From Marmoricola sp. (GTDB taxonomy: Bacteria > Actinomycetota > Actinomycetes > Propionibacteriales > Nocardioidaceae): a stretch of DNA of 64,000 nt. The stretch spans positions 62,001 through 126,000 of the forward strand of contig JAOPYE010000003.1 of NCBI GenBank assembly GCA_025964775.1, given 5' to 3'. Position 1 is the first letter of the stretch. The number at the start of each line of letters is the position of its first letter. The position numbers and the translations under genes were made by a program. Positions 1 through 64,000 of the stretch are shown here, piece after piece. Under the pieces are notes generated by a model. It made no database searches. It was not told where the DNA came from and saw only the letters and a list, made by a program, of their open reading frames with translations.

Positions 1-919
1 TCGCCTCGACAGGACCCAGGCCCATGATCTCGGGGGACAGGCCGGTGACGCCGGTCGACACGATCCGCGCGAGCGGGGTCAGGCCGAGCTCCCTGGCCTT
101 GGTGTCGCTCATGATGATCACCGCGGCTGCTCCGTCGTTCAGGGCGCAGCAGTTGCCGGCCGTGACCACCCCATCGGGGCGGAAGACCGGCTGCAGGTCG
201 GCGATCGCCTCGTAGGTCACGCCCGCACGTGGGCCGTCGTCGGCGGAGACCACCGTGCCGTCGGCCAGGGTCACCGGGGTGATCTCCCGGGCCCAGAAGC
301 CGTCCGCGATGGCCTTCTCGGCGAGGTTCTGGCTGCGGACCGCGAACTCGTCGAGCTCCTTGCGGTCCAGGCCCCGGATGCGCGCCACGTTCTCGGCCGT
401 CTGGCCCATGGCGATGTAGATGTCGGGCAGGAGGCCGTCCTCGCGCGGGTCGTGCCAGTCCTGACCGCCCTCGGCGTACTTCTCAGTACGGGCCTGCGCG
501 TCGGCGAACAGCGGGTTCTTGGTGTTCGGGAGGTGGTCCGAGGTGCCGAACTGGAACCGCGAGACCGTCTCGACGCCGGCCGAGATGAACGCGTCGCCCT
601 CGCCGGCCTTGATCGCGTGGAAGGCCATCCGCGAGGTCTGCACCGACGAGGAGCAGTAGCGGGTGATCGTCGTGCCCGGGATCTCGTAGCCGAGCAGCGT
701 CGAGACGATGCGGCCCATGTTGTTGCCGGCCTCACCGCCGGGCAGGCCGCACCCGAGGATCAGGTCGTTGATCGTGGCGGGGTCGAGCCCAGGAACCTTG
801 TCGAGCGCCGCCTTGATGATCAGAGCGCTGAGGTCGTCCGGGCGGAAATCCTTGAGGGACCCCTTGTTCGCGCGGCCGATGGGGGTGCGGGCCGCGGAAA
901 CGATCACTGCCTCGGGCAT
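1..919 (-). CDS. acetyl-CoA C-acyltransferase (thiolase), 3' end outside window
   Basis: Thiolase that condenses or cleaves acyl-CoA and acetyl-CoA in fatty-acid or sterol side-chain beta-oxidation. The ATG at 919 gives the typical N-terminus MPEAVIVSAARTPIGR. The nucleophilic cysteine is residue 89 in the ITRYCSSS motif, and NCCALNDGAAA of the C-terminal half is also visible. About 306 residues are present; the last ~90, with the catalytic His and second Cys, lie beyond the window. It diverges from the thioesterase at 1011, with a KstR-like palindrome (980-993) between them. That arrangement fits a FadA-type catabolic thiolase better than a housekeeping one. Confidence 0.93.
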   Translation of the reverse strand, partial: MPEAVIVSAARTPIGRANKGSLKDFRPDDLSALIIKAALDKVPGLDPATINDLILGCGLPGGEAGNNMGRIVSTLLGYEIPGTTITRYCSSSVQTSRMAFHAIKAGEGDAFISAGVETVSRFQFGTSDHLPNTKNPLFADAQARTEKYAEGGQDWHDPREDGLLPDIYIAMGQTAENVARIRGLDRKELDEFAVRSQNLAEKAIADGFWAREITPVTLADGTVVSADDGPRAGVTYEAIADLQPVFRPDGVVTAGNCCALNDGAAAVIIMSDTKARELGLTPLARIVSTGVTGLSPEIMGLGPVEA

Positions 920-979
920 CGTTGCTACTCCGATCCTGTCGTGTGAGATGGGCAACGCTCCGGTTGCCCCCGGTCATCC

Positions 980-993
980 TAGAACGCGTTCTG
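980..993. promoter_or_regulatory. KstR-like palindrome between thiolase and thioesterase
   Basis: TAGAACGCGTTCTG fits the KstR operator form TnnAACnnGTTnnA except for the last base. It lies in the only gap between two divergent acyl-CoA genes, 17 bases before the thioesterase GTG. On the minus strand it overlaps a possible -10 (TAGGAT) for the thiolase. Two related palindromes occur at 19993 and 35937. The operator form is established for actinobacterial TetR regulators of steroid catabolism; its use here is inferred. Confidence 0.5.
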
Positions 994-1010
994 GTGGTTG
1001 GATCAGCGGT

Positions 1011-1856
1011 GTGCGTCACACCTACAGTGGTCAGCTGCGCTGGGCAGACATGGACCGGCTCGGTCACGTCAACAACGTGACCTATGTCGACCTGCTCCAG
1101 GAGGCGAGAATCGCCTTCTTCGGCACTCACCGGGCCATCGCGGTCAGTCCGGAGACGCCCGAGGGGATCCTCGTGGTCAAGCACGAGGTCGACTTCCTGG
1201 TGCCGCTGACCCTGCGACGTACCGAGATCCTGGTCGACACGTGGGTGGCCGCCGTCCGGGCCGGATCGTTCATCCTGGCGCACGAGGTCTACCAGGAGGA
1301 CGAGGCCGGCCGAACCGTCTACGCCCGGGCCTCGACCTTGCTCGCGCCGTTCGTCTTCGCCACCGCGGCACCGCGCCGCCTCGCGCCGGACGAGAAGGAC
1401 TTCCTGTCGCCGTACCTGGCCGCGGCCCCCGGCCGGACGCCGATCACGGCCGACGGAACCTCCCGGCATCTCTACCCGCTCCAGCTGCGGTGGTCGGAGA
1501 TCGACCCGTACAAGCACGCCAACAACGTGCACTACTACGAGTACTTCCAGGAGGCCCGGGTCGCCTACATCCGGCACCTGCACACCCGCGGCGAGGTCTG
1601 GAGCGATAACGTCGTCGCCCGGATGGACGTCGACTACCTGCGGCCGCTGCACTACCGCAGTACGCCGTACGAGGTGCACTCCTGGGTCAGCGGTGTCGGC
1701 ACGAAGTCGTACACGGTGGTCCACGAGATCCGCGACCAGGACGAGGTGCTGGCGCGGTCGAAGGTCGTCATGGTCACCTTCGACACCGAGACCCAGCGGG
1801 CGACGGCGATGTCCCCGGCGCAGCGCGCGGCCCTCACGGCCGCGCTGCCCGGGTGA
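1011..1856 (+). CDS. acyl-CoA thioesterase with two hotdog domains
   Basis: Cytosolic thioesterase of the 4-hydroxybenzoyl-CoA thioesterase type, expected to hydrolyse acyl-CoA. The GTG at 1011 gives 281 residues. An upstream reading frame is open much further but runs across the thiolase promoter, so it is not used. Two tandem hotdog folds are visible. Each begins with the family motif: HVNNVTYVDLLQEAR in the first half and HANNVHYYEYFQEAR in the second, with the Asp/His-Asn region before each helix. It diverges from the thiolase and shares a KstR-like site, which suggests joint control in acyl-CoA catabolism. The substrate is unknown. Confidence 0.88.
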   Translation: MRHTYSGQLRWADMDRLGHVNNVTYVDLLQEARIAFFGTHRAIAVSPETPEGILVVKHEVDFLVPLTLRRTEILVDTWVAAVRAGSFILAHEVYQEDEAGRTVYARASTLLAPFVFATAAPRRLAPDEKDFLSPYLAAAPGRTPITADGTSRHLYPLQLRWSEIDPYKHANNVHYYEYFQEARVAYIRHLHTRGEVWSDNVVARMDVDYLRPLHYRSTPYEVHSWVSGVGTKSYTVVHEIRDQDEVLARSKVVMVTFDTETQRATAMSPAQRAALTAALPG

Positions 1857-1860
1857 GCCC

Positions 1861-2235
1861 TCAGACGGGCGTGTTCACCATGAACTGGGCCGCGTGCGTG
1901 ACGTAGTCCCAGAACTGGGCGTCCTGCTCGGGCGTGAGGTCGACGCTGTCGAGGCCGGCCCGGAAGTGCCGCAACCAGTGCTGCGCCGCGTCGGGAGTCA
2001 CCGCGAACGGCGCGTGCCGCATCCGCAGCCGGGGGTGGCCACGTGCGTCCGAGTACGTCGTCGGGCCGCCCCAGTACTGGGCCAGGAACAGCCGGAAGCG
2101 TTCTTCGGCCGGACCGAGGTCGGCCTCGGGATACAACGGCCGCAGCGCCTCGTCGCCGGCCACACCTTCGTAGAACCGGTGCACGATCGCGGTGATCGTC
2201 TCCATCCCACCGATCTCGTCGTAGAACGTGCTCAC
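1861..2235 (-). CDS. glbO: truncated haemoglobin, group II (GlbO type)
   Basis: Oxygen-binding truncated globin of 124 residues, close to the ~128 of mycobacterial GlbO. The GTG at 2235 is chosen because the reading frame upstream is only the tandem repeat at 2237-2390. Visible features are the N-terminal STFYDEIGG helix start, the E-F region with LRMRHAPFAV (proximal histidine), and the HWLRHF segment holding the G-helix tryptophan of group II globins. Its neighbours (DUF5130 gene, pepN) match the M. tuberculosis context of glbO. No ribosome-binding site or -10 box was seen just before the start. Confidence 0.92.
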   Translation of the reverse strand: MSTFYDEIGGMETITAIVHRFYEGVAGDEALRPLYPEADLGPAEERFRLFLAQYWGGPTTYSDARGHPRLRMRHAPFAVTPDAAQHWLRHFRAGLDSVDLTPEQDAQFWDYVTHAAQFMVNTPV

Positions 2236-2236
2236 T

Positions 2237-2390
2237 GGGCCCTCGCTTCGCATCGGGCCGCAGCAGCACCGGTGGCTGTCTTGGATTGGTCGCTCACTTC
2301 GTTCGCTCCCATTGGGCCCTCGCTTCGCATCGGGCCGCAGCAGCACCGGTGGCTGTGTTGGATTGGTCGCTCACTTCGTTCGCTCCCATA
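2237..2390. repeat. two perfect tandem copies of a 77-bp repeat upstream of glbO
   Basis: Copies at 2237-2313 and 2314-2390 differ at a single internal base (TCTTGG against TGTTGG), plus the junction base. Each starts GGGCCCTCGCTTCGCATC and ends CTTCGTTCGCTCCCAT. The array ends two bases before the glbO start codon, so any glbO promoter or leader lies inside or beyond it. The near identity suggests a recent duplication. Confidence 0.95.
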
Positions 2391-2423
2391 CAGCCATTGT
2401 GCCGACCCGTGGTCGTGCATCGG

Positions 2424-3413
2424 TCAACTGGGTGCCGCCGGATCGGTCCACGTCACGCGCTGCGGCATCGGCATCGCGATCCCCTCGGCGTCGAACCGGG
2501 TCTTGACGCGCTCGCGCATCTCGCGGGCGACCATCCACTGCTGCTGCGGCATCGTCTTCAGCGTCACCCTGACCACGACCGCGTCCGGACCGAGGGACTG
2601 GACGCCCCAGACCTCCGGCTCCTCGATGATCCGATCCCGGTAGTGCTCGTCATCGGCGAGCTCGTGCGCGACCTCCTTGAGCAGGCTGCGGACCCGGGTG
2701 ATGTCCTCCTTGTAGCCCACCGCGATGTCGAGCACCGAGCGCGACCAGTTCTGGCTCTGGTTGCCCACCCTGACGATCTCGCCGTTGCGGACGTACCAGA
2801 CCGTGCCGTCGACGTCGCGCACCCGCGTCACCCGGAGGCTGACCGCCTCGACGGTGCCGGTGGCATCGCCCAGGTTGACCGAATCACCGACGCCGTACTG
2901 GTCCTCGAAGATCATGAAGATGCCGGAGAGGAAGTCTTTGACCAGGCTCTGGGCGCCGAAGCCGAGGGCGAGGCCGATGATGCCGGCGCTCGCGATCAGC
3001 GGCGCGATGTTGTACCCGAACTTGGCGATCGCCATGAAGCCCACGATCACGAAGACGACGCTGGTCACGATGCTCTTGAGCAGGCTGCCCATCGTCACGG
3101 CGCGCTGGACCCGGCGGTGCGTGGTGGTGTTGCCGGCCGGGTCTGCGAAAGGTCCGCGCGCGAGCTTCGCCGGCAGGACGCCGTCGCTGGCGCGGGCGAC
3201 CAGCCGGTCGATCACCTTGTGCAGCATCCAGCGCGACACCACGCCGATGACCAGGAGCCAGACGATCGAGAGCGGCTTTCCGATCAGCCAGCTCGCGGCG
3301 TGCGCCAGGTCGGAGTTGTGGGTCCAGTCGAACACCGCGGCGCAGGTCCAGCTCCTGTCACCGTCCTGGATGCAGGTGGCGGGCATCGAGAACAGACTCA
3401 TCGGGGCAGTCAT
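2424..3413 (-). CDS. MscS-family mechanosensitive ion channel
   Basis: Small-conductance mechanosensitive channel, 329 residues, expected in the cytoplasmic membrane for osmotic down-shock. A first membrane helix is at about residues 45-62. Two further helices follow at about 125-175; the last has the small-residue pattern ASAGIIGLALGFGAQSLVKDFLSG typical of the MscS pore helix, and then the beta domain (DQYGVGDSVNLGDATGTVE). The ATG at 3413 is preferred to a longer frame because the extension is repeat-derived. TAGCCT lies exactly 7 bases before this ATG, fitting a leaderless start. Confidence 0.9.
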   Translation of the reverse strand: MTAPMSLFSMPATCIQDGDRSWTCAAVFDWTHNSDLAHAASWLIGKPLSIVWLLVIGVVSRWMLHKVIDRLVARASDGVLPAKLARGPFADPAGNTTTHRRVQRAVTMGSLLKSIVTSVVFVIVGFMAIAKFGYNIAPLIASAGIIGLALGFGAQSLVKDFLSGIFMIFEDQYGVGDSVNLGDATGTVEAVSLRVTRVRDVDGTVWYVRNGEIVRVGNQSQNWSRSVLDIAVGYKEDITRVRSLLKEVAHELADDEHYRDRIIEEPEVWGVQSLGPDAVVVRVTLKTMPQQQWMVAREMRERVKTRFDAEGIAMPMPQRVTWTDPAAPS

Positions 3414-3420
3414 GGGACGG

Positions 3421-3571
3421 AGGCTACGCGAACGAGCGGAGCCGCACGGAGCTTGCTCCAGTGCCGGCGGAGCGAGGAGCGTTTGAGGAGCGCAGCGACG
3501 ACCCACGCGAACGAGCGGAGCCGCACGGAGCCGCACGGAGCCTGCTCCAGTGCCGGCGTAGCGAGGATCAC
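3421..3571 (-). repeat. start-proximal repeat with two related halves upstream of the MscS gene
   Basis: Two imperfect copies (about 3427-3477 and 3506-3566) share the sequence ACGCGAACGAGCGGAGCC, then CGCACGGAGC, TTGCTCCAG or CTGCTCCAG, and TGCCGGCG. Read on the minus strand the element begins GTGATCCTCGCTACGC and ends at the -10-like TAGCCT before the MscS start. The elements at 11353-11430 and 52608-52685 have the same boundaries. From its first GTG to the MscS ATG is 158 bases, about twice the 78-base unit seen in those copies. Confidence 0.8.
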
Positions 3572-3618
3572 GGGTGGTGGCGTGCATGCCCGGGCCGCCA
3601 CTTGGTTATCCTTCGTGT

Positions 3619-4014
3619 GTGATCACTCGTGAGGTGTCCGCACCGAAGACTGCCCGTTCCGTTGCCCGCCGCGCTGCCCTGGCAGTGTCGGTCGCAGCCT
3701 TCGTGCTGCTCAGCGTCCCGGTGGCCGCCTTCGCGGACACGCCGTCGACGTGGGCCAAGCAGCCGCACGTCTCCGGCCTGCAGTACCTCGTGGTCCTGTT
3801 CCTGATCCCGGCAGGACTCTTCATCGTGATCACCCTCTTCGCCGCGTTGCCGTCGATGATCAGCGACAAGGGCTACGAGCCGGGTCAGTCCTGGCGCTCC
3901 GAGGCCGAGTGGTTCGGTGGCCCCCGCAAGGGTGTCGAGGCCGCCGACGAGCTCTCGTCCGCGCAGATCGAGGCCGCCGAGACCGACCGGGGTGGCACCA
4001 GTGGCAAGTGGTGA
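3619..4014 (+). CDS. small membrane protein of unknown function
   Basis: The protein has 131 residues. Its N-terminus is Arg/Lys-rich and followed by a hydrophobic segment ending ...VPVAAFADTP, resembling a signal peptide or first membrane helix. A second helix follows (YLVVLFLIPAGLFIVITLF), then a polar cytoplasmic-type tail ending GGTSGKW. The GTG at 3619 is chosen because TATCCT lies exactly 6 bases before it. It overlaps the DUF5130 gene start at 4001 and is probably co-transcribed with it. I do not recognise a defined function. Confidence 0.8.
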   Translation: MITREVSAPKTARSVARRAALAVSVAAFVLLSVPVAAFADTPSTWAKQPHVSGLQYLVVLFLIPAGLFIVITLFAALPSMISDKGYEPGQSWRSEAEWFGGPRKGVEAADELSSAQIEAAETDRGGTSGKW

Positions 4015-4380
4015 TGGTTTCTCGGCCGACCAGCGGTACGAGATCGACCGCGCCATCCGCGCTGCGGAGACGATCTGCCGCTACGAGTTCTCCGTGTACG
4101 TCGGTGCGGCCGAGGACGAGGCCACGGCCTTTGCCCAGCGGCTCCACGCCTCGCTGATCGCCCCGGCGCGCAGCGTCCTGATCTTCGTCGACCCGGCAGC
4201 CCGACTGCTGGAGGTCGTCACCGGGTCCGTCGTACGGCGTGACCTCCCTGACGACTCGGTCCGCCTCGCCGTGGTCGCCATGGAGTCGGCGTTCGCCGAA
4301 GGTGATCTCGTCGGGGGCATCACGCGCGGCGTGAGCCAGCTGGCCGGGGCTGCCCGGAAGCCGGCGACCCTGCACGCCAG

Positions 4381-4384
<4 letters not shown>
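4001..4384 (+). CDS. DUF5130 family protein
   Basis: The protein has 127 residues and the GTG start at 4001 overlaps the end of the preceding gene by 14 bases. The sequence contains QRYEIDRAIRAAETICRYEFSVYVG and ILIFVDPAARLLEVVTGSVVRR-like segments that resemble the TPM/DUF5130 fold. A member stands next to pepN in M. tuberculosis too, and here it is convergent with pepN; the two stop codons share the palindrome TTAA at 4381-4384. Function is not established. Confidence 0.75.
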
Positions 4385-6921
<2,537 letters not shown>

Positions 6922-7065
6922 GCGAGGCATCATGCCACCCGCGCGGAAAGCATCTGATATCGGCAGGAAGCGATTCAGAATTACACGGTTGTAACGGCGT
7001 GTCGCACCGCTGTAGTTTGGGGCAGATGGTAGGCAGAGTGACGAAAGTTGCTCTAGCGTTCGGGT

Positions 7066-8643
7066 GTGCACACCCGTCGTCGGTCTCGTCATGCGTTCGT
7101 GATTGCCCTGGTCTGGGCGCTCGCGACGCTGCTTGTCCCGACCCCTCCGGCGGGCGCGACGTCGTCGCTGCTCTGCCTGGGATTCACCGGCTGCGCCAGG
7201 TCCGGCCACAGCAGCTTCGGGTACGCCCCGACCAACTACAACAAGATGTGGTGGCGGATGTACTCCGGCCACAACTGCACCAACTACATGGCCTACCGGA
7301 TGATCCAGTCGGGGATGCCCGTGGCGCGGCCGTGGTCCAGCAGCGGCGACGCGCGCTACTGGGGTGTGGTCTTCAAGTCCAGGACCAACCAGACGCCCCT
7401 GGTCGGATCGGTCGCGTGGTGGGACAGCAACCATGTCGCCTACGTGCAGCAGATCATCGACGCCAACACGATCATCATCAGCGAGGACCACTACGGCGGT
7501 GACTTCGACTGGCGCAAGATCGTCCGCAGCGGTGGTGGCTGGCCGACCGGGTTCATCCACCTCGAGGACGAGTCGGTCACTCCGACGGCGCCACCGACCG
7601 TGATCGGCACACCGCAGGTCGACGCGCCGCTCGCCATCAAGCCCGGCACCTGGAACCGCACCGGCGCGACGTACAAGTACCAGTGGCTGGCGAACGGGGC
7701 CGCGATCACGGGAGCCACAACCACCACGTACACCCCGACCCCGGCCGAGGTCGGTGACGCGATCTCGGTCAAGGTGACCGCGGCGAAGATCGGCTACAGG
7801 ACTGGGTCGAGCACCGCCGCGGCGACCGCGCGGACGATCCCGGGCGTGATGACGGCCCTGACCGCGCCGGTGCTCAGCGGCTTCGTCAAGGTCGGCGGGG
7901 TCCTGAGCGCGTCGACCCCGACCTGGAACCCGGCGCCAAAGGCCACCACCTACACCTGGACCGCCAACGGCGCGCCGGTGCCAGGAGCGACCGCCCCGTC
8001 GCTCAAGCTCGGTCCGGCACTGCTCGGCAAGGTCGTCCGCGTGATCGCCACGGCGACTCGTGACGGATACACCACGACCACGTCGACCTCGGACGCCACG
8101 GTGCCGGTGGCTCCGGAGAAGCTCGACCTGACCTCCGAGCCGCGCCTGGTCGGCAATCCGCACGTCGGCGATGCCTACTCGGTCATCCCCGGGGTCGTCG
8201 GCCCCGCCGGGGTCCGGACCAGCTACCAGTGGCTGCTCGACGGCGTACCGATCGCCGGGGCGACGACGGGCAGCTACACGCCCTTGTTGACCGACCCCGG
8301 CCACATGCTGTCCGTCCAGGTGTCCTACACGAAGCCGGGTTACACCCCGATCGTGCGCACCCTGGCTGCCGTCCGGGCGGTGAAGTCGTACGCGCAGATC
8401 CGGATCGTCTCGCGATCGCACCGCAGCGTGACCGTGATCGTCACCGCCGGCGGTGTCCGGGTCGTCAACGGCGTCGTCACGATCTCCGATCACCGTGGAC
8501 AGCGGACGATCACCCTGGTCAACGGTCAGGCGACGATCTCACCGGACTGGCTGTACGCCGGGCCGCGGGTGATGACGGTCAACTACCTCGGCTCCCACCG
8601 GGTCGAGGCCGCGTCGCTGGTGCGGACCGTCGACATCCGCTGA
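7066..8643 (+). CDS. secreted CHAP-domain cell-wall hydrolase with Ig-like repeats
   Basis: The protein has 525 residues. An N-terminal signal peptide (HTRRRSRHAF then a hydrophobic run ending PPAGATS) precedes a CHAP domain with the catalytic Cys 71 in GHNCTNYMAYR and His 123 in DSNHVAYV. Three repeats of about 85 residues follow, each with a YKYQWLANG-, TYTWTANG- or SYQWLLDG-like strand and a GATxxxYTP turn, then a different Ig-like C-terminal domain. The family cleaves peptidoglycan peptides; the repeats probably hold it in the wall. GTG 7066 has TAGCGT 6 bases upstream. Its stop abuts the stop of the exporter gene on the other strand. Confidence 0.85.
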   Translation: MHTRRRSRHAFVIALVWALATLLVPTPPAGATSSLLCLGFTGCARSGHSSFGYAPTNYNKMWWRMYSGHNCTNYMAYRMIQSGMPVARPWSSSGDARYWGVVFKSRTNQTPLVGSVAWWDSNHVAYVQQIIDANTIIISEDHYGGDFDWRKIVRSGGGWPTGFIHLEDESVTPTAPPTVIGTPQVDAPLAIKPGTWNRTGATYKYQWLANGAAITGATTTTYTPTPAEVGDAISVKVTAAKIGYRTGSSTAAATARTIPGVMTALTAPVLSGFVKVGGVLSASTPTWNPAPKATTYTWTANGAPVPGATAPSLKLGPALLGKVVRVIATATRDGYTTTTSTSDATVPVAPEKLDLTSEPRLVGNPHVGDAYSVIPGVVGPAGVRTSYQWLLDGVPIAGATTGSYTPLLTDPGHMLSVQVSYTKPGYTPIVRTLAAVRAVKSYAQIRIVSRSHRSVTVIVTAGGVRVVNGVVTISDHRGQRTITLVNGQATISPDWLYAGPRVMTVNYLGSHRVEAASLVRTVDIR

Positions 8644-11352
8644 TCAGCCCACCTGGTTCGACGTGAGCTCGGAGTAGATGCCCTGGCGCGCAAGCAGGTC
8701 CTCGTGGGATCCGCGTTCGACGATCCTGCCTGCATCGAGGACGACGATCTGATCGGCGTCGCGCACCGTCGACAGGCGGTGGGCGACCACGAAGACCGTC
8801 CGGTCGGCCAGTGCTCCGCGCAGGCTGTCCTGGAGCGCCTGCTCCGACTCGGCGTCCAAGGCGCTGGTCGCCTCGTCCAGCAGCAGGACGGCCGGATCGC
8901 GGTACAGCGCCCGGGCAACGCAGATCCGCTGGCGTTCACCTCCCGAGAGCCGGGTTCCGCGTTCGCCGACGCGGGTCTGGTAACTCAGGGGCATCCGACG
9001 TACGAACTCGTCGGCGGTCGCAGCGCGCGCGGCCCTGACCACACGGTCCAGGTCCACCTCGTCCTCGCCGAAGGCGATGTTCTCCGCGATGGTGCCGTCG
9101 AAGAGGTGACTGTCCTGGAGTACGACGCCCAGCTGACGCCGGTAGGCGCGCAGCTCGAGGCTCGCGAGGTCCAGGCCGTCGCAGGTGATCGTCCCGGACT
9201 CGGGCTGGAGCAGGGCCGCGATGAGCATCAGGAGGGTGCTCTTGCCGGCGCCGGAGCGCCCCACGATCGCGACCGTCTCGCCCGGGCTCGCCTGGATCGA
9301 GATCTCCTCGAGGTCCAGGCGGTCGGCTGCCCCGGGATGCCGGAAGGACACCCGGTCGAGCCGGACCTCGCCCTCGAGCCTGCCGGGAACCCTCCGGTCG
9401 AGCTCGACCTGTTCGGGTTGCTGGTCGACGAACTCACCGAGCCGGTCGAGGAGCACGCGTCCCTGCTGGAAGACGTCCCACATCGACAGCAGCTGGGTCA
9501 GCGGCGAGCTGGTCACCATCACCAGCGACAGGAACGAGACGAACACGCTGATCGGGATCGACCCGTGGACGACCTCGTAGGCGCCGAACGAGATCGCCAG
9601 CGCGAGCGGCACGAGCGAGAGCACGGACAGCGCGCCCTCGTAGAGCATGATCGTGAAGTCGGCGCTGAACAGCCGGTCGGCGAGGTCGTCGAACTGGCCG
9701 GACAGCTTGCGCTGCAACTCGGCCTCGGCCCCGGCGGCCTTGACCGTGTCGACCCCACGGATCGCGTCGATCTGGCGTGACTTGTAGCGACCCCAGGACT
9801 CCTCGAGGCTCTGGAAGGCCGGACGAAGCCGGCGCCTCGAGGAGTACATCAGCACGAGGTAGAACGGGATGACCACGAGGTAGACCGCCGGCAGGCGAGC
9901 GTCCCAGTGGGTCATGATCACCCACGCGCCGATGACCTGGAACAGCGCCACGAACGCTCCGACGCCGCGCGTCAGGAAGAAGCTGCGTACCTCGCGGAGC
10001 CCGTTGAGCCGACGCTCGATGTCGCCGGTCCGCCGCGACGCGAAGAACGTCACCGGGAGCGCGAGGAGGGTCTCGGCGACGTGGTCGAGGCTGGCGCGGT
10101 CGATCCGGAGCGCGGCGCGCGTGATCACGTAGCGCTGGAGCACGGTGAGCAGGGTGGAGAGTCCGAGGACGCCGAGCACGACCAGCACCACCGGGATCAG
10201 GGAGGCTGTGTCCCTGGGCTGGATGACCTTCTCGATCACCCACTGGCTCGACAGCGGTACGGCGAGGGTCGCCGCTGCGATGCCGATCCCGCACACGGTG
10301 GCGATCGTGACGGCTGGCCACTCGGCTCGCAGGAACGGCCGGAAGAAGCGCGCTCCCGATGACGCGACCGGAGTCTCGAACAACGCGTCGGTCGGTGCCA
10401 CCAGCAGGGCGAAGCCGGTGAAGCGCTCCTCGAACGTCGCCCTGGCCATCGTCCCGGAGCTTCCCATCGGGTCCATCACCCGGACCTCGGACCGGCCGAC
10501 CTTGTCCAGCACCACCCAGTGGTTGCCGTCGACGTGGCACAGCGCGGGCAACGGCAGCTCGTCGAGGCGTGACGTCGACACGGTGGTCATCGCCGACTCG
10601 AGTCCGAGTGCCGCGGCGCCGCGGTGCAGGCCGAGCAGGCTGGTGCCGTCGGCAGCGGTCGACACCGCGTCCCGGACGGCGACCATGCTGATCGGGTGGC
10701 CGAACGCGCGGACGACAGCGGTCAGCGCTGCGGCGCCGCAGTCCATCTGGTCGAGGCCGAAGACCTGCGGGACCTTGTGCCGGTGCCGGGACCGGAAGGG
10801 TGACCAGTCGTCGGCGCCGGTGCTCCCGGGCAGGTTCGGCGGCTGCGTGCTCCCTGGATCGGCCGGCGCCGCAGCTTCCGGCTCGGGTGCCGGTGACCGG
10901 CGGGTCGCCTTGCGGTGCCGCGCCGGGGGGAGGGTGACCACGGAGTCGCGGAACACGTCGGCGCTGGGTGACCACAGCACGGCGAGTGCTCCCGCCACCG
11001 AGCCGTGCAGCGTCAGGGTCTGCAACGGACCGGAGGCCCGCACGCTGACCGGGGACCGTTGCCCGCTGGCGGCTTCCGGGGCGATCAGCGAACCCGGGCC
11101 GAGGACGCGGACCTGGCTCTCGGTTCCGTCAGGGCCGCGTGCGGTCGCGCGCGCCGAGCCGCTCACGACGACGTGCACGGTCTCGGGGACCTCACCTTCG
11201 CGGACGAGCTCCGTACCGAACTCGTGCAGTGCCGCCCTGAACGAGTGTTCAACCATCCTGCGCACCTCGATCGGGGCATCGTCGAGCGCGAGCAGGCCGA
11301 CCGGTAGCCGGCTGTCCGCGCTGGTGCCGGGCGAGCCTGATCGTGAGGCCAC
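8644..11352 (-). CDS. peptidase-containing peptide ABC exporter (C39/ABC, with cNMP-binding-like N-terminus)
   Basis: Predicted to cleave the leader from a small peptide and export the rest; 902 residues from GTG 11352. Domains in order: a cyclic-nucleotide-binding-like fold (about 10-140), a C39 peptidase with QMDCGAAAL (Cys 205), NHWVVL (His 278) and VMDPM (Asp), a membrane domain, and an ATPase with GRSGAGKST, LSGGERQR and VLLLDEATSALD. This layout is known from NHLM-type bacteriocin exporters. The start is chosen from TACGCT 6 bases upstream and from alignment with 52686; ATG 11430 would add 26 repeat-encoded residues. Downstream of the maturation gene and the precursor at 12323. Confidence 0.88.
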   Translation of the reverse strand: MASRSGSPGTSADSRLPVGLLALDDAPIEVRRMVEHSFRAALHEFGTELVREGEVPETVHVVVSGSARATARGPDGTESQVRVLGPGSLIAPEAASGQRSPVSVRASGPLQTLTLHGSVAGALAVLWSPSADVFRDSVVTLPPARHRKATRRSPAPEPEAAAPADPGSTQPPNLPGSTGADDWSPFRSRHRHKVPQVFGLDQMDCGAAALTAVVRAFGHPISMVAVRDAVSTAADGTSLLGLHRGAAALGLESAMTTVSTSRLDELPLPALCHVDGNHWVVLDKVGRSEVRVMDPMGSSGTMARATFEERFTGFALLVAPTDALFETPVASSGARFFRPFLRAEWPAVTIATVCGIGIAAATLAVPLSSQWVIEKVIQPRDTASLIPVVLVVLGVLGLSTLLTVLQRYVITRAALRIDRASLDHVAETLLALPVTFFASRRTGDIERRLNGLREVRSFFLTRGVGAFVALFQVIGAWVIMTHWDARLPAVYLVVIPFYLVLMYSSRRRLRPAFQSLEESWGRYKSRQIDAIRGVDTVKAAGAEAELQRKLSGQFDDLADRLFSADFTIMLYEGALSVLSLVPLALAISFGAYEVVHGSIPISVFVSFLSLVMVTSSPLTQLLSMWDVFQQGRVLLDRLGEFVDQQPEQVELDRRVPGRLEGEVRLDRVSFRHPGAADRLDLEEISIQASPGETVAIVGRSGAGKSTLLMLIAALLQPESGTITCDGLDLASLELRAYRRQLGVVLQDSHLFDGTIAENIAFGEDEVDLDRVVRAARAATADEFVRRMPLSYQTRVGERGTRLSGGERQRICVARALYRDPAVLLLDEATSALDAESEQALQDSLRGALADRTVFVVAHRLSTVRDADQIVVLDAGRIVERGSHEDLLARQGIYSELTSNQVG

Positions 11353-11430
11353 GCGCGGAGCGTATCGAGCGCCCGAGCTTGCTCGAGGTCGAGTGCGCGA
11401 CAGCGCGTTGACGAGCGAAGCGAGGATCAT
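11353..11430 (-). repeat. 78-bp start-proximal repeat upstream of the exporter gene
   Basis: Read on the minus strand it begins ATGATCCTCGCTTCGCTC and ends with TACGCT plus 6 bases before the exporter GTG at 11352. It aligns without gaps to 52608-52685, including the shared CGAGCAAGCTCGGGC. In this copy the internal frame has no stop codon and runs into the exporter frame. Confidence 0.85.
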
Positions 11431-11437
11431 GGCGGGC

Positions 11438-12295
11438 TCAGGCTACGACGTGCCGCGCGACGGCGTCGGCGATCACCTCGGCCCGAACGGTCGCCGCCGC
11501 ACGAGCCCGGGTCTCGGGATCGGCCAGCGTCGCAGCGGTGCGCGAGAGCACGCTGATGACGATCCAGCAGCCGGGGACCGGGAGCGGTCCGACGAGCTCG
11601 CCCGTCTGTGCCCCGGCCAGGGCGGCCCGCAGCGCCGGCGGGCTGACGTCTGCGAGGACCTGGGTGACGTCGTGAACGGCGATGCCCGCGAGCCCGGCGG
11701 CAGAGCGGAGGTCGACCCCGTCGCTGAGAACCCGGTGGCGCAGTTCCTCAGCGACCCCGCGCGCGCTGGTCACTACCTGGGTCACCGTCAGCCGGGTCCA
11801 GCTGAGCCGGTGGGTCTCGATCGCAGCGGTCAGACGCGCGGTCGTCGCGCCCGCAGCGATCAGTCGCTCGGTCCAGTCGGCCTCGTCGAAGCCAGCAGCA
11901 TCGACGGGGCTCGAGCCGAGCTCGCACGCGGCCGCAGCCGCGCTGGCCAGCTCCGAGGTGATGACATCGAACGAACCGGAGCAGAGCAAGGCACACCAGC
12001 CGCTGGCGGTCGACGTGCCCCCGACGACGTCCTCGGTCCAGCGGCGGAAGTCGTCGGCGGCGATCTCCCACCCGGCAAGCCAGGCCTCGAGCTGGTCGGC
12101 CCTCAGCAGGCCTCGTGAGCGCCGGAAGCCCTCCTCGACCTGGGCGGCGCTCGATGCAGTGACGGGTGCATCACGGCTGCCGACCCGCGTACGTCGTACG
12201 AGGTCGGCAACCGTGAAAGCGACGCCGTCTGCCGTGAAGACCGGGCGATCGGCGAGGTTCGGGGGAGCGTCAGGGAGGGGGACGCCCACCGTCAT
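11438..12295 (-). CDS. parvulin-like putative peptide maturation protein
   Basis: The protein has 285 residues and no signal peptide. The N-terminus (VFTADGVAFTVADLVRRTRV) and the C-terminal ELVGPLPVPGCWIVISVLSR stretch resemble the flanks of a PpiC/parvulin prolyl isomerase, but the core between them is mostly helical. This matches the PpiC-related peptide maturation group (TIGR04500-like) found beside peptide exporters; the family assignment is by resemblance only. It lies 27 bases after the precursor gene and 8 bases before the repeat that leads into the exporter gene, so the three are probably one operon. The chemistry it performs is unknown. Confidence 0.65.
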   Translation of the reverse strand: MTVGVPLPDAPPNLADRPVFTADGVAFTVADLVRRTRVGSRDAPVTASSAAQVEEGFRRSRGLLRADQLEAWLAGWEIAADDFRRWTEDVVGGTSTASGWCALLCSGSFDVITSELASAAAAACELGSSPVDAAGFDEADWTERLIAAGATTARLTAAIETHRLSWTRLTVTQVVTSARGVAEELRHRVLSDGVDLRSAAGLAGIAVHDVTQVLADVSPPALRAALAGAQTGELVGPLPVPGCWIVISVLSRTAATLADPETRARAAATVRAEVIADAVARHVVA

Positions 12296-12322
12296 CGAGA
12301 GTGGTGCTGTCGTGTGTGCAGG

Positions 12323-12460
12323 TCAGTCGATGTGAATGACCGCGGCGACGACGGCGCCGAGGATCGTGATCACGGGAGTGAGGTCCAGGAAAGCTGCTCC
12401 GCCGACAATGGCAGCGGCGTCGCTCTCGGTGGGTGCAAGATCCGTGAAGATGGTGTTCAT
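12323..12460 (-). CDS. putative bacteriocin-like precursor peptide with double-glycine leader
   Basis: The 45-residue product is read on the minus strand from ATG 12460, with GGGG about 10 bases upstream as a ribosome-binding site. Residues 1-21 form a leader of the double-glycine type (DLAPTESDAAAIVGG) with the cleavage site after Gly 20-Gly 21. The remaining 24 residues are strongly hydrophobic, begin AAFLDLTPV and end with His and Asp; they contain no Cys. It precedes the maturation gene by 27 bases and the C39-peptidase exporter in the same direction, which is the standard context for such precursors. I do not recognise the core peptide as a known family. Confidence 0.7.
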   Translation of the reverse strand: MNTIFTDLAPTESDAAAIVGGAAFLDLTPVITILGAVVAAVIHID

Positions 12461-12475
12461 TTCCGTACCCCGATT

Positions 12476-12583
12476 TCATAGCGCTCCGGCGGAAACCCGA
12501 AGCTGGTGCTCTCTTTGTAGGCCCAGGATGCCGCCTATTTCAATCAATCCACGTGCAATTGGCATTACGTTCTTGTTTCTCAT
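12476..12583 (-). CDS. possible second small peptide ORF with Gly-Gly motif
   Basis: The 35-codon frame runs from ATG 12583 to TGA 12476 and ends 15 bases before the precursor start at 12460. The product begins MRNKNVMPIARGLIEIGG, so it too has a Gly-Gly at residues 17-18, followed by 17 residues (ILGLQREHQ...). Base composition here is clearly lower in G+C than the surroundings. The ribosome-binding site is weak. It may instead be untranslated leader of the cassette. Confidence 0.3.
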   Translation of the reverse strand: MRNKNVMPIARGLIEIGGILGLQREHQLRVSAGAL

Positions 12584-12673
12584 TCCGATCTGTCAATGAA
12601 CGTCCGGATTTGTCGCCGCTGATTTCGGACACGGAGGGGGAATACGCCCCACGTCGTCGCGGTTCTCCTCAGC

Positions 12674-13282
12674 GTGAGTACTTCCGAGACTGCCGATTTC
12701 TGGTTCGATCCGCTCTGCCCGTTCGCGTGGATCACCTCGCGCTGGATCCTCGAGGTGGAGCAGGTACGCGACATCGAGGTGAGATGGCACGTGATGAGCC
12801 TGGCCTACCTCAACAAGGACAAGGACATCTCCGCGGAGTATCGCGAGCTGCTGGCACCCGCGTGGGGGCCTGTCCGGGTCCTGATCGCAGCGGCGCAGAA
12901 GCACGGCGACGAGGTGCTGTTGCCGCTCTACAACGCCTTCGGCACCCGGATCCACCTCGGCAAGGAGCCGATCAGCCGCGCTCTGGTCGAGAAGGTGCTG
13001 GCCGACGTCGGACTCGAGCCCGACCTGGTCGATGCGATGGATGACAGCTCGCTCGACGACGCCGTCGCGGCATCCCACCACGAGGGCATGGACCAGGTCG
13101 GCGACCAGGTCGGTACCCCGACCATCTCGATCAACGGGGTGGCCTTCTTCGGCCCGGTGCTGAGCAAGATCCCGCGCGGAGAAGAAGCCGGCACGCTGTG
13201 GGACGCGGCCGTTTCGCTGGCGGCGTACCCGCATTTCTTCGAGCTCAAGCGGACCCGCACCGGCGGCCTGGACTTCAGCTGA
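12674..13282 (+). CDS. DsbA-family thioredoxin-fold oxidoreductase (Rv2466c-like)
   Basis: The protein has 202 residues and starts at GTG 12674. It has a thioredoxin fold with helical insert: FWFDPLCPFAWITSRW at the N-terminus, GTPTISING with the cis-proline near residue 160, and the conserved end PHFFELKRTRTGG. The family includes the mycothiol-linked reductase Rv2466c, which has a CPWC active site. Here the motif is CPFA, so only Cys 15 remains and the resolving Cys is absent. Its position near pepN and rpiB matches M. tuberculosis. No signal peptide, so cytosolic. Confidence 0.88.
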   Translation: MSTSETADFWFDPLCPFAWITSRWILEVEQVRDIEVRWHVMSLAYLNKDKDISAEYRELLAPAWGPVRVLIAAAQKHGDEVLLPLYNAFGTRIHLGKEPISRALVEKVLADVGLEPDLVDAMDDSSLDDAVAASHHEGMDQVGDQVGTPTISINGVAFFGPVLSKIPRGEEAGTLWDAAVSLAAYPHFFELKRTRTGGLDFS

Positions 13283-13328
13283 GCCGCACCGGAAATATCG
13301 GGCGGCCCGGGCTCACTAGGATTCGGGC

Positions 13329-15122
13329 ATGACCCGAGTCCTCTCCGCCGTCGCCTGGCCGTATGCCAACGGCCCGCGCCACATCGGCCACGTCGCCGGT
13401 TTCGGCGTGCCCTCCGACGTCTTCAGCCGTTACATGCGGATGGCTGGTCACCAGGTCCTGATGGTCTCGGGAACCGACGAGCACGGTACGCCGATCCTGA
13501 TCGCGGCCGACGAGGCCGGCATCACGCCCCAGGAGCTGGCTGACCAGAACCACCGCGTGATCGCGGAGGACCTGGCGAACCTCGGGATCTCCTACGACCT
13601 CTACACCCGGACGACGACCCGGAACCACACCGCGGTCGTCCAGGAGCTCTTCACCGGCGTCTTCAACAACGGCTACTTCCTCGAACAGACGACCAAGGGC
13701 GCGATCTCGCCCTCGACCGGCCGCACGTTGCCGGATCGCTACATCGAGGGCATCTGCCCGATCTGCGGGTACGACGGCGCCCGCGGCGACCAGTGCGACA
13801 ACTGCGGCAACCAGCTCGACCCCGCGGACCTGTTCAACCCGCGCTCGAAGATCAACGGCGAGACCCGGGAGTTCATCGAGACCCAGCACTTCTTCCTCGA
13901 CCTGCCGGCCCTGGCCGAGGCGCTGAAGCTCTGGCTCGACGAGCGTGAGGCCAGCGGCACCTGGCGGCCCAACGTGATCAAGTTCAGCCAGAACATCCTC
14001 GAGGACATCCGACCCCGGGCGATGACCCGCGACATCGACTGGGGCATCCCGATCCCGCTCGTCGGCTGGCGGGAGAACCCGACCAAGCGGCTCTACGTCT
14101 GGTTCGACGCGGTGATCGGCTACCTCTCCGCGAGCATCGAGTGGGCTCGCAGGACCGAGGACCCCGAAGCCTGGCGGCAGTGGTGGAACGATCCTGCCGC
14201 GCTGTCGTACTACTTCATGGGCAAGGACAACATCACCTTCCACAGCCAGATCTGGCCGGCCGAGCTGCTGGCCTACGCAGGCAAGGGGGACAAGGGCGGC
14301 GCGCCCGGCCCGTACGGCGTCCTGAACCTGCCGACCGAGGTCGTCTCCAGCGAGTTCCTCACCATGGAGGGCAAGAAGTTCTCCTCCTCCAAGCGCGTCG
14401 TCATCTACGTCCGCGACCTGCTCAGCCGCTACCAGCCCGACGCGTTCCGCTACTTCGTTGCAGCGGCCGGCCCGGAGAACCAGGACTCGGACTTCACCTG
14501 GGCCGAGTTCGTACGCCGGACCAACGACGAGCTGGTCGCCGGCTGGGGCAACCTGGTCAACCGGACCGCGACGCTGATCAACAAGAACTTCGAGGCGATC
14601 CCGCAGGCGGGCGAGCTCACCGCCGAGGACGCAGCGCTCCTGGTGTCCGTCGAGCAGGGCTTCGCGGGCGTCGGTGACCTGATCGCGCGGCACCGGCAGA
14701 AGGCCGCGATCGGCGAGGCGATGCGACTCGTCGGTGAGGTCAACAAGTACGTGACCGACACCGAGCCGTGGAAGCTGAAGGGCGAGGACCAGCGCGAGCG
14801 GCTGGGCACGGTGCTGCACGTGCTCGCGCAGTGCGTCGCCGACCTGAACCTGATGCTGTCCCCGTTCCTGCCGTTCTCGGCCAACGTCGTCGACGCCGTC
14901 TTCGGAGGTGCTGGCGCGGTCCAGCCGATGCCGCAGCTCGTCGAGGTCGACGACCTGGACGGGGGAGCCGGCTACCCGATCCTGACCGGCGACTACGCCG
15001 GCGTTCCACGCTGGCAGCGTCACCCGATCGTCGCCGGTACGCCCGTCGCCAAGCCGACGCCTGTCTTCACCAAGCTGGACCCGTCGGTGGTCGACGAGGA
15101 GCTCGCGCGGCTCAGCCAGTAG
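13329..15122 (+). CDS. metG: methionyl-tRNA synthetase
   Basis: Class I synthetase that charges initiator and elongator tRNA-Met; 597 residues. The HIGH motif is intact at residues 18-21 and the KMSKS equivalent is KFSSSK at 350-355. The connective domain carries a zinc knuckle [17 protein letters not shown]. The anticodon-binding helical domain follows, and there is no C-terminal tRNA-binding (beta) extension. TAGGAT lies exactly 6 bases before the ATG, which suggests a leaderless mRNA. Confidence 0.96.
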
Positions 15123-15146
15123 GTCACGCCGAGACGCGGTGAGACC

Positions 15147-15488
15147 TCAGTAGTCGCTGACCAGCACCTTGATCGACGACAGCTGGGCAAGCGCGTTGAT
15201 CGCGACCGAGAACGTGAAGTAGGCAACCGCCAGGTGGTGGTGGCCGCTCGCCCACAGGCCGGCCGAGGCGAGCGTGAAGACCAGCACCTTCACCACCGGG
15301 CGCACCATCCGGCCGCCGTACCGCGCCTTCGGCGACGCGAAGAGGAACCAGACCACCACCGTCACGATGCCCATGACCGTCGCCAGCACCGGACCTGAGT
15401 GGTACTCGCCCCAGGTGGCCGCGGCGGAGATCGCCAGCAGCTCGTCGACGAAGACGAGGAACAGCACGGACCAACCGAAGATCGCCAT
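15147..15488 (-). CDS. YrdB-like (DUF2568) small membrane protein
   Basis: The protein has 113 residues with four predicted membrane segments: VLFLVFVDELLAISAAATWG, VMGIVTVVVWFLFASPKA, VVKVLVFTLASAGLWASG and LAVAYFTFSVAINALAQL. The segment order and the KARYGG loop resemble the YrdB/DUF2568 family, whose function is unknown. ATG 15488 is chosen over an upstream frame because TAGGCT lies 7 bases before it, inside a palindrome shared with the divergent gene at 15512. Confidence 0.75.
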   Translation of the reverse strand: MAIFGWSVLFLVFVDELLAISAAATWGEYHSGPVLATVMGIVTVVVWFLFASPKARYGGRMVRPVVKVLVFTLASAGLWASGHHHLAVAYFTFSVAINALAQLSSIKVLVSDY

Positions 15489-15492
15489 GCGG

Positions 15493-15508
15493 TTCAGCCT
15501 AGGCTGAA
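15493..15508. promoter_or_regulatory. palindromic bidirectional leaderless promoter
   Basis: TTCAGCCTAGGCTGAA is a perfect 16-bp palindrome containing TAGGCT on each strand; the two hexamers overlap by two bases. The plus-strand hexamer ends 6 bases before the GTG at 15512 and the minus-strand hexamer ends 7 bases before the ATG at 15488. One symmetric element may therefore start leaderless transcripts in both directions. Confidence 0.6.
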
Positions 15509-15511
15509 GCG

Positions 15512-15985
15512 GTGAGCGCTCCCCGGTACCTACCCGCGTTCTTCGTCTCCGAAATCGCAGCCGACGAGCTCGCCCGGATCGAGCTGCGCGAGGCGGGTCC
15601 GGCCGGCGGTCCGGGCCAGGTGATCGCACAGGCCGAGCACGAGGTCGGCACGGCGGTGACCGCGCTGACCTTCTTCGAGGAGGTCGACCCCGGGCTCCCG
15701 GTGTTCTCGTGGCGGATGCGCGAGCCGGGCGCTTTCGACGTCTTCGACGAACGCGACGAGGCGATCGGCTACTTCCGGGCGGACCACCTCAGCGCGCCGT
15801 ACCTGGATGCGGTCGGCACGACCGGTCCCGACGGCCGCGTCGAGTACCACGACGAGCGATACCCGGTGATGACGGTGGAGCAACGGTCCTCCGCCGGCGT
15901 GCGCGAGGTGAGGGTCACCGACCGACGACTCGCTCTGCGGCTGGCTGCCGCGGTCGCCACCGAACTCGCCACGAGGAGTCACTGA
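15512..15985 (+). CDS. conserved hypothetical protein
   Basis: A soluble, acidic protein of 157 residues with no signal peptide or membrane segment. The middle reads like a mixed alpha/beta domain (FSWRMREPGAFDVFDERDEAIGYFRADHL). I do not recognise the family. The GTG at 15512 is set by TAGGCT 6 bases upstream. Its TGA overlaps the ATG of the esterase at 15985, so the two are translationally coupled. Confidence 0.7.
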   Translation: MSAPRYLPAFFVSEIAADELARIELREAGPAGGPGQVIAQAEHEVGTAVTALTFFEEVDPGLPVFSWRMREPGAFDVFDERDEAIGYFRADHLSAPYLDAVGTTGPDGRVEYHDERYPVMTVEQRSSAGVREVRVTDRRLALRLAAAVATELATRSH

Positions 15986-16878
15986 TGGCGCTGTATCCCC
16001 AGTCCCGAGCTGCGATCGAGGGCTACTACGACGCGCCGCCGGCCGATCTCGCCGAGATCGAACAGGCGCGCTCGCAAGCGCGGGCAGAAGCAGCCGCCGG
16101 TCCGCGCGAGGACGTCGACAGCGTGCTCGACCTCGACGCCGGTGGGGTGCCCTGCCGTCTCTACCGTCCCGAAGGTGCAGACGGCGTGATCGTCCACCTC
16201 CACGGGGGCGGGTTCGTCTTCCACGACATCGACGTCCACGACGCGGCAGCGCGGCGACTGGCCAACAGGTCCGGGATGGCGGTGGTGAGCGTGGACTACC
16301 GGCGACCACCCGAGCACAGGTTCCCGGCGGCGCCTGACGACGTCGACGTAGCACTGGCGTGGCTCGCCCGGGAGGCTCCCCGACTGGGCCTCGAGGGCCC
16401 GTGGTTCGCTCACGGCGACAGTGCCGGCGGGAACCTGGCGCTGGTAGCCGCGCTGCGCAACCCGGGACGCTTCGCTGGCCTGGTGCTCATCTACCCGTTC
16501 CTGGACCCGCAGGCCGGGTTCGCGTCGTACGAGGAGGCAGCGGACGGCTTCAGTCCGGCCGAAGCCGGTTGGTACTGGCAGCAGTACGCCCGGACACCCG
16601 AAGACCTGGTGGACCCGGACCTGGCCCCGCTGCTCAGCGACCGCCTGGGGGCGCTGCCTCCGACCTTGCTCGTCACCTCGGAGCACGACCCCCTGCGTGA
16701 CGAGGGCGAGGAACTCGCGCGTCGGCTGGCCGAGCTCGGGGTCACCGTGGTCGCGACGCGCTACCTCGGCCAGATCCACGGGTTCTGGCGCCACGGCGAC
16801 GACTTCGACGCCGCCGAACCGCTGACCCGTCAGGTTGCGGGATTCGTCAGGCAGTACGTCGGAGCGCCGGGTTCCTGA
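15985..16878 (+). CDS. alpha/beta-hydrolase, hormone-sensitive-lipase type esterase
   Basis: The protein has 297 residues. The oxyanion motif HGGGF is at 73-77, the nucleophile is Ser 146 in GDSAGGN, and the acid and base are probably Asp 235 in EHDPLRDEG and His 265 in QIHGF: a complete HSL (family IV) triad. These enzymes hydrolyse short- to medium-chain esters. There is no signal peptide. The ATG overlaps the upstream TGA (TGATG) with a GAGGAG ribosome-binding site, and the 3' end overlaps the convergent membrane-protein gene by 32 bases. Confidence 0.9.
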   Translation: MALYPQSRAAIEGYYDAPPADLAEIEQARSQARAEAAAGPREDVDSVLDLDAGGVPCRLYRPEGADGVIVHLHGGGFVFHDIDVHDAAARRLANRSGMAVVSVDYRRPPEHRFPAAPDDVDVALAWLAREAPRLGLEGPWFAHGDSAGGNLALVAALRNPGRFAGLVLIYPFLDPQAGFASYEEAADGFSPAEAGWYWQQYARTPEDLVDPDLAPLLSDRLGALPPTLLVTSEHDPLRDEGEELARRLAELGVTVVATRYLGQIHGFWRHGDDFDAAEPLTRQVAGFVRQYVGAPGS

Positions 16879-17413
16879 GCAGCGCCATCCGGACGAGCTC
16901 GGCGATCCCGAAGATGATCAGCAGCCATCCGCCGAGGCGGACCAGAACCCCCAGCGAGAGCCCGGGCCAGGCCAGCAGTGCCAGGGCTCCGAGCAGCGAC
17001 AGGCAGGCTGAGGCGATGAGCCCGGTCCGCGCCCGCCCGTGCTGGCGGCGACCCGCGGCCAGGCTGCCGACGGCGTCCGCGATCCAGCCGATCGCGGTGA
17101 GGGCGGCCAGGAGCCTGATCGAGGTGAACGGGCTGAACAGGCAGATCAGGCCGATCACGAGCAGGTAGCTGCCCATGGCGCCGACCAGGACCCGGACCCC
17201 GGTCGGGAGTCGGCCTCGCGACGCGACTGCCAGCTGGGTGCCGGCGAGCATGACCAGGTGGAATCCGAACAGGGTCGCGACCACCACGACGGTCACGCCG
17301 GTCCACGCCAGCACGGCAGCTCCGAGCACCACAGCGGCGATCGCGACGCCGACGAAAGCACCGGGCGGCAGCGGGCTGGTCGGCTCGACCTCGAGCGTGC
17401 TCGGCTGGCTCAT
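16847..17413 (-). CDS. multi-pass membrane protein (HdeD/DUF308-like)
   Basis: The protein has 188 residues with about six membrane helices, including VGVAIAAVVLGAAVLAWTG, VVVVATLFGFHLVMLAGTQ and LGGWLLIIFGIAELVRMALL. The GW-x-IA-DAVGSL and FGIAEL segments resemble HdeD/DUF308 proteins. No enzymatic motif. ATG 17413 has TAGGAT 6 bases upstream. Its 3' end overlaps the esterase gene on the opposite strand. Confidence 0.75.
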   Translation of the reverse strand: MSQPSTLEVEPTSPLPPGAFVGVAIAAVVLGAAVLAWTGVTVVVVATLFGFHLVMLAGTQLAVASRGRLPTGVRVLVGAMGSYLLVIGLICLFSPFTSIRLLAALTAIGWIADAVGSLAAGRRQHGRARTGLIASACLSLLGALALLAWPGLSLGVLVRLGGWLLIIFGIAELVRMALLRNPALRRTA

Positions 17414-17470
17414 GGCGCCATCCTAGGGCGGCCACCACCGTGGCTCGCGTCCTGTAGATACCCTCTGCGC

Positions 17471-17980
17471 ATGCGCGTGCACCTGGGATCCGATCATGCC
17501 GGCCTCGAGCTCAAGGAGCACCTGCTGGGCTGGCTGCGCGACAACGGCCACGAGCCTGTCGACCACGGACCGTTCGTGTACGACGCCCTCGACGACTATC
17601 CGGTTTTCTGCATCCGGGCGGCCGACGGCGTCGTGGACGATCCCGGCAGCGTCGGCGTCGTGATCGGTGGCTCGGGCAACGGCGAGCAGATCGCGGCCAA
17701 CAAGGTGACCGGCATCCGGGCGGCCCTGGTCTGGAGCGAGGAGACGGCCGTACTCGCCCGCGAGCACAACAACGCCAACGTGATCTCGGTGGGCGGCCGG
17801 ATGCACAGCGTCGAGGACATGACGCACTTCATCGACGTCTTCCTGCGCACTCCGTTCAGCGACGAGGAGCGCCACGTCCGCCGGATCGCGATGATGTCGG
17901 CGTACGAGACCACGCGGGTCCTGCCGCCGCTGCCGGAGTCTGCCCGGAACCAGGACCAGGATCACCGGCCGGATGCCTGA
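17471..17980 (+). CDS. rpiB: ribose-5-phosphate isomerase B
   Basis: Interconverts ribose 5-phosphate and ribulose 5-phosphate in the pentose phosphate pathway; 169 residues. The N-terminal phosphate-binding region LGSDHAG and the GGSGNGEQIAANK loop are intact. Glu 72 of that loop corresponds to the catalytic base of the mycobacterial type, which lacks the catalytic Cys of the E. coli enzyme. TACCCT lies 6 bases before the ATG. The end overlaps nei by 8 bases, the same pairing as in M. tuberculosis. Confidence 0.94.
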   Translation: MRVHLGSDHAGLELKEHLLGWLRDNGHEPVDHGPFVYDALDDYPVFCIRAADGVVDDPGSVGVVIGGSGNGEQIAANKVTGIRAALVWSEETAVLAREHNNANVISVGGRMHSVEDMTHFIDVFLRTPFSDEERHVRRIAMMSAYETTRVLPPLPESARNQDQDHRPDA

Positions 17981-18806
17981 GGGCCACACCCTGCTGCGGC
18001 TCGCGAACGACCTCGACGCCGCCTTCGCCGGTCGGCCGGTACGGGTCAGCAGCCCCCAGGGGCGTTTCGCTGCGGACGCTGCTCAGGTCGACGGGGCCGC
18101 GGTGGTCGCCGCGACGTCGGCAGGCAAGCACCTGTTCGTCGAGTTCGACGGTGAGCGCATCATCCACGTGCACCTCGGCCTGATCGGCAAGTTCGACCTG
18201 TTTCCCGGTCCGCCGCCCGCGGTGACGACCGGGCAGGTGCGGCTGAGGCTGGCCAACGGCTCGACGTACGCGGATCTCCGCGGTGCCACCCAGTGCGACC
18301 TGATCGGCGCTGCCAAGCGTGACGCGATCCTCGCCCAGCTGGGGGAGGACCCGTTGCGATCCGACGCCGACCCCGAGCGCGTCTGGGCCCGGATCTCGCG
18401 CAGCCATCGTCCGATCGGCGACCTGCTCATGGACCAGACCGTGCTCGCCGGGGTCGGGAACGTCTACCGCGCCGAGATCCTGTTCCGTCACAAGATCCAC
18501 CCGCTTCGGCCGGGCAGCACCCTTCGCCGTACGCAGTTCATGGCGCTGTGGTCCGACCTCGTCGAGCTGATGCAGTACGGCGTGCTGACCGGTCGCATCG
18601 ACACGGTCCGGCCCGAGCACACCCCGGAGGCCATGGGCCGCCCGCCGCGCAAGGACGACCACGGCGGTGAGGTGTACGTCTACCGCCGACATGGCCAGGA
18701 CTGCCTGGTCTGCGGGGCACGCATCCGCACCGAGGTCCTCGTCGGCCGCAACCTGTTCTGGTGCCCACGATGCCAGCCGGTGTTCCGGTCGCGGGCCGTA
18801 GGCTGA
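17973..18806 (+). CDS. nei: Fpg/Nei family DNA glycosylase (endonuclease VIII-like)
   Basis: Removes oxidised bases and nicks the abasic site by beta/delta elimination; 277 residues. The N-terminus MPEGHTLL supplies the catalytic Pro 2 and Glu 3 after Met removal. The H2TH region contains LLMDQTVLAGVGNVYRAE, and the C-terminal zinc finger is CLVCGARIRTEVLVGRNLFWCPRC. GHTLL rather than GPE favours the Nei1 branch. Overlaps rpiB and is probably co-transcribed with it. Confidence 0.92.
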   Translation: MPEGHTLLRLANDLDAAFAGRPVRVSSPQGRFAADAAQVDGAAVVAATSAGKHLFVEFDGERIIHVHLGLIGKFDLFPGPPPAVTTGQVRLRLANGSTYADLRGATQCDLIGAAKRDAILAQLGEDPLRSDADPERVWARISRSHRPIGDLLMDQTVLAGVGNVYRAEILFRHKIHPLRPGSTLRRTQFMALWSDLVELMQYGVLTGRIDTVRPEHTPEAMGRPPRKDDHGGEVYVYRRHGQDCLVCGARIRTEVLVGRNLFWCPRCQPVFRSRAVG

Positions 18807-18811
18807 GGCTC

Positions 18812-18853
18812 GTGGTGTCCCGACAACGCAACGACGCGCTGTGCCCGCGGTGA
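18812..18853 (+). CDS. possible leaderless regulatory uORF (13 codons)
   Basis: GTG 18812 has TAGGCT 7 bases upstream and opens a frame encoding MVSRQRNDALCPR before TGA 18851-18853. The stop overlaps an in-frame GTG (18850) of the phosphatase gene as GTGA. This looks like a leaderless short ORF coupled to the next gene; coding function is inferred from geometry only. Confidence 0.45.
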   Translation: MVSRQRNDALCPR

Positions 18854-19959
18854 CCAGGCCGCAGGCGCGCCCCGGTCAGCGGCTGCGCACCCGCTGGACG
18901 CGTCTGCGACGCCAGGGCCTGGACTCGGATCGTCCGGCCATCGCGTTCCTCGTGCTGCTCACCATCGGCCTCACGATCGGGGGCGTCGTCGCCCCGAACG
19001 TCTTCCCCCAGGCCGCCCTGCTGCTGCCGATCGTGCTCGCCAGCCTGTGGCTCGGCCCGCGCACGTTGCCGTGGTTCGTGGGCTTCTGCCTGGTGGCGGT
19101 GATAGTGCTGATCGTGTCGATGCCGAGCATCAACACGGTCACTGTCGTGCGCGTGGTGATCACCTTCGCGATCGCCCTGCTGATCATGGTGACCTCGTTC
19201 CGGCGGATGAAGCTCGGCGTGGCCGGGCCCCGGGGCGAGTCGATGTTCGTCGACCTGCGGGACCGGATCGCCAACCAGGGCGCGATCCCGTCGCTGCCGC
19301 AGGAGTGGCACGTCGAGTCGGCCACCCGGTCAGCCGGAGGAACCTCGTTCGGAGGCGACTTCATCGTCGCCAGCCGCGCCACCGACGGTTCGACCCTGGA
19401 CCTCGTCGTGGTCGACGTCTCGGGCAAGGGCATCGACGCAGGCACCCGGTCGCTGTTGCTCTCGGGTGCGTTCGGCGGCCTGTCCTCGGCGGTGGCGCCG
19501 GATCGTTTCCTCCCGGACGCGAACCAGTACCTGCTGCGCCAGGAGTGGGAGGAGGGTTTCGCCACCGCGATCCACCTGCACCTCTCGTTGCGTACCGGTG
19601 ACTTCGAGCTCCGCAAGGCCGGACACCCGCCGGCCGTGTGGTTGCACGCGGGCTCGGGCCGCTGGTCGATCCTCGACTCGGACGGCCCCGTTCTCGGCCT
19701 GATCCCGGACGCGACCTTCGAGGTCGTGCGGGGTCGGCTGCTGCCCGACGACGCGCTGGTGATGTACACCGACGGGCTCGTCGAGACGGTGAGCCGTGAC
19801 ATCGGCAGCGGGATCGACAAGCTGGCGGGCCGTGGGCAGCTGCTCTTCCCCACCGGCTACCAGAAGGCGGCGCGGAAGCTCATCGACCAGCTCGCGAGCA
19901 GCAATGACGACGGCGCCCTGGTGCTGGTGCACCGCCGGTTCCCCGACCTGACCCCGTGA
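18841..19959 (+). CDS. membrane-anchored PP2C/SpoIIE-type serine phosphatase
   Basis: About 372 residues. Three or four N-terminal membrane helices (about 38-120) are followed by a cytosolic SpoIIE/PP2C phosphatase domain. Metal-binding acidic motifs are visible: TSFGGDFIVA, VVDVSGKGIDA and VMYTDGLVE. Such RsbU-like enzymes usually dephosphorylate anti-sigma-factor antagonists in stress signalling; the partner is unknown and none lies nearby. GTG 18841 is listed; GTG 18850, which overlaps the stop of a 13-codon upstream ORF, is an equally likely start. Confidence 0.85.
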   Translation: MPAVTRPQARPGQRLRTRWTRLRRQGLDSDRPAIAFLVLLTIGLTIGGVVAPNVFPQAALLLPIVLASLWLGPRTLPWFVGFCLVAVIVLIVSMPSINTVTVVRVVITFAIALLIMVTSFRRMKLGVAGPRGESMFVDLRDRIANQGAIPSLPQEWHVESATRSAGGTSFGGDFIVASRATDGSTLDLVVVDVSGKGIDAGTRSLLLSGAFGGLSSAVAPDRFLPDANQYLLRQEWEEGFATAIHLHLSLRTGDFELRKAGHPPAVWLHAGSGRWSILDSDGPVLGLIPDATFEVVRGRLLPDDALVMYTDGLVETVSRDIGSGIDKLAGRGQLLFPTGYQKAARKLIDQLASSNDDGALVLVHRRFPDLTP

Positions 19960-19992
19960 GTGCTGGACCGGAGCCCGTCCGCCCGACAGAAT

Positions 19993-20006
19993 GAGAACAC
20001 GTTCTC
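19993..20006. promoter_or_regulatory. KstR-like palindrome upstream of the membrane protein/oxidoreductase pair
   Basis: GAGAACACGTTCTC is nearly a perfect palindrome with the AACnnGTT core; only the flanking T/A of the KstR form is replaced by G/C. It ends 24 bases before the GTG at 20031. Related sites are at 980 and 35937. Confidence 0.45.
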
Positions 20007-20030
20007 GTTTTCTGTCGACCGGAGGTCCGT

Positions 20031-21167
20031 GTGCTCGCGACGTCGGACCTGTGCACGCTGCGCTTCCGTGAGCTGGCCGACTCCCTCGGCGGGATCCCGT
20101 GCGAGCACGCCCACCGCTTCGTCTACGTCAACGACCCACTCCACCTCGCAGACCCGTCGATGCCGTTCGTGGAACTGCTGATGGTCGCGGGTGCCGTCCT
20201 CGCCCTGACCCACGCGATCCTGACGCTCCGGCGGACCGGCAGCGCGGTGAACCTGGGTGTCTGGCTGGCCGCGATCGTGTACGTCGCCGTGCTGGAGCCG
20301 CCGCTGTACTTCCCGGCCGCGTTCGGGATCGCCTCCTACGTACCTGCGATCTTCGTGCACAACGTGTTCACGATCGGTTTCGTCTACGAACGGATGCCGC
20401 TGTACATCCTCTGCCTGTACCCGGCGCTCGTGTACCTGGCCTGGGTCATCGTCGAGCGGCTCGGCATCCGGGCGCGCCACCCGGGTTTCCGCGGCGCGCT
20501 GCTGACCGCCGTGTGCCTGGGCTTCACGCACCAGTGCATCTACGAGATCTTCGACCACCTCGGCCCGCAGAAGCTCTGGTGGGCGTGGGACTACTCGGAG
20601 TCGATGACCCGCGACCGCCTCGGCTCGGTGCCGATGTCGAGCATCGTGAACTTCGCCCTGGTGATGCCGACTGCCTTCGCGTTGCTCTGCCTGCTGGTGC
20701 TGCAGCGACGCTCCCGTCCGACCGCACGCTCGGTGCTCGGCGCAGCAGTCGTGGTGGGTGCACTCACGCCGGTCGTCTCGATGCCGGGCCAGCTGCCCGT
20801 CACCTACCTCGACCTGGTGGACCACCCGCACACGGGTGTCGTGCACGGCCTGCTGATCGCGATGATCGTGGCGGCGGGGCTGGTCACCCTGCGCGAGATC
20901 GCCGTGAGCTGGCGTGAGCGTGCCGAGGTCACGTCAGGTTTCCTCGGCTGGTACCCGCTCGCCTACGTCGGGACCTACCTGGCCTTCTTCGCCTTTTTCT
21001 GGATCCTGGCCCTGCCGCAGACCCTCGGCGGCAGCGGAGGCCTGACCGAAAACGGCCGTCCTGCTGGTTCACTCTGGTACGTCGCGCTCTGCTTCGGGCT
21101 GTCGCTGGTGATCCTCGCGCCCGTCGTACGGCGTTCCCGTTCTGCCGTTCCCGAGAGGCAACCATGA
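20031..21167 (+). CDS. polytopic membrane protein, possibly AveC-like
   Basis: The protein has 378 residues and about ten predicted membrane helices, starting near residue 45 (FVELLMVAGAVLALTHAIL). A conserved-looking region, QKLWWAWDYSESMTRDRLGSVP, lies between helices and could hold active residues. Overall length and the WWAWDY...GSVP segment resemble AveC-like proteins; that is a tentative match. GTG 20031 has a good ribosome-binding site GGAGG at 20021. It overlaps the next gene by ATGA and has a KstR-like palindrome upstream, so a role in lipid or polyketide-like metabolism is plausible. Confidence 0.6.
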   Translation: MLATSDLCTLRFRELADSLGGIPCEHAHRFVYVNDPLHLADPSMPFVELLMVAGAVLALTHAILTLRRTGSAVNLGVWLAAIVYVAVLEPPLYFPAAFGIASYVPAIFVHNVFTIGFVYERMPLYILCLYPALVYLAWVIVERLGIRARHPGFRGALLTAVCLGFTHQCIYEIFDHLGPQKLWWAWDYSESMTRDRLGSVPMSSIVNFALVMPTAFALLCLLVLQRRSRPTARSVLGAAVVVGALTPVVSMPGQLPVTYLDLVDHPHTGVVHGLLIAMIVAAGLVTLREIAVSWRERAEVTSGFLGWYPLAYVGTYLAFFAFFWILALPQTLGGSGGLTENGRPAGSLWYVALCFGLSLVILAPVVRRSRSAVPERQP

Positions 21168-22186
21168 CCGCGTTCGTGACCCGCTACGACTTCCGGGCAC
21201 CGGGGGAGGCGCTGGGTCGTCAGCACGAGATGTTCGAGCGCTGCCTGGACCAGGCCGTCTACCTCGAGGAGCACGGGCAGGATGCGATCGTGCTCTCCGA
21301 GCACCACGCCACCACCGACGGCTACCTGCCGAGTCCGCTGGTCGTCGCCGCGGCGGTGGCCGCCCGGACCTCCACGGTCTCGATCTCGGTGGCAGCCCTG
21401 CTCGCCAACCTGTACGACCCGCTGCGGCTGGCCGAGGACATCGCCGTGCTCGACCACCTCAGCAACGGCCGGGTGACTTACACGATCGGGCTCGGCTACC
21501 GGCCCGAGGAGTACGCGATGTTCGGGGCGGCGTGGGACTCGCGGGGTTGCGACCTCGAGGAGACGATCCAGGTGCTCCAGCAGGCGTGGGCCGGCGAGGA
21601 GTTCGACTTCCGGGGGCGGCGTGTCCGGGTGCTGCCGACCCCGCAGCGTCCGCCGGTGCTGTTCTACGGCGGCGGATCACCGGCAGCCGCTCGCCGCGCG
21701 GCCCGGCTCGGACTGCACTTCCAGCCGCAGGCGGCCGACCCGTCGCTCAAGGAGCTGTACCAGGCCGAGTGCCGGGCCCTGGGTCGCGAACCCGGCTTCG
21801 TGCTGCTGCCGACGGCCGGCCCGGCCACGGTGTTCTGCTCCGAGGACCCCGACCGCTTCTGGGCCGAGAACGGCGAGTACTTCCTCGCCGAGGCACGCGG
21901 CTACAACGCCTGGCACAACGACAACACCTCCCTGGTCCGCGACCCCTCGGAGTCGGTCGGGGCGATGCGCGAACGCGGCACCTATGCCGTCGAGACTCCG
22001 GACGACCTGATCGCGAAGTGCCTGAGCCGCGAGCTTCGGGTCGTGAGCAGCCACCCGCTGTGCGGCGGCCTGCCTGCCGAGGCGTCGTGGGAGAGCCTGC
22101 GGCTGGTCTGCGAAACGGTGATGCCGGCCGTCAGGGCCGCACGCCGGGCACCAGTGGAGGGGATGACGGGAATCGAACCCGCGTAA
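21164..22186 (+). CDS. LLM-class flavin-dependent oxidoreductase
   Basis: Luciferase-like monooxygenase fold, 340 residues, expected to use FMNH2 or F420. The TIM-barrel signature is visible: VLSEHHATTDGYLPSP, ISVAALLANLYDPLRLAEDIAVLDHLSNGR and GLGYRPEEYAMFG. The ATG overlaps the TGA of the membrane-protein gene (ATGA), so they form one translational unit under the same putative regulator. The last 10 codons are antisense to the tRNA-Gly gene (GMTGIEPA is tRNA-derived), so the true C-terminus is an accident of the tRNA sequence. Confidence 0.88.
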   Translation: MTAFVTRYDFRAPGEALGRQHEMFERCLDQAVYLEEHGQDAIVLSEHHATTDGYLPSPLVVAAAVAARTSTVSISVAALLANLYDPLRLAEDIAVLDHLSNGRVTYTIGLGYRPEEYAMFGAAWDSRGCDLEETIQVLQQAWAGEEFDFRGRRVRVLPTPQRPPVLFYGGGSPAAARRAARLGLHFQPQAADPSLKELYQAECRALGREPGFVLLPTAGPATVFCSEDPDRFWAENGEYFLAEARGYNAWHNDNTSLVRDPSESVGAMRERGTYAVETPDDLIAKCLSRELRVVSSHPLCGGLPAEASWESLRLVCETVMPAVRAARRAPVEGMTGIEPA

Positions 22187-22228
22187 TCAGTTTGGAAGAC
22201 TGGGGCTCTACCATTGAGCTACATCCCC
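22155..22228 (-). tRNA. tRNA-Gly (anticodon TCC)
   Basis: Read on the minus strand: acceptor GGGGATG pairs with CATCCCC. The D arm is GCTC...GAGC, the anticodon loop CTTCCAA gives TCC, the T arm is GCGGG TTCGATT CCCGT, the discriminator is T, and CCA is encoded. It decodes GGA. Its 3' half overlaps the end of the oxidoreductase gene on the other strand. Confidence 0.95.
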
Positions 22229-22353
22229 GCGGCCCCACGAGATCATCCGTGATGAGTCCGGAAGGCCGGGGGCAATTCTGCCACAGGCGCGATTGGGGCC
22301 GCATGTCGGCTGTCCTCTAGACTCTGCTGTCGGCCCGGAGTGGGTCGTCAAAC

Positions 22354-22426
22354 CGGGGCGTAGCGTAGTGGCTAGCGCGCCTGCTTTGGGAGCAGGAGAC
22401 CGCAGGTTCGAGTCCTGTCGCCCCGA
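22354..22426 (+). tRNA. tRNA-Pro (anticodon TGG)
   Basis: Acceptor CGGGGCG pairs with CGCCCCG; the anticodon arm CCTGC TTTGGGA GCAGG gives anticodon TGG; the T arm is GCAGG TTCGAGT CCTGT; discriminator A; CCA is not encoded. It ends only 32 bases before the tig start codon. Confidence 0.95.
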
Positions 22427-22458
22427 CTGCACCTGATCACCGCAACAAGGAGAACACT

Positions 22459-23853
22459 GTGAAGAGCGCCGTCGAGACGCTGAACCCCACCCGGGCCAAG
22501 CTCACCATCGAGGTCCCGTTCGAAGAGCTGAAGCCCAGCCTCGACGCGGCCTACCAGCGGATCGCGAAGCAGGTGAACGTCCCCGGTTTCCGCAAGGGCA
22601 AGGTCCCGCCGGCCGTCATCGACCGCCAGGTCGGCCGCGGCGCCGTGCTGGACGAGGCGATCAACGACGCCCTTCCGAAGCTGTACGTGCAGGCGCTGCA
22701 GGAGAACGACCTTCAGCCGCTGGCCCAGCCGGAGATCGACATCACCAAGTTCGACGACAACGAGACCCTGGAGTTCACCGCCGAGGTCGACGTGCGTCCG
22801 ACCATCGACGTCCCGGCGTACGACGACCTGGCCGTCCAGGTCGATGACCTCACCGTCACCGACGACGACGTGACCGAGCAGGTCGAGAACCTGCGCGAGC
22901 GGTTCGCGACCCTCAACGAGGTCGACCGGGCTGCCCAGGACGGCGACGTCGTCACGATCGACCTGGTCGCGTCCTCCGACGGCGAGACCGTCGAGGGCGG
23001 CGAGGTCAACGGGTACTCCTACAAGGTGGGCGCGGGCGACATGCTCGACGGCGTCGACGACGCGCTGCGCGGCCTGTCCTCGGGTGAGGAGGCCACGTTC
23101 GTGAGCCAGCTCCTCGGTGGCGACCTCGCCGGTCAGGACGTCGACGTCGTGGTCAAGGTCTCCTCGGTCAAGGAGCAGGAGCTGCCGGCCTTCGACGACG
23201 AGTTCGCCCAGACCGCGTCCGAGTTCGACACCGCCGACGAGCTGCGCGAGGACGTCCGCACGCGCCTGGAGCGCGGCAAGCGTCTCGAGCAGGCAGCTGC
23301 GGCACGCGACGCCGTCCTGGAGAAGCTCCTCGACGCTGCCGAGATCCCGCTGCCCGAAGCTGCCATCACCGCCGAGATCGCCGAGCGCAAGGGCGAGATC
23401 GAGCAGCAGCTGATGTACCAGGGCATGACGATGGAGCAGTACCTGGACGGTCAGGAGCAGACCGTCGACGAGTTCGAGGCCGAGCTCGAGAAGCGTGTTC
23501 GCGACGCGATGGCTGCCCAGTTCCTGCTCGACGAGGTCGCCAAGGCCGAGGAGCTCGGGGTCGACCAGAGCGAGCTCTCCCAACACCTGTTCCGCCGAGC
23601 GCAGCAGTCGGGCCAGAACCCGGACGAGTTCGTCAAGCACATGGTCGAGCACAACCACATCCCCGAGATGGTGGCCGAAGTCGTGCGCGGCAAGGCGCTT
23701 GCCCTGATCGTCGAGGGCGCGAAGGTGACCGACGCGTCCGGCAACCACGTGGAGCTGAAGAACCTGCTTCCCGACGGTTCGATCGGTGAGCCGCGGGCCG
23801 AGGCCGAGCCGGAGACCGACGCCGTGGCGGAGGAAGAGCCCGCCGACGCCTGA
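22459..23853 (+). CDS. tig: trigger factor, ribosome-associated chaperone
   Basis: Binds nascent chains at the ribosome exit and has prolyl-isomerase activity; 464 residues. The N-terminal ribosome-binding domain contains the signature GFRKGKVPP. An FKBP-like domain follows from about 150 (GDVVTIDLVASSDGETVEGG...), and a long helical C-terminal chaperone domain ends in an acidic Glu/Asp/Ala-rich tail. GTG 22459 has AAGGAG about 7 bases upstream. It follows tRNA-Pro so closely that the mRNA 5' end may be made by tRNA 3' processing. A terminator follows at 23885. Confidence 0.96.
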   Translation: MKSAVETLNPTRAKLTIEVPFEELKPSLDAAYQRIAKQVNVPGFRKGKVPPAVIDRQVGRGAVLDEAINDALPKLYVQALQENDLQPLAQPEIDITKFDDNETLEFTAEVDVRPTIDVPAYDDLAVQVDDLTVTDDDVTEQVENLRERFATLNEVDRAAQDGDVVTIDLVASSDGETVEGGEVNGYSYKVGAGDMLDGVDDALRGLSSGEEATFVSQLLGGDLAGQDVDVVVKVSSVKEQELPAFDDEFAQTASEFDTADELREDVRTRLERGKRLEQAAAARDAVLEKLLDAAEIPLPEAAITAEIAERKGEIEQQLMYQGMTMEQYLDGQEQTVDEFEAELEKRVRDAMAAQFLLDEVAKAEELGVDQSELSQHLFRRAQQSGQNPDEFVKHMVEHNHIPEMVAEVVRGKALALIVEGAKVTDASGNHVELKNLLPDGSIGEPRAEAEPETDAVAEEEPADA

Positions 23854-23870
23854 GTGCACAGTCGTGCACT
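23853..23870 (+). other. small perfect hairpin after tig
   Basis: AGTGCACAGTCGTGCACT folds as a 7-bp stem with a 4-base loop starting at the last base of the tig stop codon. It may protect the 3' end or add to the terminator that follows. Confidence 0.5.
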
Positions 23871-23884
23871 GAATGTGATCCACG

Positions 23885-23924
23885 ACGCAGCCCCGGATCG
23901 TTGACTTGCGATCCGGGGCTGCGT
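23885..23924 (+). terminator. strong hairpin terminator after tig
   Basis: ACGCAGCCCCGGATCG (23885-23900) pairs perfectly with 23909-23924 over 16 bp around an 8-base loop TTGACTTG. No T-run follows, as is common for actinobacterial terminators. Confidence 0.75.
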
Positions 23925-23936
23925 TGACTCACAGCC

Positions 23937-25181
23937 ATGAGCATCCGTACGGCGCCGGCCGCCGAAGCAGGCGTGCTCGAGGCAGCCGCCCTGGCCGCTG
24001 AGCACCTTGACCTGCTGGTCCTCGGAGCGGTCCGGGACATCCACGGATCCGTGACCGGCCGGGTGCACGGCGTCCTCGACAAGGTCGTCGGCGGACCCAC
24101 CGTTCCTCACCGGGTCCACGACGGCATCGCCACCGGGATCTACGCCGGCATCGGACTGGGACTGCGGGCCTCGGCCCAGGCGTTGCGCCGCGCCGACCGG
24201 CTCGGTCTGGGTCCCGCGATCGAGGACGGCGCCCGCGGACGATTCGTGGTCTCGGCGGTCAACGGCCTGATCGGCGACAAGCTGGTCGCCGATGGGTCGC
24301 CGCTGGCGATCGAGATCGGCGTACGGCACCGTGGCCGTGACGTGCCGGTCACGCGCGCCGGCCTCGGACGCGCCTACCCCCGGGCGAGCGACGCGATCGT
24401 CGTGTTCCTGCACGGGCTGTGCGAGACCGAGCACTACTGGGACCGCCGCAGCCGTCCACGCCCGGACGACGGCACGACGACAGCGTCGTACGGCGCACGC
24501 CTGGCCGCGGACGAGGGCTGGAGCCCGGTCTTCGTGCGCGCCAACACGGGAGTCTCGCTCGCCGAAGCCGGGGTGGCGCTCAGCTCGCTGCTCACCCGCC
24601 TGGTCGCCAGCTGGCCCACCGAGGTACGCCGCATCGCTCTGGTCGGCCACTCGATGGGCGGCCTGATGGCCCGGGCCGCCTGCGCGGTCACGCTCACCCC
24701 GTCGATCGAGTTCGGGGACGCGCCCTGGACCGATCTGGTCACCGACGTCGTCACCCTGGGAGCTCCGCACACCGGTTCGCCGGTCGAGCGGACGATCGCC
24801 CGCGGGATCCGGGTCGCTGCCCGTGCTCCCGAGCTCAGGCCGTTCGCGCGGATCTTCGAGCAGCGCTCGGTCGGCGTCCTGGACCTGCACGACGGCATGC
24901 CCGACGCGACGGCCGTCCTCCCGCACGCGCGGTACCACCTGGTCGCCGCGACGCTCAGCACGTCGCCGAAGCACCCGGTGGCCGCGACCATCGGTGACTT
25001 CCTGGTCCCGTACCGTTCGGCCGTCGGGCTGCTGCCCGGTGATGTCGAGATGTTCCCGGGCGCCGACGTCCTGCACGTGCCCGGGGCCGACCACTTCGAC
25101 CTGCTCAACCACGACGATGTCTACGCCGCCCTGCGCGGCTGGCTCGCCCGTGCAGGATCGACCACCACCCCCAGGAGCTGA
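23937..25181 (+). CDS. alpha/beta-hydrolase, lipase/PGAP1-like
   Basis: The protein has 414 residues. After an N-terminal helical region of about 140 residues come the oxyanion strand [14 protein letters not shown] and the nucleophile elbow [11 protein letters not shown] with Ser 239. The second-shell motif [12 protein letters not shown] and a late [13 protein letters not shown] containing the likely catalytic His follow. The order resembles lipases of the GPI-deacylase/PGAP1 type that act on bulky esters. No signal peptide is evident. It lies 12 bases after the tig terminator and 2 bases before the SRPBCC gene, so those two may be co-transcribed. Confidence 0.82.
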
Positions 25182-25183
25182 CC

Positions 25184-25636
25184 ATGTCCGAGCAACCCAA
25201 GAACGTCGGCACGAGCCTCGAGATGGCTGCCACCCCGGCCCGGATCTGGGACGTGCTCTCGGACCTCGGCCGGATGCCGGAGTTCAGCCCCGAGCTGCGG
25301 CGGGCCTACGTCATCGGCAAGCCCGGGATCGGCGCCACCATCATCGGGATCAACCGCCGCAAGGCCGTCGTCTGGCCGACGACCTCGAAGGTGGTCCGCT
25401 GGGAGCCCGAGCAGGCGGTGGCGTGGCGGACCCGCGAGAGCGGCGCCACCTGGGTCTACGAGCTGGAGCCGACCGCGACCGGGACCAAGGTCACCGGACG
25501 GCGGGTGCTCTCGGCCTACACGATCCCCTCGAAGCTGATGGTCCCGTTCCTCGGCGGGGCGGCCGGCCACGACGACGAGCTGAACAGCGGGATCGCCGCC
25601 ACCCTCGCGAAGATCAAGACGGCTGTCGAAGCCTGA
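25184..25636 (+). CDS. SRPBCC-family lipid-binding/polyketide-cyclase-like protein
   Basis: The protein has 150 residues. The START/Bet v1-like fold is suggested by [27 protein letters not shown] at the N-terminus, the central strands ([35 protein letters not shown]) and the closing amphipathic helix with the [12 protein letters not shown] end. The family binds hydrophobic ligands; no specific ligand can be named. A GGAG ribosome-binding site precedes the ATG, and the gene follows the lipase-like gene by 2 bases. Confidence 0.82.
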
Positions 25637-25719
25637 AGCCCCGGGAGCGGAATCCGCCGAGAGCGAACATGGGCCCGTTGCCCGTGGTTTTGCCGATCGG
25701 TCCGTCTAGTGTCGTCGAC

Positions 25720-26367
25720 GTGAACCAGATCCCCAGTCCCCAGCTGACCACTGCGCCGCAGATGAACGGCGGCTCCTCGTCGTACGGGCTCGATGACCAC
25801 ATCTACCAGCGGCTCCTCAAGGAGCGCACGGTGTTCCTCGGGTCGGAGGTGCGCGACCAGAACGCGAACGCGATCTGCGCCCAGCTGCTCCTGCTCTCGG
25901 CCGAGGATCCCGAGGCAGACATCTTCCTGTACATCAACAGCCCCGGCGGCTCGGTCGATGCCGGGATGGCGATCTACGACACCATGAACTACATCCCGAA
26001 CGACGTCGCGACGGTGGGCATGGGCCTGGCCGCCTCGATGGGGCAGTTCCTGCTCTGCGCCGGTGCCCACGGCAAGCGGTACGCCCTCCCGCACGCGCGG
26101 ATCATGATGCACCAGCCCTCGGGCGGCATGGGCGGTTCGGCCTCGGACATCAAGATCCAGGCGCAGCAGTCGCTGCACATCAAGAAGGTGCTCTTCGAAC
26201 TCATCGCCCAGCACACCGGTCAGGCGCTCGAGCAGGTCGAGAACGACGCCGACCGCGACCGCTGGTTCACGGCGGAGCAGGCCAAGGACTACGGGTTCAT
26301 CGACAAGGTCATCAGCAGTGCGCGCGAAGCCGCCGACGAGGGCCGTCCGGCCCGGAACAAGGACTAA
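25720..26367 (+). CDS. clpP1: ATP-dependent Clp protease proteolytic subunit 1
   Basis: Serine protease subunit of the Clp complex, 215 residues. Catalytic Ser 106 in GLAASMGQF, His 131 in MMHQPSGG and the later Asp region are intact; the N-terminal axial loop precedes [19 protein letters not shown] 25720 is chosen because TAGTGT lies exactly 7 bases upstream; an internal ATG at 25762 is the alternative. Thirteen bases separate it from clpP2. Actinobacterial ClpP1 and ClpP2 form a mixed tetradecamer. Confidence 0.95.
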
Positions 26368-26380
26368 GGACAAGGACCTC

Positions 26381-26986
26381 ATGAACTACTACATCCCGCA
26401 GTGGGAAGAGCGCACCTCGTACGGCATCCGCCGGATCGACCCCTACGCCAAGCTGTTCGAGGACCGGATCATCTTCCTCGGCACGCCGATCAGCGACGAC
26501 ATCGCCAACGCGGTGATGGCCCAGCTGCTCTGCCTGGAGTCGATGGATCCTGGGCGTGACATCTCCATCTACATCAACTCGCCCGGTGGCTCGTTCACGG
26601 CCATGACGGCGATCTACGACACGATGAAGTTCATCCAGCCGGACGTGCAGACGGTCTGCCTGGGTCAGGCCGCGTCGGCTGCCGCGATCCTGCTCGCCGC
26701 CGGTACGCCGGGCAAGCGGATGGCGCTGCCGAACAGCCGGATCCTGATCCACCAGCCGTACACCGAGGGCACCTACGGGCAGTCCTCGGACATCGAGATC
26801 CAGGCCAACGAGATCCTGCGGATGCGCGAGCTCCTCGAGCAGCTGATCGCCGAGCACAGTGGCAAGACGACCGAAGAGGTCAGCCACGACATCGAGCGCG
26901 ACAAGATCCTGACGGCGGCAGGCGCCGTCGAGTACGGTCTGATCGACTCGATCCTGGAGTCCCGGAAGGTCCCGGCGCTCGCCTGA
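26381..26986 (+). CDS. clpP2: ATP-dependent Clp protease proteolytic subunit 2
   Basis: Second ClpP ring subunit, 201 residues, with catalytic Ser 99 in GQAASAAA and His 124 in LIHQPYTEG. The N-terminus [15 protein letters not shown] is the usual one for the actinobacterial ClpP2, whose docking surface binds ClpX or ClpC1. ATG 26381 has an AAGGAC ribosome-binding site. Same operon as clpP1; clpX follows after 149 bases, probably with its own promoter. Confidence 0.95.
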
Positions 26987-27135
26987 GCGCAGGGACCGGG
27001 TTTTGTACGTGTCCAGCCGAATTCGTCCGCTTGACGGAGTACGGTCAGAGCAAGGTCGCCGTGGGTGCATCTGCGCTCGTGGCACGGTGAGTTCGGTCGA
27101 CCTCGAGTCGACATGGATGAGGGGAGACGGCGCCC

Positions 27136-28416
27136 GTGGCTCGCATCGGTGACGGTGGGGACCTGCTCAAGTGTTCTTTCTGCGGAAAGAGCCAGAAGCA
27201 GGTCAAGAAGTTGATCGCCGGCCCCGGCGTCTACATCTGCGACGAGTGCATCGACCTCTGCAACGAGATCATCGAGGAAGAGCTCAACGAGACCAGCGAG
27301 GTCGGGCTCGAGGAGCTGCCCAAGCCGCGCGAGATCTTCGAGTTCCTCAACTCCTACGTGATCGGCCAGGAGCAGGCGAAGAAGTCGCTGGCAGTCGCGG
27401 TCTACAACCACTACAAGCGCGTGCAGGCAGGCGTGACCTCCGGTTCGTCGAAGAGCAAGGACGACGCGGTCGAGGTCGCGAAGTCCAACATCCTGGTGAT
27501 GGGCCCGACCGGCTGCGGCAAGACCTACCTGGCCCAGACCCTGGCCCGGATGCTCAACGTGCCGTTCGCCATCGCCGATGCCACCGCGCTCACCGAGGCA
27601 GGCTACGTCGGCGAGGACGTCGAGAACATCCTGCTCAAGCTGATCCAGGCCGCCGACTACGACGTCAAGAAGGCCGAGACCGGGATCATCTACATCGACG
27701 AGATCGACAAGGTGGCCCGCAAGGCCGAGAACCCGTCGATCACGCGCGACGTCTCGGGGGAGGGTGTCCAGCAGGCGCTGCTGAAGATCCTCGAGGGCAC
27801 CACCGCCTCGGTCCCGCCGCAGGGTGGCCGCAAGCACCCGCACCAGGAGTTCATCCAGATCGACACGACGAACATCCTGTTCATCGTCGGTGGCGCGTTC
27901 GCCGGTCTGGAGCACATCGTCGAGCAGCGCGTCGGCAGGAAGACCCTCGGCTTCACCGCGGAGATCCGCGCGTCGAAGGAGCTCGAGGCCGACGCGATGT
28001 TCGCCCAGGTGCGGCCCGAGGATCTGGTCAAGTTCGGCCTGATCCCCGAGTTCATCGGCCGGCTGCCGCTGATCGCGAGCGTCAACAAGCTCGACAACGC
28101 GGCCCTGGTCCAGATCCTCGTCGAGCCGCGCAACGCGCTGATCAAGCAGTACCAGAAGCTCTTCGACATCGACGGTGTCGAGCTCGAGTTCACCGATGAC
28201 GCCATCACCGCGATCGCCGACAAGGCGATGGAGCGCGGCACCGGCGCCCGCGGGCTGCGCGCGATCATCGAAGAGGTCCTGCTCAACGTCATGTACGACG
28301 TCCCGTCCCGCGAGGACATCGGCAAGGTGGTCGTCACCGGCGAGGTCGTCTCCGACAACGTCAACCCGACCCTGATCCCGCGCGAGCCGGAGAAGAAGGC
28401 CAAGAAGTCGGCCTGA
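27136..28416 (+). CDS. clpX: ATP-dependent Clp protease ATP-binding subunit ClpX
   Basis: AAA+ unfoldase, 426 residues, feeding substrates to ClpP1P2. The zinc domain has Cys 13, 16, 35 and 38. Walker A is GPTGCGKT (123-130), Walker B IIYIDEID, and the ClpP-docking and pore-loop regions follow in order. GTG 27136 is preceded by GGGGAG. The 149-base gap to clpP2 contains TTGACG near 27034, a possible -35, but no matching -10 could be fixed. Confidence 0.96.
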
Positions 28417-28418
28417 TC

Positions 28419-28499
28419 GGTTGCGATTCAGCTGCCGTAGGCACGGTTGCAACACATCGGTCGTCGATCGAGCTTGATCGCTACCGAGACGTCGCAACC
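28419..28499. other. inverted repeats between clpX and valS
   Basis: GGTTGCGA (28419-28426) is the exact complement of TCGCAACC (28492-28499); a second GGTTGC at 28445 can pair with the same arm instead. Inside lies CGATCgagcttGATCG. The structure begins 3 bases after the clpX stop and could end transcription from both sides, but it also coincides with the small ORF at 28428-28526. Confidence 0.45.
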
Positions 28500-28526
28500 G
28501 TTCGGGAACTCGTTCGTACGGGTCAT
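28428..28526 (-). CDS. possible 32-residue protein coupled to valS
   Basis: ATG 28526 overlaps the valS TGA as TGATG. The frame runs 32 codons (MTRTNEFPNGCDVSVAIKLD and on), with Cys at 11, 25 and 26 and several basic residues, to TGA at 28428. No homologue is recognised. The overlap geometry is what supports it; the inverted repeats in the same stretch are an alternative reason for its sequence. Confidence 0.3.
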   Translation of the reverse strand: MTRTNEFPNGCDVSVAIKLDRRPMCCNRAYGS

Positions 28527-31159
28527 CAGGCTTCGTCGGCCACCGGGGCGAGCTCGGCGACAACGCTGAGCTCGGTCCCGGCGCTGGCCGTGAACACCAG
28601 CTCGCCGGTGATCTTGCCGACCTTGCGCAGGTCCGCGGCCGCGGCTTCGGCGGCGCCGACCAGGGCGGCCGGGCCGGAGATCTCCACCCGGGAGAGCTCG
28701 GCGCGCATCGAGACCTTGGCCTGGGACTTCGCGGCCCGGATGCCACCGAGGGCGGAGGCAACCGCGCCGACCATCGCCGGATCTCCCGGGGTCACCGACG
28801 CGAGGTCGTCGGTCGTCGGCCAGGGTGCGTGGTGGACCGAACCTCCCCCGGAAACGGCAGAGCGCCACCAGGACCAGACCTCTTCGGTCACATAAGGCAG
28901 GAACGGGGCCAGCAGGCGGAGCTGGATGTCGAGCGCGATCAGCAAGGTGGCGCGAGCCGAGGCAGTGTCAGCGCCGCCGTTCTCGGCGTACGCACGCTCC
29001 TTGACCAGCTCTAGGTAGTCGTCGCAGAACTCCCAGAAGAACTTCTCGATGCTCTCCAGCGCGGTCGTGTAGTCATAGGCCTCGAAGGCCTGCGTCGACC
29101 GGGTGATGACCGTGCCGAGGCTGGCGAGCAGGGCGCGGTCGATGGCCTCGGTGACGATCTCGGGGTCCGTCGCGGTCTCACCGAAGCCGCCGAGGACGAA
29201 CTTCGACGCGTTCAGCACCTTCATCGCCAGTCGGCGGCCGACCTTCATCTGGGCCTCGTCGAACGGCGAGTCCAGTCCCGGGCGGGCCATTGCGGCGCGC
29301 CAGCGCACGGCATCGGCGCCGAACTTCTCGAGGATGTCGGTGGGCACGACGACGTTGCCCTTGGACTTCGACATCTTCTTGCGGTCCGGGTCCATCACGA
29401 AGCCCGACATCATCGCGTGCGACCACGGGACGACGCCGTTCTCGTGGTGCGCCCGTACGACGCGGGAGAACAGCCACGTCCGGATGATGTCGTGGCCCTG
29501 GGTGCACAGGTCCATCGGGAAGGTGCGCTCGAACAGGTCGGCGTCGCTCTCCCAGCCGCAGGCGATCTGCGGGGTCAGCGACGACGTCGCCCACGTGTCC
29601 ATCACGTCGGGGTCGCCGAGGAAGCCGTTCGCGACGCCGCGCTGGCTCTCGGTGTAGCCCTCGGGCGCATCGGTCGACGGGTCGACCGGCAGCGCGGCCT
29701 CGCTCGGCATCAGCGGGTGGTCGTAGTCCGGCTCGCCGTCGGCGTCCAGTGCGTACCAGACCGGGAACGGGATGCCGAAGAACCGCTGGCGCGAGATCAG
29801 CCAGTCGCCGTTCAGGCCGCTGACCCAGTTGTCGTAGCGGTGCTTCATGTGCGCCGGCACCCAGGTGATCGCGTTGCCGTCCTCGATCAGCTCGTCGCGC
29901 AGCTCCGCATCGCGTCCGCCGTTGCGGATGTACCACTGCCGGGTCGCCACGATCTCGAGCGGTTTGTCGCCCTTCTCGTAGAAGTTCGCCACCCGCTGGG
30001 TCGGCTTCGGCTCACCGTCCAGGTCGCCGGACTCGCGCAGCTTGGCGACCATCTCCTCGCGCGCGCTGAAGGTGGTCTTGCCCGCGAGGTCCGCGTAGGC
30101 CTCGGCCGCCCGGGGAGCAGCGAGCCACTCGGGCGTCTCGCGCAGCAGCCGGCCGTCGCGACCGATGACGGCGCGCACCGGCAGCTGCAGCTCACGCCAC
30201 CACTGGACGTCGGTCAGGTCACCGAAGGTGCAGCACATCGCGATGCCGGCGCCCTTGTCGGGCTCGACCGCCTCGTGCGCCACGACCGGCACCTCGACGC
30301 CGAACACGGGGGACGTGACCGTCGTACCGAACAGCGGCTGGTAGCGCTCGTCGTCGGGGTGCGCGATCAGCGCCACGACCGCCGGGATGAGCTCGGGGCG
30401 GGTGGTCTCGATGTAGAGAGGACTGCCGTCGGGCCGGTGGAACGCGACCCGGTGGTAGGCGCCTGCGTAGTCCCGGGCCTCCAGCTCGGCCTGGGCCACT
30501 GCGGTCTGGAACGTCACGTCCCAGAGCGTCGGGGCTTCCTGCAGGTAGGCCTCGCCGCGTGCGAAGTTGCGCAGGAACGCACGCTGGCTGACCGTCTGGG
30601 CCTTCTTGCCGATCGTCGTGTAGTGCTGCTTCCAGTCGACCGAGAGGCCCAGCGTGCGCCACAGCGACTCGAAGACGGCCTCGTCCTGCTTGACGAGCTC
30701 CTCGCACAGCGCGACGAAGTTCGGCCGCGAGATCGGGATCTGCTTCTTCGGGTCCGGGTTCGCCGGCGGCGTGAAGTCGGCGTCGTACGGCAGCGAGGGG
30801 TCGCAGCGGACGCCGTAGTAGTTCTGCACCCGGCGCTCGGTCGGCAGCCCGTTGTCGTCCCAGCCCATCGGGTAGAAGACCGACTTGCCCTGCATCCGCT
30901 GGTAGCGGGCGATCAGGTCGGTGTGGGTGTAAGAGAACACGTGTCCGACGTGCAGGCTGCCCGACACGGTCGGCGGGGGAGTGTCGATCGAGTAGACCTC
31001 GGCCCGCGGTCGGGAGCGGTCGAACGCGTAGGTGTCGTCGGCCTTCCAGGTCGCTGCCCACGTGGCTTCCAGGCCCTCCAGCGCAGGCTTGTCCGGTACG
31101 ACGACCGCGGCAGGCGCTGCGGTCGTCGGGATCGCGGACTGGTGCTGGGTGTCGGTCAT
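28526..31159 (-). CDS. valS: valyl-tRNA synthetase
   Basis: Class I synthetase charging tRNA-Val, 877 residues. The HIGH motif appears as GSLHVGHVFSYT and the KMSKS motif as KKMSKSKGNVV; the editing insert lies between them, and the anticodon-binding domain and a C-terminal coiled-coil-like arm follow. ATG 31159 is chosen because TAGCAT lies 7 bases upstream; ATG 31168 would overlap that hexamer. Proximity to folC and ndk agrees with the mycobacterial order. Confidence 0.95.
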   Translation of the reverse strand: MTDTQHQSAIPTTAAPAAVVVPDKPALEGLEATWAATWKADDTYAFDRSRPRAEVYSIDTPPPTVSGSLHVGHVFSYTHTDLIARYQRMQGKSVFYPMGWDDNGLPTERRVQNYYGVRCDPSLPYDADFTPPANPDPKKQIPISRPNFVALCEELVKQDEAVFESLWRTLGLSVDWKQHYTTIGKKAQTVSQRAFLRNFARGEAYLQEAPTLWDVTFQTAVAQAELEARDYAGAYHRVAFHRPDGSPLYIETTRPELIPAVVALIAHPDDERYQPLFGTTVTSPVFGVEVPVVAHEAVEPDKGAGIAMCCTFGDLTDVQWWRELQLPVRAVIGRDGRLLRETPEWLAAPRAAEAYADLAGKTTFSAREEMVAKLRESGDLDGEPKPTQRVANFYEKGDKPLEIVATRQWYIRNGGRDAELRDELIEDGNAITWVPAHMKHRYDNWVSGLNGDWLISRQRFFGIPFPVWYALDADGEPDYDHPLMPSEAALPVDPSTDAPEGYTESQRGVANGFLGDPDVMDTWATSSLTPQIACGWESDADLFERTFPMDLCTQGHDIIRTWLFSRVVRAHHENGVVPWSHAMMSGFVMDPDRKKMSKSKGNVVVPTDILEKFGADAVRWRAAMARPGLDSPFDEAQMKVGRRLAMKVLNASKFVLGGFGETATDPEIVTEAIDRALLASLGTVITRSTQAFEAYDYTTALESIEKFFWEFCDDYLELVKERAYAENGGADTASARATLLIALDIQLRLLAPFLPYVTEEVWSWWRSAVSGGGSVHHAPWPTTDDLASVTPGDPAMVGAVASALGGIRAAKSQAKVSMRAELSRVEISGPAALVGAAEAAAADLRKVGKITGELVFTASAGTELSVVAELAPVADEA

Positions 31160-31236
31160 GGGCGTCATGCTACGGGCGCGCCACGGACCCGTGAAAACCA
31201 GTTCGGGTCGGTGGAATCGGTCGTTAGCCTCGGAGC

Positions 31237-32136
31237 GTGAACTACCTGCTCGAGTTCCATCACTCACCGACGGACTTCCTCGCCGCAGCCGGTGACCTGC
31301 TCGCGGCCCGGCCGGTCGAGAGCACGGTCGTGGCCAGTGTCGCCGGCCGGATGATGCGCGACGGAACAGGGGGCATTCCGGCTGAGGCGGGCATCGCGTC
31401 GTGGTGGCTGGTCGTCCGCGATCAGGCCGGGGAGGTTGTCGGCGCAGGCATGCGGACCGCGCCGTTCCCGCCGTACCCGCCGTACCTGCTGGCGATGCCG
31501 ATCGAGGCCGCGCGCGACCTGGCCCTGGTCCTGCACGGGCGCAACGAGCCGGTCTCGACGGTCAACGGTGCCGTGCCGGCGGTCCAGGTCTTCGCCGACA
31601 CGTACGCGGCCGCAACGGGTGGCATGGTTCGTCGGGCCGAGCAGATGCGGCTCCAGGAACTGGGGCAGCTGGTCGCTCCTGCCCGGCCTGCCGGTCGCTT
31701 GCGCGTCGCCGTGAGCGAGGACCAGGACCTGGTGCACCGCTGGTTCGTCGCGTTCAGCGTCGATGCAGCCGCCCAGGCCGGGCGGCACGACCCGCACCCA
31801 CCGCCGATCGAGACCCGCGACAGCGTCGGGCACCGGATCGACGCCGGGGACATCTGGATCTGGGAGGACGAGACCGGGGCGCCCGTGCACGTGACCGGTT
31901 ACAACCCGACCAGCTTCGGAGTGGCGCGGGTCGGCCCGGTCTACACCCCGGCCGAGCACCGCGGACACGGGTACGCCGCGGCGGCGGTCGCCGAGATCTC
32001 CCGGCGCCTTCTCGACGAGGGCGCGCGCGTGTGCCTGTTCACCGACAGTGAGAACGCGACGTCGAACGGGGTCTACCAGCGCCTCGGCTATCGACCGCTG
32101 GTGGACATGGCGAACCTGGTGATCGAGGCCGGCTAG
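31237..32136 (+). CDS. GNAT-family N-acetyltransferase
   Basis: The protein has 299 residues. The C-terminal GNAT domain shows the acetyl-CoA loop as VGPVYTPAEHRGHGYAAAAVAEISRRLL, followed by LFTDSENATSNGVYQRLGYRPLVDM; the N-terminal half is a degenerate second GNAT-like domain. The substrate is unknown. GTG 31237 has TAGCCT 6 bases upstream. It diverges from valS and its stop shares TAG/CTA with the convergent acyl-CoA dehydrogenase gene. Confidence 0.85.
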   Translation: MNYLLEFHHSPTDFLAAAGDLLAARPVESTVVASVAGRMMRDGTGGIPAEAGIASWWLVVRDQAGEVVGAGMRTAPFPPYPPYLLAMPIEAARDLALVLHGRNEPVSTVNGAVPAVQVFADTYAAATGGMVRRAEQMRLQELGQLVAPARPAGRLRVAVSEDQDLVHRWFVAFSVDAAAQAGRHDPHPPPIETRDSVGHRIDAGDIWIWEDETGAPVHVTGYNPTSFGVARVGPVYTPAEHRGHGYAAAAVAEISRRLLDEGARVCLFTDSENATSNGVYQRLGYRPLVDMANLVIEAG

Positions 32137-33182
32137 TCCAACGGGTCGAGGACGCCGTGGTCACCGATCCCGGCCGAGAGTGCCGCGACCTGGTCGCGGG
32201 CGTCCCCCAGCCAGTGGCTCAGCGCCGTCAGCCGCGAGGTGAAGTGGCCGATCGAGAACTCGTCGGTGACCCCGATGCCCCCGTGCAGCTGGATCGCCTC
32301 CTGGCCGATGCGGCGCGCTGCCCGCACGGTCTGCAACTTGGCGCGGGCAGAAGCATCCTGGAGCGCGTCGGCGTCGCCGTCCGCGGCCACAAGCGTCGCC
32401 CAGGTGACGATGCTGCGGGTCAGCTCGAGATCGGTGTACATGTCGGCCGCCCGGAAGGTGAGCGCCTGGAACCGGTTGAGGGTGACCCCGAACTGCTGCC
32501 GGGTGGTCAGGTAGGAGGTCGTCAGTCGCAGTGCGGTGTCCATCGCTCCGAGAGCCTCGTGGCAGGCCACGATCCGGGCTCGGGCCACGACTGCCGCGAG
32601 TGCTTCGCGGGCGTCGCCACCGGACCCGAGCGGTGTGGCTGCTGACCGGTCGAACTCGAGGCGTGCCGCACGCCCGCCCTCGTGGGTCCGGTACGCCGTC
32701 GCGCCCGCCGGCCGGTCGACCAGGAACACCTCGCCGCCGACCTCCCAGACGATGGTGTCCGCGCGGGCGCCCTGGATCACCGGTTCGGCGACCTGGCCCG
32801 AGGCGAACGCGAGCAACCGTTCGCCCGAGGACACCTCGCCGAGGATCTGGGCCCGCTGCTCGTCGCTGCCCAGGGCCGCGACGACCCCGCCGGCCAGCGC
32901 CACCGCGGCGACGTACGGCTCCGGAGCCAGGACGCGGCCGATCTCCTCGGCCACCAGGGCGACCTCGACCGGCCCGGCACCCATGCCGCCGTCGGCCTCG
33001 GCGAACGGCAGGCCGAGCAGGCCCATCTCCGCCAGTCGCGCCCACAGGGCTTCGTCGTACCCGGGGTCGGTCGCGGTGACCTTGCGGCGGTGCTCGGAGT
33101 TCGTGGCCGGGTCGTAGCCCTTCAGCAGGCCACGGACGGCGTCGCGCAGCGCCGCCTGCTCGTCATCGAGTTCGAAGTCCAT
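32133..33182 (-). CDS. acyl-CoA dehydrogenase (FadE type), subunit-like
   Basis: The protein has 349 residues. The N-terminal helical domain begins MDFELDDEQAALRDAVRGLL, the middle beta domain is shortened, and the C-terminal domain has FGVTLNRFQALTFRAADMYTDLE and the AIQLHGGIGVTDEF motif. Paired, adjacent FadE genes of unequal type are the pattern of alpha2beta2 acyl-CoA dehydrogenases of steroid side-chain degradation (ChsE-like). This may be one subunit with the gene at 33192, 9 bases upstream; the pairing is inferred. Confidence 0.88.
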   Translation of the reverse strand: MDFELDDEQAALRDAVRGLLKGYDPATNSEHRRKVTATDPGYDEALWARLAEMGLLGLPFAEADGGMGAGPVEVALVAEEIGRVLAPEPYVAAVALAGGVVAALGSDEQRAQILGEVSSGERLLAFASGQVAEPVIQGARADTIVWEVGGEVFLVDRPAGATAYRTHEGGRAARLEFDRSAATPLGSGGDAREALAAVVARARIVACHEALGAMDTALRLTTSYLTTRQQFGVTLNRFQALTFRAADMYTDLELTRSIVTWATLVAADGDADALQDASARAKLQTVRAARRIGQEAIQLHGGIGVTDEFSIGHFTSRLTALSHWLGDARDQVAALSAGIGDHGVLDPLD

Positions 33183-33191
33183 CTCGGCTCC

Positions 33192-34340
<1,149 letters not shown>

Positions 34341-34364
34341 GCCGCGACCCTACTGGGCGGTACG

Positions 34365-35456
34365 TCACCAGACGAGGACTGGTTTGACGACCTTCCCGGC
34401 GAGGACGTCGGCGACCGCGGTGTTGATCTCGCTGAACGGGTAGGTCGCGATCAGCCCGTCGACGTCGAACTCGCCAGCGGCATTGAGCGCGATCAGCCGC
34501 GGCACCATCTCCTGGGGATCGGAGTCGCCCTCGATCGAGGACCTGATGATCTTGCCGGTCTGCAGCAGGTCGATCGCATCGATCGCGTACTCCTCCGGAC
34601 CGAGGCCGAGGGCGACCAGCGTGCCGCGGACCTTCAGCGACTGCTGGGCCTGCTTGACGACGGCCGAGATCGCGGTGGTGTCGATCGAGTAGGACGCTCC
34701 GCCGCCGGTCAATTCCTTGACCTTCGCGACCACGTCGGCCTCAGCGGTCGGGTCGACACCGGTCGCGCCGTACGTCGCGGCCGCCTCGCGACGGCCGGCC
34801 AATGGGTCGACGGCGATCAGCGTGCCGAGACCGAGGTGCTGGGCGGCGGCCAGGGCCGTGAGCCCGACGGCGCCGCAGCCGAAGACCACCAGGCTGTCGC
34901 TCGGCGTCGGCTTCAGCACGTTGAGCACGGTGCCCGCGCCGGTCTGGAAGCCGCAGCCGTACGGCGCGACCTTGGTCAGGTCGACGGACTTGTCCACCAC
35001 CACGCAGTTGTCGGCGTACGCGATCGCGTGCTGCGAGAGGCTCGACTGGCCGAAGAAGTTGCCGAAGACCGGCGCGCCGTCCCGCGAGTACGTCGTCGTG
35101 CCGTCCATCCGCATGCCCATGTAGTTGAGCAGCAGCGAGGAGTCGCAGTACCCGACCAGGTCGTTCTTGCAGTTCTCGCACTCCCGGCAGGACCGGAAGG
35201 AGAGCACGACGTGGTCACCCACCTCGATGCCTTGCACGCCTTCACCGACGGCTTCGACGACGCCGGCACCCTCGTGCCCGAAGACGTTCGGGAACATCTC
35301 GCCGGGCAGGAAGCCCTTGAGGTGGATGTCGGTGTGGCACAGGCCGGTCGCGACGATCCTGACCAGCACCTCGTCGGCCAGCGGGTCCGCGAGGTCGATC
35401 TCCTCAAGGGAGAAGTCGGCGCCCTGGGAGTTCACGACAGCGACAGTGGTCTTCAT
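34365..35456 (-). CDS. zinc-dependent alcohol dehydrogenase (Rxyl_3153/NDMA-type)
   Basis: Medium-chain dehydrogenase, 363 residues. Catalytic-zinc residues are in GLCHTDIHLKG and FGHEGAGVV, the structural zinc site in SCRECENCKNDLVGYC, and the Rossmann motif in VVFGCGAVGLTALAAA. The LLNYMGMRMDGTTTYSRDG stretch is typical of the subgroup of actinobacterial alcohol dehydrogenases assayed with NDMA. It probably oxidises an alcohol to an aldehyde in the same pathway as the FadE genes. The ATG overlaps the DUF4334 TGA (ATGA). Confidence 0.9.
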   Translation of the reverse strand: MKTTVAVVNSQGADFSLEEIDLADPLADEVLVRIVATGLCHTDIHLKGFLPGEMFPNVFGHEGAGVVEAVGEGVQGIEVGDHVVLSFRSCRECENCKNDLVGYCDSSLLLNYMGMRMDGTTTYSRDGAPVFGNFFGQSSLSQHAIAYADNCVVVDKSVDLTKVAPYGCGFQTGAGTVLNVLKPTPSDSLVVFGCGAVGLTALAAAQHLGLGTLIAVDPLAGRREAAATYGATGVDPTAEADVVAKVKELTGGGASYSIDTTAISAVVKQAQQSLKVRGTLVALGLGPEEYAIDAIDLLQTGKIIRSSIEGDSDPQEMVPRLIALNAAGEFDVDGLIATYPFSEINTAVADVLAGKVVKPVLVW

Positions 35457-35923
35457 GCGTGGTCACGCTCCAGCCAGAAGTAGTAGGGGTCCGCAGTCCC
35501 GAAGACCGCCTCGAGCTTGCCGTTCATGATGCCCATCACGGAGGTGTCGTCGACCTTCTTGAAGTGGTCGAAGACGGCCATCGCGTCGTAGACCATCGCG
35601 GCCGTCACCTCGCCGCGGAAACCGACGTTCCACAACGACGAGTGCCCCCCGCCGGCGGCGGCCGTGTTCGAGTACAGCTCGCCGTCCTCGTCGCGGCAGA
35701 TCAGCGGATGGCCCTCGAGCAGGGAGTCGAACCGCTTGCCGTGCCAGTTGACCTTGCCGAGCAGCCGGCCCGCCGGGTGCCCTGTGGAGAAGTCACCGCC
35801 GCGCCAGGCTCCGAGCATCTCGGACGCGTCGAGGACGTCCAGGTCGGACCAGAGGGCGTCGAGTGCCCCGGTTGTCGGGGAGGGGTCGGCAACCAGGGCA
35901 TCGAAGCGCTCGCGAACACTCAC
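35453..35923 (-). CDS. GXWXG/DUF4334 protein
   Basis: The protein has 156 residues. The N-terminal GXWXG domain contains EMLGAWRGGDFSTGHPAG. The C-terminal DUF4334 domain includes HSSLWNVGFRGEVTAAMVYD and ends in ...DPYYFWLERDHA. Function is unknown, but members commonly sit with fatty-acid or sterol catabolic genes. First gene of the four-gene operon; GTG 35923 has TACTGT 6 bases upstream and a KstR-like palindrome just beyond that. Confidence 0.85.
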   Translation of the reverse strand: MSVRERFDALVADPSPTTGALDALWSDLDVLDASEMLGAWRGGDFSTGHPAGRLLGKVNWHGKRFDSLLEGHPLICRDEDGELYSNTAAAGGGHSSLWNVGFRGEVTAAMVYDAMAVFDHFKKVDDTSVMGIMNGKLEAVFGTADPYYFWLERDHA

Positions 35924-35936
35924 CTGGCCACAGTAG

Positions 35937-35950
35937 TGGAACGTGTTCTA
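35937..35950. promoter_or_regulatory. KstR-like operator before the DUF4334-ADH-FadE operon
   Basis: TGGAACGTGTTCTA fits the KstR form TnnAACnnGTTnnA at every fixed base. On the minus strand it ends one base before the TACTGT -10 of the leaderless DUF4334 start, a position where a bound repressor would block RNA polymerase. Confidence 0.6.
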
Positions 35951-36006
35951 GGTTTCGAGACGGTTGCTGCCCAACCTCCTCAACCCATCACTACGATGAC
36001 TCTGCG

Positions 36007-37383
36007 ATGACCGACTTCCCTGACGCCCGCCCTGCCCAGACCACAGCTGAGGTCGAGGACGCCCTCCTCTCCCGGTGGCCGGAGTCGCGGCTGGAGCCGA
36101 GCCTGGACAGGATCCAGGCCTTCACCGAGCTCCTCGGCGAACCCCAGGCCAACTACCCGGTCGTCCACCTCACCGGAACCAACGGCAAGACGTCGACGGC
36201 CCGGATGATCGAGACCCTGATCCGCGGGCTCGGGCTGCGCACCGGGCGCTTCACCAGCCCGCACCTGGAGCACATCAACGAGCGGATCGTCATCGACGGG
36301 GAACCGCTCGACGACGAGGCCTTCGTGCGTGCGTTCAACGACGTCGCGCCGTACACGCACCTGGTCGACGCCGAGAGCGACCACCCGTTGTCGTTCTTCG
36401 AGACCGTGGTCGGGATGGCGTACGCCGCGTTCGCCGACGCCCCCGTCGACGTCGCCGTGATCGAGGTCGGCATGGGCGGCTCGTGGGACGCCACGAACGT
36501 CGCCGACGCCTCTGTCGCCGTCCTGACGCCGATCGCGGTCGACCACACCCAGTACCTCGGGTCGACCGCCGCCGAGATCGCCCGCGAGAAGGTCGGGATC
36601 ATCAAGCCCGGCGCCACCGTCGTCACCGCGATCCAGGAGCCCGATGTCGCCGCCCAGATCGAGGCCCGGGTGGCCGAGGTCGGCGGGGTGCTGGCGCGCG
36701 AAGGCGTCGACTTCGGCGTCCAGACCCGGGTGCCTGCTGTCGGTGGGCAACTGCTGTCGCTCCAGGGCCTGCGCGGCACGTACGACGACGTGTTCCTTCC
36801 GCTCTACGGCGCACACCAGGCCCAGAACGCCGCGATCGCACTGGCCGCCGTCGAGGCGTTCGTCGGTGGCGAGGAGCCCCTGGGCGCCGAGGTCGTCCGC
36901 GACGCGTTCGCCGAGGTGACCTCGCCCGGACGCCTCGAGATCGTCCGGCGCTCACCCACGATCGTGCTCGACGCTGCGCACAACCCGCACGGAGCCGCAG
37001 CACTGGTCGCCGCGCTCGAGGACTCGTTCACGTTCAGCCCCCTGATCGGTGTGGTCGGGGTGATGTCGGACAAGGACTACGAGGGCCTGCTCTCCACCCT
37101 GGAGCCGGTCCTCGCGCACATCGTCTGCACCCAGAACTCCACGGCCCGCGCGATGCCGGCCGACGAGCTCGCCGAGGTCGCCCGGGGCATCTTCGGCCAG
37201 GACCGGGTCAGTGTTGCCCGTTCGCTGGTCAACGCGATCGACGAGGCTGCTGCGCTCGCCGAGGTCGGTGGGGTCTTCGGCGAAGGCCTCGGCTCCGGCG
37301 GGGTGCTGGTCACGGGTTCGGTGATCACAGTGGGCGAGGCGCGGACGATCATCACCCACAGCGGGCCGCGCGGGAACGACTGA
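36007..37383 (+). CDS. folC: folylpolyglutamate synthase / dihydrofolate synthase
   Basis: Adds glutamate to folates (and to dihydropteroate); 458 residues. Mur-ligase fold with the ATP loop [12 protein letters not shown] near residue 52, the folate-binding [26 protein letters not shown] and the C-terminal [12 protein letters not shown] 36007 is used; TACGAT lies 9 bases upstream, an imperfect leaderless geometry. It overlaps the DUF4233 gene by TGATG. Confidence 0.95.
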
Positions 37384-37709
37384 TGCAGCGTCGTCTCTGT
37401 TCGGCGATCCTGTTCCTCGAGGCGATCGTCCTGGGTCTCAGCGTGATCGTGCTGGTGCAGTCGAAGGACCTCACGACCACCCAGGCATTGTGGATCGGGC
37501 TCGGCCTGTCGGGAGCCTGTGTGCTGGTCGCGGGCCTGCTGCGCAAACCGTGGGCCTACGTCCTCGGATGGCTGATCCAGGCGGGCGCGCTCGCCTTGGG
37601 CGTCTACACGCCGGCGATGGTCGTGCTCGGTGCGATCTTCGCGCTGCTGTGGTTCACGGCGTACCGGCTGGGCCGGACGATCGACCGCGACAAGGCTGCC
37701 GCGGCCTGA
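37383..37709 (+). CDS. DUF4233 membrane protein
   Basis: The protein has 108 residues with four membrane helices: [53 protein letters not shown] and [17 protein letters not shown]. The family regularly follows folC in actinobacteria (Rv2446c position). No function is known. The ATG overlaps the folC TGA, so translation is coupled. Confidence 0.88.
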
Positions 37710-37732
37710 ATCCTCGGCCTAGGGTGACCAGC

Positions 37733-39346
<1,614 letters not shown>

Positions 39347-39356
39347 TGTCTGGGGC

Positions 39357-39770
39357 ATGACTCAGCGAACCCTGGTCCTGCTCAAGCCCGACACGGTACG
39401 GCGCGGACTCGTCGGCGAGGTCCTGTCCCGGTTCGAGGCCAAGGGCCTGACGATCGTCGCCCTGGAGCAGCGCCACATCGACGGCGCGCTGGCAGACCAG
39501 CACTACGCCGAGCACGTCGAACGGGACTTCTACCCGCCGCTGCGCGAGTTCGTGACCAGCGGCCCGCTGGTCGCGCTCGTCCTCGAAGGTGACGAGGCGA
39601 TCGAGGTGGTGCGCGCGATCAACGGCGCCACCGACGGCCGCAAGGCTGCGCCCGGCACGATCCGTGGCGACTTCTCGCTCTCGAACCGGGAGAACCTGGT
39701 CCACGGCTCGGATTCGCCGGAGTCGGCCGGGCGCGAGATCGGGATCTGGTTCCCGGCTCTGACGACGTAG
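39357..39770 (+). CDS. ndk: nucleoside diphosphate kinase
   Basis: Transfers the gamma phosphate between nucleoside triphosphates and diphosphates; 137 residues. The phosphohistidine lies in ENLVHGSDSPESA, with the LVLLKPDTVRRGLVGEV start and the GPLVALVLEGDEAI strand. TAATGT lies 7 bases before the ATG and contains the stop codon of the preceding acyl-CoA synthetase gene. Confidence 0.97.
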   Translation: MTQRTLVLLKPDTVRRGLVGEVLSRFEAKGLTIVALEQRHIDGALADQHYAEHVERDFYPPLREFVTSGPLVALVLEGDEAIEVVRAINGATDGRKAAPGTIRGDFSLSNRENLVHGSDSPESAGREIGIWFPALTT

Positions 39771-39781
39771 GACGCCGCGGA

Positions 39782-39815
39782 GCCGGCAGGCTCACCAGGG
39801 TTCGAGCCTGCCGGC
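39782..39815. terminator. bidirectional hairpin terminator between ndk and the secreted-protein gene
   Basis: GCCGGCAGGCTC (39782-39793) pairs perfectly with GAGCCTGCCGGC (39804-39815) around a 10-base loop. It separates two convergent genes. Confidence 0.8.
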
Positions 39816-39827
39816 GATCCGTGACGG

Positions 39828-41636
39828 TCAGATCCCGAAGGCGACCTGGTTGTTGATGGCGTCGAAGACGTCCTTCGCCAGCTCCTCCGCGGACTTCAGG
39901 TTGCCGTACCAGCTGCTGCCACCGACGTTCGACTGCGATCCGGCGAAGGTCAGCAACTGCGTGACCGTCAGACTGGTCGCTCCGCCGAATGACGACGACG
40001 CGTTGACGAACGAGCTGCACGTGGGGATGTTCGTGCAGATCTTGGTGACGTCGATGGTGACCCCACCGAGGTTGCTGTTCGGCAGGAACTTCTGCGTCGC
40101 CGTCGTGCTGCCGGGTCCGGTGAAGTAGACGTCCAGGGCGGTGGCCAGCATCTGCGCCTTGAGCATCGCGTTCATGGTCGCGCCGCTGGCGTTGTTGAAC
40201 ACCGTCATGAAGTACTTCGCGACATCGGCGCACTTCGCCGTGGGCGACAGGTCCTGGAACGGTGCGAACGTCCGCAGGTAGGTCCCGGAGTTGCAGACCG
40301 TCGCGGTGGAGCTTCCGCCGGTGATCACGCCCTGGCCGTTCTTGCTCGACCAGAACCCGATCGTCAGCGCCCCCGTCGCCAGTGGTCCGCAGACGCGCAC
40401 GGTGGCGCTCGCCGACCCGGTGGCTCCGCTACCGGCCGTGAACGTCGCGGTGTTCGGGTACGAGAAGCAACCTGCGAGGACCGGGATCGTCCGCGGGTAG
40501 GTGAAGGGAACGCCCTCGTTCGCGTCGCCGACGCACCGGGTCCCGAGGGCTCCGGCGACCGAGTCGGTGACCTGGACGCAGGCGTCGACCGCGGTACCGG
40601 TGAACGCAATGGCGCTGAAGGTGAAGTCATCGCTGCCGGCCGCCAGCGTGGCGGTCCCCACGGTCTGTTGGGCCCAGGTCGCTGTGGCGGTGTTGTCCAG
40701 CTCTCCCGTGGGGAGGCCGGTCAGGCTGCAGGTGTATCCGAAGTCGTTGCCGCCGACCGCGATCGTCGCACCGGAGCCGCCGGTGACCGAGCACACGGTC
40801 CCGTCCGAGAGCACGTCGGTCACGTCGACACCGGTCACGGCGTCGGCGTTGGGATTGAACACCGAGATCGTGCCGGTGACGGTGACACCCGAAACGGTGC
40901 CGGCGTCATGGCTCACGCCGACGGTGTAGTGGAAGGTGGCGTTGCCGCCGACCTGCTGGACCAGGGTCTTGTCAGCGGCTTTGGTGATTCCCCAGTGGTA
41001 GGTCCGGGTGTAGCTGCCGGTCGCGTCCTTGGAGACCTGGAGCGGGAATGCGGTGTCCGGTGTGTCCGCGCCAACCTTGAAGGCGTCGTACTTGCAGTCG
41101 CCGCCAGCAGCCGGGTAGGACGCGAGCGAGCACACGGCCGCGATGTAGACGCCGCCGCCGTTCGGGGTGTCACCGAACGGGAACAGCTGCATCCGGTTGT
41201 TCTCGGACAGGTGCGTGCCGGTGCTGGTGACCACACCGCCGGAGACGGTGAAGGTGCGATCGGTGTGCGAGTCGGTCGACAGCAGCCCGGGCGACCCGTC
41301 ATTGGGGTTCGCCTGGCTGCCGGGGGCGATCACGGCGAAGAAGTAGGTGCCGTCGGCGAGGGCGCCCGGAAGGTTGCTCAGCCAGACGTCAGCCTTGTCC
41401 GCGTACGCGTTGCAGTTGATCGGATCGGTGGCGGACGAGGGGTGGAGGCACTGACCGTTGCCGGTGGACGCCGTCACGTTGGTCGTGGTCGAGATGGAAT
41501 TGCCGGCAGCCAGCGCGGTGTCGGTCGACTGGCTCACCGCCAGCAGCGTGGAGGCGACGAGCAACGGCGTCAGGGCGCGCACGAGAACGCGGGTCAGCGA
41601 GGCTGGGCGGATCAGGCGGTGCTTGGGGTTGCGCAT
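39828..41636 (-). CDS. large secreted surface protein of unknown function
   Basis: The protein has 602 residues with a signal peptide (RVLVRALTPLLVASTLLAVSQSTDTALA) and Thr/Ser/Gly-rich, low-charge sequence. The middle contains two domains of the kind found in repeat-containing surface proteins: SGVTVTGTISVFNPNADAV, and later FTYPRTIPVLAGCFSYPNTATF, where Cys residues recur in pairs. The last 200 residues (LTIGFWSSKNGQGVI, then AKYFMTVFNNASGA and KSAEELAKDVFDAINNQ) form a helical domain often seen at the end of actinobacterial secreted proteins. No LPxTG sorting signal or C-terminal membrane helix is present. Likely extracellular; role unknown. Confidence 0.8.
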   Translation of the reverse strand: MRNPKHRLIRPASLTRVLVRALTPLLVASTLLAVSQSTDTALAAGNSISTTTNVTASTGNGQCLHPSSATDPINCNAYADKADVWLSNLPGALADGTYFFAVIAPGSQANPNDGSPGLLSTDSHTDRTFTVSGGVVTSTGTHLSENNRMQLFPFGDTPNGGGVYIAAVCSLASYPAAGGDCKYDAFKVGADTPDTAFPLQVSKDATGSYTRTYHWGITKAADKTLVQQVGGNATFHYTVGVSHDAGTVSGVTVTGTISVFNPNADAVTGVDVTDVLSDGTVCSVTGGSGATIAVGGNDFGYTCSLTGLPTGELDNTATATWAQQTVGTATLAAGSDDFTFSAIAFTGTAVDACVQVTDSVAGALGTRCVGDANEGVPFTYPRTIPVLAGCFSYPNTATFTAGSGATGSASATVRVCGPLATGALTIGFWSSKNGQGVITGGSSTATVCNSGTYLRTFAPFQDLSPTAKCADVAKYFMTVFNNASGATMNAMLKAQMLATALDVYFTGPGSTTATQKFLPNSNLGGVTIDVTKICTNIPTCSSFVNASSSFGGATSLTVTQLLTFAGSQSNVGGSSWYGNLKSAEELAKDVFDAINNQVAFGI

Positions 41637-42003
41637 GGGAGGTCCCTCGGGGAGTCGGAACGAACGCAATCGGCCCCGAGCGGGCTTCAGGGCGGGCCCA
41701 CAGATCGCTGCACGGCACATCTTGCTGCCGTCCTGGTCGCTGCGCACCGGCACGTTCGCACGGCACCAGCGCCACCCCAACAGCGCCGAGGACTCGGGCC
41801 GCGTCACTGCTCGTTCGGCTTGCCCGGCTTTGGGTGATTGGTCTGACTAGACCGACTTGGCAGGACGGTCGCAGCGTGTCGGTCCTGAGATCTGCGACTC
41901 GCTTATCTACCCTCGTGACTGGTGAGGCGTGTGGTTCCCGTGAGGCGTACGGGAATGACGCGACGAGCCTCCTTCCCCACGATGTGCCTTGCGAGGAAAA
42001 GAG
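41637..42003. other. 367-base non-coding gap before mreB
   Basis: No convincing gene on either strand. It must hold the divergent promoters of mreB and of the secreted-protein gene. Two hairpins are visible: GGTCT/AGACC at 41840-41853, and TTCCCGT/ACGGGAA at 41935-41955. Candidate -10 hexamers TATCTA/TACCCT lie at about 41903-41913, which would give mreB a leader of roughly 85 bases. Confidence 0.5.
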
Positions 42004-43038
42004 ATGCCGAACAACCTGATCGGCCGTGACCTGGCGGTCGACCTCGGTACTGCCAACACGCTGGTCTACGTCCGCGGCCGCGGCGTCCTGCTCGATGAGC
42101 CCTCCGTCGTGGCGATGAACACCGCGACCCGGGAGATCATCGCGGTCGGGACCGACGCGAAGCGGATGATCGGCCGGACCCCGGAAGGCATCACCGCGAT
42201 CCGACCGCTGCGCGACGGCGTGATCGCCGACTTCGACGCGACCGAGCAGATGCTGCGGCACTTCATCGCCCAGATCCACCGCCGCCGGTACTTCGCCAAG
42301 CCGCGGATGGTGATCTGCGTCCCGAGCGGTGTCACCCCGGTCGAGCAGCGTGCGGTCAAGGAAGCCGGCTACCAGGCCGGCGCCCGCAAGGTCTACATCA
42401 TCGAGGAGCCGATGGCGGCCGCGATCGGTGCGGGCCTGCCGGTGCACGAGGCCACCGGCAACATGGTGGTCGACATCGGCGGCGGCACGACCGAGGTCGC
42501 CGTGATCTCGCTCGGCGGCCTGGTCACCACACTCTCGGTCCGCACGGCAGGGGACGAGCTCGACCAGGCGATCATCGCCTACCTGAAGAAGGAACACTCT
42601 CTGATGCTGGGGGAGGGCACCGCCGAGGAGATCAAGATGACCGTCGGGTCGGCGTTCCCGCTGGCCCAGGAGGTCACGGCCGAGGTCCGCGGGCGCGACA
42701 TGGTCTCCGGACTGCCGCGCACCGTGTCGCTCTCCAGCGTCGAGATCCGCAAGGCGATCGAGGAGCAGGTGCACACGATCGTCGACGCGGTCCGGGCGAC
42801 CCTGGACCAGACGCCCCCCGAGCTCGCCGGCGACATCATGGACCGCGGCATCGTCCTGACCGGAGGCGGAGCGCTGCTGCGCGGTCTCGACGAACGGCTG
42901 CGCCACGAGACGGGGATGCCGGTCCACGTGGCCAGCGACCCGCTGAGCTCGGTGGTCATCGGTTCCGGCAAGTGCGTCGAGGAGTTCGAGGCGCTGCAAC
43001 AGGTGCTCGTTGCCGAGAACGTACGCCGAGGATCCTGA
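42004..43038 (+). CDS. mreB: rod-shape-determining protein MreB (actin homologue)
   Basis: Membrane-associated actin-like filament protein that guides lateral wall synthesis; 344 residues. Phosphate-1 loop DLGTANTLVYV, the VVDIGGGTTEVAVIS phosphate-2 region and the adenosine motif IVLTGGGALLRGL are intact. ATG 42004 has GAGGAAAAG upstream. First gene of mreB-mreC-mreD-PBP2-rodA, all joined by stop/start overlaps. Confidence 0.96.
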   Translation: MPNNLIGRDLAVDLGTANTLVYVRGRGVLLDEPSVVAMNTATREIIAVGTDAKRMIGRTPEGITAIRPLRDGVIADFDATEQMLRHFIAQIHRRRYFAKPRMVICVPSGVTPVEQRAVKEAGYQAGARKVYIIEEPMAAAIGAGLPVHEATGNMVVDIGGGTTEVAVISLGGLVTTLSVRTAGDELDQAIIAYLKKEHSLMLGEGTAEEIKMTVGSAFPLAQEVTAEVRGRDMVSGLPRTVSLSSVEIRKAIEEQVHTIVDAVRATLDQTPPELAGDIMDRGIVLTGGGALLRGLDERLRHETGMPVHVASDPLSSVVIGSGKCVEEFEALQQVLVAENVRRGS

Positions 43039-43940
43039 TGGCCCGCCGCATCTCGGGCCGCGGGCCCGAGCAGGACCGGTCCCGGCGGATGCTCGGCCTG
43101 TTCGTGCTCGCCTGCCTCACGCTCATCACCCTGGATGCCCGGGCCGGTGACTCCTCACCGCTCAACCCGGTGCGCTCCGCGGTCGGCTCGGTGCTCGGGC
43201 CGGTCGAGGATGCCACCGCGACCGCGACCCGGCCGTTCGACCAGCTCGCAGGCTTGTTCCGGAGCAACCGCTCGCTGCGCGGCGACGTCGCGACCCTGAC
43301 CGCGGAGAACTCCCGGCTGCGCAGCGAGGTCGCCACTGTCCCCCTGGATCGCAAGCGGCTCGCCGAGTACGACGCCCTGAGCCAGACGGCGTCCGAGACC
43401 GGGTACTCACTGGTCGCTGCGCACGTGATCGCGGTCGGCCCGATGCAATCCTTCTCGCGAACCGTGACGATCGATGCCGGAACGTCCTCGGGCGTCACCA
43501 AGGACCTGACCGTGATCAACAACGACGGTCTGGTCGGTCGCGTCGTCGACGCGACCAGCAGCACGGCCACGGTCCTGCTGATCGTCGACACCACCTCGGT
43601 CGTCGGCGGTCGACTGGGAACCAACCTCGAGATCGGTTTCGTACGCGGCCGCGGCACGCTCGGCGACAGCGGCAGGCTCACCCTCGACCTGGTCGACAAC
43701 GCCGTCGAACCGTCACGCGGAGACGTCGTGGTCACCTGGGGTTCGAAGGACGGCGTCCCGTACGTCGCCGGGATCCCGATCGGCGTCGTCGAGTCCGTGG
43801 TCTCCTCCCCGCTGAACAGCTCGCGACAGGCCGTGGTCAAGCCGTTCGCCGACTTCACCGCGCTCGACGTGGTCGGGGTCGTCGTACCGAACGGCACGCA
43901 CGGTGACCGCCCGGTGATCACCGCAGGAGGCACCCCGTGA
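43038..43940 (+). CDS. mreC: rod-shape-determining protein MreC
   Basis: The protein has 300 residues with one N-terminal membrane helix (MLGLFVLACLTLITLDA), a short coiled coil (LRGDVATLTAENSRLRSEV), and two extracytoplasmic beta domains containing VTIDAGTSSGVTKDLTVINNDGLVGRV. It links MreB to the penicillin-binding protein and RodA. The ATG overlaps the mreB TGA (TGATG). Confidence 0.93.
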   Translation: MARRISGRGPEQDRSRRMLGLFVLACLTLITLDARAGDSSPLNPVRSAVGSVLGPVEDATATATRPFDQLAGLFRSNRSLRGDVATLTAENSRLRSEVATVPLDRKRLAEYDALSQTASETGYSLVAAHVIAVGPMQSFSRTVTIDAGTSSGVTKDLTVINNDGLVGRVVDATSSTATVLLIVDTTSVVGGRLGTNLEIGFVRGRGTLGDSGRLTLDLVDNAVEPSRGDVVVTWGSKDGVPYVAGIPIGVVESVVSSPLNSSRQAVVKPFADFTALDVVGVVVPNGTHGDRPVITAGGTP

Positions 43941-44449
43941 GCACAACCCGTGACGCCGTCCTGGCCGTGGTCGTGGCCCTGGCCGTGGTCTTCCAGGCCG
44001 TGGTCTTCCGGTTCATCAGCATCGACGGGGTCGTCCCCAACCTGGCGCTGATCGTAGTCGTCGTGGCCGCGATCGCACGCGGTCCCGAGTTCGGCATGAT
44101 CACCGGATTCTGCGCCGGACTCCTCACCGACCTGGCACCGCCGGCGGACCACCTGGCCGGTCGCTGGGCGCTGGCGCTCGTGCTGGTCGGCTTCCTGGTC
44201 GGTCGCGTCCGCCAGGACGCGCGGAGCTCGCCGCTGATGGCGGTCGCGGTCGTCGGAGCGGCCTCGTTCATCGGCACCTCGGTGTTCGCGCTGTCCGGCG
44301 TGGTGCTGGGCGACGGCGCGCTGCCGATCGGATCGATGCTCCAGGTCATCGTGATCAGCGTGCTCTGGGACCTGATGCTCGCGCCGTTCGCGGTTCCGGC
44401 CCTGCTCCGGCTCTTCGACGAAGCCCGACCCGGTCGTCTGGTCCGCTGA
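43937..44449 (+). CDS. mreD: rod-shape-determining protein MreD
   Basis: An integral membrane protein of 170 residues with five or six helices (AVLAVVVALAVVFQAVVF, LALIVVVVAAIARG and others) and the family feature FGMITGFCAGLLTDLAPP. GTG 43937 overlaps the mreC stop as GTGA. Confidence 0.9.
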   Translation: MSTTRDAVLAVVVALAVVFQAVVFRFISIDGVVPNLALIVVVVAAIARGPEFGMITGFCAGLLTDLAPPADHLAGRWALALVLVGFLVGRVRQDARSSPLMAVAVVGAASFIGTSVFALSGVVLGDGALPIGSMLQVIVISVLWDLMLAPFAVPALLRLFDEARPGRLVR

Positions 44450-46596
44450 TGGCGGCAGTCCTGATCCGTCGGTCACGGCAGACGAGTCGGCTGCGGCTGT
44501 TCGTCATGCAGGTGGGGATGCTGTCGCTGTTCCTGACCCTGTTCGCGAGGCTCTGGTACGTGCAGGTCTTCACCGGCGAGGAGTACCAGGCCAAGGCCGC
44601 CGAGCAGTCGATCCGCGAGGTCGTCGTGCCGCCCGCGCGCGGCCTGATCGTCGACGACGAAGGCCGACCGCTGGTCGCCAACCGGACCAGCTGGGTGATC
44701 AGCCTCGACCGGTCGGTGCTCGGCAAGCTCAGCGACTCCGTTCGCCAGACCGTGCTCGAGAAGGTCGCCAGCGCCGTCAACCTCCCGTACGCCGACGTGG
44801 TGGCCCGGACGATGCTCTGCGGGACCCCGGGTGCGAGCAAGGACAGCTGCTGGAACGGGTCGCCGTTCCAGCCGATCCCGGTGGCCAACGACGTGCCGCA
44901 GGCGACCGCCGTGCAGATCTCCGAGCAGACCGAGGACTACCCCGGGGTGCTGGCCCAGGCACAGAGCGTGCGGTCCTACCCGGCACCCTTCGGGATCAAC
45001 GCCGCCGGCATCCTGGGCTACCTCAGCCCGATCACCGGCGACGAGCTCGCCGAAGCCCAGCGTGAGAACGACACGACGGTCAACGGTGCCTCGGTCGTGG
45101 GGCGCGCCGGACTGGAGAAGACCTACGACCGGTGGCTGCGCGGAGTCCCCGGCGTCACCCGGGTGGCCGTCGACTCGATGGGGCGCGTGCTGGGCTCGAG
45201 CGAGACCGACGGTGCCGGACAGGTCAGCCCCGCACCGGGCGACACCCTGGTCACCTCGATCGACGCCAAGGTCCAGGCCGTCGCCGAGCAGCAGCTGCAC
45301 ACCGCGATCATGAACGCGCGGCACACCTACGACAAGGTCACCCACAAGAACTACGTGGCCGACAGCGGCGCGGTCGTCGTCCTGGACACCCACAACGGCA
45401 ACGTGATCGCGATGGCCAGCCAGCCGACGTACGACCCGAGCGTGTGGGTCAACGGCATCACCGAGAAGCAGCTCAAGGTGCTCTACTCGAAGAAGGCCGG
45501 CGAGCCACTGCTCTCCCGCGCGACCCAGGGACAGTTCGCGCCCGGCTCGACCTGGAAGCCGTTCGAGACGGTGGCCGCGTTCAACCACGGCTACGGTCCG
45601 CAGAGCCGGCTGGACTGCTCGAGCAGCCTGCGCGTCGGCAACCGCACCTTCATGAACTACGAGTCCGAGTCCTACGGCTCCATCGACTTCGCCAAGGCGC
45701 TGCAGATCTCCTGCGACACGTTCTTCTACCAGGTCGGCCTGGGCTACTGGAACAAGTACGGATCGAACCCGGCCAACGTGCACGCCAAGGACCCGCTGAT
45801 CGCCGAGGCGAAGTCGTTCGGCTTCGGTTCGCCGACCGGCATCGACATCCCCGGTGAGGCCAGCGGCCGGGTGGCGGACCGGCAGTGGAAGCTCGACTAC
45901 TGGAACGCGGTCAAGGGCTACTACTGCAGGATCGACCGGCACAACGCGACCGGCAAGCACGACTTCCTGCACGTCTACGCCCACGAGTTCTGCCTCGAGG
46001 GCAACCTGTACCGGGCCAGCGACGCGGTGAACTTCTCGATCGGCCAGGGCGACACCCAGGTCACGCCGCTCCAGCTGGCCCGGGCCTACGCGGCGCTCTC
46101 CAACGGCGGCACGCTGTACGCCCCGCGGATCGCGAAGGCGATCGTGGACCCGAGCGGTCACGTGATCAAGCAGATCGCACCGGTGGTCCAGGGACACGTG
46201 AAGTCGAAGAAGTCGGCAATCAACTACGTCGACAACGCGTTGCTCGGGACCCCGAAGACCGGAACGCTCGCCTGGAAGTTCGGTGGCTTCCCGCTGGACA
46301 AGGTCCAGATCCGCGGCAAGACCGGTTCCGCCGAGGTGTACGGCAAGCAGAGCACCTCGCTGGTCGCGACGTACACCAAGGACTACGTGGTCGTGATGAT
46401 GGTGACCCAGGCAGGCACCGGCTCGGGCACCTCGGGCCCGGCCGTTCGCGCGATCTGGGAAGCCCTGTACGGCATCAACGGCATGAACGTGAACGCCAAC
46501 CACGCCGCGATCGCGGGGACGACGCCACCGACCGGACTGCCGGTCTTCGCCAAGGACGGCTCGATCCTGCCGCCGCTCTCCGGAGGTGTCCGATGA
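44449..46596 (+). CDS. mrdA: penicillin-binding protein 2 (class B transpeptidase)
   Basis: The protein has 715 residues. One N-terminal membrane anchor (LRLFVMQVGMLSLFLTLFARLWYVQVF) precedes a dimerisation domain with RGLIVDDEGRPLVANR. The transpeptidase domain has the active Ser 367 in STWK, the SCD motif in QISCDTFFYQVG and KTGS at 624-627. It cross-links peptidoglycan with RodA, whose gene overlaps by ATGA. The ATG overlaps the mreD TGA. Confidence 0.94.
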   Translation: MAAVLIRRSRQTSRLRLFVMQVGMLSLFLTLFARLWYVQVFTGEEYQAKAAEQSIREVVVPPARGLIVDDEGRPLVANRTSWVISLDRSVLGKLSDSVRQTVLEKVASAVNLPYADVVARTMLCGTPGASKDSCWNGSPFQPIPVANDVPQATAVQISEQTEDYPGVLAQAQSVRSYPAPFGINAAGILGYLSPITGDELAEAQRENDTTVNGASVVGRAGLEKTYDRWLRGVPGVTRVAVDSMGRVLGSSETDGAGQVSPAPGDTLVTSIDAKVQAVAEQQLHTAIMNARHTYDKVTHKNYVADSGAVVVLDTHNGNVIAMASQPTYDPSVWVNGITEKQLKVLYSKKAGEPLLSRATQGQFAPGSTWKPFETVAAFNHGYGPQSRLDCSSSLRVGNRTFMNYESESYGSIDFAKALQISCDTFFYQVGLGYWNKYGSNPANVHAKDPLIAEAKSFGFGSPTGIDIPGEASGRVADRQWKLDYWNAVKGYYCRIDRHNATGKHDFLHVYAHEFCLEGNLYRASDAVNFSIGQGDTQVTPLQLARAYAALSNGGTLYAPRIAKAIVDPSGHVIKQIAPVVQGHVKSKKSAINYVDNALLGTPKTGTLAWKFGGFPLDKVQIRGKTGSAEVYGKQSTSLVATYTKDYVVVMMVTQAGTGSGTSGPAVRAIWEALYGINGMNVNANHAAIAGTTPPTGLPVFAKDGSILPPLSGGVR

Positions 46597-47756
46597 CCCT
46601 GGTCGCTCCGGCCCGCGTCCGCCCGCAGGTCACCCTGGCCCGGCCCCGGCTCGACTGGGTGCTGGTGGCCGTCACGGCCGCGATCCTGGTGATCGGTGTG
46701 CTGCTCGTGTGGTCCTCGACCGCGAGCAACACCGCGCTCACCGGAGGCCACCCGACGGCATACCTGCGCAAGCAGCTGGTCAACGTCGTGATCGGCCTCG
46801 GCCTCGGCGCCGCCGTGTTCTTCACCGATCGCCGCTGGGTCCGCATCCTGGCCCCGTTCGTGTACGCCGGCTCGATCTGCGGGCTGCTGCTGGTCCTGGT
46901 GATGGGCACCACGATCAACGGCTCCCGCTCGTGGCTGATGCTCGGCGGGATGTCGATCCAGCCGTCCGAGTTCGCCAAGCTCGCCGTGATCATCGGGATG
47001 GCGCTGTACGCCGCCGAACGGCTGGAGAGCTCGCGGCGTCGTACGGTCCGCCTGCCCGAGGTGATCGGGATGCTGCTGATCGCCGGACTGCCCGCCCTGC
47101 TGATCATGTTGCAGCCCGACCTCGGCACGATGCTGGTGCTCGCCGCGACGATCTTCGGCGTCCTGGCCACCGCCGGGGCCCCTGGTCGCTGGTTGATGAG
47201 CATTGCCGGCGCCGGCGTCGCCGTGGCAACGCTGGCCGTCTCCGGCGGCTTCCTCAAGAAGTACCAGGTCGACCGTTTCCTGGCGTTCACGAACCCTGCG
47301 CTCGACCCACGTGGTGCCGGGTACAACACGGCGCAGGCGCGGATCGCGATCGGCAACGGGGGCCTGTTCGGCCACGGGCTGTTCGGGGGATCGCAGACAC
47401 GTTCGGGGTTCGTGCCCGAGCAGCACACGGACTTCGTCTTCACCGTCGCCGGCGAGGAGCTCGGGCTGATCGGAGCCGGCCTCCTGATCGCGCTCTTCGG
47501 TGTGCTGCTGTGGCGAGCCCTGCAGATCGCCCTGCGGACCGACGACATCTTCGGGCGGGTGGCAGCCGCCGGGATCGCCTGCTGGTTCGGCTTCCAGACG
47601 TTCCAGAACATCGGGATGTGCCTCGGGATCATGCCTGTCACCGGCGTACCGCTGCCGCTGGTCTCGTACGGCGGCTCCTCGATGTTCGCCTCGCTGATGG
47701 CGATCGGCCTGCTGCTCAACATCCACCTCCGCTCGACGGACCGGGCGAGGAACTGA
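46593..47756 (+). CDS. rodA: RodA-type SEDS peptidoglycan polymerase
   Basis: Glycosyltransferase of the SEDS family, 387 residues with about ten membrane helices. The conserved loops GSRSWLMLGGMSIQPSEFAKLA and GVPLPLVSYGGSSM identify the family; PEQHTDFVFTVAGEELG carries the functional Asp/Glu. ATG 46593 is set by the ATGA overlap with mrdA; longer frames upstream lie inside mrdA. Confidence 0.95.
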   Translation: MTLVAPARVRPQVTLARPRLDWVLVAVTAAILVIGVLLVWSSTASNTALTGGHPTAYLRKQLVNVVIGLGLGAAVFFTDRRWVRILAPFVYAGSICGLLLVLVMGTTINGSRSWLMLGGMSIQPSEFAKLAVIIGMALYAAERLESSRRRTVRLPEVIGMLLIAGLPALLIMLQPDLGTMLVLAATIFGVLATAGAPGRWLMSIAGAGVAVATLAVSGGFLKKYQVDRFLAFTNPALDPRGAGYNTAQARIAIGNGGLFGHGLFGGSQTRSGFVPEQHTDFVFTVAGEELGLIGAGLLIALFGVLLWRALQIALRTDDIFGRVAAAGIACWFGFQTFQNIGMCLGIMPVTGVPLPLVSYGGSSMFASLMAIGLLLNIHLRSTDRARN

Positions 47757-47806
47757 GCCGAGGACGTAGGATCTAGTCCTTCCCCGATGTCGTCGAGAGG
47801 TTCGTC

Positions 47807-49780
47807 GTGCCCGTCACCCACGCCCCTGCTGGTGCCCCCGAATCGGTCTTCGGCCGACTCGAACCGCACCTGCCCGGGGTGCAGAAGCCGATCCAGTACG
47901 TCGGCGGCGAGCTCAACTCGGTGACCAAGGACTGGGGTCCCGACGACGTCACGGTGCGCTGGGCCCTGATGTACCCCGATGCGTATGAGGTCGGTCTGCC
48001 CAACCAGGGAGTTCAGATCCTCTACGAGGTGCTCAACGAGGCCGAGGACACCCTGGCCGAGCGGACCTACGCGGTCTGGCCGGACATGGAAGCCGTCCTG
48101 CGTCGCGAGGGCATCCCGCAGTTCACGGTCGACAGCCACCGCCCGGTCGGTGCGTTCGACGTCCTCGGTCTCTCGTTCTCCACCGAGCTCGGCTACTCCA
48201 ACATGCTCACCGCCCTGGACCTCGCCGGGATCCCGCTGCACGCCATCGACCGGACCGACGGTCACCCGGTGGTGCTCGCCGGTGGCCACTCGGCGTTCAA
48301 CCCCGAGCCGATCGCCGACTTCATCGATGCCGCCGTTCTGGGCGACGGCGAAGAGGTCGTGCTCAAGATCAGCGAGGTGGTCCGCGAGTGGAAGGGCGAG
48401 GGCTGCCCGAGCGGCGACATGGGGAGCGCGCGCGACGAGCTCCTGCGCCGGCTCGCCGTCAGCGGCGGCGTCTACGTCCCGAAGTTCTACGACGTCCGCT
48501 ACGACCAGGACGGCTCACTGGGCGCGGCGATCCCGAACGTCGCCGGCGTACCGGCCCGGGTCGCGAAGCACACCTTGATGGACCTCGATGCCTGGCCGTA
48601 CCCGCGCAACCCGCTCGTGCCGCTGGCCGAGACCGTGCACGAGCGCTTCTCGGTCGAGATCTTCCGCGGCTGCACCCGCGGCTGCAGGTTCTGCCAGGCC
48701 GGGATGATCACGCGGCCGGTGCGCGAGCGGTCGATCACCACCATCGGTGCCATGGTCGAGAACGGCATCCGCAAGTCCGGCTTCGACGAGGTCGGGCTGC
48801 TCTCGCTCTCCAGCGCCGATCACACCGAGATCGGTGAGATCGCCAAGGACCTGGCAGACCGGTACGACGGCACCAACGTCTCGCTCAGCCTGCCGAGCAC
48901 GCGGGTCGACGCCTTCAACATCACCCTGGCCAACGAGTTCTCGCGCAACGGCCGGCGTTCGGGCCTGACGTTCGCTCCGGAAGGCGGGTCCGAGCGGATG
49001 CGCAAGGTGATCAACAAGATGGTCACCGAGGAGGACCTGATCGCCACCGTCGCGGCGGCGTACTCGCACGGCTGGCGGCAGGTGAAGCTCTACTTCATGG
49101 TCGGCCTGCCGACCGAGACCGACGAGGACGTCCTCGAGATCGCCGACCTGGCCCGAAAGGTGATCCAGAAGGGACGCGAGGTCTCCGGCCACAACGACAT
49201 CCGGTGCACCGTCTCGATCGGTGGCTTCGTGCCCAAGCCGCACACCCCGTTCCAGTGGGCCGCCCACCTGGACCACGAGACCACCGATGCGCGGCTCTAC
49301 AAGCTCCGTGAGGCCGTCCGCAACGACAAGAAGTACGGGCGTGCGATCGGCTTCCGCTACCACGACGGCAAGCCCGGGATCGTTGAAGGACTGCTCTCCC
49401 GCGGTGACCGCAGGATCGGCAAGGTCATCGAGGCAGCCTGGCGCGACGGCGGTCGCTTCGACGGCTGGAGCGAGCACTTCTCCTACGACCGCTGGATGTC
49501 AGCAGCCGAGACCGGCCTGGCCGGGACCGGTGTGGACGTCGACTGGTTCACGATCCGCGAGCGCACCTACGACGAGGTGCTGCCCTGGGACCACCTGGAC
49601 TCCGGCCTGGACAAGGACTGGCTCTGGGAGGACTGGGAGGACGCGCGCAACCCCGACTCGATCGACGTCGAGGACTGCCGTTGGACCCCCTGCTACGACT
49701 GCGGCGTCTGCCCCGAGATGGGCACCGACATCCAGATCGGCCCGACCGGCCAGCGCCTGCTGCCGCTCGCCGTCGTGTAG
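47807..49780 (+). CDS. B12-binding-like radical SAM protein (TIGR03960 type)
   Basis: The protein has 657 residues. An N-terminal cobalamin-binding-like domain (ALMYPDAYEVGLPNQGVQILYEVL) precedes the radical-SAM core with the cluster cysteines 289, 293 and 296 in CTRGCRFCQAG. A further C-terminal Cys cluster, WTPCYDCGVCPEMG, could hold a second cluster. Proteins of this type are usually encoded next to a DUF2344 partner and rne; the reaction is not established. GTG 47807 follows GAGAGG; TAGGAT at 47767 suggests a leader of about 35 bases. Confidence 0.9.
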   Translation: MPVTHAPAGAPESVFGRLEPHLPGVQKPIQYVGGELNSVTKDWGPDDVTVRWALMYPDAYEVGLPNQGVQILYEVLNEAEDTLAERTYAVWPDMEAVLRREGIPQFTVDSHRPVGAFDVLGLSFSTELGYSNMLTALDLAGIPLHAIDRTDGHPVVLAGGHSAFNPEPIADFIDAAVLGDGEEVVLKISEVVREWKGEGCPSGDMGSARDELLRRLAVSGGVYVPKFYDVRYDQDGSLGAAIPNVAGVPARVAKHTLMDLDAWPYPRNPLVPLAETVHERFSVEIFRGCTRGCRFCQAGMITRPVRERSITTIGAMVENGIRKSGFDEVGLLSLSSADHTEIGEIAKDLADRYDGTNVSLSLPSTRVDAFNITLANEFSRNGRRSGLTFAPEGGSERMRKVINKMVTEEDLIATVAAAYSHGWRQVKLYFMVGLPTETDEDVLEIADLARKVIQKGREVSGHNDIRCTVSIGGFVPKPHTPFQWAAHLDHETTDARLYKLREAVRNDKKYGRAIGFRYHDGKPGIVEGLLSRGDRRIGKVIEAAWRDGGRFDGWSEHFSYDRWMSAAETGLAGTGVDVDWFTIRERTYDEVLPWDHLDSGLDKDWLWEDWEDARNPDSIDVEDCRWTPCYDCGVCPEMGTDIQIGPTGQRLLPLAVV

Positions 49781-49806
49781 GGGCGGGTTTCGAGACAGGT
49801 CGCGCC

Positions 49807-50826
49807 TCAGCGCCAACCCAGCGCCGGTGCCACGTCCCGCACGATCGTCTCGAGCACGTGGGCGCAGTAGTCGACGCCGAGCTGGTTCGGGATCGTGAGC
49901 AGCAACGTGTCGGCAGCGGCGATCGCTTCGTCGGCGGCGAGCTCGTCGATCAGGCGGTCCGGTTCGGCCGCGTAGGTCTTGCCGAACCGGGCGATCCCGC
50001 CGTCGATCATGCCCACCTGGTCAGCCGATCGTCCTTCGGCGCCGAAGTAGGCGCGGTCGAGGTCGGAGACGATCGGGAAGATGCTGCGGCTGACCGACAC
50101 CCTCGGCGTACGGGTGTGTCCCGCTGCTGCCCAGGCCTTGCGGAAACGATCGATCTGCTCCGCCTGGAGCTGGTGGAACGGCACGCCGGTGTCTTCGGTG
50201 AGCAGGGTCGAGCTCATCAGGTTCAACCCCTGCTCGGCGGCCCACTCTGCCGTCGCACGGCTGCCGGCACCCCACCAGATCCGGTCGCGGAGACTGGGGG
50301 AGTGCGGCTCGAGGCGCAGCAGTCCGGGCGGATTCGGGAACATCGGCCGGGGGTTCGGCTCCGCGAAGCCCGCTCCCTCGATGACCTCGAGGAACCTCGC
50401 TGCGTGGTCGCGGGCAAGGTCGGCGTGGTCCTGCCCCGGCGCCGGTTCGTAGCCGAAGTAGCGGTACCCGTCGATCACCTGCTCCGGCGAACCACGACTG
50501 ATCCCCAGCTGCAGGCGCTCGCCGGAGATCAGGTCCGCTGCGCCGGCGTCCTCGGCCATGTAGAGCGGGTTCTCGTAGCGCATGTCGATCACGCCGGTGC
50601 CGATCTCGATCCGGTTCGTCCGGGCTCCGATGGCAGCGAGCAGCGGGAACGGCGAGGACAGCTGCTGGGCGAAATGGTGTACTCGGAAGTACGCACCGTC
50701 GGCGCCCACTTCCTCGGCCGCGACCGCCAGGTCGATGGACTGCAGCAGGACGTCCGACGCGGAACGGCTGGCCGAGTGCTGCGACGAGCTCCAGTGTCCG
50801 AACGAGAGGAAACCGATCTTCTTCAT
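49807..50826 (-). CDS. LLM-class flavin-dependent oxidoreductase
   Basis: The protein has 339 residues with the luciferase-like barrel: MKKIGFLSFGHW, a VGADGAYFRVHHFAQQLSSPFPLLAAIG stretch, GTGVIDMRYENPLYMAEDAGAADLISGERLQLGISRGSPEQ, and WWGAGSRATAEWAAEQGLN. Flavin is FMN or F420; substrate unknown. It is not closely similar to the oxidoreductase at 21164. It is the first of three genes lying between the radical-SAM gene and its usual DUF2344 partner. Confidence 0.9.
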   Translation of the reverse strand: MKKIGFLSFGHWSSSQHSASRSASDVLLQSIDLAVAAEEVGADGAYFRVHHFAQQLSSPFPLLAAIGARTNRIEIGTGVIDMRYENPLYMAEDAGAADLISGERLQLGISRGSPEQVIDGYRYFGYEPAPGQDHADLARDHAARFLEVIEGAGFAEPNPRPMFPNPPGLLRLEPHSPSLRDRIWWGAGSRATAEWAAEQGLNLMSSTLLTEDTGVPFHQLQAEQIDRFRKAWAAAGHTRTPRVSVSRSIFPIVSDLDRAYFGAEGRSADQVGMIDGGIARFGKTYAAEPDRLIDELAADEAIAAADTLLLTIPNQLGVDYCAHVLETIVRDVAPALGWR

Positions 50827-51370
50827 GTCGCCCCAACAGTGGTTGAACCGTAAATCTTCCCGCGCGGGTCAGCGGGGCGACACGGGCGCGCTCCCGTTGT
50901 CCGAGCCGACTGCGCAGCGCGTCGTGCGTCTGGCTGGGGACGGTGACAGCGCGCTACTCGCAGGCCTGCGAGCAGCCTGGGTCGAGGAGAATTCTGGTGG
51001 CCCGGTCGTCGATGACGGGTACGCAGCGGCGTTCGATGCCTGGTACGAACGCGAGCGCGAGCAGCGGCTGACCTGGCTCGCGTTCGTCGACGACGCCTGC
51101 GTCGGGATGCTCAACCTGCTGGTGTTCGCCCGGATGCCACGTCCGGGGATGCCGGACAGCTGCTGGGGCTACCTCGCGAACTTCTACGTCGCGGCGGAGC
51201 ATCGCGGTTCCGGGATCGGAACGACGCTGCTTGCGGCCTGCACCGGATACGCCGACCAAGCAGGATTCGTACGGATCGTGCTCAGCCCGAGCGAGAGGTC
51301 GGTGCCGCTGTACGAGCGCTCGGGCTTCGCGGCAGCGACCTCGCTGATGCTGCGCACGCGGCCGGACTGA
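50825..51370 (+). CDS. GNAT-family N-acetyltransferase
   Basis: About 181 residues, single GNAT domain with the acetyl-CoA loop YLANFYVAAEHRGSGIGTTLLAACTGYA and the C-terminal RSVPLYERSGFAAATSLMLR. The start is uncertain: ATG 50825 overlaps the divergent oxidoreductase start by two bases, while TTG 50897 or GTG 50924 would trim residues that have no GNAT similarity. Substrate unknown. Confidence 0.75.
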   Translation: MSPQQWLNRKSSRAGQRGDTGALPLSEPTAQRVVRLAGDGDSALLAGLRAAWVEENSGGPVVDDGYAAAFDAWYEREREQRLTWLAFVDDACVGMLNLLVFARMPRPGMPDSCWGYLANFYVAAEHRGSGIGTTLLAACTGYADQAGFVRIVLSPSERSVPLYERSGFAAATSLMLRTRPD

Positions 51371-51421
51371 GCCGGGTGCGCGCACCCACTCCTTGTCGGC
51401 GCGGCACGGTTGGATGAGTAC

Positions 51422-52597
51422 GTGCAGACAATCTCCGACGACCAGCGGCGAGCTCGGCTCGCACGACGCCACGGACTCGCGGTGCCCTACGGCAGCATCG
51501 AGGTCGCGACCGAGGCGATGACCTGCTGGCACGCGACCGAGCCGGCGTCGGTCCACCTCGCCGTGCACGCGCGCACCGGCGCGACCCGCGAGCAGGTGGA
51601 TGCCGCCCTGTACGACGACCGGTCAGTGGTCAAGCAGCTCGCGATGCGCCGGACGGTCTTCGCGTTCCCGCGATCGCTGCTCCCCGCGGTGTGGGGGAGT
51701 GCGGCCTCGCGAGTCGCCGTCCAGCAGCGCTCCCAGCTCGCGCGCGACGTCGTCAAGCACGGGATCACCGACGACGGGCCGGCGTGGGTCGAGCAGGCGT
51801 GCGACGCGGTGCTCAGCCACCTGCACGTGTCGGGCCCGACGTCGACAGCCCGGTTGCGCGAGGTCATCCCGATGCTCGACGCCCGGATGAGCCTCTCGCC
51901 GGACAAGACCTGGGGTGCCGAGGTCTCGGTGGCGCCGCGCGTCCTGACCACTCTGGCCGCCTCGGGCGCAGTGATGCGCGGCGAGAACGAAGGCGGCTGG
52001 AAGACCTCGCGGCCACGCTGGACCGCGACCCGGGACTGGCTTCCCGACGCGCCGGACGCCATGGCGGAGGCCGAGGGGTATGCAGCGCTCATGGCCTCCT
52101 GGTTGCGGACCTTCGGCCCCGGAACCGAGGCCGACATCGTCTGGTGGCTGGGCGCGACCAAGGCAGCCGTGACCCGGGCGCTCGGCGATGTGGGCGCGGT
52201 TGAGGTCGGGCTCGAGAGCGGCGGAACCGGCTTCGTGCTGGCAGACGACATGGACGATGTCGAGGCGCCGGAGGCATGGGCAGCACTCCTGCCGGCGCTG
52301 GACCCGACGACGATGGGCTGGAAGGAGCGCGACTGGTACCTCGGTCCGCACGCGGCGGCCCTCTTCGACCGCAACGGCAACGGGGGTCCGACGGCCTGGT
52401 GGTGCGGGCGGATCGTCGGTGGTTGGCGCCAGGACGACGACGGGACGGTGGTCGTCGTACCGGCCGAGGACCTCGGTGCCGAGGCGACCGCGGCGCTGAC
52501 GCACAAGGCCGACGAGCTGACGGCGTGGCTCGACGGCGACGTGGTGCGCACGATCTACCAGTCCCCGTTGGCGAGGGACGCCGTGAAACCTCGTTAA
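51422..52597 (+). CDS. winged-helix DNA-binding protein (HTH_42/YcaQ-like)
   Basis: The protein has 391 residues. The N-terminal SDDQRRARLARRHGLA and MTCWHATEPASVHLAVHAR, the repeated winged-helix segments, and a C-terminal strand-rich part (WYLGPHAAALFDRNGNGGPTAWWCGRIVGGW) match the HTH_42 family, some members of which are DNA glycosylases for interstrand crosslinks. The catalytic motif of that group cannot be confirmed here. GTG 51422 has TTGGAT 6 bases upstream; a TTG at 51410 would add four residues. Confidence 0.78.
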   Translation: MQTISDDQRRARLARRHGLAVPYGSIEVATEAMTCWHATEPASVHLAVHARTGATREQVDAALYDDRSVVKQLAMRRTVFAFPRSLLPAVWGSAASRVAVQQRSQLARDVVKHGITDDGPAWVEQACDAVLSHLHVSGPTSTARLREVIPMLDARMSLSPDKTWGAEVSVAPRVLTTLAASGAVMRGENEGGWKTSRPRWTATRDWLPDAPDAMAEAEGYAALMASWLRTFGPGTEADIVWWLGATKAAVTRALGDVGAVEVGLESGGTGFVLADDMDDVEAPEAWAALLPALDPTTMGWKERDWYLGPHAAALFDRNGNGGPTAWWCGRIVGGWRQDDDGTVVVVPAEDLGAEATAALTHKADELTAWLDGDVVRTIYQSPLARDAVKPR

Positions 52598-52607
52598 GGT
52601 TCAGTCC

Positions 52608-52676
52608 GTGATCCTCGCTTCGCTCGTCAACGAGTTCTCGGCCACTCGGCCACGAGCAAGCTCGGGCACTCGGTAG
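52608..52676 (+). CDS. repeat-encoded short ORF upstream of the DUF2344 gene
   Basis: GTG 52608 has TAAGGT 7 bases upstream. The frame encodes 22 residues beginning MILASLVNEFSATRPRAS and stops at TAG 52674-52676; that TAG is also the start of the -10-like TAGCCT used by the DUF2344 gene. The same peptide, without the stop, is encoded before the exporter gene at 11430. Whether it is translated is unknown. Confidence 0.4.
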   Translation: MILASLVNEFSATRPRASSGTR

Positions 52677-52685
52677 CCTCGACTC
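52608..52685 (+). repeat. 78-bp start-proximal repeat upstream of the DUF2344 gene
   Basis: It aligns without gaps to the reverse complement of 11353-11430: identical GATCCTCGCTTCGCTCGTC, then ACG, and CGAGCAAGCTCGGGC further on. From GTG 52608 to the gene start GTG 52686 is exactly 78 bases, the same as from 11430 to 11352. It ends with TAGCCT plus 6 bases before the gene start. Confidence 0.85.
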
Positions 52686-53438
52686 GTGCGTGAACAGCCC
52701 GAGCAGCAGGCCCCTCCGGTCCAGCGTCTGAGGATCCGGTACGCCAAGCGCGGACGGCTCCGGTTCACCAGCCACCGCGACTTCAGCCGTGCCTTCGAGC
52801 GCGCGATCTCGCGGGCGCGCGTGCCGATGGCGTTCTCCTCCGGCTTCAACCCGCACCCCCGGATCTCGTACGCCGGCGCGAGCCCGACCGGCGCGGCCAG
52901 TGAGGCCGAGTACCTCGAGATCGGTCTCGCTCAGGTGCTCGACCCGGCCGAGGTCGCCCGCGCGCTCGACGAGTCGTTGCCCGAGGGTCTGGACGTGCTC
53001 GAGGTCGTCGTGAGCGCCGGTGGCTCGCTGGCCGACCGGCTGGAGGCCTCGGACTGGGAAATCACGCTGAACGACACGTCTCCCGATGAGCTGCGGCCCG
53101 CGATCGACCAGCTCCTGGCAACCCCGGTCGTCATGGTCGAGCGGATGACCAAGAAGGGTCTGCGAAGCTTCGACGCCCGGGCCGCGATCGCCCTTCTCGA
53201 CGTGCGTCCCGGTGGCGAGTCGCCGTCCGATCCCCCATCGTGTGCGATACTGCGAGTGGTCTTGCGTCACGGAACCCCGTCCGTGAGACCCGACGACGTT
53301 CTCGCCGCGCTCCGTGAGATCTCGGGAACCAGTGTCAGACCCGCTGCGCTTGCGCAGCGACTGGCTCAGGGTCCTCTAGATGCACAGACCGGCACGGTGG
53401 GAGATCCGTTGGCACCCGACCGCGACGCGGCCGGCTGA
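52686..53438 (+). CDS. DUF2344 protein (TIGR03936, radical-SAM-linked)
   Basis: The protein has 250 residues. RIRYAKRGRLRFTSHRDFSRAFERAISRARVPMAFSSGFNPHPRISY is the diagnostic N-terminal region. The family is normally encoded directly after the TIGR03960 radical-SAM gene (47807) and before rne, and is believed to work with it; here three genes intervene but rne still follows. The start GTG 52686 has TAGCCT 6 bases upstream, inside the 78-bp repeat. Confidence 0.9.
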   Translation: MREQPEQQAPPVQRLRIRYAKRGRLRFTSHRDFSRAFERAISRARVPMAFSSGFNPHPRISYAGASPTGAASEAEYLEIGLAQVLDPAEVARALDESLPEGLDVLEVVVSAGGSLADRLEASDWEITLNDTSPDELRPAIDQLLATPVVMVERMTKKGLRSFDARAAIALLDVRPGGESPSDPPSCAILRVVLRHGTPSVRPDDVLAALREISGTSVRPAALAQRLAQGPLDAQTGTVGDPLAPDRDAAG

Positions 53439-53637
53439 GGAGCAGGTGACAGCTCTCCCCAGCATGACGGCCATGCGACCGCGGTCGGTGACCAGGGAGT
53501 CTCCCGCACGACGAACTGACACGGAGGGTGTCGTCGCCGACTGAAGGCTTTTGTCACCTGGTGCTCCGGCACTGGTGACTGTGACCCGCATGGTAGGGCC
53601 GGCGTACTCCGGCTTTCCGTGCACAAGGAGAGCTCCA
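53439..53637 (+). promoter_or_regulatory. long structured leader of rne
   Basis: A 199-base gap. GGAGCAGGTGACA (53439-53451) can pair with TGTCACCTGGTGCTCC (53552-53567) if two bases bulge, closing a loop of 100 bases. AAGGAGAG before the ATG is the ribosome-binding site. RNase E genes often have long autoregulatory leaders; whether this one does is inference. Confidence 0.45.
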
Positions 53638-56388
53638 ATGCTCGACGCTGACAACCCCAGCAACGACACCACCAGCACCACCAGCACCACCGGCACCGAC
53701 AGTGTGCCCACCACCGGCGAGGCCGGCGCACCGGCCAAGAAGGCCGCGAAGAGGGCCCCTGCGAAGAAGACGGCTGCCAAGAAGGCAAGCACGAAGAAGG
53801 TTGCTGCCACGAAGGCGGACGCGAAGAAGGCGACCGTCGAGACGGTGCCCGACGCCACGGGTGCCCTTGAGTCTGCCGGCGGCTCACCTGAGGCTGATAG
53901 GCCGAAGAAGCGGGCCTCCAAGAAGGCCGCTGCGACAGCAGAGGCGCCGCCCGAGTCAGGCGCGCCCGGATCCGCAGCGCCGATGGTGCTGTTCCAGGCG
54001 CCGGAGAAGGCGGCCGCTCCCGCACGCAAGCGTCCGGCCAAGAAGGCCGCTGCCGCGCCGACCGATGGCAGCGACGCAGCTGCCGAGAGTGCTACCGAAG
54101 GCGACGCGCCGGCCAAGAAGGTTCCTGCCAAGAGGACCAGGACGCGGAAGGCGACCGCAGCCTCTGCGGACGACAGCACTGCTACCGATGACTTCGCGCA
54201 GACGTCATCTGAGGGCGAGGGCGACGAAGCCGAGACCGGCGAGGGCGGCGCACGTCGTCGTCGCCGTCGCGGTGGTCGCCGTCGTCGTCGCGCGCCCGGC
54301 GAGGACGGTCCGGAGGGCACCGAGAACGGCGTGGCCGACTCCGGAGCAGACGTGGACGACTCCGATGACGACGGTGACGGCAACTCGCGTCGCAGGCGTA
54401 CCCGGGTCCGCCAGCCGCGCAACCCCGAGGACGAGATCACCAGCATCGGTGGATCGACCCGCCTGGAGGCGAAGAAGCAGCGTCGCCGCGAAGGCCGGGA
54501 GGCCGGGCGTCGTCGCGCGCCGATCGTCAGCGAGGCGGAGTTCCTGGCACGCCGCGAGGCGGTCGACCGCGTGATGGTCGTGCGCCAGCGCGCAGACCTG
54601 ACCCAGATCGGTGTCCTGGAGGACAAGGTCCTCGTCGAGCACTACGCCACGCGTGAGTCGCAGACCTCGCTGATCGGCAACATCTACCTCGGCCGGGTGC
54701 AGAACGTGCTCCCCTCGATGGAGGCCGCGTTCATCGACATCGGCAAGGGCCGCAACGCGGTCCTCTACGCCGGCGAGGTCAACTGGTCGGCGCTCGGCCA
54801 CAAGGACGGCCAGGCCCGCAAGGTCGAGTCCGTGCTCAAGTCCGGCCAGACGATCCTGGTCCAGGTCACCAAGGACCCGATCGGTCACAAGGGCGCCCGA
54901 CTCACCGGTCAGATCAGCCTGCCGGGCCGCTTCCTGGTCTACGTGCCCGACGGCAACACCAGCGGCATCTCCCGCAAGCTGCCCGACACCGAGCGCAACC
55001 GGCTCAAGGCGCTGCTCAAGGAGATCGTCCCGGACACGGCCGGGGTCATCGTGCGCACCGCCGCCGAGGGAGCGAGCGAGGAAGAGCTCACCCAGGACGT
55101 CGAGCGCCTCACCACGCGCTGGGCGGAGATCGAGAAGGCCGTGGCGGCCGGGCGTTCGCCTGAGCTCCTGTACGGCGAGCCGGACCTGACCCTCAAGGTC
55201 GTCCGCGACCTCTTCACCGAGGACTTCAGCAGCCTGATCATCGAGGGTGACGAGGCCTGGGACCTGGTCGACGGCTACGTCGCCCAGGTGGCTCCCGACC
55301 TGCGTGACCGGTTGCACCGCTTCGAGTCGACCGACGGGAAGGACGTCTTCGGCGCCTACCGGGTCGACGAGCAGATCGCCAAGGGGCTCGACCGCAAGGT
55401 CTGGCTGCCCTCCGGCGGATCGCTGGTCATCGACCGGACCGAGGCGATGACGGTCGTCGACGTCAACACCGGCAAGTTCACGGGCTCCGGCGGCAACCTG
55501 GAGGAGACGGTCACCAAGAACAACCTCGAGGCTGCCGAGGAGGTCGTGCGCCAGCTGCGGCTGCGCGACATCGGCGGCATCATCGTGGTCGACTTCATCG
55601 ACATGGTCCTCGAGTCCAACCGCGACCTGGTGCTGCGCCGCCTCGTCGAGTGCCTGGGCCGTGACCGGACCCGTCACCAGGTTGCCGAGGTCACCTCGCT
55701 CGGCCTGGTGCAGATGACCCGCAAGCGCATCGGTACGGGCCTGCTGGAGACCTTCGGCGAGGACTGCGAGCACTGCAAGGGCCGTGGCGTGATCGTGCAC
55801 GACCACCCGATCGAGCACCGCTCGGGACCAAGCGCCAGCGTCGGAGCCGGTGGCGGCATGGCGACGGGGGGCGACGAGCCTCGCGGCCGCCGCAGCCGTG
55901 GCGGACGCAGTCGCAGCCGGACCGGCACCGAGCAGGAGAACCTCGAGCCGGTCAAGCCGTCCCCGATGGCCCTGGCCGGGACCAAGCCGCACGCTGAGGA
56001 CGACCAGGTCGTCGTCGCAGAACCCGAGGTCGAGGTCGTCGAAACCGTCGAGGTCTCCGAGCCTGGCGAGGCGCCCGAGGTGGTCGAGGCGGTCGAGGTG
56101 GTTGTCGAGCCCGAACAGAAACCAGCACCGGAACCCGAACCCGAGCCCGCTGCGCCCGTCGAGGCTCCCGCTCCGGTCGTCGTGACCACGACGCGTCGTC
56201 GTCGCGCCGGACGTCCTGCGGGGCCGGCGGCGGTCGTCGTACCCGAGCCCGTCGTCGAGACGCCGCCCGCCAACGACGAGGCCGTCGACAGCGACGGGGC
56301 CGACGACGGGAACGAGACGGACGAGCACGGCGACGCGCCCTCGGTCTTCCACGTCCCGGTCAAGAAGCGCGGCGCGCGGAAGCGTTGA
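53638..56388 (+). CDS. rne: ribonuclease E/G
   Basis: Endoribonuclease for mRNA decay and rRNA/tRNA processing; 916 residues. Residues 1-330 are disordered: Lys/Ala-rich PAKK-type repeats, an Arg run near 205-222 (RRRRRRGGRRRRR) and acidic stretches. The catalytic part follows: an S1 domain near 345 (IGNIYLGRVQNVLPSMEAAFIDIG), catalytic Asp residues in VVDVNTGKFTG (about 607) and VVDFIDM (about 651), and the zinc-link DCEHCKGRG near 711. The C-terminus is again disordered and Glu/Pro/Val-rich. Both tails are typical of actinobacterial RNase E. Confidence 0.94.
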   Translation: MLDADNPSNDTTSTTSTTGTDSVPTTGEAGAPAKKAAKRAPAKKTAAKKASTKKVAATKADAKKATVETVPDATGALESAGGSPEADRPKKRASKKAAATAEAPPESGAPGSAAPMVLFQAPEKAAAPARKRPAKKAAAAPTDGSDAAAESATEGDAPAKKVPAKRTRTRKATAASADDSTATDDFAQTSSEGEGDEAETGEGGARRRRRRGGRRRRRAPGEDGPEGTENGVADSGADVDDSDDDGDGNSRRRRTRVRQPRNPEDEITSIGGSTRLEAKKQRRREGREAGRRRAPIVSEAEFLARREAVDRVMVVRQRADLTQIGVLEDKVLVEHYATRESQTSLIGNIYLGRVQNVLPSMEAAFIDIGKGRNAVLYAGEVNWSALGHKDGQARKVESVLKSGQTILVQVTKDPIGHKGARLTGQISLPGRFLVYVPDGNTSGISRKLPDTERNRLKALLKEIVPDTAGVIVRTAAEGASEEELTQDVERLTTRWAEIEKAVAAGRSPELLYGEPDLTLKVVRDLFTEDFSSLIIEGDEAWDLVDGYVAQVAPDLRDRLHRFESTDGKDVFGAYRVDEQIAKGLDRKVWLPSGGSLVIDRTEAMTVVDVNTGKFTGSGGNLEETVTKNNLEAAEEVVRQLRLRDIGGIIVVDFIDMVLESNRDLVLRRLVECLGRDRTRHQVAEVTSLGLVQMTRKRIGTGLLETFGEDCEHCKGRGVIVHDHPIEHRSGPSASVGAGGGMATGGDEPRGRRSRGGRSRSRTGTEQENLEPVKPSPMALAGTKPHAEDDQVVVAEPEVEVVETVEVSEPGEAPEVVEAVEVVVEPEQKPAPEPEPEPAAPVEAPAPVVVTTTRRRRAGRPAGPAAVVVPEPVVETPPANDEAVDSDGADDGNETDEHGDAPSVFHVPVKKRGARKR

Positions 56389-56823
56389 TCAGTTGTCGCT
56401 GGTGAGCTCTTCCAGGGCCGCCAGTGCGTTCACCACGGCGTCCCGGTTCCCCGGACTCAGGCGCTCCAGGCGCTCTCCGAGTGCCTGGAGCCGTTCTGCC
56501 CGACAGCGCAGCACGATCTCCTCACCGGCCGCGGTGGCCGCGATCAGGAACGCGCGGCCGTCGTCGGGATCCTGGCTGCGCCCGACGTACCCGAGGCTCT
56601 CGAGCGAGTTGAGAACCCGCGTCATCGCGGGTGCTGTGATCCCCTCGGTCTGGGCCAGTGCGCCGGCACGCTGGGGGCCGTCCTGGATCAGGGTGGCGAG
56701 CGCGCTCAGGCCTCCGTGGCCGATCAGTGCCTGGCGTGAGTCGCGGCGCAACGCACGGGTCAGCCGGCCCATGGCCAGGTAGAGCCGCGTGGTCGTCTCG
56801 CTCGTGGTCTGGGTACTGGTCAT
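56389..56823 (-). CDS. MarR-family transcriptional regulator
   Basis: The protein has 144 residues. The winged helix is visible as RAGALAQTEGITAPAMTRVLNSLESLGYVGRSQDPDDGRAFLIAATAAGEEI, with the DDGR wing. The ATG overlaps the TGA of the efflux-pump gene (ATGA), so it is the second gene of that operon and probably represses it. A palindromic site lies in front of the pump gene at 58582-58597. Confidence 0.92.
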   Translation of the reverse strand: MTSTQTTSETTTRLYLAMGRLTRALRRDSRQALIGHGGLSALATLIQDGPQRAGALAQTEGITAPAMTRVLNSLESLGYVGRSQDPDDGRAFLIAATAAGEEIVLRCRAERLQALGERLERLSPGNRDAVVNALAALEELTSDN

Positions 56824-58556
56824 TCCTCACGCCCCAGGGCTTCGCCGAAGACTTCGGTGTGCACGTAGCGACCACCGGCGGACCATGAGGCGATCGCGGC
56901 GATCACCATCATCAGCGCAGCCGCGAGGAACACGATCACCAGGCCGTGGTGGAACGGGTCCGACATCAGGTGCGGGAAGAACTCCTTGCCGGTCAGGGTG
57001 TCGACGTTCTTCTTCGGGAGCGTGGTCAGCTCGCCGGTAGGGCCGAGCAACGACTTGATCGGGTTGTAGCCCAGGAACGAGGCGAACAGCGAGCCGACCG
57101 GCGGCAGTCCGCCGATCTGTGCCGCCACGTGGGGCGAGACGCCCTGGCCGGTGAGGCCGTTGGTCAACGTCCGCGGCAGCACGTTGGCGAGCCCCACGAC
57201 CATCAGTGAGAAGAACACCCCGATCGACAGTGAGGATCCGGAGTTGAAGACCGTGCCGCGGATTCCCGAGGCTGCGCCACGTTCGTGGGCCGGGACCGAG
57301 TTCATGATCGCTGTCGTGTTGGGGGCGCTGAACAGTCCCGATCCGATGCCGTTGAGCAGGACGATCGCCGCAAAGGCCCAGTAGTTGAAGTTCACCGGGA
57401 TCAGCAGCAGGGCCACGAAGGTGACAGCGACGAGCAGCGAGCCTCCGGTGGCGAACCAGCGGGCGCCGTACCGGTCCGAGAGCCAGCCCGAGACCGGTCC
57501 GGCGACCAGGAAGCCGACGGTCAGCGGCAGCATGTAGACACCGGCCCACAGGGGAGTGGACTCGTAGCTGAAACCGTGCAGCGGCAGCCAGATGCCCTGG
57601 AGCCAGATGATCAGCATGAACTGAAGCCCACCGCGTCCGATCGCCGCCATCAGCCCGGCGACGTTAGCCATCGCGAACGACCGGATCCGGAACAGCCCGA
57701 CAGTGACCATCGGGTGCTCGACCCGCTGCTCGATGAGCACGAACGCCGCCAGCAGGGCGGTGCCGCCGATCAGGCCGGCCAGGACCCAGGGGTTCAGCCA
57801 GCCGGTCGCGTGGGCGCCGTACGGCTGGAGCCCGTAGGTGATCGCGACCAGGATCGCGGTCAGGCCCCCCGCGAAGGACAGGTTGCCGGGGATGTCGAGC
57901 TTCGCCGGACGCCGCTCACCGAGCTCGACGAGGGACCGGTAACCCCAGACGGTGCCGAAGATGCCGATCGGGACGCTGACCCAGAACACGGCGCGCCAGT
58001 CCCACTCCGACAGCACGCCGCCGATCACCAGGCCGAGGAACGAGCCGGCGATCGCAGCGACCTGGTTGATGCCCAGGGCCATGCCGCGCTGCTCCGCAGG
58101 GACCGCGTCGGGGAGGATCGCGGTGGAGTTCGCGAACAGCATCGCGCCGCCGACTCCCTGGCCGACCCGCATCAGGATCAACCACCAGGCTCCGGCGCCG
58201 CCCTGGAACGGATCGACCGAGAGCAGCACCGAGAACAGCGAGAACACCGCGAAGCCGAGGTTGTACATCTTGACCCGGCCGAACATGTCGCCGAGCCGAC
58301 CCAGCGTCACCACCAGCACGGCCGAGACCACCAGGAATCCCATGATGATCCAGAGCAGGTAGCTCACGTTGCCCGGCTGCAGGGGATCGAGCTTGATCCC
58401 GCGGAAGATCGCCGGCAGGGAGATGATCACGATCGAGGAGTTGATCGTGGCCATCGAGATGCCGAGGGTCGTGTTCGACAGGGCGATCCACCGGTAGTGC
58501 GGGTGGTCCTTGTCCAGGCGGGAGAGCGGCTGGACGGGAGCTGCTGAGTCAGTCAC
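56820..58556 (-). CDS. MFS efflux transporter, DHA2 (EmrB/QacA) type
   Basis: The protein has 578 residues and about 14 membrane helices. Motif A-like GRLGDMFGRVKMYNLG follows helix 2, and motif C-like GSFLGLVIGGVLSEWDWRAVFWVSVP lies in helix 5, both typical of drug/proton antiporters. GTG 58556 has TAATAT 8 bases upstream. Expected substrates are hydrophobic toxic compounds. Regulated most likely by the MarR protein encoded downstream. Confidence 0.9.
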   Translation of the reverse strand: MTDSAAPVQPLSRLDKDHPHYRWIALSNTTLGISMATINSSIVIISLPAIFRGIKLDPLQPGNVSYLLWIIMGFLVVSAVLVVTLGRLGDMFGRVKMYNLGFAVFSLFSVLLSVDPFQGGAGAWWLILMRVGQGVGGAMLFANSTAILPDAVPAEQRGMALGINQVAAIAGSFLGLVIGGVLSEWDWRAVFWVSVPIGIFGTVWGYRSLVELGERRPAKLDIPGNLSFAGGLTAILVAITYGLQPYGAHATGWLNPWVLAGLIGGTALLAAFVLIEQRVEHPMVTVGLFRIRSFAMANVAGLMAAIGRGGLQFMLIIWLQGIWLPLHGFSYESTPLWAGVYMLPLTVGFLVAGPVSGWLSDRYGARWFATGGSLLVAVTFVALLLIPVNFNYWAFAAIVLLNGIGSGLFSAPNTTAIMNSVPAHERGAASGIRGTVFNSGSSLSIGVFFSLMVVGLANVLPRTLTNGLTGQGVSPHVAAQIGGLPPVGSLFASFLGYNPIKSLLGPTGELTTLPKKNVDTLTGKEFFPHLMSDPFHHGLVIVFLAAALMMVIAAIASWSAGGRYVHTEVFGEALGREE

Positions 58557-58581
58557 GGAACAGGATATTACTTCATATCAG

Positions 58582-58597
58582 GCAACTAGTTTGTTGC
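58582..58597. promoter_or_regulatory. possible MarR operator upstream of the efflux operon
   Basis: GCAACTAGTTTGTTGC pairs GCAAC with GTTGC and contains the perfect AACTAGTT. It lies just upstream of the TAATAT -10 of the efflux gene in a locally A+T-rich stretch (58561-58600). Assigned by position only. Confidence 0.4.
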
Positions 58598-58721
58598 GGG
58601 GTGCCCGCTCGTTTTGACCCCACGGGCCGCGAACCCGTAAAGTTGACCCTCGGTGTGCTTGGCGCACCCCCTCGTCTTTTGTCCCGTAGAGCCTGATCCC
58701 CCCGAAGAGAGTGAGTCCGCC

Positions 58722-59024
58722 GTGTACGCGATCGTGCGTAGTGGCAGCAAGCAGCAGAAGGTTGCTGTCGGCGATGTCATCGAGATCGACAAGACCGATG
58801 AGGCCGTGGGCACTGCCCTGAGCCTGCCGGTCGTCATGCTTGTCGATGGCGAGAAGGTGACCGCGACCGGCCTGGACAAGGCTGCTGTGACCGTCGAGAT
58901 CCTCGGCGCGACCAAGGGCCCGAAGATCATCATCCAGAAGTACAAGAACAAGACCGGGTACAAGAAGCGCCAGGGTCACCGCCAGAAGTACACCCAGGTC
59001 AAGGTCACCGACATCAAGCTCTGA
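58722..59024 (+). CDS. rplU: 50S ribosomal protein L21
   Basis: The protein has 100 residues, the full length of the family: [18 protein letters not shown] at the start and [20 protein letters not shown] at the C-terminus, where it meets 23S rRNA. GTG 58722 is preceded by GAAGAGAG about 12 bases away. First gene of rplU-rpmA-obg-proB. Confidence 0.97.
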
Positions 59025-59074
59025 CCCTCCCGGTCAACGCTCTGTCACCTCCAAAACTCCCAAGGACTGAACTC

Positions 59075-59329
59075 ATGGCACACAAGAAGGGCGCGGCCTC
59101 CACCAAGAACGGCCGCGACTCCAACTCCCAGCGCCTCGGCGTCAAGCGCTTCGGTGGTCAGCTGGTCAACGCAGGCGAGATCATCGTGCGCCAGCGCGGC
59201 ACCCACTTCCACCCGGGCGCCGGCGTCGGGCGTGGCAGTGACGACACCCTGTTCGCACTGGTCGCGGGCAACGTCGAGTTCGGCACCCGTCGCGGTCGTC
59301 GCGTCATCAACATCGTCCCGTCGGCCTGA
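59075..59329 (+). CDS. rpmA: 50S ribosomal protein L27
   Basis: The protein has 84 residues. The N-terminus [20 protein letters not shown] is the basic tail reaching the peptidyl-transferase centre; [24 protein letters not shown] follows. No N-terminal cleavage extension of the firmicute type is present. Fifty bases after rplU. Confidence 0.97.
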
Positions 59330-59365
59330 CCGGACGCTGTCAAAGCAAACCCAAGAGTCACCGTT

Positions 59366-59393
59366 GGGCGTCCCTGATCTGCCAGGGGCGCCC
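59366..59393 (+). terminator. hairpin between rpmA and obg
   Basis: GGGCGTCCCT (59366-59375) pairs with AGGGGCGCCC (59384-59393) with one T-G wobble around an 8-base loop. A T-richer stretch follows. It may attenuate transcription from the ribosomal-protein genes into obg-proB. Confidence 0.6.
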
Positions 59394-59431
59394 TTCGTAA
59401 TTCTTCGGCCATATTTCTGAGAGGAGCACCG

Positions 59432-60964
59432 ATGGCAGTCCCCACCTTCGTGGACCGCGTCACGCTGTACGTCAGCGCTGGACGTGGCGGCAACGGAGTC
59501 GCCTCGGTGCACCGCGAGAAGTTCAAGCCCCTCGGTGGTCCCGATGGCGGCAACGGCGGGCCCGGCGGCTCGATCATCCTGCGCGTCGACCCCGACGTCA
59601 CCACGCTGATCGACTACCACCACAAGGCCAAGCGCCAGGCCACCCACGGCGGCCACGGAGCAGGTGACCACCGCAACGGCGGCCACGGCGAGGACCTGGT
59701 CCTGCCGGTGCCCGACGGCACCGTGGTGACCGAGGACGGCGAGGTCATCGCTGATCTGGTCGGAGCGGGCACCGAGATGGTGATCGCGGCCGGTGGTCGC
59801 GGTGGTCTCGGCAACGCTGCGCTGGCCTCGGCCAAGCGGAAGGCTCCCGGGTTCGCGCTGCTCGGGGAGCCCGGCGAGGAACGCACGATCGGGCTCGAGC
59901 TCAAGGTCGTCGCCGACGTGGGACTGGTCGGCTTCCCCTCGGCGGGCAAGTCCAGCCTGATCGCCGCGATCAGCAGGGCGCGGCCCAAGGTCGCCGACTA
60001 CCCGTTCACGACACTCGTCCCGAACCTCGGCGTGGTCAAGGCGGGCGACACGATCTTCACCGTCGCCGACGTGCCGGGCCTGATCGAGGGCGCGAGCGAG
60101 GGCCGCGGGCTGGGCCACGACTTCCTGCGCCACATCGAGCGCTGCGCTGCGCTGCTGCACGTGATCGACCTGGCGACCCTCGAGCCCGGGCGCAACCCGG
60201 TCGAGGACCTCGACATCATCGAGAACGAGCTCGCCAGGTACGGCGGCCTCGAGGACCGGCCCCGTCTGGTCGCGCTCAACAAGGCCGACCTGCCGGATGG
60301 ACGCGACATGGCCGAGATGGTCACCGAGGAGATCGCCCGCCGCGGTTGGCCGGTCTACGCGATCAGTGCCCTGACGCACGAGGGCCTCAAGGAGCTCACC
60401 TTCGCGATGGCGGAGATCGTCGCGGCCGCCCGGCGCGACCGCGTCGTCGAGCAGGCCGAGCGGATCGTCATCCGGCCCAAGCCGAAGGGCTCGGGCGAGG
60501 AGTTCACGATCACCGAGACGCGCGAGGGCTGGCGGGTGCGCGGTATCAAGCCGGAGCGCTGGATCCGCCAGACCGACTTCGGCAACGAGGAGGCCGTCGG
60601 CTTCCTCGCCGACCGGCTCAACCGGCTGGGAGTGGAGTCGAAGCTGGTCGAGCTCGGCGCCGTCGAGGGTGACCCGGTCCTGATCGGTCACCCCGACAAC
60701 GCGGTCGTCTTCGACTTCAAGCCGGGTCTGGATGCCGGTGGTGCCGAGATGCTCGGACGTCGCGGCGAGGACGAGCGCCTGAGGGAGGAGCGGCCCGCCG
60801 CAGGTCGGCGCCGCGCGATCCAGGAGCTGCTCCCCGAGCGCAGCGAGGTCGAGACCCGGGCAGACGTGGCCCGCCGGTTCGATGCCGAGCGCACGGCCCC
60901 CGACGCTGCGGACAGGTTCGACGACGACTACCTGGACGACCCGGTGGTCGGAGACGAGTCATGA
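59432..60964 (+). CDS. obg: Obg-family GTPase
   Basis: Ribosome-associated GTPase for 50S assembly and growth control; 510 residues. Glycine-rich Obg fold ([15 protein letters not shown]), G1 motif GFPSAGKSS at 167-175, [22 protein letters not shown] and a C-terminal OCT domain, followed by a ~70-residue charged tail. ATG 59432 has GAGAGGAG upstream. Overlaps proB by ATGA. Confidence 0.96.
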
Positions 60965-62082
60965 GTCGGCAGGCGGTCCTCGACGCACGTCGGATCGTCG
61001 TCAAAGTCGGGTCGTCCTCGCTGACCACCGCCGCAGGCGGGATCGACCCCGAGCGGGTGCGTGCGCTGGTCGACACGCTGGCCGCTGTTCGTGCGGCCGG
61101 CGCCGAGGTGGTGCTGGTCTCATCGGGCGCGATCGCTGCAGGTCTGGCTCCGCTGTCGCTGAGCCGCCGTCCCGGCGACCTCGCGCGGCAGCAAGCGGCG
61201 GCGTCGGTCGGCCAGGGGATCCTCGTGCACCGCTACACCGAGGAGTTCGCCCGGCACGGCCAGGTCACCGGGCAGGTGCTGCTGACCCTGGATGACGTCA
61301 CCCGTCGCGGTCACTACCGCAACGCGCAGCGGACCTTCGCGACGCTGCTCGAGCTGGGCGTCGTACCGATCGTCAACGAGAACGACACCGTGGCAACCTC
61401 CGAGATCCGTTTCGGCGACAACGACCGGCTGGCCGCCCTGGTGGCGCACCTGGTGCACGCCGACCTGCTCGTCCTGCTGTCCGACGTCGACGGCCTGTAC
61501 GACGGCCCGCCGAGCAATCCGGCCAGCACCCTGATCTCCGAGGTGCGCGGCGAGGACGACCTGGCGCACGTGAATCTCGGCAAGGCCGGTGCTGCCGGTG
61601 TCGGGACCGGCGGCATGCAGACCAAGCTCGAGGCGGCGCGGATCGCCACCGGAGCCGGCGTACCGGTCGTGCTCGCGGCCGCCGCGAACGCCGCGGCTGC
61701 CCTGGCCGGGGATGCCGTCGGGACGATGTTCCACGCGACCGGTCGGCGGCGCTCGGCGCGGTCCCTCTGGCTCGCTCATGCGACCGAACCGAAGGGCTCG
61801 ATCTCCTTGGACGCAGGTGCCGTCCGCGCCGTCACCGAGCGGCAGGCCTCACTGCTGCCTGCCGGGATCACTGCCGTCACCGGAACCTTCGTCGACGGCG
61901 ACCCGGTCGACCTGCTCGACCCCGACGGTCGCCTGGTCGCCCGCGGGCTCGTCAACTACGACGCGACCGAGCTCCCGGCCCTGATGGGCCGCTCGACGCA
62001 CGAGCTCGCCGCCGAGCTCGGGGCGTCGTACGAGCGCGAGGTCGTGCACCGCGACGACCTCACGCTGATCGGCCCTACCTGA
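60961..62082 (+). CDS. proB: glutamate 5-kinase
   Basis: First step of proline synthesis; 373 residues. Amino-acid-kinase fold ([62 protein letters not shown]) plus a C-terminal PUA domain ([13 protein letters not shown]...). The ATG overlaps the obg stop. ProA, the next enzyme, is encoded at 62722 with its own promoter. Confidence 0.96.
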
Positions 62083-62173
62083 GACTGGTCTAGGAGTTTT
62101 CCCCAGTTCGGCCAATTCGGCCCCGGCGGGATCCCCGGGTCGAGACACTTGTCGGACAACATCGACAGGGAAG

Positions 62174-62539
62174 GTGCGTGCGTTGGGCCGAGCTCATGGT
62201 GGACGTCTGTGGCACGTCACGCTCACAGTCGCCGGCGATTCGGTCGAACCGATGCTCGCCCGGTCAGCCCTGTCGCGCCTGCGCGAGGAACGCCCGTTCA
62301 TCGACACCGTCGAATACACCGGATCCGGTGCCGAGCTCCAGTTCTGGGACGAAGGCGACGCGATGCTCGACGTGGCGTCGCTCGCGCTGCGGTTGTGGAG
62401 CGAGCACCGGGTCTCGGCCGGCCTCCCGGACTGGGAGATCGTGGGCCTCGAGGTCGTCGAGAAGTCGGTGCGCGACGGGCGCTCCGGGACCGGGACGGCC
62501 CGCATCCACGCCTCCACCTCGATGCCCTTCCAGCTCTGA
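62174..62539 (+). CDS. hypothetical protein between proB and proA
   Basis: The 121-residue protein begins at GTG 62174; TTG 62183, with GGGAAGG suitably upstream, would remove three residues. It is a single soluble alpha/beta domain ([24 protein letters not shown], then [30 protein letters not shown], then [10 protein letters not shown]) that resembles no family I can name. Codon use looks like its neighbours. Confidence 0.7.
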
Positions 62540-62656
62540 CCTGCGGTCAAGGCACGCCGCATCATCCACGCCCTGCTATGCGCCGCCGGGATGGCACCTC
62601 GCCGCGTTCTCGTCAGTCAACGATGCTGGTGCATCGCCTCCTTCCTCGGCCTTGCG

Positions 62657-62708
62657 AGGCACTCATCCCGACGACGCTCGCGACGGCCGGGGATGACGCG
62701 GAGTGCCT
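62657..62708. other. inverted repeat upstream of proA
   Basis: AGGCACTC (62657-62664) is the exact complement of GAGTGCCT (62701-62708), and the inner CATCCC and GGGATG can also pair. The second arm ends one base before the proA -10 hexamer TAGTCT, so it could be an operator or a promoter-proximal hairpin. No other content was seen in 62540-62721. Confidence 0.4.
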
Positions 62709-62721
62709 TAGTCTGGACACC

Positions 62722-63966
62722 ATGTCCGAGCTGATCGCCCCGGTGGCGACGCGTGCCCGCGAGGCCTCTACCGTCCTAGCACTGGCCACCCGAGCGACGA
62801 AGGACGCGGCGCTCGAAGCGATGGCCGCTGCGCTGCTGGCCAGGACCGACGAGATCCTCGCCGCCAACGCCGCCGACGTCGATACTGCGACCGCATCCGG
62901 GACGCCGGAGCACATGATCGACCGGCTTCGCCTCGACGCCGGACGCGTCGCCGCGATGGCGCAGGGGATGCGCGACGTGGCAGCGCTCCCGGATCCCGTG
63001 GGCACCGTGTTGCGCGGCTCGACGCTGGCCAACGGGCTCGAGCTGCGCGAGGTGTCGGTCCCGTTCGGTGTCGTCGGCGTGATCTACGAGGCCCGACCGA
63101 ACGTCACCGCTGATGCCGCCGGGATCTGCCTCAAGAGCGGCAACGCCGTCCTGCTCCGCGGCTCCTCGAGCGCGTTGCGCTCCAACACCGCGATCGTCGA
63201 GGTGCTCCGCGCCGCCGCCGTCTCTGCCGGGCTTCCGGCCGACATCGTCGCCCTCGTGCCGGGTGACGGGCATGACGCCGTCAAGGAGCTGATGCGTGCG
63301 CGCGGCCTGGTCGACGTACTGATCCCGCGCGGGGGTGCGGGGCTGATCCGGTCGGTCGTGGAGGAGTCGACGGTCCCTGTCATCGAGACCGGTGTCGGGA
63401 ACTGCCACGTCTACGTCGACGCCGACGCCGACCTGGAGATGGCGCTCGCCATCGTGCTGAACTCCAAGACCCACCGGACCTCGGTGTGCAACGCGGCGGA
63501 GTCGTTGCTGGTCCACCAGGCGGTCGCGGCCGAGTTCGTTCCCCAGGTCGTCGCCGCGTTGCAGGCTGCCGACGTCACGATCCACGGTGATGACGTGTTC
63601 GCCGCCCACCCCGGCGTCGTACCGGCGACGGAGGCGGACTGGGACACCGAGTACCTGTCCCTGGACATATCGGCCCGCGTCGTCGCGGACCTCAGCGGCG
63701 CGATCTCCCACATCAGGGCGCACACCTCGGGTCATACCGAAGCCATCGTGACCGGCTCCCAGGCCGCCGCGCGCCGGTTCACGGCGGAGGTCGACGCTGC
63801 TGCTGTGATGGTGAACGCGTCGACCCGGTTCACCGACGGAGGGGAGTTCGGCTTTGGGGCGGAGATCGGGATCTCGACCCAGAAGCTGCACGCCCGCGGA
63901 CCGCTGGGCCTGCCGGAGATGACCTCGAGCAAGTACGTCGTGACGGGAGACGGGCATGTCCGTTGA
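62722..63966 (+). CDS. proA: gamma-glutamyl phosphate reductase
   Basis: Second step of proline synthesis, NADPH-dependent reduction of gamma-glutamyl phosphate; 414 residues. The aldehyde-dehydrogenase-like fold shows [35 protein letters not shown] and the catalytic Cys in [23 protein letters not shown] lies 7 bases before the ATG, indicating a leaderless transcript separate from proB. Confidence 0.96.
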
Positions 63967-64000
63967 CGCCGACGCGCTGCGCGACGGCAAGGTCACCGCG
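63956..64000 (+). CDS. start of a following gene, cut by the window edge
   Basis: ATG 63956 opens a frame that begins [15 protein letters not shown] and is still open at the end of the window; it overlaps the proA 3' end by 11 bases. Too short to identify. Confidence 0.4.

Follow-up and report, generated by a model that had tools for sequence, protein, structure and literature searches.

A three-gene cassette of Marmoricola with a conserved double-glycine precursor, a PpiC-like protein and a HetC-type exporter

The window analyzed here is a 64,000-nt stretch of DNA (forward-strand positions 62,001-126,000 of JAOPYE010000003.1, assembly GCA_025964775.1) from Marmoricola sp., a Nocardioides-related actinobacterium. 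At window positions 8644-12460, three genes form a cassette on the minus strand, in the order precursor peptide, PpiC-like (parvulin-like) protein, and exporter. The precursor gene has 45 codons (12323..12460) and, as the sequence-only reading had described it, a leader that ends in IVGG. It is followed by the gene of a parvulin-derived, SurA/PrsA-like protein (11438..12295), which has no signal peptide by inspection, and by that of a peptidase-containing ABC exporter of 928 aa (8644..11430), the true start of which may lie further in. No further gene and no immunity candidate was found inside the cassette, either in the window or at the six loci of the genus. According to the open reading frame list and Pfam, a CHAP-domain gene on the plus strand (7066-8643) converges on the exporter and directly adjoins it. 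The cassette had been placed between pepN and an Rv2466c-like gene; the Rv2466c-like side was confirmed, whereas pepN is not the direct neighbor on the exporter side because the CHAP gene intervenes. Neighbors identified in the 14-16 kb stretches of these loci comprise pepN, CHAP, nitroreductase, and metG genes. The CHAP gene was rejected as a part of the cassette, since it also occurs in the cassette-less genomes G011, G017, and G007; it has no match in the cassette-less G003 and G013.

The leader of the precursor spans 21 codons (12398..12460, minus strand) and the core 24 codons (12326..12397, minus strand). The core, AAFLDLTPVITILGAVVAAVIHID, contains neither Lys nor Arg and has a computed linear mass of 2432.9 Da; for the cores of G005 and G006, the corresponding values are 2579.0 Da and 2445.9 / 2504.9 Da. 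Nine copies of the precursor occur in 6 of 24 genus genomes, and eight were aligned, the ninth, in G020, being left out. In this alignment, F5, D7, L8, P10, T11, A15, V19, G20, and G21 of the leader are invariant, as are P29, G35, and the C-terminal I-D of the core. Across copies, the leader has 20-21 residues and ends in (V/I)VGG, and the core has 23-26 residues; the six first copies at the locus keep the VGG end together with a core start of AAFLD and a core end of HID. Classic double-glycine leaders share a pattern of hydrophobic positions, which F-17, L-14, A-7, and I/V-4 of this leader fit only partly. The leader variation is of the coding type: in the last 19 leader codons of the six first locus copies, 4, 6, and 13 sites vary at codon positions 1, 2, and 3, respectively. 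Comparison of the precursor in the two closest genomes gives a dN/dS of 0.72, which is not low but reflects very few changes.

Of 24 genus genomes, six have both the C39 exporter and the 45-residue precursor, and the other 18 have neither. Because the precursor occurs only with the exporter (6/6 exporter-bearing against 0/18 exporter-less genomes), the association is more than chance. The order of precursor, parvulin-like protein, and exporter is likewise retained in all six. When these relatives, which keep the exporter and the maturation gene, were checked for a broken frame or an alternative precursor, all six agreed with the sequence-only reading and with its proposal that the cassette serves a double-glycine peptide whose core is small and hydrophobic. 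Beyond the genus, the precursor profile matched 1 of 396 sampled phylum genomes, which was its own genome, and the PpiC-like profile matched 2 of 293 sampled order genomes, both in this genus; a profile search of genome contigs returned four loci, all in relatives already found. Within the family, other C39 genes occur in 4 of 294 genomes besides the six carriers (G038, G232, G787, and G713), and those of G038 and G232, on inspection, read like parts of lanthipeptide-type clusters.

Upstream of the precursor, a pattern search located a promoter-like element, CGTAAY-N20/21-TTGWAA-N17/18-TACAAA (12514..12569, minus strand). Among the eight genomes searched, five have one exact match each to the pattern, which was derived from these sites, and in every case it precedes the precursor; the backwards pattern has no match in 8/8 genomes. 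The element is present in five of the six cassette genomes, only upstream of the precursor. Additionally, folding of the upstream regions revealed a small G+C-rich hairpin between this element and the start codon (12483..12503, minus strand), and a similar hairpin in 8/8 regions folded (eight of the nine copies). With z-scores of -1.5 to +1.1, the hairpin is weak alone, and its stability is not above that of shuffled sequences. The short ORF might instead be regulatory or a chance ORF, the exporter carrying something else. Chance short ORFs are common in G+C-rich DNA, and the precursor is a prediction from sequence; nevertheless, seven aligned homologues, one of them unlinked, are 47-91% identical to the window copy, the presence of the ORF is tied to the exporter, and it has a promoter-like element of its own. 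We consider such a reading very improbable.

The cassette occupies one site in five of the six genomes and lies next door in G006. In the cassette-less G011 and G017, the CHAP and nitroreductase matches are only 57 and 41 bases apart. A core tree of 23 genomes, from which G012 was left out for want of a nitroreductase match, separates with a support of 1.000 eight genomes (the six carriers and the cassette-less G011 and G017) from 15 genomes without the cassette; supports inside the eight-genome group range from 0.076 to 1.000. In the core tree, G020 and G006 form a pair (0.999), whereas the exporter tree places G006 with G000/G016 (0.959) and G020 with G005 (0.889). Together with the other insertion site in G006, this conflict speaks against simple inheritance, and the cassette may have undergone transfer or recombination within the group. 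A mobile origin was rejected: among 72,556 plasmid records, none matched the PpiC-like protein. For the N-terminus of the exporter, 450 plasmid records gave matches, each spanning less than 80% of it, and the 15 listed all match via the C39 part.

All nine cores are strongly hydrophobic (GRAVY 0.88 to 1.93) and devoid of Lys and Arg. The description of the peptide as Cys-free holds for the window but not for the family: Cys is absent from 8/9 cores, and the tandem second copy in G006 has two. No Ser, Thr, or Lys position is conserved. Besides the tandem copy, unlinked copies occur in G019 and G020; since each cassette genome has one C39 match, no second C39 exporter is in sight for them. The product might alternatively act on membranes in the manner of a bacteriocin, with no dedicated immunity gene and with tolerance conferred by the envelope of the producer or by the exporter. 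This would suit the small size and hydrophobicity of the cores, as well as their patchy presence (6/24) and the differing cores of the tandem and unlinked copies. Class II bacteriocins, however, are defined by a cationic core and an immunity gene, and these peptides fall outside that class: Lys and Arg are missing from every core and an immunity candidate from the cassette. Furthermore, the core start and end are conserved across species in the first locus copies. We consider this explanation possible but doubtful.

Four domains of the exporter, all encoded on the minus strand, exceed their Pfam cut-offs. An N-terminal cyclic-nucleotide-binding-like domain (PF00027, residues 72-141, 11008..11217; 37.2 bits, cut-off 27.5) is followed by a C39 double-glycine peptidase with Cys231, His304, and Asp320 (PF03412, residues 226-348, 10387..10755; 87.5 bits, cut-off 22), an ABC transmembrane domain (PF00664, residues 375-644, 9499..10308; 109.2 bits, cut-off 28), and an ABC ATPase with Walker A, signature, and Walker B motifs (PF00005, residues 707-856, 8863..9312; 123.3 bits, cut-off 25). 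The C39 domain has solved relatives in 6mpz, 8hf7, and 4ry2. Its Cys and His are present in 6/6 exporters and its Asp in 5/6 (Asn in G019), and the ATPase motifs are retained in 6/6. An intact C39 domain had been claimed with Cys205 and His278; both residues exist, but as Cys231 and His304 in the 928-aa ORF, and the earlier numbering, lower by 26, implies a later exporter start. The fusion of C39, with its catalytic Cys and His, to ABC membrane and ATPase domains makes the exporter a PCAT, and the cyclic-nucleotide-binding domain before C39 makes it HetC-type in domain order; judging from its double-glycine leader and its linkage, the precursor would be a PCAT substrate. The exporter scores 462.7 bits against TIGR03796 (NHLP exporter), below the cut-off of 853.3, and in PADLOC it matches mad3 and mad8. 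At the positions that we take to be the canonical cyclic-phosphate contacts, placed by eye because the N-terminal model was poor (mean pLDDT 55.0), the exporters of G000, G016, G005, G020, G019, and G006 have S, S, A, D, A, and E for the expected Glu and R, R, P, R, P, and A for the expected Arg. The expected ligand-contact residues thus appear poorly conserved. Signal-gated export, which the sequence-only reading had suggested, is possible in view of the domain itself.

The PpiC-like protein has a SurA/PrsA-like fold and shares the parvulin fold, and its Pfam score lies just under the cut-off (25.4 vs 27 bits). We assume the parvulin catalytic histidines to occupy one position in the first strand and one in the last. 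In the alignment with SurA, the last-strand His is missing in 6/6 proteins, which have I, I, C, T, T, and A instead, and the first-strand His, at a site placed by eye, is found in one of six (G005); by its catalytic histidines, the protein does not qualify as a parvulin-type PPIase. The proposal of a parvulin-like maturation enzyme thus stands for the fold and is less supported for the enzyme role. Given the absent histidine and the sub-cut-off score, the protein resembles a chaperone or partner more, and it is likely a cytoplasmic chaperone or precursor partner. It reaches 33.5 bits against TIGR04500 (cut-off 180) and has no match in PADLOC. TIGR04500 itself had no match in the own genome at E 1e-5, and in a sample of 396 phylum genomes it matched 20 at this threshold, one of them over the cut-off.

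A partner of this kind raises the question of a modified RiPP, in which the PpiC-like protein, like MirC, would present the precursor to an enzyme encoded elsewhere and the exporter would trim and export the product. TIGR04500 proteins are reported to occur at ATP-grasp (graspetide) loci (PMC8939145), and one of them to be required for modification (PMC13097080). The one over the cut-off, in G512, lies beside an apparent ATP-grasp synthetase by inspection, and in the distant G633 an exporter of the same kind as that of the window is accompanied by short GG-leader ORFs and a lanthipeptide dehydratase. As relatives elsewhere adjoin modifying enzymes, an unlinked enzyme may act here too. Against this, the neighbors identified at the six loci are the four genes named above, 8/9 cores lack Cys, and no Ser/Thr/Lys position is conserved. 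The genome-wide enzyme search, which covered graspetide synthetases in the own genome, gave a best TIGR04187 match of 20.6 bits (cut-off 350); with this score and no conserved acceptor residue, the graspetide reading was rejected. A modified product is unlikely overall.

Collectively, the genes, their conservation and linkage, the exporter domains, and the missing last-strand His point to a minimal, enzyme-free three-gene cassette of HetC type that secretes a short anionic hydrophobic peptide, to which we assign a probability of about 0.62. From these observations, we infer cleavage, export, a chaperone role, gating, and a biological effect as follows. The SurA/PrsA-like protein would hold and escort the hydrophobic precursor in the cytoplasm, rather than act as a catalytic isomerase, and would pass it on to the exporter, where the C39 domain would cleave after GG and the ABC unit would export the core. 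The N-terminal domain would probably be regulatory or serve docking, and its ligand may differ from cAMP; it may, for example, be ppGpp, which is reported for HetC. For the released peptide, a role as a signal or as a narrow-range, self-acting agent is more likely than one as a classical cationic bacteriocin. A more elaborate version can be offered only tentatively: a partner protein of RiPP type turned dedicated cytoplasmic chaperone of highly hydrophobic, anionic peptides, a HetC-type exporter gated by an alarmone-like ligand, and several peptides per genome that use this one exporter and have their leader and a C-terminal (H)ID in common would constitute an enzyme-free signal system. If true, HetC-type exporters would gain a genetically linked substrate family. 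A linked modifying enzyme may also be dispensable for PpiC-related partner proteins, as the cassette suggests; their escort role would then be separable from a part in catalysis. With an exporter of HetC domain order beside a simple conserved precursor, leader cleavage and ligand gating of this exporter type are directly testable.

The cassette had been called unrecognised, which is half right. Descriptions exist both of HetC-type exporters and of partner proteins related to PpiC, and the two appear here, as far as the sequences indicate, in combination with a conserved GG precursor and with no linked modifying enzyme identified. According to PMC10986499, HetC of Nostoc PCC 7120 is a peptidase-exporter required for heterocyst formation, with an unknown substrate; its nucleotide-binding domain binds ppGpp and gains stability with ppGpp, GTP, and GDP, whereas cAMP has no significant stabilizing effect, and no double-glycine-leader gene was found near hetC. 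By domain order, the window exporter resembles HetC as described there in joining an N-terminal cyclic-nucleotide-binding domain, C39, and ABC parts, and in having no adjacent membrane fusion gene; in contrast to HetC, it adjoins a conserved GG precursor and the gene of a SurA-like partner. The plasmid exporter BBD63565.1 of Nostoc sp. HK-01, annotated as "cyclic nucleotide-regulated ABC bacteriocin/lantibiotic exporter", has the same four Pfam domains and 30% identity over 764 aligned columns (BLASTP), although the nucleotide-binding domains did not align. Within 3 kb it has two Rotamase-domain proteins, both over their Pfam cut-offs, unlike the PpiC-like protein of the window, to which one of them is almost unrelated (hhalign probability 24%, 32 columns); an HlyD protein is also present, unlike in the window cassette. 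The rosaritide cluster MirABCD, as presented in PMC13097080, shares with the window a precursor, a PpiC-related partner (TIGR04500), and a PCAT, but it includes a graspetide synthetase, and the PCAT carries an assignment to TIGR03796; neither TIGR cut-off is reached by the proteins of the window. The same report describes MirC, the TIGR04500 protein, as a required partner with a SurA-like chaperone part. Because the PpiC-like protein scores far below the TIGR04500 cut-off, this comparison is an analogy. Finally, in a search of a small ORF set, relatives of the PpiC-like protein adjoin CNBD-C39 exporters in three distant Actinomycetota, G581 (E 9e-23), G677 (1e-19), and G633 (1e-6, a contig-end fragment). 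These loci also have short GG-leader ORFs, but their leaders are Asp/Glu-rich and their cores are unlike those of the window. The G633 locus carries the dehydratase mentioned above, G677 has a candidate ORF with a start similar to that of the dehydratase, and the exporters of G581 and G677 have two nucleotide-binding domains, compared with one in the window exporter.

The window cassette comprises three minus-strand ORFs: a 45-codon precursor (12323-12460), a 285-codon parvulin-like (PpiC-like) protein (11438-12295) and a 928-codon exporter (8644-11430). The exporter matched, above the Pfam cut-offs, a cyclic-nucleotide-binding domain (CNBD), a C39 peptidase, an ABC membrane domain and an ABC ATPase, and Cys231, His304 and Asp320 were found together with the ABC motifs. 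The sequence-only reading had correctly seen the C39 Cys and His, but its positions, 205 and 278, are 26 lower than those counted in the 928-codon ORF. In the exporter of G019 (L035:5275-7974, minus), Asn occupies the expected Asp position (VRVMNPVG).

Judged from these genes and their relatives, this is a real, conserved cassette predicted to secrete a peptide. Among 24 genomes of the genus, a window-like exporter (68-100% identity) is present in six: the window's own genome, G016, G005, G020, G019 and G006. The matches in G005, G020 and G019 cross one stop, which lies ahead of the ORF start, and their intact ORFs have 887, 895 and 900 codons, respectively. Each of the six carries one C39 domain, and the precursor profile finds nine copies, all within them; the remaining 18 genomes have neither a C39 domain nor a precursor match. 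Moreover, the order precursor, PpiC-like gene, exporter is kept in all six. Because these genomes are mutually related, falling in a group of eight in the core tree (23 genomes), they are not six independent cases.

The peptide family itself and its multiple copies in some genomes are new here. Eight aligned copies (47-91% identity to the window copy) share F-x-D-L-x-P-T, Ala at -7 and VGG at the predicted cleavage site, and their cores share one Pro, one Gly and a C-terminal I-D; the ninth, from G020, ends in NVD. At the cassette locus, the cores of all six first copies start with AAFLD and end with HID. Across the nine copies, the predicted cores have 23-26 residues and GRAVY values of 0.88-1.93, and none contains Lys or Arg. 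In G006, a tandem second precursor (L036:8714-8845, minus) has the core PCAWADFPLCVLGTTITAFLHID with two Cys, possibly forming a disulfide. Unlinked paralogues in G019 (L043:1498-1629, plus) and G020 (L080:5376-5516, minus) combine the same leader type with different cores. Over 19 leader codons, variable sites number 4, 6 and 13 at codon positions 1, 2 and 3, the third being the most variable. The final three codons of the first copies are invariant even at third positions, which says little because these are common high-G+C codons. When the two closest genomes are compared, the exporter has a dN/dS of 0.15 and the PpiC-like gene one of 0.34; the precursor reaches 0.72, a value based on very few changes.

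All six first copies are preceded by CGTAA(C/T), N20-21, TTG(A/T)AA, N17-18 and TACAAA (TAGAAA in G016), a promoter-like composite in which a CGTAAC-type box keeps a fixed spacing (12514-12569, minus, in the window). Among eight genomes searched, the exact composite occurs once each in G000 (the window's genome), G005, G019, G020 and G006, always ahead of the precursor, and is absent from G016, G011 and G017; the backwards control pattern matched 0/8. Since the pattern was derived from these same sites, this indicates uniqueness within the genomes rather than independent discovery. Ahead of the unlinked precursors, the composite was not found. All eight upstream regions that were folded contain a small hairpin, which in the window lies between the element and the start codon; in no case does its stability clearly exceed that of shuffled sequences (z -1.5 to +1.1).

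At the insertion site, a CHAP-domain gene (7066-8643, plus) abuts the exporter gene convergently; three cassette-less relatives also carry it, and it is therefore an older resident. In G011 and G017, the cassette-less members of the group of eight, 57 and 41 bases separate the CHAP and nitroreductase matches. The G006 cassette is flanked by nitroreductase and metG (L036) instead of CHAP and nitroreductase. Furthermore, the core and exporter trees place G006 and G020 differently, so the cassette history possibly includes some transfer or recombination.

Beyond the genus, the exporter N-terminal profile matches 35 of 396 phylum genomes. Among the matches listed, G581, G669 (on a short contig), G677 and G633, besides the window's genome, match both the CNBD and the C39 part. 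A PpiC-like relative adjoins the exporter in G581, G677 and G633 (there a fragment at a contig end), and short ORFs with GG-type leaders occur at these three loci. G633 carries a lanthipeptide dehydratase (L164), which an ORF in G677 resembles, judging by the ORF start. Given such distant loci, the exporter and PpiC-like protein look like an old pairing, in places near RiPP chemistry, and the cassette in the window seems to be a pared-down form of it. Among these actinobacterial loci, clusters of short GG-leader ORFs lie close to the CNBD-C39 exporters at L163 and L164, and two CNBD matches precede C39 in the exporters L161:6405-9608 and L163:7919-11020.

A Nostoc plasmid similarly combines a CNBD exporter with HlyD and two rotamases, but profile comparison of one rotamase with the window PpiC-like protein gave almost no relation. 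The Nostoc exporter HetC has the same domain order as the window exporter. In PMC10986499, HetC is reported to have cysteine protease activity, to require its nucleotide-binding domain and to bind ppGpp (Kd 59 uM), but not to be significantly stabilised by cAMP; its substrate is described there as unknown. In the window exporter family, the expected Glu/Arg ligand contacts of the CNBD are poorly kept, and cAMP binding appears unlikely. On sequence grounds, the linked precursor is a candidate substrate for a HetC-type exporter, which is new here.
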